Origin: Methylococcaceae bacterium
GTDB lineage: Bacteria; Pseudomonadota; Gammaproteobacteria; Methylococcales; Methylomonadaceae
Direction of reading: 5' to 3'
DNA: 39,435 bases
NCBI GenBank assembly: GCA_012965425.1
Contig: DTSI01000033.1
Coordinates: 1-39,435, forward strand
Within the stretch, counting starts at the first letter, position 1. Each line of letters opens with the position of its first letter. Positions 1 through 39,435 of this stretch are shown here, one piece after another. Below the pieces are notes generated by a model. It was not told the origin of the DNA and did no database searches. It saw nothing but the letters and a program-made list of their open reading frames with translations. A program made the translations under genes and the position numbers.

Positions 1-3
1 AAA

Positions 4-79
<76 letters not shown>

Positions 80-98
80 ACAAAGCTGATGGGGGCGT

Positions 99-127
99 AT
101 TAAACAATCCTTTTCAGTTTTAGTCAA
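99..127 (-). promoter_or_regulatory. Sigma-70 promoter of tRNA-Phe
   Basis: On the minus strand there is a -35 box TTGACT (122-127), a 17-base spacer and a -10 box TTTAAT (99-104). After it comes a GC-rich run (ACGCCCCC), resembling the discriminators of stable-RNA promoters under stringent control. Spacing to the tRNA 5' end at 79 is right for a short leader. Control by ppGpp is inferred from the discriminator only. Confidence 0.7.
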
Positions 128-313
128 GGCTAATTTATCCGGGAAGGAATCTATTTATTTTTTGTGAGCCTAAGTGGTTGTCATTATGAATGAATTTAGC
201 GGTTGATAATGATCGTTTTTTTGTGAGTGTTTAGCTAACTGTAATCAAGGCAAGCTTCAACGTTGAAATTCATGTAAAATCAGTCCTTTTTACTTTAGGT
301 AAATTTAACAGTT

Positions 314-862
314 ATGGTGGATTTTAAAGGAACAACGATTGTATCCGTGCGTCGCGGTGATCGAGTTGTTATTGGCGGTGATGGGCAGGTAACTTTAGGT
401 AATACGGTTATGAAGGGAAATGCGCGAAAAGTGAGGCGTTTGTATCATGACCAGGTGATTGCTGGATTTGCTGGGGCTACTGCCGATGCTTTTACGTTGT
501 TTGAGCATTTTGAAGGTAAACTGGAGAAGCACCGGGGAAATTTGACGCGTGCGGCTGTTGAAATGGCTAAAGACTGGCGAACGGATAGAGCTCTGCGACG
601 TTTAGAAGCACTATTGGCAATTGCTGATTCGAAGGTTTCATTGATAATTTCGGGAACAGGGGATGTCATTGAGCCGGAGCATAACCTAATCGCTATTGGC
701 TCTGGCGGACCTTACGCGCAATCAGCGGCGCGGGCACTGTTGGAAAATACAGAATTAAGTGCGCGAGAGATTGTGGAAAAATCCTTAACAATCGCGGGTG
801 ATATTTGTATTTATACCAATCATAATTTACGCATTGAAGAACTTTCAACGGAACAAGAGTAA
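314..862 (+). CDS. hslV: ATP-dependent protease subunit HslV (ClpQ)
   Basis: Proteolytic subunit of the HslVU (ClpQY) complex, a cytoplasmic proteasome-like threonine protease that degrades misfolded and regulatory proteins. The product has 182 residues, the usual size. After a six-residue leader (MVDFKG) comes TTIVSVRRG, whose first Thr should be the N-terminal nucleophile once the leader is removed. The [14 protein letters not shown] segment and the IGSGGPYA segment near residue 130 are typical of HslV. Its ATPase partner hslU starts ten bases after the stop, so the two are almost certainly co-transcribed. I looked for a sigma-32 promoter in 80-313 and found no convincing CTTGAAA/CCCATNT pair. 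Confidence 0.97.
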
Positions 863-872
863 TTAATTTGCC

Positions 873-2192
873 ATGACACAGATGACACCGAAAGAAATTG
901 TACATGAACTTGATAAACATATTGTCGGCCAAGCTAATGCTAAACGGGCTGTTGCAATAGCACTTCGTAATCGTTGGCGGCGATTGTTAGTAGATTTAGC
1001 ATTGCGTGATGAAATAACCCCTAAAAATATTTTAATGATTGGGCCGACTGGCGTAGGGAAAACTGAAATTGCCCGTCGTTTAGCGCGGTTAGCTAATGCG
1101 CCTTTTATCAAAGTTGAAGCAACTAAGTTTACTGAGGTTGGTTATGTGGGGCGAGATGTTGAATCCATCATTCGTGACTTGGTCGATATGGCGGTTAAGA
1201 TGAACCGTGAGGCGGAGGTTAAGAAGGTTCAAAATAGGGCGCTTGATGCCGCTGAGGACCGAGTATTGGATATTTTATTACCCGCAGCGGATAACACGAA
1301 CCTATCGGCTTCAGAAACCGCGACGCGACAAAAGATGCGTAAGAAGTTAAGGGAGGGTGACTTTGATGAAAAAAATATTGAAGTGGATCTTCAGGAAAAG
1401 CATTTAGGTGTGGAAATTATGGCTCCTCCGGGCATGGAAGAAATGACCAATCAGTTACAAGGGATGTTCCAGAATATGCATGCGGGTAAAACCCAGTCAC
1501 GGAAATTGCGTATTAAAGATGCCATGCAACTGTTAAAGGATGAAGAAGCAAATAAAATGATTAATGAAGAAGAGCTGAAGAGGACGGCTGTTCGATTAGC
1601 AGAGCAAAACGGAATAGTTTTTATTGATGAAATCGATAAGGTTTGCAAACGTTCTGAAACGAGTGGGGGTGATGTTTCGAGAGAAGGCGTGCAACGAGAT
1701 TTACTTCCAATAGTTGAAGGCAGTACGGTCAATACTAAATATGGAATGATTAAAACTGACCATATTCTGTTTATCGCCTCGGGTGCTTTTCATCTGACTA
1801 AGCCGTCTGATTTGATTCCTGAGTTACAAGGTCGTTTCCCTATCCGTGTTGAACTAGAACCGTTATCGGTCGAGGATTTTGTTCGGATTCTAACGGAACC
1901 TGACGCTTCATTGACGGATCAATACAAGGCATTATTGGCGACAGAAGGGGTGGCGCTAGAATTTTCTGAAGATGGAATACAACGTATTGCAGAGATGAGT
2001 TGGCATGTTAATGAGACTACGGAAAATATAGGTGCGCGTCGGTTGCACACTGTTTTGGAGCGGTTGTTGGAAACAATTTCCTTTGAAGCGCCTGACTTAG
2101 TAGAAAGTAGCTTAACGATTGATGCAAATTATGTCGAACAACATTTGACGGCATTCGCTGAGGATGAAGATCTAAGCCGTTATATTTTGTAA
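873..2192 (+). CDS. hslU: HslU (ClpY) AAA+ unfoldase
   Basis: ATPase that unfolds substrates and threads them into HslV. The 439 residues match the family length. Visible motifs are Walker A GPTGVGKT (57-64), the pore loop GYVG (about 90-93), Walker [10 protein letters not shown] around residue 250, the substrate-gripping I domain between the two Walker motifs, and the C-terminal tail DLSRYIL that docks into HslV. The start codon lies ten bases after hslV and has no clear Shine-Dalgarno of its own, which suggests coupled translation. Regulation by heat shock is known for the family, but no promoter for it is visible here. Confidence 0.97.
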
Positions 2193-2195
2193 CGC

Positions 2196-2233
2196 TGATT
2201 AACCGAGTCAACTTAATTAAGGTGAGTTAATCA
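2196..2233. repeat. AT-rich inverted repeat between hslU and ubiE
   Basis: TGATTAAC (2196-2203) and GTTAATCA (2226-2233) are perfect inverted arms. Inside them TCAaCTTAA and TTAAGgTGA continue the pairing around a CTTAATTAAG core, with a four-base bulge. No T-tract follows, so it is not a classic terminator. It could be an mRNA-end hairpin or a protein-binding site. Confidence 0.4.
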
Positions 2234-2291
2234 AGCTATTAACGTTGGTACAGTAAATGGGCAAGAGATAAATAAAAAGGAAATGAATTTG

Positions 2292-3041
2292 ATGAGTGAT
2301 GAAAAAACAACGCATTTTGGTTTTAAGCAGGTAAATACAGAAGACAAAGTCAGTTTAGTTAAAGATGTATTTGATTCTGTTGCTGATAAATATGATGTGA
2401 TGAATGATTTAATGTCCTTTGGAATTCACCGAGTATGGAAACGTGTCGCTGTGCAATTGAGTAATGTGAGAGAAGGGCAGCAGGTACTTGATTTAGCCGG
2501 GGGTACCGGTGACCTAACTACGCTATTTTCTAAACGGGTTGGACGCTCAGGCCGTGTGGTTTTATCTGATATTAATAGGGCAATGTTAGCCACGGGACGA
2601 GACCGAATGATTGATCGTGGGTTGGTTGAAAATATTCAATATGCTCAAATCAATGCGGAAAAACTCCCTTTTGATGATAATACGTTTGACTGTGTCTGTA
2701 TTGCCTTTGGTTTAAGGAATGTAACTGACAAGGCAGCCGCTTTGCAATCAATGCATAGGGTTTTAAAGCCGGGTGGCTGTGTGATTGTTTTAGAGTTCTC
2801 TCATCCTACCAATGATGTAGTGGGGAAAATGTATGATTTTTACTCGTTTAATCTATTGCCAGCAATGGGGCAAGTGGTGGCAAATGATGCGGATAGTTAT
2901 CGTTATTTAGCCGAGTCTATTCGTATGCATCCTAAACAAGATGAACTTAAAACGCTTATGGAAGAGGCGGGGTTGGAACGTTGTGATTATTACAATATGA
3001 CGCAAGGTGTGGTAGCGGTTCACCGTGGTTATAAATTTTAA
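2292..3041 (+). CDS. ubiE: Ubiquinone/menaquinone C-methyltransferase UbiE
   Basis: SAM-dependent methyltransferase that adds the C-methyl group to the benzoquinol ring in ubiquinone synthesis (and to demethylmenaquinone where present). It has the family N-terminus TTHFGFKQV, the segment [18 protein letters not shown], the SAM-binding glycine motif [12 protein letters not shown], and the C-terminal [17 protein letters not shown] and VAVHRGYKF. The ATG at 2292 was chosen because AGGAA at 2278-2282 sits nine bases away; an in-frame ATG at 2283 is too close to it. This gives 249 residues, near the E. coli 251. It is followed by ubiJ and ubiB. Confidence 0.96.
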
Positions 3042-3053
3042 CCATGTTTTATT

Positions 3054-3668
3054 ATGATTAAGGCGTTACTCACGGGTGTTTTAGAGCGGTTATTAGCACA
3101 ACTCTTGTCTTTAGATGTAGATATTGGGGTGTTATTGGCTCCATTGTCAGGAAAAGTCATTGCGGTCCATTTTCAACCAATTAATCAGACGGTCTTTTTC
3201 TGCCCGACAGAACAGAGTATTCAACTGGTAGGTGATTTTCATGGGGTCGTGGATACGCATATTGAAGGGTCGGTCTCAGCCATGGCATTAATGGCGTTAA
3301 ACACGCATGCCATGCGGTCTATTTTTACAGGGGATGTGAAAATTTCTGGCGATATGGCCGTTGGTCGTGATTTTCAACGGTTATTTAAACAATTAGACCC
3401 TGATTTTGAAGAGCGGTTATCACACTATACAGGCGATGTCGCAGCGCATCAGTTGGGGAACGTTGTTCGACGGAGTTATCACTACAAACGAGAGACATTG
3501 AAAACATTGCAATTAAATGTGACTGAATTTTTGCAAGATGAGACTCAGGATACGCCTTCTGGACCTGAAGTTGATGTGTTCTTTAAACAAGTCGATGATT
3601 TGCGATCTGATTTGGATCGGATGGTTTTACGCGTTAAAAGGTTACAAAGTAAATTCAAAGAAAAATAG
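3054..3668 (+). CDS. ubiJ: Ubiquinone biosynthesis accessory factor UbiJ (SCP2 domain)
   Basis: A 204-residue protein between ubiE and ubiB, the standard place for UbiJ. UbiJ is a lipid-binding scaffold of the Ubi metabolon and acts in aerobic ubiquinone synthesis. The N-terminal half fits an SCP2 sterol-carrier-like fold: alternating hydrophobic strands, and a GDMAVGRDFQRLFKQLDPDFE region typical in position of the family. The C-terminus (about 165-204) is charged and probably forms a coiled coil. The start lies 13 bases after the ubiE stop with no strong ribosome binding site. Identification rests on position and overall pattern rather than on a catalytic motif. Confidence 0.88.
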   Translation: MIKALLTGVLERLLAQLLSLDVDIGVLLAPLSGKVIAVHFQPINQTVFFCPTEQSIQLVGDFHGVVDTHIEGSVSAMALMALNTHAMRSIFTGDVKISGDMAVGRDFQRLFKQLDPDFEERLSHYTGDVAAHQLGNVVRRSYHYKRETLKTLQLNVTEFLQDETQDTPSGPEVDVFFKQVDDLRSDLDRMVLRVKRLQSKFKEK

Positions 3669-3731
3669 GCATCAGTTTTTTGGCAATCAAAATAACTGAT
3701 ATTGGTAATGATTAATAGTTAAGGACATTAC

Positions 3732-5384
3732 GTGATAAATCCCAAGCTGTTGGCTCGCTTGTTACATATTAATTGGGTTTTAATTTCCCATGGATTGGAT
3801 GAAGTGGTTGAAAAAACACACTTGTTTCGTCCGCTACGGTATTTAGTACAATTTAGTTCGAGTGTTTGGTCGGCGCGGCGACAGAAGCCGGTGGGACTAA
3901 GGATTCGTTTGGCGTTAGAAGATTTAGGCCCTATTTTTGTTAAATTTGGGCAGGCGTTGTCGACGCGAAAAGATTTGCTTCCAGAGGATATCGCAAACGA
4001 ATTAGTTAAATTACAAGATAAAGTTCCGCCTTTTTCAGTGACTGAGGCACGGCAAATAATTGAAGCCCAATTGGGATCCGCCATTGACGATGTTTTTTCA
4101 GAATTTGATAATGAAGTATTGGCTTCAGCATCGGTCGCTCAGGTACATGCAGCGAAATTAAAAACGGGTGAAGATGTTGTCGTTAAAGTTCTAAGACCGG
4201 ATATCGAGCAGCGCATACGGATAGATATTGGTTTGCTTTATGAGATCGCTCAATTAGCCGAGAAGTTTTGGCCTGAAGCAAAACGGTTGCGACCGGTAGA
4301 AGTGGTTGCTGAGTTTGAAAAAACCATACTGGATGAGTTGGATTTAATCAGAGAAGCTGGGAATGGGGCGAAATTACGTCGTAATTTCGAGAAATCGGAG
4401 ATTTTATATATTCCCAAAATCTATTGGCCCTATACGCGAACTAAAGTATTAGTGATGGAGCGTGTTTATGGCATTCCCATCGGTGAGATAGAGCGCATGG
4501 AAGAGGCCGGAGTTGATTTTAAAGAGTTGGCTGAACGGGGCGTTGAAATATTTTTTACACAGGTTTTCAGAGATAACTTTTTTCATGCAGACATGCACCC
4601 GGGTAATATTTTTGTCTCGCCACCGGCTAAATATACCGCTATAGATTTTGGTATTGTGGGGACGTTGAGCATATCTGATCAACGTTATTTGGCTGAAAAC
4701 TTTTTAGCTTTTTTTAATCGAGATTATTACCGTGTTGCTGAAATGCATGTGGCTTCGGGTTGGGTTCCGAGTACAACACGGATAGAGGAGTTTGAGTCAG
4801 CCATTCGAACGGTTTGTGAGCCTATTTTTGAGAAACCACTTAAAGAAATATCATTTGGATTGTTTCTTTTGCGGTTGTTTGAGACGGCGCGTCGGTTTGA
4901 TATGCAAGTGCAGCCGCAATTGGTCTTGTTGCAAAAGACATTATTAAATATTGAGGGTTTAGGGCGAGAGTTATACCCAGAACTGGATTTATGGCAAACA
5001 GCAAAACCCTTTTTAGAAGATTGGTTTAAGGAACGCTTAAGTCCAAAAGCAAAATTAAAGAAGGTGGTTGATAACATACCCTTGATGGCTGAGCAGTTAC
5101 CTGAAATTCCTGCTATGGCTTTTCGGGTTTTAGATGATGCGGGAAAAGGAAAATTACATGTTAATTTGACAGCTAAAGATTTAGCGAGTATTCGTAATCA
5201 TTTGATAGATAGTCAGCGTCGAATTGTTTCATCGGTTATGGGGGCAACCTTCATTTTGGTTGCGACAATGATAGGTCTTGCCGATTATGCTTTGTTGGTA
5301 AACGGTGATGATGCATCAGTATGGCCCTGGTTTTTGGTCGCGATTGGTGGAATCTTTTTTATGAGAGGCAATCAAAACAGTTAA
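3732..5384 (+). CDS. ubiB: Atypical kinase/ATPase UbiB (ABC1/ADCK/COQ8 family)
   Basis: Membrane-anchored UbiB-family ATPase needed for ubiquinone synthesis. The 550 residues include the family KxGQ-type motif [11 protein letters not shown] in place of a normal P-loop, the Ala-rich ASVAQVHAA nucleotide loop, [10 protein letters not shown] with the ATP-binding Lys, the catalytic segment [10 protein letters not shown], and the metal-binding AIDFG. Two transmembrane helices end the protein (about 497-545). The start is GTG at 3732, with AAGGAC five bases upstream. It closes the ubiE-ubiJ-ubiB operon; pgk follows 52 bases later. Confidence 0.96.
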
Positions 5385-5436
5385 GTATTTTATTAGTAGA
5401 GAAATAAGTAGTTTTAATTATATTTTGAGGAAAGTA

Positions 5437-6609
5437 ATGTCAATTAAAAGAATGATCGATTTAGATTTATCGGGTAAACGGGTCTTAATAAGACAAGATT
5501 TAAATGTACCTATTAAGGACGGCATGGTTACCAGCGATATCCGTATACGCGCAAGTTTACCTACGATTGAAACTGCATTGGAAGCGGGTGCTGCTGTCAT
5601 TCTTTTATCGCATCTGGGACGTCCGGTAGAAGGCGAATATGATGAACGATTCTCATTAGCGCCTGTTGCTACGCATATGTCAACGTTATTGGGTCGACCG
5701 GTACGATTAAGGAAGGACTGGTTAGACGGTGTGGACGTCGAGCCGGGGGAAGTGGTTATCTGTGAGAATGTAAGGTTTAACGTTGGTGAGAAAGGTAATG
5801 CCATTGACTTAGGTCAGAAAATGGCTGCTTTATGTGATGTTTTCGTCATGGATGCTTTTGGAACGGCTCATCGCGCACAGGCATCGACGCATCGTGTTGC
5901 TGAGTTTGCACCACTGGCTTGTTCTGGTCCTTTATTAGCGAATGAATTAGAGGCGTTGGGAACCGCATTAGAGAACCCCGCTAATCCCTTCATTGCAATC
6001 GTGGGTGGATCAAAGGTTTCTTCTAAATTAACGGTGCTTGAGTCATTATCGGAGAAAGTGGATCAATTAATTGTTGGGGGTGGGATCGCCAATACTTTTA
6101 TTGCAGCGGCTGGTTTTGCTGTTGGGAAATCGTTGTATGAAGAGGACCTTATTCCAGAAGCAAAGAAATTAATGGCGCAAGCGAAAGAAAAAGGCGTTGA
6201 AATACCGGTTCCTGTCGATGTGGTTTGTGCTAAGGAATTTTCAGAAGATGCAGAAGCTTTTGTTCGTAAAGTAGCTGATGTTGAAGCCGATGATTTGATT
6301 TTAGATATTGGTCCTGAAACGGCAGCGCACTATGCTGAGTTATTAAAGACAGCAGGGACCATTGTCTGGAATGGCCCCGTCGGCGTTTTTGAAATTGAAC
6401 AGTTTGGTAAAGGCACTGAAACGATGGCCTATGCAATTGCAGCAGCAGATGCCTTTTCAATTGCGGGCGGAGGGGATACACTGGCAGCCATCGATAAGTA
6501 CGGTATTGCCGATCAGGTTTCTTATACTTCTACCGGTGGGGGCGCTTTTCTTGAGTTTTTAGAAGGGAAGGTATTACCGGCTGTTGAGATGTTAGAAAAG
6601 AGAAGTTAA
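5437..6609 (+). CDS. pgk: Phosphoglycerate kinase
   Basis: Cytosolic glycolytic and gluconeogenic enzyme that transfers phosphate between 1,3-bisphosphoglycerate and ADP. It has the family substrate motif [19 protein letters not shown], the CENVRF segment, [13 protein letters not shown], the hinge segment [22 protein letters not shown], and the C-terminal nucleotide loop [12 protein letters not shown] with [13 protein letters not shown]. The ATG at 5437 was chosen because GAGG (5427-5430) sits six bases upstream; an in-frame TTG at 5425 overlaps that site. The protein is then 390 residues, normal for bacteria. The neighbours (ubiB, rpoZ) are not a glycolytic cluster, so it probably has its own promoter in 5385-5430, but I cannot mark one. 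Confidence 0.97.
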
Positions 6610-6667
6610 ACGTTAGTGTTAAGTAGATATTTTAGAATTTAGAGTAATTATTATTTAAGGTGAGAAT

Positions 6668-6922
6668 ATGGCTAGAGTAACGGTTGAAGATTGTTTAGAA
6701 AAAGTAGGTAACCGATTTGATTTGGTGTTACTTTCAAGTAAAAGAGCACGTCAACTTATGGAAAATGCGGATCCTTTAGTTCCCAGAGAGCGTGATAAAG
6801 ATACGGTGGTCGCTCTTCGTGAAATATCAGCAGGACTGGTTAACGAAGAAAATGTTGACAGTTTTGAAGCCAAAAATATTGATTATGGCATCGCTGAAGG
6901 TGATAAGGAAACAACGGTATAA
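6668..6922 (+). CDS. rpoZ: RNA polymerase omega subunit
   Basis: Small subunit that helps assemble RNA polymerase and forms part of a ppGpp site. The 84 residues begin [20 protein letters not shown] and contain the family segments SSKRARQL and [11 protein letters not shown]. An AAGGTGAG ribosome binding site precedes the ATG. It is followed after 21 bases by spoT, as in E. coli, but the gmk gene that usually stands upstream is replaced here by pgk. Pairing with spoT places the omega subunit and the ppGpp enzyme in one transcript. Confidence 0.97.
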
Positions 6923-6943
6923 GGGTCATCTTGAGGTGTATCG

Positions 6944-9121
6944 ATGAATATTCCAGCGACTGATTTGGCAGTAGACACAGAGTTGCCAGAAAATAAACTG
7001 GTTGCTGAATTATGCGAGAACCTTCGCCATTACCTAGAGCAAAGTCAGATAGAGGACGTGGTAAGGGCTTTTGAATACGCTCGTAAGGCACATCAAGAGC
7101 AATTCAGAAAAAGTGGTGAGCCCTATATTTGTCACCCGCTTTCAGTTGCATTGTCGCTTTCTGAAATGCGCATGGATGTTAATGGAATTATCGCGGCAAT
7201 ATTGCATGATGTCATTGAGGATTCGCCATCGACAAAGGACGAATTAGCCGCAGCGTTTAATGAAGAAGTTGCTGAATTAGTAGACGGCGTAAGTAAATTA
7301 GGGAAGATTGAAAATAAGAGTAGGCAAGAGACCAAAGCTGAAAGTGTACGCAAAATGATTCTTGCCATGGCTAAGGATTTGCGCGTTATTATGGTCAAAT
7401 TAGCGGATCGTTTGCATAATATGAAAACTTTAGGGGCTATGGAGCGTCATAAGCAACGTCTTATTGCCCGTGAGACACTTGATATTTATGTCCCGCTTGC
7501 GGATCGGTTAGGAATGAATGATATTCGGCATCAGTTGGAAATGCTGAGTTTCGCCTCATTATACCCCATGCGTAATCGGATTCTTGCTGAAGCAGTTAGA
7601 AAATCGAGAGGTAATAGAACACAGATTTTAAAAACAATTGAGAAATCAATTACCCATCGATTGAGTGAGTGTTCTTTAGCGGCTGAAGTCAATGGCCGCG
7701 AAAAACATCTCTACAGCATTTATAAAAAAATGCAGAAAAAGAAGATCTCTTTTTCTGATGTTTTTGACGTTTATGCCTTTAGAATTTATTGTCAGGATGC
7801 GGATGCCTGTTATCGAACATTGGGGATAATTCATAGTTTGTTTCGCCCGATTCCGGGTCGGTTTAAAGATTACATTGCCTTACCGAAGGCCAATGGCTAT
7901 CAGTCACTCCATAGTATTTTGGTCGGGCCTTATGGGATTCCGCTCGAGATACAAATCCGTACTTTTAAGATGCACCAATTATCTGAAACCGGTATTGCGG
8001 CGCATTGGTTATATAAAAAGGGGGATAAAAAAGCATCAGAATCCAAAGAATTGGCTAATGAGTGGTTGCGTGAGTTATTGGAATTACAAAAAACAGCAGG
8101 GGATTCGTTCGAGTTTATTGATAATTTGAAAGTTGATTTGTTCCCGAAAGAAGTTTTTGTATTTACACCGAGAGGGAGCGTTATTAAAATGCCGCGGGGC
8201 TCATGTATTGTCGATTTTGCTTATGCGGTTCATACGGATATAGGTAATAAATGTGTTTCAGCGCGAATTAATAGACGTTTGGTGCCCCTACAAACACAAT
8301 TAGAAAATGGCATGACAGTTGAAGTGGTTTCATCTTCTTGGGCCAAGCCAAATCCGATCTGGTTGAATTATGTTGTCACTGCAAAGGCGCGTTCTGCAAT
8401 ACGAACCTATCTTAAACATTTTAAAACAGGCGAGGCGATTAACCTCGGTAAACGGTTGTTTAAGCGAGAGTTAAAAGCAATAGGATTGACCAAGAAGTCA
8501 GTGTCGAGTGAGCAGTTAAATCAACTGGTCACTAATTTTTCTTTGGATAGTTTAGATCAGCTTTATGAGGCCATTGGGTTGGGTGATCGTATGCCTTTTG
8601 TCGTTGTTCAACGGTTGGTTGATTTAGCGGCCTTGGGTGAAATAGCACTGGCGTCATCAAAACAAAAAACGGATAGTCCGCTTATTATTAAAGGGACCGA
8701 AGGGATTGTTATTTCTTTACCCAAATGTTGTCGTCCGCTACCGGGTGACCCTATTATTGGCTATTTTAATCCAGGGCGAGGTATTGTCATTCATCGGCTT
8801 GAATGTAAAAACAGTAGTGATGATAGAAAAAAACAAAACCAGTGGTTGAATGTTGAGTGGAGTGACAAGGTTGCGGATAATGAGTTTTCTGCAGATATTC
8901 GGATTGAGTTATTAAATGAACGAGGCTCATTAGCAACGGTTGCTTCGACTATTTCTACAATGGACTCAAATATAGAGAATGTTAGAATTGTTGATCAAGA
9001 TGAACGCGTTTCGGTGGACTTAATAACGATCACGGTGTTGGACCGGGTTCACTTAGCGAATATTATCCGTAAATTGAGGAAACTATCTCTTGTCTTGAAG
9101 ATTATTCGAGTTAAGGTTTGA
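6944..9121 (+). CDS. spoT: Bifunctional (p)ppGpp synthetase/hydrolase SpoT
   Basis: Makes and degrades the stringent alarmone (p)ppGpp. The 725 residues contain an N-terminal HD hydrolase with intact metal ligands (His64, His88-Asp89, and the Asp in KLADRLHNMKTL). Next comes a synthetase domain (FDVYAFRIYC, RFKDYIALPKANGYQSLHS, LEIQIRT), a TGS domain (VFVFTPRGSVIKMPRGS), a helical/zinc-finger-like region with CCRPLPGD, and a C-terminal ACT domain. The intact HD residues favour SpoT over RelA. GAGGTG lies upstream of the ATG. It sits in the rpoZ-spoT-ridA-recG order seen in many gammaproteobacteria. Confidence 0.97.
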   Translation: MNIPATDLAVDTELPENKLVAELCENLRHYLEQSQIEDVVRAFEYARKAHQEQFRKSGEPYICHPLSVALSLSEMRMDVNGIIAAILHDVIEDSPSTKDELAAAFNEEVAELVDGVSKLGKIENKSRQETKAESVRKMILAMAKDLRVIMVKLADRLHNMKTLGAMERHKQRLIARETLDIYVPLADRLGMNDIRHQLEMLSFASLYPMRNRILAEAVRKSRGNRTQILKTIEKSITHRLSECSLAAEVNGREKHLYSIYKKMQKKKISFSDVFDVYAFRIYCQDADACYRTLGIIHSLFRPIPGRFKDYIALPKANGYQSLHSILVGPYGIPLEIQIRTFKMHQLSETGIAAHWLYKKGDKKASESKELANEWLRELLELQKTAGDSFEFIDNLKVDLFPKEVFVFTPRGSVIKMPRGSCIVDFAYAVHTDIGNKCVSARINRRLVPLQTQLENGMTVEVVSSSWAKPNPIWLNYVVTAKARSAIRTYLKHFKTGEAINLGKRLFKRELKAIGLTKKSVSSEQLNQLVTNFSLDSLDQLYEAIGLGDRMPFVVVQRLVDLAALGEIALASSKQKTDSPLIIKGTEGIVISLPKCCRPLPGDPIIGYFNPGRGIVIHRLECKNSSDDRKKQNQWLNVEWSDKVADNEFSADIRIELLNERGSLATVASTISTMDSNIENVRIVDQDERVSVDLITITVLDRVHLANIIRKLRKLSLVLKIIRVKV

Positions 9122-9155
9122 GCGTAATCGCTTCTAAGAACAGGAGATAAAGGCT

Positions 9156-9545
9156 ATGAAACGAGAAGTAATAACGACTAACCAGGCCCCTTTAGCCATA
9201 GGAACGTATTCTCAGGCTATTAAAGCTAATGGGATGGTTTTTATTTCAGGGCAGATTCCATTAGACCCGCAAACTATGTCTCTTATTGGCGGTGAAATTG
9301 AGAAACAGATTATTCAGGTTTTCAGTAATTTAAGAGCAATCACTCACGCAGCGGGTGGAGATTTGTCAGCTATTGTTAAGTTAACGGTCTTTTTAACAAA
9401 TTTAGATGATTTTGAGACGGTTAATAAGGTCATGGCCGTATTCTTTGCAACACCTTTTCCAGCCAGGGCTGTTGTGGGTGTAGCCGCACTACCGAAAGAT
9501 GTCAGTATTGAAGTTGATGCCATTATGGTATTAGCAGATTATTAA
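9156..9545 (+). CDS. ridA: RidA family reactive enamine/imine deaminase
   Basis: YjgF/YER057c/UK114 family protein of 129 residues. It hydrolyses reactive 2-aminoacrylate and other enamines released by PLP enzymes, protecting their targets. Hallmarks are the N-terminal QAPLAIGTYSQAI, VFISGQIPLDP, and the active-site Arg (Arg104) in PARAVVGVAALP followed by VSIEVDAI. A strong AGGAG lies upstream of the ATG. It sits between spoT and recG, with 34 bases before it and 19 after it, so it is probably co-transcribed with both. Confidence 0.95.
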   Translation: MKREVITTNQAPLAIGTYSQAIKANGMVFISGQIPLDPQTMSLIGGEIEKQIIQVFSNLRAITHAAGGDLSAIVKLTVFLTNLDDFETVNKVMAVFFATPFPARAVVGVAALPKDVSIEVDAIMVLADY

Positions 9546-9564
9546 TTTTTTATGTTTTGAGTGA

Positions 9565-11652
9565 ATGGATGCGGTTGATGGTCTTAACCAACCGGTTGAA
9601 TCTCTGGTTGGAATCGGTGCACAGATTGCAAAACGACTTCATAAAATTGGCATATTTAGTTGTCATGATTTGTTGTTTCATTTGCCGGTTCGTTATGAAG
9701 ATAGAACCCGATTATATCCGTTAGGCGCTCTCGAAGAGGGCCTCTCTGTGTTAGTGGTTGGCTTAATTATCGTAACCGATGTTATTGTGAGAAGACGTTC
9801 GACGTTAGTCTGTAAGATTAGCGATGGGACCGGTTTTCTAACCTTACGTTTTTTTCATTTTTCAGCACAACAGCAGCAGCAATTAATAGCAGGAAAGCAA
9901 CTGAGTTGTTTTGGAGAAGTTCGTATGGGTTTTGATGGTTTGGAAATGGTGCACCCAGAATACCGAGTTGCCAGTGATCCCGCTATTTTGATAGAGCCTT
10001 GTTTAACGCCTATTTATCCTTTGACAGAAGGAGTGTCCCAGTCTTTACTGAGGAAGGCTTTGAAACAAATTTTGCCTTTTTGTGAGGATGGTAATGTCTT
10101 GTTAAAAGAATGGTTGCCGATGTCGGTTCGTAAGAATTTTAAGTTACCGACTTTAGCGGCGTCATTAAAAACATTGCATGCGCCTAACCCTGCGGTAGCA
10201 TCAGCCGCTACGAGAACGCGAGCACTTCCAGAATTTAGGCGGTTAGCGGCAGAAGAATTATTAGCACATCATTTTTCTAGAATCCAAGCCAGAAATAAGG
10301 CACGTTCAGCGACAGCACCCGCCTTTTCAGATCACACTGAAATAAGTATCGTCTTTACACGCGCGTTAGGATTTTCATTAACCCATGCACAACAACGGGT
10401 AATTAAAGAAATCACCAGCGATTGTATGAAGGAGATCCCTATGATGCGGTTAATTCAGGGTGATGTCGGGTGTGGTAAAACCATTGTGAGTGCTTTTTCG
10501 GCTTTATGGGCCGTTTCTTCTGGCTATCAAGTTGCAATCATGGCACCCACAGAATTATTAGCGGAGCAACATTTTAGTAATTTTAAACACTGGTTTGAAC
10601 CCTTCGATATTCAGGTCGATTTTTTATCCAGTAAAATTAAAGGGCAGCGCCGCATTGCTAATTTAGCCGCTATTAAGGGCGGCGATTCGCAGATCATAAT
10701 AGGAACCCATGCACTTTTTCAAATCAGTGTTGAATTTAATCGGTTAGGACTTGTTATTATTGATGAACAGCATCGGTTTGGTGTTCATCAACGTTTGGTT
10801 TTAAAAAATAAAGGACAAGTCGGTGATTTAAAACCACACCAATTAATGATGTCAGCAACACCTATTCCGAGAACATTAGCCATGTTACGTTATTCGGATT
10901 TAGATATATCAGTGATCGATGAATTACCGCCGGGTAGAAAGGCTGTGGTTACGCGTGCTTTACCCGCACAGAAACGAGCACAAATTATTTCCCGAATTAT
11001 GGATTGGGTTAGTCATCGAAAGCAGGTGTATTGGGTTTGTACTTTGATTGAGGAGTCAGACATATTACAATGCGAGGCCGCTGAGAAAACCTTGGCGACC
11101 TTAATCACTGTGTTGCCAGACGTTCAGATTGGATTAGTCCATGGGCGAATGAAAACAGCTGAAAAAATGCAGGTCATGGCTGATTTTAAACAGCATAAAA
11201 TTGATTTGTTAGTGGCGACAACAGTGATTGAGGTGGGTGTTGATGTTCCTAATGCAGGGCTTATGGTTATTGAAAACTCTGAGCGTTTAGGGTTGTCGCA
11301 GTTACATCAACTGAGGGGGCGTGTGGGTCGCGGTAAAGATGAAAGTTTTTGTCTCTTAATGTATCAGTCGCCTTTATCGAGAATAGCGAGAGAGCGGCTA
11401 ACCATTTTAAGGGAAATCAGCGATGGTTTTTTGCTCGCTGAAAAAGATCTTGAACTCCGAGGGGCCGGTGATGTTTTGGGTACGCGTCAAACCGGTGAAA
11501 TGGTTTTCAAAGTAGCTGATCTAAGTTTGCATCAGGATTTAATTGACCAAGTTCCGGCAATGGCCGAAATGATTAATAAAGAAGCGCCCGAGGTGATACA
11601 ACCGATTATCGATCGGTGGCTGAGCACCTTGGTACATTATGCAGAGGTATAG
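9565..11652 (+). CDS. recG: ATP-dependent DNA helicase RecG
   Basis: Superfamily 2 helicase that regresses stalled replication forks and processes branched DNA. The 695 residues carry an N-terminal wedge (OB) domain, Walker A GDVGCGKT (a Cys where Ser is common), the DEQHRFG box (II), SATPIPRTLAM (III), VVATTVIEVGVDVPNA (V) and QLRGRVGRG (VI). The C-terminal RecG signature, LELRGAGDVLGTRQ, is present. The start follows ridA closely and has only a weak ribosome binding site (TTGAGTGA). The last codons overlap an alternative upstream start of ubiC. Confidence 0.97.
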   Translation: MDAVDGLNQPVESLVGIGAQIAKRLHKIGIFSCHDLLFHLPVRYEDRTRLYPLGALEEGLSVLVVGLIIVTDVIVRRRSTLVCKISDGTGFLTLRFFHFSAQQQQQLIAGKQLSCFGEVRMGFDGLEMVHPEYRVASDPAILIEPCLTPIYPLTEGVSQSLLRKALKQILPFCEDGNVLLKEWLPMSVRKNFKLPTLAASLKTLHAPNPAVASAATRTRALPEFRRLAAEELLAHHFSRIQARNKARSATAPAFSDHTEISIVFTRALGFSLTHAQQRVIKEITSDCMKEIPMMRLIQGDVGCGKTIVSAFSALWAVSSGYQVAIMAPTELLAEQHFSNFKHWFEPFDIQVDFLSSKIKGQRRIANLAAIKGGDSQIIIGTHALFQISVEFNRLGLVIIDEQHRFGVHQRLVLKNKGQVGDLKPHQLMMSATPIPRTLAMLRYSDLDISVIDELPPGRKAVVTRALPAQKRAQIISRIMDWVSHRKQVYWVCTLIEESDILQCEAAEKTLATLITVLPDVQIGLVHGRMKTAEKMQVMADFKQHKIDLLVATTVIEVGVDVPNAGLMVIENSERLGLSQLHQLRGRVGRGKDESFCLLMYQSPLSRIARERLTILREISDGFLLAEKDLELRGAGDVLGTRQTGEMVFKVADLSLHQDLIDQVPAMAEMINKEAPEVIQPIIDRWLSTLVHYAEV

Positions 11653-11654
11653 TA

Positions 11655-12224
11655 TTGTTACAAAAGAGTTATTTATTACAGCAAGCACCTAAATGGTCTA
11701 TGAATCGTATTGGTTCCAGGCATCAGATGCCGGTGCCGGTGCAGTCTTGGGTGTATGAACCGGGATCATTAACGCAACGGTTACGTGATCGTTACGGTAC
11801 CGCCTTTACGGTGCAATTGGTCTTTCAGCAGTGGCGTAGACCTTTCCGTTGTGAGCAAGAGTTGTTACATTTGAGTTGTTCGCATCAAGCCTTGATTCGT
11901 GAAGTTATTTTGTCAGCAAATGATAAGCCATTATTGTTAGCAAGAACGGTGATTCCTAGAAAGACCCTTAAAGGCGCTCAAAGAATATTGTCGCGCTTAG
12001 GTAATCGCCCATTAGGGGAGGTTATTTTTTCTTATCCGAAGTTACAAAGAATGGAAATGGATTTTAGCCAAGTAGACCCTAGAGGATGGGGCAATGTCGT
12101 GGCGGATCGTATTGGCATAACGGAGCCAATTTGGGGACGCAGAACGGTTTACAGAATAAAAAAGACTGAAATGTTGGTAAATGAGTTTTTTTTGCCGGAG
12201 TTGATTAATGATTTCCATGAATAA
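11655..12224 (+). CDS. ubiC: Chorismate pyruvate-lyase UbiC
   Basis: Converts chorismate to 4-hydroxybenzoate and pyruvate, the first committed step of ubiquinone synthesis, in the cytosol. Low overall conservation is normal for the family. The product-binding segment [21 protein letters not shown] with its Arg, the [11 protein letters not shown] segment and the catalytic Glu in LVNEFFLPE are all visible. I chose TTG at 11655, three bases after the recG stop: AGAGG (11643-11647) is seven bases upstream, and the protein is then 189 residues. A GTG at 11616 inside recG would add 13 residues. It overlaps the start of ubiA. Confidence 0.9.
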
Positions 12225-13092
12225 AGAACAAATACAGGATCGACTTTACCATTATTGGTTGCTGGGACGATTTGATAAACCGATTGGTATTTTTATTTTG
12301 TTATGGCCAACGCTTTGGGCCTTATGGGTTGCGGCAGAGGGGCGGCCATCGCTTCACGTGCTGTTAGTATTTGTCTTGGGTGTTGTTTTAATGCGTGCAG
12401 CGGGGTGTATTATTAATGATTATGCAGATAGGGCGTTTGATCCGCATGTGGAGAGAACGCGCCAGCGACCGATAGCATCTGGGAAAGTAAAGCCTAAAGA
12501 AGCGTTGATTCTATTTTGTGTGTTGTCGTTAGTGGCTTTTTTATTGGTGTTAACCTTAAATTCAATGACGATAAAGTTATCTTTTATCGGCGTTTTTTTA
12601 GCGGCCAGTTACCCTTTTATGAAACGCTATACGCATTTACCACAGGCGTATTTAGGGATTGCCTTTGGCTGGGCTGTGCCAATGGCTTTTGCCGCGCAAA
12701 CAGAAACGATACCGCTGGTTGCCTGGTTAATGTATTTAGCCGTTGCTTTGTGGGCATTGGTTTATGACACCATGTACGCTTTGGTTGACTATGATGATGA
12801 CTTAAAAATTGGCGTTAAATCGACAGCTATTCTTTTTGGTGACCGGTTTCGAGAAATTATTGCGGCCATTCAAATTATTAGTCTGGGACTGTTAGTCTGG
12901 GTCGGTTATTTGGAGGATTTGACTGGGGTTTATTATATCGGCTTGATTGTCGCCTTATGTTTGTCGGTTTATCAACAGAAGCTTATTTTTTATCGAAATA
13001 AGGAAAATTGCTTTAAGGCATTTTTAAATAATAACTGGTATGGGCTTGCAGTCTTTATCGGTCTTGTCTTGCATTATTTAGTTATGTTTTAA
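12208..13092 (+). CDS. ubiA: 4-hydroxybenzoate polyprenyltransferase UbiA
   Basis: Inner-membrane prenyltransferase that attaches the polyprenyl tail to 4-hydroxybenzoate, the product of UbiC next door. The 294 residues hold about eight to nine transmembrane helices. Both Asp-rich diphosphate-binding motifs are intact: [19 protein letters not shown] near residue 71 and [18 protein letters not shown] near residue 195. The reading frame overlaps ubiC by 17 bases. A second in-frame ATG (12217) gives a protein starting [10 protein letters not shown], an equally plausible start. The 3' end overlaps the tail of a minus-strand small gene by four bases. Confidence 0.96.
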
Positions 13093-13271
13093 TAAACGAT
13101 GTAGGGGGCTGCTTTTAGAAGATTCATGGCAATCCAGAGCCATAGGATAGAACAGATTCCTAATGTCCATAACATGGCTGCCTCGATACGATCGTTGCAC
13201 TTTATATTTAAAAGATTCACGATAATCAGACTACCTAAAGCACTAAGCCAAATCATCTCTAGTAAACTCAT
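13089..13271 (-). CDS. Small predicted membrane protein (60 aa), function unknown
   Basis: I do not recognise this protein. It has 60 residues with two predicted transmembrane stretches (about 6-22 and 31-52), joined by a short polar loop with one Cys. On the minus strand AAAGGC lies five bases before the ATG, a good ribosome binding site, which is the main reason to accept it as a gene. It converges on ubiA and overlaps its last four bases. It lies 77 bases downstream of another tiny membrane-protein gene on the same strand, with which it may form a transcript. No functional claim can be made. Confidence 0.5.
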
Positions 13272-13348
13272 AGTTTGCCTTTCAGAATTTTGTAAGGGCT
13301 TTCTTTCCTCTTAGTGGTGTAAGTGAATTTATATTGACATGAAGAATA

Positions 13349-13537
13349 TCATCCGACCATGATCTTTCGTAAGACACGGAAAATCATTTGCAAGAAAAGT
13401 TCTATCCAGGACACAATAGTAGCGAGAAAAGAACCTTCAGGGGGGGTGAGGTATTGCTTCACGAGCCGTATTGATGACCAAAAGACACAAATAAGCACGA
13501 CTACAACGCCTAATATTCCATAGATAATAACCGTCAT
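13349..13537 (-). CDS. Small predicted membrane protein (62 aa), function unknown
   Basis: I do not recognise this protein. Its 62 residues begin with a clear transmembrane helix (about 3-21), followed by a short charged stretch (RLVKQYLTPPEG), a second amphipathic or membrane segment (about 38-55) and a basic end (RVLRKIMVG). The ribosome binding site is poor: AGGGA is about 12 bases before the ATG. It is accepted mainly because of its strongly membrane-like composition and its place beside the similar small gene at 13089-13271. It could be a chance open frame. Confidence 0.4.
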   Translation of the reverse strand: MTVIIYGILGVVVVLICVFWSSIRLVKQYLTPPEGSFLATIVSWIELFLQMIFRVLRKIMVG

Positions 13538-13693
13538 AATTAAGTCAGTCCCTGTAATATATTTAGTTAGGTGTCATCACGTTAACAGACCGTCAAAACA
13601 CATGCTGAATGAAGATATTCTTTTGATTCTACGCTAAATAGTTAGATGAAAAAGGTGCTTTTTACTAATTTAAACATCCTATCGCTATTTTTT

Positions 13694-14707
13694 TTAGGGG
13701 ATGAGTAATATTTTTCCGATATGGTCGTTTTTTTCCATGCAGGTGTGGGCGGAGGCTGCATTGCTGAGTGAAAACTGATGACTTATGATTGGCTTAATCT
13801 TGCCTGCAGCGATTAATGGCCAGACCTTTTGGACCAGTGCATGGGCGATAGTGGTTTTAAAGGTGTCATCTCGAGCTCTTAACGTAGAGCCTGTCAGGGT
13901 TAATCGTTTTAACAGAAAAGGGATGAGATTTATTTCACTCTTGGGATGCTGTTGAGTGGCGATTTGGATTAATCGGGCATCCGGAGCCATGCATTTGATA
14001 TTTTTTGGAAAATAGTCGCCACCGATGATATCGAGAATGACGTCAACACCGCGTCCTTTAGTTAATTTCTCTATAACCGTCACAAAGTCATGTGTTTGGT
14101 AATTAATAGCGGTAGCAGCGCCGAGAGACTCACAGAAGTGACATTTTTCAGCAGAGGAGGTGGTCGTGATAACCGAGATATTAAAAGCATGGGCTAATTG
14201 TATGGCCGTCGTACCAATGCCGCTGGTACCGCCATGAATCAGTAAGGTTTCACCCTTTTGAAGTTTGGCTCGGTCAAATAAATTACTCCAGACGGTAAAA
14301 AGTGTTTCGGGTAAGCCGGCCGCGTCAATAAGCGAGGTCTGTGCGGGGATAGGCAGGCATAGCTGCGCATTGGCAAGACAATATTCGGCATAGCCGCCGC
14401 CTTGGACGAGCGCGCAAACCGGGTCGCCAACGTTGAGCGTTTGGACGTCGGGTGCAATGGCGATGACGTTTCCTGAAACCTCGAGACCGAAAATAGAGGT
14501 AATGCCTGACGGGGCAGGGTAGCGGCCTTGGCGCTGCATGATGTCAGGCCGATTAACACCGGCGGCAACGACTTTAATAAGTACATGGCCGGGTTTTAAC
14601 GACGGGGTGGGGTAATAGTCGGTAACGAGTGTGTCAGCATTTCCAGCTTGTTGAAAAGCAATGGCCAACATGTTTTTAGGTATAGACATAGCATTATTAG
14701 TTATCAT
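13694..14707 (-). CDS. NAD(P)H quinone oxidoreductase, zinc-independent MDR superfamily
   Basis: A 337-residue medium-chain dehydrogenase/reductase of the quinone-oxidoreductase (Qor/PIG3) type, probably an NADPH-dependent cytosolic reductase of quinones or enones. The N-terminal GroES-like domain contains GVNRPDIMQRQGRYP and FGLEVSGNVIAI, with no zinc-binding Cys cluster. The Rossmann motif is HGGTSGIGTTAIQLA. GRGVDVILDIIGGDYF and the C-terminal IGKILLIP complete the fold. It is transcribed away from the CvfB-like gene, with a 120-base shared upstream region. The substrate cannot be read from the sequence. Confidence 0.9.
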   Translation of the reverse strand: MITNNAMSIPKNMLAIAFQQAGNADTLVTDYYPTPSLKPGHVLIKVVAAGVNRPDIMQRQGRYPAPSGITSIFGLEVSGNVIAIAPDVQTLNVGDPVCALVQGGGYAEYCLANAQLCLPIPAQTSLIDAAGLPETLFTVWSNLFDRAKLQKGETLLIHGGTSGIGTTAIQLAHAFNISVITTTSSAEKCHFCESLGAATAINYQTHDFVTVIEKLTKGRGVDVILDIIGGDYFPKNIKCMAPDARLIQIATQQHPKSEINLIPFLLKRLTLTGSTLRARDDTFKTTIAHALVQKVWPLIAAGKIKPIISHQFSLSNAASAHTCMEKNDHIGKILLIP

Positions 14708-14827
14708 TACGATGTTCGTCTGAGGCGTTGATCAGGTAGCAATTGCGTTATTAAGGTTCAGTAATTTTACGTATTAGGTTTTAATATGCGTATCATGACA
14801 GCAGTTTGAATGAGATGAGTAAATAAA

Positions 14828-15661
14828 ATGGCAGTACGAATAGGAACATACAATACCTTAGCGATTTCTAAACGGACGGATTTCGGTGTTTATCTTGACG
14901 CTGATAATTTAGGGGAAATTTTGCTACCTAAGCGTTATGTACCCAAGAATTGTGACATCGGTGATTCAATTACCGTATTTCTTTATTTAGATTCTGATGA
15001 TATTCCCATAGCGACGACTGAAAAACCATTGGTAACGCTTAATGAATCTGCGCTTTTAAAAGTTAAAGATGTTAATCACTATGGCGCGTTTTTAGATTGG
15101 GGGTTATCTAAGGATTTGTTAGTCCCCTTTAGCGAGCAGCAAACGCCTCTGCAAGAAGGCACATCATATGTAGTTTATGTTTATCAGGACGAGAGGACTG
15201 AACGATTAGTCGGGACGACCAAACTGGGTAAATATTTGCGTGAAGAAACGCAATCATTACAAGCAAATCAAGCGGTAGATTTGTTGATTTCAGGGCAAAC
15301 TGAATTGGGCTTTAAAGCGGTAATAAACCAACTTTATCTGGGGGTTATTTTTAGAAATGAGGTTTTCCAGTCGTTAACAATCGGACAACAGTTACAGGGT
15401 TATATTAAGCAGATACGTGACGATGGGAAAATTGATTTAACGCTTTCCAAAGTAGCAAGTGAAGACCGAGAGGAATTGGTTGAAAAAATTGTGAGTTATC
15501 TTCAGTCACAGGGCGGCGAATCTACCTTGACAGATAAAAGTCCTCCGCATGATATATACAGTCGCTTCGAAGTCAGTAAGGCGCGCTATAAGAAAGCCTT
15601 AGGGCAACTGTATCGTGACCAAAGGATTTCTTTGAGTAAAGAGAAAATAAAATTGCTTTAA
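14828..15661 (+). CDS. CvfB/YitL-like S1 RNA-binding protein
   Basis: A 277-residue protein with tandem S1/OB-type domains in the first two thirds. The second is the clearest, starting ALLKVKDVNHYGAFLDWGLSKDLLVPFSEQ near residue 75. A third S1-like stretch around 180-215 ends IDLTLSK. The C-terminus (about 240-277) fits the winged helix of CvfB (SRFEVSKARYKKALGQLYRDQRI). CvfB homologues bind RNA and affect virulence-factor and stress-gene expression in firmicutes; the role in proteobacteria is not established. It is divergent from the oxidoreductase gene and 57 bases ahead of the ribosome GTPase gene, so a shared RNA/ribosome theme is plausible. Confidence 0.88.
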   Translation: MAVRIGTYNTLAISKRTDFGVYLDADNLGEILLPKRYVPKNCDIGDSITVFLYLDSDDIPIATTEKPLVTLNESALLKVKDVNHYGAFLDWGLSKDLLVPFSEQQTPLQEGTSYVVYVYQDERTERLVGTTKLGKYLREETQSLQANQAVDLLISGQTELGFKAVINQLYLGVIFRNEVFQSLTIGQQLQGYIKQIRDDGKIDLTLSKVASEDREELVEKIVSYLQSQGGESTLTDKSPPHDIYSRFEVSKARYKKALGQLYRDQRISLSKEKIKLL

Positions 15662-15718
15662 GCGTCGTAGTTTTACCAAGAATGACAATTACGTAACCTA
15701 GAATACAGTTCATAATTT

Positions 15719-16642
15719 ATGAAAATACAATGGTATCCGGGCCATATGCATAAGGCCTTTAAAGAAATGAAAGAGACACTCAAGCGCGTTAGTTTAGTGA
15801 TTGAAATTGTTGATGCCCGTATTCCATTTAGTAGTTCAAATCCAGTACTTTCGGAATTGAGAGGTGATAAACCTTGTATTACTATTTTAAATAAGAGCGA
15901 TTTAGCCGATCCTAAAATGACACGGCGCTGGCAAGACTATATGAGCTATGAATTAGGGGTAAAGTCATTAGCATTAACAGCCCAAGAGCCGGATAAAGTC
16001 AGTGAGTTACCCGATTTATGCCAGAAAATATTAGGGCTTGGACAAAACGATATAAAGCTGGTCAATATGATGATCGTGGGTATTCCAAATGTGGGTAAAT
16101 CAACGTTAATTAATACGCTAACAGGGCGAACAATTGCGAAAACGGGCAATGAGCCGGCAGTAACGAAAATGCAGCAGCGGGTACGTTTGGGTAATAATAT
16201 GGTGTTATTAGATACGCCGGGGGTTTTGTGGCCCAATGTTAAAAATAAAAACAGTGGCTATCGGTTAGCTACGACCGGTGCGATAAAAGACACAGCGATG
16301 GAATATTATGATGTTGCTTTTTTTGCGGTTAATTACTTATCAAAGGTGTATCCGGAGTATTTAGTTAACCGTTATCAATTGCCTGAATTACCGGACAAGG
16401 CTGAGACCATCCTTTATGAAATCGGCAAACAGCGAGGCTGTTTGCAACGAGGCGGACGTATTGATAATGACAAGGTTGGCAAGCTTTTTCTTCGTGAATT
16501 ACGCTCGGGTAATTTTGGCCGCTTGACGCTGGAAACACCTGAAATGGTGGCCGAAGAATTAGCAGAATTAGCAATTTTAGAAGCGCAAAAAGAAGCAGAG
16601 AAGTCAGTAAGAAAGAATCGTTGGAAAAAAGGTCAAGGGTAA
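15719..16642 (+). CDS. ylqF: Ribosome biogenesis GTPase YlqF/RbgA
   Basis: A circularly permuted GTPase that assists assembly of the large ribosomal subunit. The order G4-G5-G1-G3 is visible: NKSDLADP near residue 59, then GIPNVGKSTLINTL (G1, near 120), and DTPGVLWP (G3, near 162). The N-terminus MKIQWYPGHMHKAFKEM is the family signature. The C-terminal helical domain ends in a basic tail (VRKNRWKKGQG), consistent with rRNA binding. The 307 residues are slightly longer than the Bacillus protein. The ribosome binding site is weak. In E. coli this family is absent, so its presence is a modest taxonomic clue. Confidence 0.94.
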   Translation: MKIQWYPGHMHKAFKEMKETLKRVSLVIEIVDARIPFSSSNPVLSELRGDKPCITILNKSDLADPKMTRRWQDYMSYELGVKSLALTAQEPDKVSELPDLCQKILGLGQNDIKLVNMMIVGIPNVGKSTLINTLTGRTIAKTGNEPAVTKMQQRVRLGNNMVLLDTPGVLWPNVKNKNSGYRLATTGAIKDTAMEYYDVAFFAVNYLSKVYPEYLVNRYQLPELPDKAETILYEIGKQRGCLQRGGRIDNDKVGKLFLRELRSGNFGRLTLETPEMVAEELAELAILEAQKEAEKSVRKNRWKKGQG

Positions 16643-16773
16643 ATAAAGCTAAAAGATGGCTATTGTTAACGGTAACGAATCACTTTAGTTTTACCTCGAT
16701 TAACAGCCTTAAGCACACATAAGTGTTTGTTTTTACCTTGTAAAGTGGGAGCGATGGGTTAGCATAAAAAATA

Positions 16774-16800
16774 TTAGCACTCTTGGGCAAGGAGTGCTAA
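16774..16800. promoter_or_regulatory. Perfect CIRCE operator (HrcA site) upstream of rpoH
   Basis: TTAGCACTC, nine bases, GAGTGCTAA: an exact match to the CIRCE consensus with the canonical N9 spacer and full symmetry. HrcA represses groE, dnaK and related genes by binding this element. The site ends 32 bases before the rpoH start, so it would be in the promoter or the leader. An AT-rich stretch just before it (CATAAAAAATAT, 16763-16774) is a likely -10 region. hrcA itself is not in the window. Confidence 0.93.
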
Positions 16801-16832
16801 TATGACACTGTGTAAAACCAACTGAGTTTAAA

Positions 16833-17699
16833 ATGAATCACAATATGACATTACCTTATAATTTGTCAGCGACTTCATTTGATGGCTATTTAACAGCCGT
16901 CAATCAACTGGAACCTTTAAGTTCAGAGCAAGAGCAAGAATTGGCAAGACGTTTTCATGAAGAAAATGATTTAGAGGCCGCGCGGTTGCTCGTGATGTCT
17001 AATTTAAGATTTGTAGTGCATGTGGCGCGTGGTTATGCGGGTTATGGCTTATCGCTCAATGATATTGTTCAGGAAGGCAATATTGGTTTAATGAAAGCGG
17101 TTAAACGTTTTGATCCTAATGTTGGCGTTCGGTTGATTACCTTTGCCGTTCATTGGATTCGCGCTGAAATTCATGAATATGTGATTAAAAATTGGCGTGT
17201 AGTAAAAATTGCGACCACTAAAGCACAACGGAAGTTATTCTTTAATTTAAGAAAATCGAAAAAGAATTTAGGCTGGTTGAGTCATGATGAAGCCAAAGCA
17301 ATTGCCGGTGATTTAGGCGTAAAACTTGAAAGCGTTTATGAAATGGAAAAACGGCTTAATGCGAGTGATATGGCTTTTGATTTAAAATCAGAAGACAATC
17401 CAAACCTTGATGATAAGCCTACAGCAACCCCAGCGCAATTTTTGGTTCAACAAGGCACGGATCCTGCCCAGATTTTAGAAAAAGCAGACTGGGGTAGTCA
17501 TAACAGTCAATTATTACTTCAGGCCATGGCTGATTTAGATGAACGTAGTCAGGATATTTTGAAAAATCGTTGGTTAAATGACAAAAAGATGACCCTGCAG
17601 GAATTAGCAAATCGCTATGTCGTTTCCGCTGAGCGTATTCGGCAATTAGAAAAGGTTGCGATGGAGAAGATTAAAGCAGCGATACTCATGGCGCATTAA
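16833..17699 (+). CDS. rpoH: RNA polymerase sigma-32 (heat-shock) factor RpoH
   Basis: Sigma-70-family alternative factor directing RNA polymerase to heat-shock promoters. The 288 residues show region 2 (RLLVMSNLRFVVHVARGY, NDIVQEGNIGLMKAVKRFDP, RLITFAVHWIRAEIHEYV) and the RpoH box QRKLFFNLRKSKK near residue 132, the diagnostic feature. Region 4 contains a helix-turn-helix (TLQELANRYVVSAERIRQLE). The E. coli protein has 284 residues. A CIRCE element precedes it and a strong terminator follows, so it appears to be a single-gene unit. Its 5' region lacks a strong ribosome binding site, as expected where translation is regulated. Confidence 0.97.
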   Translation: MNHNMTLPYNLSATSFDGYLTAVNQLEPLSSEQEQELARRFHEENDLEAARLLVMSNLRFVVHVARGYAGYGLSLNDIVQEGNIGLMKAVKRFDPNVGVRLITFAVHWIRAEIHEYVIKNWRVVKIATTKAQRKLFFNLRKSKKNLGWLSHDEAKAIAGDLGVKLESVYEMEKRLNASDMAFDLKSEDNPNLDDKPTATPAQFLVQQGTDPAQILEKADWGSHNSQLLLQAMADLDERSQDILKNRWLNDKKMTLQELANRYVVSAERIRQLEKVAMEKIKAAILMAH

Positions 17700-17721
17700 T
17701 TTTTTAATTTTATGGTTTAGT

Positions 17722-17747
17722 AAAAAGCGCGGAAACGCGCTTTTTTT
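17722..17747 (+). terminator. Rho-independent terminator of rpoH
   Basis: AAAAAGCGCG, loop GAAA, then CGCGCTTTTTTT: a ten-base stem with a GNRA-type tetraloop running directly into a T-tract. It begins 22 bases after the rpoH stop codon. Confidence 0.93.
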
Positions 17748-17805
17748 ATGTCAACAATTTCTCCAAATAACGCACATTTTTCTAAAAAAAACCGCTTAAG
17801 TTGCA

Positions 17806-17818
17806 TTGCATAATGCAA
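17806..17818. promoter_or_regulatory. Palindrome TTGCAT-A-ATGCAA, candidate activator site
   Basis: Perfect six-base inverted arms around a single A, starting 141 bases upstream of the sigma-54 promoter at 17947. That distance and the dyad symmetry suit an enhancer site for a sigma-54 activator. This is an inference from position; no activator gene is in the window and only one copy was seen. Confidence 0.35.
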
Positions 17819-17946
17819 ATAACGTTACTCCTTTTACATATTTAATAAATATTTTGTCATTGCGTGCTTAGTAAGTGTTATGCGGGATGAGTTTGTCTCG
17901 TAACGCCTTGCGGGTAAAAGTGAGTAAAGCCAAAGGAAGTATTTTT

Positions 17947-17962
17947 TGGCATATCACTTGCT
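17947..17962 (+). promoter_or_regulatory. Sigma-54 (RpoN) promoter of the sensory cluster
   Basis: TGGCATATCACTTGCT matches the -24/-12 consensus TGGCAY-N5-TTGCW at all conserved positions, with the required ten bases between GG and GC. Transcription should begin near 17973, leaving a leader of about 75 bases before the GTG start at 18049. The rest of 17748-18048 holds no gene and is AT-rich. A sigma-54 promoter implies an ATP-driven enhancer-binding activator, which is not encoded nearby. Confidence 0.8.
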
Positions 17963-18048
17963 CAGTTAAATTCAGCTCCATTCAGGTTATCCGGTTAGGG
18001 TAGCGTTTAGATAAGAAGTGGCGCTATATTTGCTAAGGGAGTATCCGC

Positions 18049-18789
18049 GTGATTAAGAAAATGTTAGGTGTAGTGCTCATTGTTGTTATGGGGTTGGCGC
18101 ATTTCAGTATTCAGGCTGAATCATCAGCCGCTCAGGTACAGGCTATACCTATATTATCGAAACAAGAAATTATTGCTTTTGGTGATGCCACTTATTTATT
18201 TGACCATCGGGAATATAACTCGTTAACCGTCTCAGGCGGTTTTAAAAACTTACCGTTGGGTTTTAATGCCTGGGGTTTTATTGATATTCTCAGTGATCAA
18301 AATAATGAAAGTAATCGTTTTGATTTTACGCGTTATTTCTTGGAATATCGTCTGCGACGAACTTTGGATCCTGAATGGGTTATGGGGGTTAAAGGTTTGG
18401 GACTCGAGGTGGAATATAACGATGCGAATGGTGCTAATAATAACTTATTAAGATTTGGTGTCAATTACAAGCATGATATTCCTTTGATCGCGGGTCAGAA
18501 AAGTTGGCTGCAATGGCGATATTTTCCAATACAAACGAATCAATATGCAAGGTCTCAAGCCAGTGTTGTATATCGACTAGGGTTAACGAAGCGACTGTAT
18601 ATCAGAGGTTTTGCAGACTTTAATATCGATGAAGATGGTAAGAATCGTTGGGTAGCAGAGCCGCAGTTGCATTATGAGATTATTGATAATGTTAATTTTG
18701 TATTAGAAGGACGAATTAATGAGTACGAAGGGGCTAATGCAAAGTTAACTGGCACAGGGGTTGCATTCGGTTTGCAAGTGCTTTTTTAA
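18049..18789 (+). CDS. Predicted outer-membrane beta-barrel protein, Tsx-like in pattern
   Basis: A 246-residue exported protein. A signal peptide (basic MIKK, hydrophobic core, cleavage after IQA, about residue 24) is followed by alternating aromatic/polar strands and a C-terminal Phe (GLQVLF), as in outer-membrane barrels. The segments FGDATYLFD and NAWGFIDI recall nucleoside-channel (Tsx-like) proteins, but I would not assign a substrate. The start is GTG, with AAGGGAG seven bases upstream, a strong site. It is the first gene after the sigma-54 promoter. The binding-protein gene begins 12 bases after its stop, so the two are co-transcribed; it may admit or bind the molecule being sensed. 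Confidence 0.7.
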   Translation: MIKKMLGVVLIVVMGLAHFSIQAESSAAQVQAIPILSKQEIIAFGDATYLFDHREYNSLTVSGGFKNLPLGFNAWGFIDILSDQNNESNRFDFTRYFLEYRLRRTLDPEWVMGVKGLGLEVEYNDANGANNNLLRFGVNYKHDIPLIAGQKSWLQWRYFPIQTNQYARSQASVVYRLGLTKRLYIRGFADFNIDEDGKNRWVAEPQLHYEIIDNVNFVLEGRINEYEGANAKLTGTGVAFGLQVLF

Positions 18790-18801
18790 TAGGACGGTTT
18801 A

Positions 18802-19590
18802 ATGGACTCTTTGCAAAAAAGAACAATGCTGATTTTGGGTATGACTTTTACCCTAATCGTTATCATGATTTATGGTAATAATAAAAATGAAGTGCGGTCA
18901 AAACCGAGTAATAGCGCGTTATCGTTGGATTTTCTAATCAGGAGTGATGTTGGGTCGAAACCTAAGAGTAGCTTAGAAGACGGAGGGGTTATCCTGACAC
19001 TAGGGCTAACGGAATCAGCTAAACAGTCATTATTTGTCGAACAGTTTGTACGCTCGGTTAAAGAAAAAAGTAAAGGGAAGATTGTGATTGAGCCCCATCT
19101 TATTTCTCAAGATGTCACAGAGCAACCACTAACAGAAGTGATCAACGGTGACGTTGATATCGTCTTGACGGATCTGACGGAAGTGGGGGCAATGATTCCT
19201 GAACTTGCTTTTCTACAAAGCCCAGGATTGTTTAATGATGTGGCTGAGATGAACAAAATTTGGACTTCTGAAATGGGAGACTATTTAAGGTCTAAAGCCC
19301 TTAAAAAAGAATTTACATTAGCCGCTTTCGAAATCTCTGGTTTTAGCCATTTCTTAACAGCTCAACCTATTGCTCATTTTGAAGAGGTTCAAAATAACAT
19401 GGTAGGGATTCCAGAGAAGGGTTTTGACGGGTTATTGTTGGAAAGATTGGACCTTAATACGCGAATGGTAGAGCCTGAACAAATTTTACCGGCGGTTGCG
19501 GACGGTGTTATACCAACTTATAGCGCAACAATGGAGCAGATGGCTTCAAGTAATGTAAAATTCGCCGCTAAAATTTCTAGCGCGGGATAA
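18802..19590 (+). CDS. TRAP-type (DctP) solute-binding protein, N-terminal part of a frameshifted gene
   Basis: 262 residues with an N-terminal membrane anchor or uncleaved signal (about 8-25). A DctP-type domain begins near residue 53 (VILTLGLTESAKQSLFVEQFVRSV) and includes the family-like EVINGDVDIVLTD and AFLQSPGLFNDV. The frame stops in the domain's last third, just before the strand that closes the fold. The missing part (LSGRFVVINPQRLSALPKRL) lies in the next frame at 19595. Omitting one G of the GGG at 19584-19586 joins the two frames and reads S-A-D-N-L-M-L-S-G-R-F. AGGA lies seven bases upstream of the ATG. Either a real inactivating frameshift or a one-base assembly error; I favour one original gene. 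Confidence 0.8.
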   Translation: MDSLQKRTMLILGMTFTLIVIMIYGNNKNEVRSKPSNSALSLDFLIRSDVGSKPKSSLEDGGVILTLGLTESAKQSLFVEQFVRSVKEKSKGKIVIEPHLISQDVTEQPLTEVINGDVDIVLTDLTEVGAMIPELAFLQSPGLFNDVAEMNKIWTSEMGDYLRSKALKKEFTLAAFEISGFSHFLTAQPIAHFEEVQNNMVGIPEKGFDGLLLERLDLNTRMVEPEQILPAVADGVIPTYSATMEQMASSNVKFAAKISSAG

Positions 19591-19594
19591 TTTA

Positions 19595-20980
19595 ATGTTA
19601 TCCGGCCGGTTTGTCGTAATTAACCCACAACGGTTGAGTGCCTTACCTAAACGATTACAACCGGTATTAAAAAACTCAGCAGAAAATATTTTCACCCAGA
19701 ACAGTTCACCCGCATCGCCAGTGAAGGCAATTTCATTGTTAGTAGCGGTAGGCGTTAAGCTGTACGATCTTCCTGAAAAGGCTTTACGTGTATTCAAGCA
19801 ATGGGCTCAGCGAGGCATAGAATTCAAGCGAGAGTTGTGGGGTAATTATCTTATAGAAATGACTCGTCAACTATTACATAGACATCAACCTGTGAGTGAT
19901 AATCAACTTTTGATGGGTTTAGATGCTGATTTGACTTCGAGTGCTTCACAATCAGGTGTTGCTATTAAGCGGGGTATTGAATTGGCGCTTGATGAAATTA
20001 ATCAAGCGGGCGGGGTGTTAGGAAAAGAATTAGTTTTAAAGAGTTTGAGTCATACCGGTTTTAGTGACCAAGGTATTAGAAATATTGGAGCGTTTGCTAA
20101 AGAAATAAATTTGCTGGCAGTCGTTGGTGGCTTACACAGTCCTGTTGCCTTAGCTGAGCAAGAAATTATTCATCAAGAGAAAATAATTTATCTTGACCCG
20201 TGGGCTACTGCAACGGCGATTATTGAAAATGGTTATAACCCAAATTATACCTTTAGACTCTCGGTAAGAGATGAGTATGCGGCACCTTTTTTAGTTTCAA
20301 AGGCGCTTGAACGTGGCTATAAGAGTATAGCTTATCTTTACGAAGACACCGGATGGGGCCGGGGTAACCTGAAAGGGATTACAAAGGCATTAAAGCAACA
20401 AACGAATGATGAGATTGCATTAGTGGCTGCACATTCTTTTGTGTGGGGGGACGATGATTTCAATCGTGTATTGGCCATTATTGAAGCGAAAGGTGCTGAG
20501 GTTATTATTTTGGTTGCTAATGCACCGGAAGGGACTACTCTTTTTAAAAATATGGCTTTAATGAATAGGACAATTCCGGTGATTTCCCATTGGAGAATCA
20601 CCGGAGGAAAACTGGATGGTGCAACTGGGGCGGCCGTGGAAAAACTGGATATAAGTGTCCTGCAGACCTTTAGTATGATGCAGTCGAATACGGAACAGGT
20701 AAAGGCCTTAAAAAAACGTTATTTTGAACGCTATCCGACCGCAGGGGAACAGAAAATAATAGCTGAATCAGATACGGCGCATGCTTATGATCTGATCTAT
20801 CTTTTGGTCAAGGCGGTTGAGCAGGCGCAATCGATTGACCGGGTAAAAGTCAGGGATAGTTTGGAGCATATTGAAAATTATTCCGGTTTGATTAAAGCGT
20901 ATCGCCCTCCCTTTACAACTTCGGATCATGACGCTTTAGGTTTTGAAGATTTGAGTTTAGCCCCTTTTACAGGAAAATAA
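19595..20980 (+). CDS. C-terminal part of DctP domain fused to LivJ-like (Peripla_BP_6) binding domain
   Basis: 461 residues without a signal peptide. Residues 1-95 complete a DctP domain (LSGRFVVINPQRLSALPKRLQ, GVKLYDLPEKALRVFKQWA). From about 105 onward the protein is a type-I periplasmic binding domain of branched-chain amino acid/amide ABC receptors: SGVAIKRGIELALDEINQAGG, LLAVVGGLHSPVALAEQEI, FRLSVRDEYAAPFLV, SIAYLYEDTGWGRGNLKGI. With the upstream frame it would form one exported protein of about 720 residues with two unrelated solute-binding domains. GCGGGA upstream of this ATG could allow some separate initiation, but the product would lack export. The kinase gene follows three bases after its stop. 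Confidence 0.85.
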   Translation: MLSGRFVVINPQRLSALPKRLQPVLKNSAENIFTQNSSPASPVKAISLLVAVGVKLYDLPEKALRVFKQWAQRGIEFKRELWGNYLIEMTRQLLHRHQPVSDNQLLMGLDADLTSSASQSGVAIKRGIELALDEINQAGGVLGKELVLKSLSHTGFSDQGIRNIGAFAKEINLLAVVGGLHSPVALAEQEIIHQEKIIYLDPWATATAIIENGYNPNYTFRLSVRDEYAAPFLVSKALERGYKSIAYLYEDTGWGRGNLKGITKALKQQTNDEIALVAAHSFVWGDDDFNRVLAIIEAKGAEVIILVANAPEGTTLFKNMALMNRTIPVISHWRITGGKLDGATGAAVEKLDISVLQTFSMMQSNTEQVKALKKRYFERYPTAGEQKIIAESDTAHAYDLIYLLVKAVEQAQSIDRVKVRDSLEHIENYSGLIKAYRPPFTTSDHDALGFEDLSLAPFTGK

Positions 20981-20982
20981 CG

Positions 20983-23628
20983 GTGGGGGGAATCGTTTCT
21001 AATCACCGTTTATCGAAATATTGTGAAACCTCTATAACACAACGTTTGACTTCTCAAATGTTACAAATTGTAGGGGTCATGATGTTTTTTGTTTTTATTA
21101 TTTTTGCCTTATCTTTTTTCACCCATATTTACACTCAATTAGAACAGCAAGCCGAAGGTGAACTTCGTAACGATTTAGAAGTTATGGAGTTTATGTTGGA
21201 TGAAATGATGGCGAGGAATGGTGCGTTAAGTCGACGAGATACTGTGATTAAGGGGCTAATTGATCCACAAAGGTGGAAGATTTATTTACTGGGATTTCTT
21301 AAAGAGCAGCAAGAATTATTTGATTTTGACGGATTAGCTGTTGTTAATAATAAAGGTAATCTTATAGTTGAAGGAGTTGAAAATAATAACGTATTGCCCT
21401 GTCTAAATTTTAATAGTGGCCATGAAAATTTGTTTTATTATCGACCCGAGGAAAGAATGATTTGCTTTTTTACGCCTATTGTTATCTATGGGTCTGTACA
21501 GGGTGGTGTTTTAGGAATGATTAACGTTTCTAAATTAATGAGGTTTGCTAAAAAGAAGAATGTAGGATTGATTCAATTATTTTTAGGCGATCGGTTAGCA
21601 CTTCAGTTGCAACATCATCAAGGTAGAATTAGGATTGGAAAAACAATAGCTAAAGAAAAGAATAAAAGAAATATCGAGGATCAATATTTTCTTTTTGAAA
21701 GTAAAGGGACGGATGGTTTAATTTATGTACAGGGCTTGAAGATTAGAATAGTCAATGGACTTAGGCATGACGTTTTTTATCTTCCTATTATTGATGGGTT
21801 AATAGAGTTATTACTCTTAACCTTAGTGGTAATGACTATTACCTTTTTATTATCAAGACACGCTGTTAAGAAGATTACCAAGCCGATATTACTGTTGTGC
21901 GAAAAAGTATCATCTCCTGATGAATCAGTATTATGTAGTCCGACTGGAACTCACGATGAATTAGAACAGTTAGCTCATGTTTTTGATAAAAGGACTCAAG
22001 AACTGATTGACGCTAAATCGGCGGCTATAGAGTCTGATCACGCTAAATCAGTTTTTTTAGCACATATGAGCCATGAAATTAGAACGCCGATGAATGCTAT
22101 TATTGGGTTGGCAGGAATGTTAAAAAAATCATCGTTAGATGATAGGCAAGAACACTATACCAAAAATATCCGCTCAGCCGCAGGTCGGTTATTAATGTTA
22201 ATCAATGATATTTTAGATTTATCTAAAATTGAATCAGGAAAACTAACACTTGAAATGACTCGGTTTAATTTACATGAGTGGGCTGAAGACTTGAGAATCA
22301 TTTTCTCAAATCACAGTAAAAAGGACGTTGAACTGGTTTTTGCATTTGATCCAAAGATTCCTGTGTATATTGTCGGTGATTCGTTACGTTTGAGTCAGGT
22401 TTGTATTAATTTATTAAGTAATGCCATTAAATTTACAGATGAAGGTGGTATTGAATTAAAGTTAGAAACACGAAGAGCCCCCAATAAGAAGATTTTATTT
22501 AGTTGTTCTGTGACAGACACAGGTCTGGGTATGAGTCTTGCAAAGACCCAAGAGATTTTTAAACCATTCGTTCAGGCAGAAACGAATACGACCCGTAAAT
22601 TTGGGGGAACTGGATTAGGATTGTCTATTAGCAAGCAGTTGGTTGAGTTAATGGACGGAAACATAACTTGTCACAGTAAAATAAATGAAGGGAGTCGATT
22701 TGATTTCACTGTGGTTATGGAGAGTGCTGATTCTCCCGAGGCTAATGTTTGTTTCGATGCGTGTAAAGGGCACAAGGTTTTGCTCGTAGCGGATCAAGAA
22801 GGCCTCTGTCAGCAGGCGATTATGTCGACCTTAACAGCATTGTCTCTGCCGGTTCATCAGTTGAGTGGAGGTGGCAAGGCTTTGGAGGAAATTCATCAGG
22901 CTCATGATGTTGAGCTCATTATTTATGATTGTAATACGCAAGAACATTGCGCGGAGGGCTTTTGTCGCTGCGTATATTGTTGTTCTAAGATTATCGTGAA
23001 CAATACCAAGCCAATGCTGGTTGTGGTTGATGATCAAGATAAAGAAAAGATCATACCGGGTAAAGAGGCCGATTTATATTGTTTTATAGAGAAACCGTTG
23101 AGTACTTTCAGTCTTGCTCAAGGCATTAATAATTTCTTTAAAGAACCAAATCCGTCAGAGGCATTGTTAAAGGGTGATGACATAAAGACAAAAGCGGCTG
23201 AAAATTTATCAGGATTGAATATTTTGTTAGTTGAAGATAATGATATCAACCAGGAAATAGTTATTTATTTCTTAGAAGAATATGGGGCACAGGTAACTCT
23301 CGCAGAAAATGGCTTAGAAGCGATTGAGGCAACCCGGAAGCAACAATTTGATTGTGTTTTGATGGACTTACAGATGCCGGTTATGAATGGTATTACGGCA
23401 ACACAAGTTATTCGAAAAAACGCTAAATATAATAAAATACCGATCATAGCCTGTACGGCTGATGCGATGCCTGAAGAGTTAAAGGGGATTAAATCATCCG
23501 GAATGAATGCGCGGGTGTTAAAGCCGATTGATTCTGCGTTATTGTTGAAGACTATTACGTCTTTGGTTCATGATGAATCCGCTATGGATATGGCGGGCGA
23601 AGGTCCTAGGGAAGATTTTATCTCTTAA
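20983..23628 (+). CDS. Hybrid sensor histidine kinase with extracytoplasmic sensor and two receiver domains
   Basis: 881-residue inner-membrane kinase. TM1 (about 27-50) and TM2 (about 268-292) flank a 215-residue periplasmic domain with Cache-like character (FDGLAVVNNKGNLIVEG). A HAMP-like linker is followed by HisKA with the phospho-acceptor His364 in HMSHEIRTP, then an HATPase with N box LLSNAIKF, DTGLGMS and GGTGLGLSI. A first receiver (about 595-715) is degenerate: its acidic pocket reads LLVADQEG. The second (about 744-865) is intact: LLVEDNDIN, Asp795 in VLMDLQMPVMNG, and VLKPID. Start GTG with AGGA eight bases upstream. Last gene of the sigma-54 cluster; it probably takes its input from the upstream binding protein. 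No DNA-binding partner regulator is adjacent. Confidence 0.93.
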   Translation: MGGIVSNHRLSKYCETSITQRLTSQMLQIVGVMMFFVFIIFALSFFTHIYTQLEQQAEGELRNDLEVMEFMLDEMMARNGALSRRDTVIKGLIDPQRWKIYLLGFLKEQQELFDFDGLAVVNNKGNLIVEGVENNNVLPCLNFNSGHENLFYYRPEERMICFFTPIVIYGSVQGGVLGMINVSKLMRFAKKKNVGLIQLFLGDRLALQLQHHQGRIRIGKTIAKEKNKRNIEDQYFLFESKGTDGLIYVQGLKIRIVNGLRHDVFYLPIIDGLIELLLLTLVVMTITFLLSRHAVKKITKPILLLCEKVSSPDESVLCSPTGTHDELEQLAHVFDKRTQELIDAKSAAIESDHAKSVFLAHMSHEIRTPMNAIIGLAGMLKKSSLDDRQEHYTKNIRSAAGRLLMLINDILDLSKIESGKLTLEMTRFNLHEWAEDLRIIFSNHSKKDVELVFAFDPKIPVYIVGDSLRLSQVCINLLSNAIKFTDEGGIELKLETRRAPNKKILFSCSVTDTGLGMSLAKTQEIFKPFVQAETNTTRKFGGTGLGLSISKQLVELMDGNITCHSKINEGSRFDFTVVMESADSPEANVCFDACKGHKVLLVADQEGLCQQAIMSTLTALSLPVHQLSGGGKALEEIHQAHDVELIIYDCNTQEHCAEGFCRCVYCCSKIIVNNTKPMLVVVDDQDKEKIIPGKEADLYCFIEKPLSTFSLAQGINNFFKEPNPSEALLKGDDIKTKAAENLSGLNILLVEDNDINQEIVIYFLEEYGAQVTLAENGLEAIEATRKQQFDCVLMDLQMPVMNGITATQVIRKNAKYNKIPIIACTADAMPEELKGIKSSGMNARVLKPIDSALLLKTITSLVHDESAMDMAGEGPREDFIS

Positions 23629-23757
23629 GCCGATCAACCATTTCTATAGCGTGTAACATCTTGAATGTGGATAGCGTTTGTTTCTCGAGTTAATTCAAGT
23701 AAACTAAAAATTGTTAATTGATTTACAACTATTGTTCAACTTTTAAATCCCAGAGTT

Positions 23758-25518
23758 ATGCCGCGACTTTTTGCTAACCTTTTCTTTCTTTCTTTTTTAG
23801 TCTCAGGGTGTACTTTTATTGGGGACAGGTCAATTCTTTCTGAGTCTGAGGGGCGTTATGTAGGTGTATTGGTAGATGGCGTCCGACAAGGGCAGGGGCG
23901 TTATACTTTTCCAGAGGGTCAGTTTTATCAGGGTGAATTTGACCAAGGTAATTTTCATGGGAAAGGCAGTTTTCAATATGTGAATGGTGACCATTATGAC
24001 GGTGAATGGATTAATAACCAGCGTCAAGGAAATGGGGTTTATCATTTTAGTTCAGGAAGTCAATACAGTGGTGAATGGCGCAAGGATAAGCAAGAAGGCC
24101 AAGGAACTCTAAGTGAGAAGAATGGCGATCAGTATCATGGGAATTGGTTAAAAGGGATGCCGCACGGGGAAGGCATAAAACGTTATGCCGATGGGCGACA
24201 TTATCAAGGGGAGTTTATTCAAGGAAATTTCTCAGGTTCCGGTATTTTTACAACCCCCAGTGGAAGGCGTTATGACGGACAGTGGATAGAAGGAAAGCGT
24301 TCTGGGCAAGGTGAGTTTATATTTATTAATGGTGATCGGTACCAAGGGTTTTGGGGAAATAATCAATTAAATGGACTGGGACGTTATCAATTTTCAGACG
24401 GTTCCTCTTATCAAGGAAAGTTTTTTCACGGTCGTATTCAAGGTGCTGGAAAGTTCGTTGTCCCTGACCGTTTTGAATATGTGGGTGAGTTTCAAAACAG
24501 TCAGTTTCAGGGGTTTGGACGTTTAGTGTTTAACGACGAGACAAAATATTCAGGGCATTTTATAGCCGGGAAATTTAATGGATACGGCATTTTTTCGTTT
24601 AAAGATGGCGGTCAATACAATGGAGAATGGAAAAATGGAGTACCTGAAGGGTATGGGCGCTATAGTGCATCAAATAACGCTGACTTTTCCGGGCGCTGGG
24701 AAAATGGCGTTCTGTTAGGTGAAACAGATGCTATTAGCTTAACGGTACCCGGTGATATTCGGGGTATTACAAATCTGGCGGCTACTAATTTAGAGGGGTG
24801 GGTGTTAGCGGCAACGGGGGAAGGGGTATTTGTTTCGCCGGTAGGACATATATTAACTACCCAGAATGTCGCGAAAGGATGTGAGCAAATAACATTTAAT
24901 AAACAAGGTGCTGAATTTGTTGCAAGTGTTCGTGCTGAGAATTTAACCGTGAATTTAGCCTTACTAAACGCAATGATCAGCCCGGAGATATTCTTAGCGT
25001 TAAGTCATAAGGATATTTTTATTATGAAAGAATTATGGGTGCTAAGAGCCTTAGCTAAGATGCCACGAGAGGCGAAAAAAAGTCTTGAATCAGTGGTTGT
25101 GTCAGCAGTGAGTGGAGTAAAAAATAAAGTCACAGAATTACAAATAGAAGGTGACTTTGAAACTATTTTGGGTGGAAGTGCAGTGGTTGATAACAACGGT
25201 AGGTTAACAGCCTTACTCGAGGATAAGCGTGCCCTTCAAATGGGCCATGATTTTTGGCGTCCAGTCCCTAAAAATACCCAGTTCGCAATTAAGGCCCAGG
25301 CTATTGAGAAATTCTTAAATAATGAAGGGCTTTTATACCCGTTAGAAGAAGATGAAGTCCAGTCTGACTCGGATTTAGAAAGGATTTTAACCAAGGCGAC
25401 AGTTAATTTATCCTGTTGGATGACCGCATCTAAAGTTGAAGCGTTCAAAGACACTAAAATATTATTTGAGGACGTTATAAGACCCAAGTTTTCTAAACCG
25501 TTAGAGTCTCAATTTTAG
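23758..25518 (+). CDS. MORN-repeat lipoprotein with a degenerate trypsin-like domain
   Basis: 586 residues. A lipoprotein signal ends in the lipobox VSGC, with acylated Cys18. About 13 MORN repeats of 23 residues follow (roughly 33-322; core Y-x-GEW-x-x-G-x-x-x-GxG). The C-terminal region (about 350-510) resembles an S1C-like trypsin fold: GEGVFVSPVGHILTTQNV, NLALLNA, GGSAVVDNNGRLTAL. The catalytic triad positions read Asn370 for His, Asn399 for Asp and Leu near 471 for Ser, so it should not be proteolytic. MORN repeats bind membranes or proteins and act as scaffolds. Function unknown. It is separated from the kinase gene by 129 bases and may or may not belong with it. Confidence 0.85.
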   Translation: MPRLFANLFFLSFLVSGCTFIGDRSILSESEGRYVGVLVDGVRQGQGRYTFPEGQFYQGEFDQGNFHGKGSFQYVNGDHYDGEWINNQRQGNGVYHFSSGSQYSGEWRKDKQEGQGTLSEKNGDQYHGNWLKGMPHGEGIKRYADGRHYQGEFIQGNFSGSGIFTTPSGRRYDGQWIEGKRSGQGEFIFINGDRYQGFWGNNQLNGLGRYQFSDGSSYQGKFFHGRIQGAGKFVVPDRFEYVGEFQNSQFQGFGRLVFNDETKYSGHFIAGKFNGYGIFSFKDGGQYNGEWKNGVPEGYGRYSASNNADFSGRWENGVLLGETDAISLTVPGDIRGITNLAATNLEGWVLAATGEGVFVSPVGHILTTQNVAKGCEQITFNKQGAEFVASVRAENLTVNLALLNAMISPEIFLALSHKDIFIMKELWVLRALAKMPREAKKSLESVVVSAVSGVKNKVTELQIEGDFETILGGSAVVDNNGRLTALLEDKRALQMGHDFWRPVPKNTQFAIKAQAIEKFLNNEGLLYPLEEDEVQSDSDLERILTKATVNLSCWMTASKVEAFKDTKILFEDVIRPKFSKPLESQF

Positions 25519-25534
25519 TCGGTTCGAGAGTCAT

Positions 25535-26182
25535 ATGAGCGCAACGGAATATTTTAATAGTGAGTGTCGTCAATGTCCTCGGTTAGCGGCGTTTTTAGAT
25601 TCTGTTAAACAAAAACATCCCGATTATTATGCCCGTCCTGTCCCCGCTTTTGGTGTTTCAAAACCGGAGTTATTAATTGTGGGGTTAGCTCCCGGAATGC
25701 ATGGTGCTAATGCCTCCGGCCGGCCATTTACGGGAGATTATGCCGGTATTTTACTTTATGAAGCGTTGTTTACCTTTGGTTATAGTAATTATTCAGAAAG
25801 TAAAAGCGCCGATGATGGACTGATATTATCTCGGTGTAGAATTACCAATGCAGTAAAATGTCTGCCACCAGATAACAAGCCGACGGGTGTTGAAATTCGA
25901 CAATGCAATCACTATTTGGCCGCCGAAATTAATGCGCTTTCAGAACAGGTTGTTATTTTGGCTTTGGGGAGTATTGCACATCAAGCGGTATTGCGAGCAC
26001 TCGGGCTTAAATTGTCAGCGTTTAAATTTGCACATAATAAAACCCATATCCTTGCGCCGGGGCGAGTTTTAATTGATTCTTATCATTGCAGTCGTTATAA
26101 CGTTAACACCAAGCGGTTAACTGTCGAGATGTTTCATCAAGTCTTTAAAAGCATAAAAAAATTACAAAATGACCGAAAGTAA
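25535..26182 (+). CDS. Family 5 uracil-DNA glycosylase (UDGb type)
   Basis: 215-residue base-excision repair enzyme that removes uracil, and in this family other deaminated bases, from DNA. The active-site motif GLAPGMHGANASGRPFTGD is the family-5 form, distinct from the family-4 GEAPG form. The second motif is HCSRYNVNTKRLT near the C-terminus. Four Cys that could hold the 4Fe-4S cluster are present: Cys11 and Cys14 (CRQC), one in NAVKCLPP and one in IRQCNHYL. It begins 16 bases after the MORN gene and its end overlaps the uvrC start by 14 bases, linking two DNA-repair genes by translation. Confidence 0.9.
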   Translation: MSATEYFNSECRQCPRLAAFLDSVKQKHPDYYARPVPAFGVSKPELLIVGLAPGMHGANASGRPFTGDYAGILLYEALFTFGYSNYSESKSADDGLILSRCRITNAVKCLPPDNKPTGVEIRQCNHYLAAEINALSEQVVILALGSIAHQAVLRALGLKLSAFKFAHNKTHILAPGRVLIDSYHCSRYNVNTKRLTVEMFHQVFKSIKKLQNDRK

Positions 26183-28016
26183 TGACGTTGAATCGGGTCA
26201 AAATTTTGACATTAAGTCATTCTTAAAAGGCTTAACGCATCGACCTGGAATTTATAAAATGCTAAATAGCCAGGGTGATATTATTTATATCGGTAAGGCT
26301 AAAAATCTTAAAAATAGGGTGTCGAGTTATTTTAGGACCCAGTCGACTTCACCAAAACAATTGGCCATGGTCAGTAAGGTTTTATCTATTGAGGTTGTCA
26401 TTACCCATACGGAAGGGGAGGCATTATTACTCGAGAGTCAGTTAATTAAGCGCTATAAACCCCGATACAATATTTGTTTGCGTGATGATAAGTCTTACCC
26501 TTATATTTATATTTCCACAGAGCAGGATTTTCCTCAGATCACCTTTCACCGGGGCGCCAAAAAAAAACCCGGTCAATTTTTTGGACCTTATCCGAGTGCA
26601 GGTGCCGTTCGGGAAACCTTGAAAATATTACAGAAAATATTTCCGATTCGGCAGTGCGAAGACTCTTACTATAAAAATAGATCAAGACCTTGTTTACAAT
26701 ACCAGATTGAACGCTGTAGTGCGCCTTGTGTCGGATTGGTAACGCAAGCGGATTATCAGCAAGAATTAGCTAAAACCTTGCTTTTCCTCGAAGGGAAAGG
26801 GCATGTGTTGATTGATCAATTGATTGTGCAGATGGAACAAGCAGCAGCACAGTTAAATTTTGAAAATGCCGCGCGGATTAGAGATCAAATTGCTTTATTA
26901 CGCACCGTGCTTGAAAAACATTTTGTTCATGGGGAGAAAGGTGATGTGGATATAGTCGTTTGTGCCACGGAGTCCACTTTAGCCTGTGTGCAAGTGCTTT
27001 TTATTCGTGGTGGACAGCACATCGGGCACAAGATTTTCTTTCCAAAGATGAATGTTGCAAATACTGAAAGTGAGGTATTAGAGGCTTTTATAACGCAATT
27101 TTATTTAGACAAGAAAGTTCCGTATGAAATATTTTTAAATCATGAGTTGGACCAGCAGGACTTAATCATGGCGGTGTTATCTAAATATGCTAAACATGGG
27201 GTGACTATTTCTACACGTCTTAGAGGAGATAGGCTTAAGTGGTTGAAAATGGCGCAAACAAATGTTGAAAATGCGTTGTTAGGGCGGCTCAGTAATAAAC
27301 AAAGCCTATTTAATCGTTTTGTGAGTCTTCAAGAAGAACTTGATTTAGAGGAAATTCCTAAGCGATTAGAGTGTTTTGATATTAGCCATACTCAAGGGGA
27401 TCAAACTGTTGCGTCATGCGTTGTGTTTGACCGAGAAGGCCCGGTTAAGTCTGCTTACCGGCGCTTTAATATTGAAGGGATTACCAAAGGTGACGATTGC
27501 GCGGCAATTCAGCAAGCTGTATCCAGGCGGTTCAGGCGGTTGATTAAAGGGGAGCATGAGTCGCCTGATATTTTATTTATTGATGGGGGGCGCGGTCAGG
27601 TCAATGCAGCTGACAAAGCATTGGATGAATTATTAATAAATAATGTTATGATACTAGGGGTTTGCAAGGGGGTAGACCGGAAAGCGGGCATGGAGAAAAT
27701 TATTAGTGTAGGTGAAAATCTGCCCTTAGATATTAATCCGAATGCCAGTGCTTTATTACTTATTCAGCATATTCGAGACGAAGCGCACCGGTTCGCGATT
27801 ACAGGTCATCGTTTACGGCGCGGTAAAGTAAAAAAACAATCCGTTCTGGAGTCTATTGTTGGGCTTGGGCCTAAGCGAAGACAATTATTGTTAAAACAGT
27901 TTGGAGGGTTGCAAGGTGTTTCAAGCGCTGGGGTGGATGCCTTATGCAGTATTGATGGGATTAGTCATCAATTAGCGCAACGAATTTACGACACATTTCA
28001 TCAAGATCATGGTTGA
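26169..28016 (+). CDS. uvrC: Excinuclease ABC subunit C
   Basis: Nuclease of UvrABC nucleotide excision repair that makes both incisions around a DNA lesion. The 615 residues have an N-terminal GIY-YIG domain (RPGIYKMLNSQGDIIYIGKAKNLKNRV), a Cys-rich stretch (RPCLQYQIERCSAPC), a UVR domain (FENAARIRDQIALL), the RNase H-like 5' nuclease (CFDISHTQGDQTVASCVVF, DILFIDGGRGQVNAA) and C-terminal helix-hairpin-helix motifs (VGLGPKRRQLLLKQFGGL). The length matches E. coli (610). It overlaps the glycosylase gene upstream and pgsA downstream. Confidence 0.97.
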   Translation: MTESNDVESGQNFDIKSFLKGLTHRPGIYKMLNSQGDIIYIGKAKNLKNRVSSYFRTQSTSPKQLAMVSKVLSIEVVITHTEGEALLLESQLIKRYKPRYNICLRDDKSYPYIYISTEQDFPQITFHRGAKKKPGQFFGPYPSAGAVRETLKILQKIFPIRQCEDSYYKNRSRPCLQYQIERCSAPCVGLVTQADYQQELAKTLLFLEGKGHVLIDQLIVQMEQAAAQLNFENAARIRDQIALLRTVLEKHFVHGEKGDVDIVVCATESTLACVQVLFIRGGQHIGHKIFFPKMNVANTESEVLEAFITQFYLDKKVPYEIFLNHELDQQDLIMAVLSKYAKHGVTISTRLRGDRLKWLKMAQTNVENALLGRLSNKQSLFNRFVSLQEELDLEEIPKRLECFDISHTQGDQTVASCVVFDREGPVKSAYRRFNIEGITKGDDCAAIQQAVSRRFRRLIKGEHESPDILFIDGGRGQVNAADKALDELLINNVMILGVCKGVDRKAGMEKIISVGENLPLDINPNASALLLIQHIRDEAHRFAITGHRLRRGKVKKQSVLESIVGLGPKRRQLLLKQFGGLQGVSSAGVDALCSIDGISHQLAQRIYDTFHQDHG

Positions 28017-28587
28017 ATATAATATACCGACATTACTCACGTTTACGCGTATTGCGTTAACATTTCTTATCGTCATCGTTTTTTACTTACCTTGGGAATA
28101 TTCCAATATTGCGTGTACGGTTATTTTTTCTTTTGCCGGGTTCACGGATTGGCTCGATGGCCACTTGGCTAGAAAAATGGGTCAGCATACCAATTTTGGT
28201 GCTTTTTTAGACCCGGTCGCTGACAAATTACTTGTTGTGCTGACACTGGTCATCATTATTCAAACAGAAGCGTCTGTCTTTATGACGCTACCGGCAGCTA
28301 TTATTATCGGGCGAGAGTTGGTTATTTCTGCTTTGCGCGAATGGATGGCAAGCAGTGGTCAACGTGATGTAGTGGCTGTTTCTAATCTAGGTAAATGGAA
28401 AACAGGAACACAAATGGTTGCTATTGGGTGTTTGCTTTTCAGCGACGATCTTTTATTCTTGCCGGTGAGTGCTTTAGGTTATTTATTACTCTATATTGCT
28501 GCAGTTATTACCGTTGTGTCGATGTATCAGTATCTGAATGCAGTTTTTGGTGCCAATAAGGACAACTCAGAAAAGGCATCTTCTTGA
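28009..28587 (+). CDS. pgsA: CDP-diacylglycerol-glycerol-3-phosphate 3-phosphatidyltransferase
   Basis: Inner-membrane enzyme that makes phosphatidylglycerol phosphate, the first committed step to phosphatidylglycerol and cardiolipin. The 192 residues contain the CDP-alcohol phosphotransferase motif D-x2-D-G-x2-A-R-x8-G-x3-D-x3-D, seen as DWLDGHLAR then GAFLDPVAD near residue 45-70, and several transmembrane helices. It overlaps the uvrC end by eight bases; the uvrC-pgsA pairing is widespread in gammaproteobacteria. A strong hairpin follows at 28608. Confidence 0.96.
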   Translation: MVEYNIPTLLTFTRIALTFLIVIVFYLPWEYSNIACTVIFSFAGFTDWLDGHLARKMGQHTNFGAFLDPVADKLLVVLTLVIIIQTEASVFMTLPAAIIIGRELVISALREWMASSGQRDVVAVSNLGKWKTGTQMVAIGCLLFSDDLLFLPVSALGYLLLYIAAVITVVSMYQYLNAVFGANKDNSEKASS

Positions 28588-28607
28588 TTGATAAGCAATA
28601 ATGGGTA

Positions 28608-28646
28608 ATTTATCAATGCTACGCTCAAGGGGTAGCATTGATAAAT
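28608..28646. terminator. Bidirectional hairpin terminator between pgsA and gltD
   Basis: ATTTATCAATGCTAC (28608-28622) and GTAGCATTGATAAAT (28632-28646) are perfect 15-base inverted arms around a nine-base loop. A GCGTTTTTG stretch follows on the plus strand shortly after. It lies in the 71-base gap between the convergent pgsA and gltD genes, so it probably ends both transcripts. Confidence 0.8.
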
Positions 28647-28658
28647 AAAGCGTTTTTG

Positions 28659-30182
28659 TTAATTCATTTTATTGTCTTGTAAGTATTGGTCTATAGCTCG
28701 GGCTGCACCACGACCTTCATTGATTGCCCAGACTACGAGAGATTGTCCCCGTCTACAATCGCCTGCTGCAAAAACACCTTCAACGTTCGTGGTAAACTGA
28801 CCGTATTCGGCTTTTATGTTTGAGCGATTATCATAGTCAATATTGATCATATCGGTAGCTGTCGCTTCAGGCCCTAAAAACCCCATCGCTAAGGTGATCA
28901 ATTCTGCTTTCCATTCTTTTTCGCTACCCGGAACTTCGGTCATAGTAAAACGACCGTTTTCATCTTGAGTCCATTCAACATTAACCGTGCGAACACCGGC
29001 TAGATTACCTTCGCCGTCATCAATAAATTCTTTACTGAGGATACAGTATTCGCGGGGGTCTTTATCATCACGTTTCGTGGCTTCTTCATGACCATAATCA
29101 ACACGGAATATCTTAGGCCATTGAGGCCAAGGATTATTATCAGCACGGGTTTGAGGGGGTTCGGGTAGAAGCTCAAAATTAACCAATGTTTTACAACCAT
29201 GACGTAAAGATGTTCCAATACAATCGGTTCCAGTATCGCCGCCGCCGATTACAATGACATTTTTGTCTTTAGCGCTGATAAATTGACCATTTTCATGGTT
29301 GCTGTCCAATAGGCTTTTGGTATTGCGGGTTAAAAAGTCCATTGCTGAATAAATACCATTGAGTCCTCGTCCGGGAATAGGGAGATCACGTGGTTTGGTT
29401 GCACCGGTTGCCCAAAGAACGGCATCATTATTTTTGACAAGTTCATTTGGGTCAATAAAGGTTATTTCATGATTATTATCGGTCATGATTTGGTTGATAT
29501 GGCCGGTAGGAAAGTCTTCGGGTTTTCCAATATGAGCATTGGTAATAAAGGCTACCCCTTCAGCACGTAATTGGTCGATTCTTCTTTCGACTACTTTCTT
29601 TTCAAGCTTCATGTTGGGGATACCATACATTAGTAAGCCACCAATACGATCGGCACGTTCATAGACGGTAACGGTGTGACCAATACGGCGCAATTGTTGA
29701 GCGGCGGTAATTCCTGCTGGCCCAGAGCCAATAATGGCAACTGTGTATCCTGTTTCCGTTGAGGGGGGACGTGCTTGAACCCAGTCTTCATTAAAACCCC
29801 GATCAATAATGGAATTTTCAATATTTTTAATGGTGACCGGCGGTTCATTGATACCTAAAACACAGGAGCCTTCGCAAGGAGCCGGGCATACGCGGCCGGT
29901 AAATTCAGGAAAATTATTGGTTCGGTGTAAGCGGTCAAGTGCATCTTTCCAACGGCCACGATAAACCAAGTCGTTCCATTCTGGTATGAGGTTGTCAACG
30001 GGGCAGCCTGTTGTTGATTGGCAAAAGGGGACGCCACAATCCATGCAACGTGCTCCCTGGGTTGTGAGATGTGATTCCGGTGGCGTCGTATAGATTTCTT
30101 GATAATCAGTAAGCCTTGCTTGCGGGTCACGATATGGAATCGTTTGGCGTTGAAATTCTTTGAACCCTGTCGGTTTACCCAT
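28659..30182 (-). CDS. gltD: Glutamate synthase (NADPH) small subunit
   Basis: FAD-containing subunit that passes electrons from NADPH to the large subunit for glutamate formation. Two N-terminal Cys clusters for 4Fe-4S centres are present (CMDCGVPFC with [22 protein letters not shown]), followed by the FAD motif [11 protein letters not shown], the NADPH motif [11 protein letters not shown] and the C-terminal FAD-binding [20 protein letters not shown] chose the ATG at 30182 ([10 protein letters not shown]): GGAG precedes it and the product is 507 residues. An in-frame ATG at 30203 would add seven residues. The start overlaps the gltB end by eight bases. Confidence 0.96.
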
Positions 30183-33100
30183 TGCTTGTTTCTCCGTGTG
30201 CATGGCTACTTTGTTGTGCGCGTTCGGCTAGAACACGTTTATAGTCGGTAGGCATGACTTTAATAAATTGAGTTAAGACTGATGACCAGTTGTCTAAAAT
30301 TTGTTGGGCAACAGCTGACGCGGTGTTTTCAAAATGCAATGAAATAAGACCGTGTAATTCATCTACATCGGCAGGTTGGTCAACGGTTTCAAGTTCAACC
30401 ATACCTGGATTGTAATTTTTCAGGAATTCATTATTGTAATCCCAAACATAGGCAATCCCACCACTCATACCCGCCGCAAAGTTACGTCCGGTTGGGCCTA
30501 AGATAACGACTCTACCACCGGTCATGTATTCGCAAGCATGGTCGCCCACGCCTTCAACAACAGCGTTAGCGCCTGAGTTACGTACACAGAAGCGCTCTGC
30601 AGCACGGCCGCGTAGGAATGCAGAGCCCGAGGTGGCGCCATATAGAACGACATTCCCGACAATAATATTTTCTTCAGCAGAAAATGAACTGTTTTTAGGG
30701 GGGTAAACAATAACTTTGCCACCTGATAGTCCTTTCCCAACATAGTCGTTAGCATCACCTTCAATAGTCATGGTGATTCCGCCAGCCAAAAAAGCGCCAA
30801 AACTTTGACCCGCAGAACCATTAAATTTAAGGTTAATGGTGTCAGCCGGCAACATCTCAGCACCCCATTTTTTAACGAGGTTGTGGCTAAGAATAGTCCC
30901 TACGGTTCGGTCCGTATTAATAATAGCCATTTCATGACTAACCGGGGTGCCATTAGCTAGAGCCTCTTCACAGATTGTTAATAATTGATTATCCATGACG
31001 CTGTCAAGACCGTGGTCTTGTGGAATAGTCTTGATCACTTTGACATCGTCATGTGGTTTTGGAGCCATTGTTAATATGGAGGTCAAATCAAGGCCATCAG
31101 CCTTCCAGTGAGCAATGGCTTCGTTAGTCTCAAGAACATCGGTGCGGCCAACCATTTCGTCGATTGACCGAAAACCTAGTTTTGCCATTAACACACGTGC
31201 TTCTTCGGCAACCATAAATAAGTAGTTAACGACGTACTCAGGATCCCCTTTGAATTTCTTGCGAAGTTCTTTGTCTTGTGTCGCAATACCGACTGGACAG
31301 GTGTTTAGGTGACATTTGCGCATCATGATACAGCCCAGTGTAATGAGGGGGGCGGTACTAAAACCAAACTCTTCAGCACCTAATAAGGCTGCAATAACCA
31401 CATCACGACCGGTTTTTAAGCCACCGTCAGTTTGTAAGGTTACGCGAGAGCGCAGATCATTCATAACCAGTGTTTGATGCGTTTCAGCAATGCCTAATTC
31501 CCATGGCAGACCGGCATGTTTGATGCTGGTAAGAGGGGACGCGCCGGTACCACCGCTATCACCCGAAATAAGGATATGATCCGCATGGGCTTTAGCAACG
31601 CCGGAGGCAATCGTTCCTACACCCACTTCCGAGACTAGCTTAACGCTTATTCTAGCCGACGGGTTTGAGTTTTTAAGATCAAAAATTAATTGAGCTAAAT
31701 CTTCAATCGAGTAAATGTCATGATGCGGTGGTGGGCTGATTAAGCCAACACCGGGTGTCGAGTGGCGTATTCTTGCAATATAACTATCAACTTTTTTGCC
31801 GGGTAATTCGCCGCCTTCGCCGGGTTTAGCACCTTGTGAAATTTTGATTTGTAGTTCGTCCGCATTGGCGAGATACCAAGCGGTCACACCAAAGCGTCCG
31901 GAGGCGACTTGTTTAATGGCAGAACGCTTACTGTCACCATTCGCCATCGGGGTAAAACGTTCACTGTCCTCCCCCCCTTCACCGGTATTACTTTTACCGC
32001 CTAGGCGGTTCATGGCGATAGCTAATGATTCATGGGCTTCGGCTGAGATTGAACCAAAACTCATAGCACCGGTACAAAAACGCTTAACAATTTCTTGCGC
32101 TGATTCGACTTCGTCTAAAGACACAGCGGTGATATTTTCTTTAAAACCCAGTAAGCCTTTAATGGTGCAACGCGTTTTAGAGTCACGGTTCATATGCTCG
32201 GCAAATTGCGCATAGGTTTTATGATCGTTAGTGCGTGCAGCGGCTTGAATATTGGTAATCGCTTCAGGGTCCCACATGTGTTTTTCACCCTTGGCGCGCC
32301 AGTGAAATTCGCCTTGATTCGGGAGGCTATCTGAATTGTCGTTACTGTTTTCAGGGTAGCCGATGAGGTGGCGACGGGTAGCCTCTGAGGCAATGACGTC
32401 AAAATCGACACCTTGAATGCGGCTGGCAGTGCCTTTAAAACAACGTTCAATAACATCATCACGGAGGCCAACAGCTTCAAAAATCTGACCGCCTTTGTAA
32501 CTTTGTAAGGTTGAAATGCCCATTTTAGCCATTACCTTTAACATACCTTTGCCGACGGCTTTACGGTAGGTTTCAACGATCGCGTTATCGTCTGCTAAAT
32601 CGTTATCTAAAAGGCCATCGCGGCGTGCTTGCCATAACGATTCAAAAGCCAAGTAAGGGTTGATTGCATCGGCACCAAATCCAATTAAGAGGCAATGATG
32701 ATGAACTTCTCTGGCTTCACCGGTTTCAAGAACTATTCCAATACGTGTTCTTTGCGCTAGACGTATTAAATGTTGATGTACAGCACCGGTAGCAAGTAGA
32801 GCAGGGAGCGCAATCCGATCGGCACTGACATTTCGGTCCGATAGAATAACTAATTCTGCGTTGGCTTCAATCGCTTGTTCTGTTTCAGCACAAATGCGAT
32901 CCAGTGCTTTTTCAAGGCCGGCGTTCTCTTCAGCTTTGGGCCAAGTAATGTCAATAGTCTTGGTATTCCAGCCGCGATGGTCAATGTCTTTGATGGCTGC
33001 CAATTCAGGGTTGCTCAAAATGGGTTGTTCAATGAGTAATCGGTGGCAATGTTCAGCAGAGGTATCAATTAGATTTTTTTCGGGCCCTATATAGCATCGT

Positions 33101-34746
33101 AAAGACATAATCGTTTCTTCACGAATGGAGTCGATAGACGGGTTAGTGACCTGCGCAAATAGTTGTTTGAAATAGTCATACAACATTCTAGGTTGGTCTG
33201 ATAGGCACGCTAAAGCAGAATCATTGCCCATGGATCCTAACGGGTCGCGTTTTTCTATAACCATAGGAATCAGCATAAACTGCATGGTTTCGCTGGTGAA
33301 GCCAAAGGCTTGCATTCTAGCTAACAGGGAATCAGGTTCAAAAGCTTGATTTTTAGGGTTTATATTGAGATCACTTAGTTGTACGCGGTGCTGATTAAGC
33401 CAGTCACCATAGGGACGTTTTGCGGCAAAAGATGATTTTAGTTCTTCATCAGGAATTAATCGACCCTGTTCAAAATCAACTAAAAACATACGGCCTGGTT
33501 GTAGCCGGCCTTTGTATTTAACATTTTCAGGTTCAACAGGTATGACACCAACTTCAGAGGCCATAATGACATGATCGTCATGCGTCAGGTAGTAACGGCT
33601 AGGACGAAGACCATTACGGTCAAGAACCGCGCCGATATATTTACCATCGGTAAATACGATAGAAGCTGGACCATCCCAAGGTTCCATCAGAGCAGAATTA
33701 AATTCGTAAAAAGCGCGCTTTTCTTCTGACATGGTCTCATGGTTCTGCCAGGCCTCAGGGACCATCATCATGACGGCTTCCTGAAGTGTTCGGCCGCTCA
33801 TTAATAAAAACTCAAGGACATTATCAAATGTACCGGAGTCGGAGCAATCAGGCTCGATAATCGGCAGGATTTTTGCCAATTCATCATCAAATAGATCGCT
33901 GTTAAGCATTCCTTCACGAGCGCGCATCCAGTTTTGGTTGCCTCGTAAAGTGTTGATTTCACCGTTATGGCTCATAAAGCGATTAGGTTGAGCCCGATCC
34001 CATGAAGGGAAGGTGTTGGTGCTGAATCGAGAGTGAACCATGGCCAAATGGGAGGTGAAGTCAGGGTCATTTAAGTCAGGAAAATATTTCATGACTTGTT
34101 CAGGCATTAATTGACCTTTATAGATAATGACTTTAGTCGACAAACTGCACACGTAGAACATGGCGTGTTGTGCCAGTGTAGTGTCATTGCGGATGACCTT
34201 TGTGGACTGTTTTCTGATCAAATAAAGTTGTCTTTCAAAGCTGTCGTCGCTAAAACCGTCTGAGGCTGCGATAAAGAGCTGTTCAATCACGGGCTCTGTT
34301 GCCCGTGCTGACGGGCCAATATCGGCGGCATCGGCGTCAGCAGGGACCGGGCGCCAACCAATAAGTTGCTGGTTTTGTTGGCGAATAAAGTCTTCAACAA
34401 CGGCCTTGCATTGTTTTCTCTCGGTGGCATCTTGCGGTAAGAAAACTAGGCCTGCGGCATAGTGTCCGGGGGGCGGAAGTGTTACAGCCCAGTCCGTTAA
34501 CGCAACTTTGGTGAAAAAATCATGGGGTAAGGCCGTCATTATGCCAGCGCCGTCGCCGGTATTAGCTTCACAACCGCACGCACCGCGATGGGTCATGGCT
34601 TCAAGTGCAATGCCTGCATCTTGAATTATTTTATGTGAGCGATGACCTTTAACGTGGGCAATAAAGCCTACGCCGCAGCTGTCTTTTTCATTTGCAGGGT
34701 CATATAGCCCCTGTTTATGAGGTTTTTTATATGTTTTAACGGACAT
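30175..34746 (-). CDS. gltB: Glutamate synthase (NADPH) large subunit
   Basis: Joins glutamine and 2-oxoglutarate to give two glutamates; the centre of ammonium assimilation with glutamine synthetase. 1523 residues, near the usual 1500. A 23-residue propeptide precedes Cys24 ([10 protein letters not shown]), the glutaminase nucleophile. Further motifs include [16 protein letters not shown], the FMN/synthase segments [10 protein letters not shown] and [20 protein letters not shown], the 3Fe-4S cysteines in [19 protein letters not shown], and the C-terminal beta-helix ([14 protein letters not shown]). AGGTGG lies seven bases upstream of the ATG. A possible promoter is TTGCCT...TATAGC near 34849-34875 on the minus strand, but the 15-base spacer is short. 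Confidence 0.97.
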
Positions 34747-35258
34747 GTTTGAACCACCTAATTTAATTACCTAACAGTGATTTCGAGCCAAAACCTGCTG
34801 TTTTATGTAGCGAGGGTTTCGGGAATGCTGATCGGCAAAGTTTTTGCTATACTGCAGATCAGATACAGGCAATACTTTACAGGCTGATGAATAAAAGCGT
34901 GTCAGTAGTGCCGATAATATTGCGAAATTTAATGCTATGGCATATTTTTATCATTATGATGTGATGAATGAGATAAAATCACATACGTCACAAATTAGCC
35001 CTGTAATTATAAAAAAAAGAGAATAGTAAAGCAAGGCTAGTGTCGGCCGGGTTCTCTCTTTGTGGGTGCTGCATTTTTAGGTTTACCCTGTTAAATTAAC
35101 CTCTTGAGTACTTATTAGCGGCAGTTAAGGCGATGCTATGGGGGGTGCGATGATAGTTTTTTTTCGAAATGAAAGGGTTCAAGTTGTCGAAAAAATGATG
35201 TTGTAGGGCGAAAAGAAAAAACATTCAATATTAATTGATCATTTATTTAAGAGTATTT
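34747..35258. other. Gene-free region between divergent gltB and ubiH-family gene
   Basis: About 510 bases with no credible gene on either strand. It should hold the promoters of both neighbours. On the plus strand an extended -10 (TGCTATACT, 34845-34853) is visible without a good -35. AAAGAGAA near 35007-35016 and TTCTCTCTTT near 35051-35060 can pair as a loose stem. TTTTTTCGA (35159-35167) and TCGAAAAAA (35187-35195) form a nine-base inverted repeat with a 19-base spacer. No complete sigma-54 site was found. None of these is strong enough to name a regulator. Confidence 0.6.
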
Positions 35259-36479
35259 ATGGACAAACAATTTGATGTCATTGTTGTGGGTGGCGGCATG
35301 GTGGGTGCAACCGTTGGTTGTGCGTTGGGCGATACCTCGTTAAAGGTCGGTGTTGTTGAACAAGACATGCCGGCGGTTTTTAAGCCAGAGCAGCCTCATG
35401 ACTTAAGAGTCTCGGCGCTCAGTAAAGCATCGCAGGCTATTTTTGAATCATTAGGTGTTTGGTCTGGGATTGTTGAGCGGCGAGTTTGTCCTTATAAGCG
35501 TATGCGCGTCTGGGAGTTAAGTGACGGCCCCGAGTTTAGAAGTCAAGATATTAATCAGCCTGAATTAGGGTTTGTTGTTGAGAATAGGGTCATTCAATTA
35601 GCGTTGCTGGAGCGGTTGCAGAATTTTGCTAATGTTGAGTTGATCTGTCCGGACAGGATTGCCAAGATTGACTATGGTTCGGGTTCAACGACCATTGAGT
35701 TGGAAAGTGGACGGCTACTTGAAACGAGGCTGTTGGTTGCCGCAGATGGTGGTAATTCAAGAGTCAGGCAAACAGTTGGTTTAGGGGTTAATAGTTGGGA
35801 TTATGCGCAACATGCGCTGGTTATTTATATTGAAACAGACTATGAGCAGCAAGATATTACTTGGCAGCGTTTTGTCCCCAGTGGGCCACAGGCATTTTTG
35901 CCGTTAACAGGGCGTTTTGGTTCGGTGGTTTGGTATAACTCCCCGGATGAAGTTCGACGTCTTAAGGCCTTGCCTAAACCCTTATTGTTGGCTGAGTTAC
36001 TCGCGAATTTTCCTGACTGTTTAGGGTCTGTCAGTCAGATTTTAGGGGTTGCTAGTTTTCCACTTAAACGCCAGCATGCATTAAGTTATGTTAAGACTGG
36101 GGTAGCATTGGTGGGTGATGCTGCACATATGATTAATCCTCTTGCCGGGCAAGGTGTCAATATCGGATTGCTCGATGCGGCAACGCTGGCAGAGGTCTTG
36201 GTTGGCGGTCCTGATCACGATCAGGATATTGCCTCGTTAAGGGTTTTGAAACGTTATGAAGATCTGCGTCGTGGTGAGAATCTGAAAATGATGAATGTGA
36301 TGGAAGTATTTTATCGGGTTTTCAGTAACCAAATAGCACCGTTGCGGTTGTTACGTAATATTGGTTTGGGGCTTGCTGGGCGCTTTACACCTGCACGGCA
36401 TAAAGTGATGCGTCATGCCATGGGTCTGGAGGGCCGGTTACCTAAATTAGCAAAAGGGGAATCAATTGTAGAGCGGTAA
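35259..36479 (+). CDS. UbiH/UbiF/UbiI/VisC-family FAD-dependent ring hydroxylase
   Basis: Flavin monooxygenase of the family that hydroxylates the ubiquinone ring at C1, C5 or C6. 406 residues with the FAD-binding FDVIVVGGGMVGATVGCAL at the N-terminus, the DLRVSALSKASQAIFESLGVW segment, the DG-type motif LLVAADGGNSRVRQ and the second FAD motif GDAAHMINPLAGQGVNIGLLDAA. Which ring position it acts on cannot be told from sequence alone. ATG at 35259 was chosen (AAGAG seven bases upstream); an upstream TTG at 35235 adds eight residues with no support. It is the third ubiquinone locus in the window. Confidence 0.9.
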   Translation: MDKQFDVIVVGGGMVGATVGCALGDTSLKVGVVEQDMPAVFKPEQPHDLRVSALSKASQAIFESLGVWSGIVERRVCPYKRMRVWELSDGPEFRSQDINQPELGFVVENRVIQLALLERLQNFANVELICPDRIAKIDYGSGSTTIELESGRLLETRLLVAADGGNSRVRQTVGLGVNSWDYAQHALVIYIETDYEQQDITWQRFVPSGPQAFLPLTGRFGSVVWYNSPDEVRRLKALPKPLLLAELLANFPDCLGSVSQILGVASFPLKRQHALSYVKTGVALVGDAAHMINPLAGQGVNIGLLDAATLAEVLVGGPDHDQDIASLRVLKRYEDLRRGENLKMMNVMEVFYRVFSNQIAPLRLLRNIGLGLAGRFTPARHKVMRHAMGLEGRLPKLAKGESIVER

Positions 36480-36496
36480 GTGGTTGGGGCTTTTAG

Positions 36497-37690
<1,194 letters not shown>

Positions 37691-37740
37691 TGGTTCGTTT
37701 TTTTTAATCAATCTAATTTTTTAAAGAGTGGGCATAGACA

Positions 37741-38100
37741 ATGAGTTTTTTTATTTCTGACGCATTAGCTGTTGGTGAAACAGTGGCAGCTGCAGTAGAA
37801 GGTCCAGGATGGCAGGGTTTGGCTTTTCCTTTAGGGATTTTGTTTTTTTTCTATATTTTATTTATTCGACCACAACAAAAGAAAGGTAAAGATCAGAAGA
37901 AAATGATCGGTGGCTTAACGAAAGGGGCGGAAGTCGTTACTAACGGTGGGATGTTGGGCCGAGTGGTGAGTCTGGATGATAATTTTGTTCAGTTAGATGT
38001 TGGTAATAACACGATTGTACAAATTCAAAGGCAAGCAATTCAAAATTTGATGCCTAAAGGTACCTTTAAAGTTCAAAGTAAGCGATTAAATAATTCATAA
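37741..38100 (+). CDS. yajC: Preprotein translocase accessory subunit YajC
   Basis: 119-residue inner-membrane protein that associates with SecDF. A single transmembrane helix (about 26-44, ending in the family signature FYILFIRPQQKK) is followed by the conserved cytoplasmic segment GLTKGAEVVTNGGMLGRVVSLDDNFVQLDVG. The N-terminal extension before the helix is about 25 residues. It lies between tgt and secD as in E. coli. A hairpin with a T-tract separates it from secD. Confidence 0.96.
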   Translation: MSFFISDALAVGETVAAAVEGPGWQGLAFPLGILFFFYILFIRPQQKKGKDQKKMIGGLTKGAEVVTNGGMLGRVVSLDDNFVQLDVGNNTIVQIQRQAIQNLMPKGTFKVQSKRLNNS

Positions 38101-38121
38101 GTCGTCTCTTCGGAACATTTT

Positions 38122-38169
38122 CCCTTATGGTAGGCATGTTAATGCTCAGCTTAAGGGTCCCGTTTTTTT
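38122..38169 (+). terminator. Hairpin with T-tract between yajC and secD
   Basis: CCCTTA (38122-38127) pairs with TAAGGG (38152-38157), and GCAT/ATGC (38134-38137, 38142-38145) forms an inner stem. A T-run follows at 38163-38169. It resembles a weak terminator or attenuator inside an operon, and could lower secD expression relative to yajC. Confidence 0.45.
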
Positions 38170-38197
38170 ATGAATTAAATTTGTTTTTGGAATTACT

Positions 38198-39435
38198 ATG
38201 CAGAACAGTTTCCCTCTTTGGAAAAATTTATTTATTGTCCTAGTGTTGGGCTTGGGTTTACTTTATGCGTTGCCAAATATCTATGGTGACGATCCTTCGG
38301 TACAGATTTCTTCAACGCGAAGCACTCAACTCAGTGACGATCAACGCGACTTAATAGAAGAAACATTAAGTGCGCAAGGTATCACGGCAAAGGCGATTGA
38401 ATTTAGTGGCGATCGAATATTGGTTCGTCTGGAAAATCTTGATGATCAGATCAAGGCGGCAGACTATTTAAAGGTTGCTTTAGGGCGGGGGTTTACGACC
38501 GCGTTAAATTTGGCTCCGGCGACACCTGAATGGTTGCGTGCTATTGCAGCAGAACCTATGTATTTGGGTTTGGATTTACGTGGCGGGGTTCATTTCTTGC
38601 TTGAGGTCGATATGGATGCGGCAATTAAGCAGGCTGAAGAACGTTATGTAGGCGATATTCGTGGGGCGTTGCGGGCTGAGAAAATTCGATATGCTTCGAT
38701 TGGTCAAGTCAATGATGTTATTCAAGTTAAATTAAAATCAGAAGTAGATGCCGCTAATGCAAAAGCTGTATTAGGGACTGAATTTAGAAGTCTGAAACTT
38801 GCTGATGGTAAAGAGTTATTTGTTATTGAAGCACGTATTTCCATTGACGAGAAAAAAGAAATAAAGAAATTTGCATTAGCTCAGAATATGACAACGCTGC
38901 GAAACCGGGTCAATGAACTGGGTGTTGCAGAGCCCATTATTCAACAGCAGGGAGACACACGGATTGTTGTGCAATTACCGGGCGTGCAAGATACGACGCG
39001 GGCTAAAGAGATTCTTGGTGCGACTGCATCGTTGGAATTTAGAATGGTTGATATTAAACATGATGCTCAACTTGCAGCCAAAGGAAAGCAGTCGATTGGT
39101 TCACGGTTGTATTATGAACGTAATGGTCAGCCGATTCTTTTGAAACGTCAGATTATTGTTACGGGTGATCAAATCGTTGATGCCTCTTCTGGGCTTGACC
39201 AAAATAATTCTGCGGCGGTTTATATTACCTTAGATGGCGTTGGAGCCAAGAAAATGGGGCGTACAACCCGTGATAATATTGGCAAACCAATGGCAGTTGT
39301 GTTTATTGAAAATAAGGTTGAAACACGGATAGTCAACGGCAAGAAGGTGCGTCATAAGGAAAAACTTGAAGAAGTGATTAATGTTGCAACTATTCAAGGG
39401 GTGTTTAGTAAAAGATTTCAAATTACCGGTTTAGA
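38198..39435 (+). CDS. secD: Protein translocase subunit SecD (partial, runs off the window)
   Basis: Membrane subunit that uses proton-motive force to pull exported proteins out of SecYEG. The first 412 codons are present, with no stop. TM1 (about 10-28) begins LWKNLFIVLVLGLGLLYALP. The periplasmic P1 domain contains the signature YLGLDLRGGVHFLLEV near residue 126, then TLRNRVNELGVAEPIIQQQG, RIVVQLPGVQD and GATASLEFRMVD. The missing part should contain the remaining transmembrane helices. GGA lies six bases before the ATG. It follows yajC by 97 bases. Confidence 0.96.
   Translation, partial: MQNSFPLWKNLFIVLVLGLGLLYALPNIYGDDPSVQISSTRSTQLSDDQRDLIEETLSAQGITAKAIEFSGDRILVRLENLDDQIKAADYLKVALGRGFTTALNLAPATPEWLRAIAAEPMYLGLDLRGGVHFLLEVDMDAAIKQAEERYVGDIRGALRAEKIRYASIGQVNDVIQVKLKSEVDAANAKAVLGTEFRSLKLADGKELFVIEARISIDEKKEIKKFALAQNMTTLRNRVNELGVAEPIIQQQGDTRIVVQLPGVQDTTRAKEILGATASLEFRMVDIKHDAQLAAKGKQSIGSRLYYERNGQPILLKRQIIVTGDQIVDASSGLDQNNSAAVYITLDGVGAKKMGRTTRDNIGKPMAVVFIENKVETRIVNGKKVRHKEKLEEVINVATIQGVFSKRFQITGL

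Follow-up and report, generated by a model that had tools for sequence, protein, structure and literature searches.

The genes at positions 18049-23628 on the forward strand of the 39,435-nucleotide stretch analysed here (the window) are best read as a binding-protein-dependent sensory unit in which a fused solute-binding protein serves a histidine kinase instead of a transporter, a reading to which we assign a probability of roughly 0.7. It draws on the domains encoded, the linkage of the genes in a three-gene block, the lack of transporter genes, a conserved pairing of fusion and receptor with interchangeable outputs, and the dCache fold of the kinase model. The source genome is a small Methylococcales assembly (2.3 Mb in 155 contigs), and the block is flanked by genes for a sigma factor (16833-17699) and a MORN-repeat protein (23758-25518). 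It consists of an ORF of 246 aa, a pair of ORFs that carry binding-protein domains and a hybrid kinase of 881 aa. Its features are as follows:

18049..18789, + strand: probable outer-membrane beta-barrel, 246 aa, with signal sequence (intact ORF; strands in a low-confidence model)
18802..19590, + strand: first part of the binding-protein gene, with N-terminal anchor or signal and DctP (TRAP-type) domain (PF03480; frame change relative to the intact L021)
19557..19560, + strand: one-base frame difference in an A-run, splitting the fusion gene (pairwise alignment with the intact L021; A1 profile)
19595..20980, + strand: second ORF, with the remaining DctP (about 95 aa) and Peripla_BP_6 (LIV-type, type I) domain (PF13458)
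20983..23628, + strand: hybrid histidine kinase, 881 aa, ordered TM, predicted dCache periplasmic domain, TM, HisKA, HATPase_c, diverged receiver with Cys-rich insert, receiver (Pfam; sensor fold)

The first-pass annotation had described three tightly linked genes, 12 and 3 bases apart, for a barrel, a double solute-binding protein and a hybrid kinase with a large periplasmic domain, with no TRAP membrane subunits and no ABC permease or ATPase genes beside them. The close spacing stands, with measured gaps of 12 bases between the barrel and binding-protein genes and 2 bases between the binding-protein gene and the kinase. The lack of transporter membrane genes within the block was borne out by its ORFs and their Pfam matches, and the description of the kinase by its Pfam domains and predicted dCache-like fold. 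Both binding domains were present as well, but they do not form one open gene, being divided between ORFs 18802-19590 and 19595-20980.

The pairing of the fusion with a receptor extends beyond this genome. We searched class-wide with the Peripla_BP_6 protein of a genome from a second Methylococcales family (G046), where the order is Tsx-like barrel, Peripla_BP_6 protein and hybrid kinase, and phylum- and order-wide with an alignment of the fusions. The count excludes one duplicate record and one contig end and comes to 43 intact fusions whose downstream gene could be read; neighbours were classed by single-sequence searches with our own reference domains, with a Pfam check on a subset. A receptor- or sensor-like gene directly followed the fusion in 43 of 43 cases, spread over 14 families; these belong to Gammaproteobacteria and to one or more further classes of the phylum. 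The next gene encoded a histidine kinase in 33 cases (at L059, about 480 bases away), a GGDEF-EAL protein in one, a dCache protein cut by the contig end in one, and a receptor- or sensor-like protein in the remaining eight; these eight mostly gave PAS or weak dCache matches, one had no Pfam match at all, and a kinase gene came next in seven of them. At eight loci (L128-L135) the fusion precedes a protein, mostly of PAS/dCache type, that has no kinase domain and is usually followed by a separate receiver-HisKA-HATPase protein, an arrangement that amounts to a split version of the receptor. Most fusion and receptor genes overlap or sit within about 55 bases of each other. The receptors of the other fusions gave weak dCache_1 matches. 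The kind of sensor domain (dCache) is constant while the output, kinase or GGDEF-EAL, varies. The co-occurrence of binding protein and kinase that the first-pass annotation had proposed to look for across genomes was thus found.

Transporter membrane genes beside orthologues of the fusion, which would have spoken against a sensory role, were also looked for, and no DctM or LIV permease or ATPase gene was found near the fusion at any of the 43 loci. As a control from the same survey, 18 of 21 DctP-only loci had DctM within the fetched stretch; the difference gives a Fisher p of 4e-13, a value that overstates independence because many of the genomes are related; a stronger argument is that the loci come from 14 families. 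Among relatives that carry Peripla_BP_6 only, 19 adjoin receptors and 13 adjoin LIV permease or ATPase genes. A tree was built of 77 Peripla_BP_6 domains, with some state labels set by hand from the neighbour results, and in it the 13 transporter-linked proteins and one unassigned row formed a single clade (SH-aLRT 99). The receptor-linked proteins fell outside it, and a single change of state accounts for the pattern. Since the deep branches among the fusions were weakly resolved, we make no claim that the fusion arose only once.

These results bear on the view that the binding protein is a transport protein whose membrane subunits are encoded elsewhere, its place beside the kinase reflecting co-regulation only. 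The genome does hold one DctM gene, on another contig (C97), and this is the nearest to the block, where the DctP gene is not accompanied by DctQM. A second, canonical and full-length DctP on yet another contig is the natural partner of that DctM, however, and the fusions never have DctM or LIV genes as neighbours; permease and ATPase genes of the LivHMGF type are likewise missing from the block and from the fusion loci. The conserved arginine of the DctP half has also been lost here, and the transporter-linked Peripla_BP_6 proteins are a separate clade. Based on the neighbour census and the tree we rejected a transport role for the fusion, and we consider this view very improbable. The canonical DctP gene (contig C109; L145 9403-10473) stands alone between genes for argininosuccinate lyase and GAPDH, the only DctM being on C97.

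The kinase (20983-23628) gave Pfam matches to HisKA, HATPase_c and Response_reg, its first receiver being diverged and its terminal one clear, and Pfam found no Hpt domain in it. The periplasmic region of about 200 aa had no Pfam match by itself. A structural model of the N-terminal 339 residues, built with 16 relatives, reached a mean pLDDT of 76 with much of the core at 85-93; its best PDB matches include the dCache domains of KinD, DctB and LuxQ, the last both alone and with LuxP (2hj9, 3c38). This model suggests that the periplasmic domain has a dCache-type fold like that of LuxQ. The sensor domain evolves fast (dN/dS 0.52), which weighs against the sensory reading, and orthologues of the 881-aa kinase are intact in two congeners, G003 and G002. 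We rejected an assignment to BarA/GacS, as the kinase scored 406 bits against a curated BarA cut-off of 890 and has no Hpt. Three Hpt-containing genes occur elsewhere in the genome, and the 255-aa product of one of them could be a separate phosphotransfer protein, a candidate with nothing linking it to this kinase. The first, diverged receiver (window 22740-23196, kinase residues about 590-740) carries a Cys-rich insert, CNTQEHCAEGFCRCVYCCSK, right after the would-be phospho-acceptor Asp. The core of this insert, CxCVxCCSK, is found in all three congeners and is missing from the receivers of L105 and L110; it may serve as a site for metal binding or redox chemistry.

In the binding-protein region, the DctP match (PF03480, E 5e-17) lies in 18802-19590 and covers only profile positions 10-175 of 286, and the Peripla_BP_6 match (PF13458, E 4.7e-35) covers residues 109-435 of the ORF at 19595-20980. 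The N-terminus is a predicted inner-membrane anchor in this genus and lipoprotein-like in some relatives, and no solved chain spanned both binding domains among the structure matches listed. In TRAP binding proteins a conserved arginine binds the carboxylate of the ligand. This arginine was present in 28 of 45 aligned sequences and is replaced by Gly in the window and in L021, and the DGQEN motif has been lost in the genus of the window; together these losses suggest that the DctP half may no longer bind carboxylates in this genus. The Peripla_BP_6 half is the more constrained of the two and has kept the PWA motif of its family.

The two ORFs are in different frames, with a stop at 19590 and the new frame running from 19595, and their counterpart in the relative G003 is a single intact protein of 725 aa (L021, from the Methylococcales MAG OPU3_GD_OMZ, the nearest named record), to which the ORF at 19595-20980 is 79% identical. 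Aligned to this relative, the window sequence differs by one base in length within the A-run at 19557-19560, and the A1 family profile matches 18811-19560 and then 19559-20971 in the other frame, with the switch at 19559/19560. The dN/dS was about 0.40 for the DctP parts and, against G003, 0.20 for the Peripla_BP_6 half. Since both flanks of the frame difference are still constrained, the event must be recent, unless it reflects an error of assembly. The fusion gene of G002 has lost DctP and part of Peripla_BP_6 through a deletion, and it also carries a stop, with the barrel and the 881-aa kinase intact. Unless the frameshift proves to be an error, the copy in the window genome, as annotated, probably does not function, and it may be decaying.

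For this genome, then, the unit has either been recently crippled or has been misread. Misreading, meaning that an error in sequencing or assembly produced the frameshift and that all three components are intact in the window genome, has in our judgement slightly less than an even chance; it accords with a difference of a single base in an A-run, with constraint on the sequence to either side and with the lack of any other obviously broken gene among the window ORFs examined, but the independent truncation in G002 shows that loss of the fusion gene does occur in the genus. That same truncation, which leaves barrel and kinase intact, joins the frameshift in the window and the absence of the whole unit from a third congener (G004) in favour of decay within the genus, the binding protein having been lost from the window genome and G002 and the kinase alone sensing its ligand directly through its dCache domain. 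The kinase dN/dS between these genomes (0.44-0.50) is in keeping with decay, as is the precedent of CuaSR, which perceives cellobiose without CuaD (PMC10384115). We hold decay to be somewhat the less probable of the two, as the fusion gene is intact in G003, a frameshift of one base in an A-run may itself be an assembly error, and the constraint on the Peripla_BP_6 half 3' of the frameshift (0.20 against G003) means that any loss must be very recent. With the fusion frameshifted here and truncated in G002, no working line from outer membrane to cytoplasm can be claimed for this organism.

The barrel, fusion and kinase genes behave as a unit. In G004, a genome of the same genus that is 99% complete, the genes S1-ylqF-sigma-MORN-UDG-uvrC-pgsA are in the same order, and searches of this genome for the barrel, the fusion and the kinase sensor domain found none of them; only 196 bases separate the sigma and MORN genes (L196 3646-3843), where the three would stand. 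That exactly these three are missing indicates that they were gained or lost together and that the MORN and sigma genes are not part of the unit. The MORN-repeat protein (23758-25518) is lipoprotein-like with a weak match to trypsin-like peptidases, and its gene is conserved in the genus downstream of the unit yet independent of it.

The 246-aa product of 18049-18789 had no Pfam or NCBIfam match, and its AlphaFold2 model, of low confidence (pLDDT 49), showed 12 strands after an N-terminal helix; from this strand content we regard it as a probable outer-membrane beta-barrel. Congeners have orthologues at 83-85%, and G112 has one at 39%. Among the class genomes searched G112 is the only one outside this genus to have the barrel, and there the gene is in divergent orientation and adjoins another fusion-kinase pair. 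The family occurred in two of 369 genomes of the class, both times at a fusion locus. We rejected a Tsx-type channel, as there was no Pfam match to Channel_Tsx and hhalign gave a probability of 1% against the Tsx-like barrels found beside related pairs. Five Methylococcales loci (L022, L141, L142, L144 and L151) carry a Tsx-like barrel, a Peripla_BP_6 protein and a hybrid kinase in this order, a parallel version of the trio with a barrel that, judged by profile comparison, is unrelated. The rare barrel here and the Tsx-like barrel at those five loci suggest that an outer-membrane channel is a recurrent but optional accessory. The first-pass annotation had made the barrel part of the system; its ORF is intact, but most fusion-kinase pairs are without it, and it is not a general part.

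Several known systems resemble the unit in part. TorT-TorS, which senses TMAO, combines a periplasmic binding protein with a hybrid kinase and no transporter, as here, and differs in the family of its single-lobe binding protein, in its sensor fold and in the Hpt domain of TorS. NspS, a polyamine-type single-domain binding protein unlike the two-domain fusion, presents its ligand to MbaA, a membrane GGDEF-EAL protein, and one relative of the present fusion (L061) likewise precedes a dCache GGDEF-EAL protein. The LuxP-LuxQ pair of Vibrio is similar in its periplasmic type I binding protein, its lack of a dedicated transporter and its hybrid kinase with a dCache domain, here a predicted one, whereas LuxP is a single-domain protein of a sugar-type family and the fusion joins two unrelated families. 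In CuaD-CuaS-CuaR a solute-binding protein is also encoded beside the kinase, and its role as a high-affinity input has been demonstrated by experiment; that system is Gram-positive and specific for cellobiose, with a single-domain binding protein and a kinase that controls a transporter operon (PMC10384115). In BctC-BctE of Bordetella the binding protein docks on the sensor domain of the kinase, the likeness that we propose here, and BctC belongs to a tripartite tricarboxylate transporter as well, unlike the present case with no transporter genes (cited in PMC9602780). The principle of binding-protein-dependent sensing is thus established for other binding proteins (PMC9602780, PMC10384115). 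The first-pass annotation had named the system a candidate undescribed one, which appears to hold for its input but not for the class of mechanism, already known: we found no description of a DctP-Peripla_BP_6 fusion as receptor input, or of this gene set, in the open-access literature, itself weak evidence of absence, and the new element appears to be the tandem TRAP and LIV binding protein as a dedicated receptor input.

From the genes and the model we infer ligand binding, docking, the direction of signalling and the role of the barrel. The fused DctP and Peripla_BP_6 protein would be exported and tethered to a membrane by its N-terminus, where it would capture one or two small solutes and dock on the product of the adjacent kinase gene at its dCache periplasmic domain. 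Docking would alter autophosphorylation of the kinase, and the phosphoryl group would exit through the terminal receiver to a separate Hpt protein and a regulator encoded elsewhere. The barrel, where present, might let the solute, or some larger precursor, cross the outer membrane. The earlier suggestion that the binding domains present ligands to the kinase and not to a transporter holds up well, with a receptor-like gene always coming next and no transporter genes beside the fusions surveyed, but in this genome the fusion is frameshifted. Neighbouring genes for binding proteins and kinases are not always functionally linked, as PA4985-AruS and AgtB-AgtS show no interaction, and adjacency alone is therefore no proof (PMC11113362).

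More broadly, we tentatively suggest, as a possibility that falls well short of an even chance, that these fusions are a widespread and undescribed sensory input in which TRAP-type and LIV-type pockets stand in tandem on one chain, one dCache receptor combines the signals of two solutes that differ in chemistry, and an unrelated outer-membrane channel has been recruited in some lineages. Fused binding proteins of two unrelated transporter classes have apparently left transport and serve receptors in at least 14 families of Proteobacteria, and labels such as 'TRAP' or 'branched-chain amino acid transporter' given by automatic annotation exaggerate the extent of transport in these organisms. The receptor-linked and transporter-linked relatives make up a large comparison set in which to look for the docking surface for dCache domains, and the fusions provide a gene set for asking whether a receptor reads two solutes through one adaptor.
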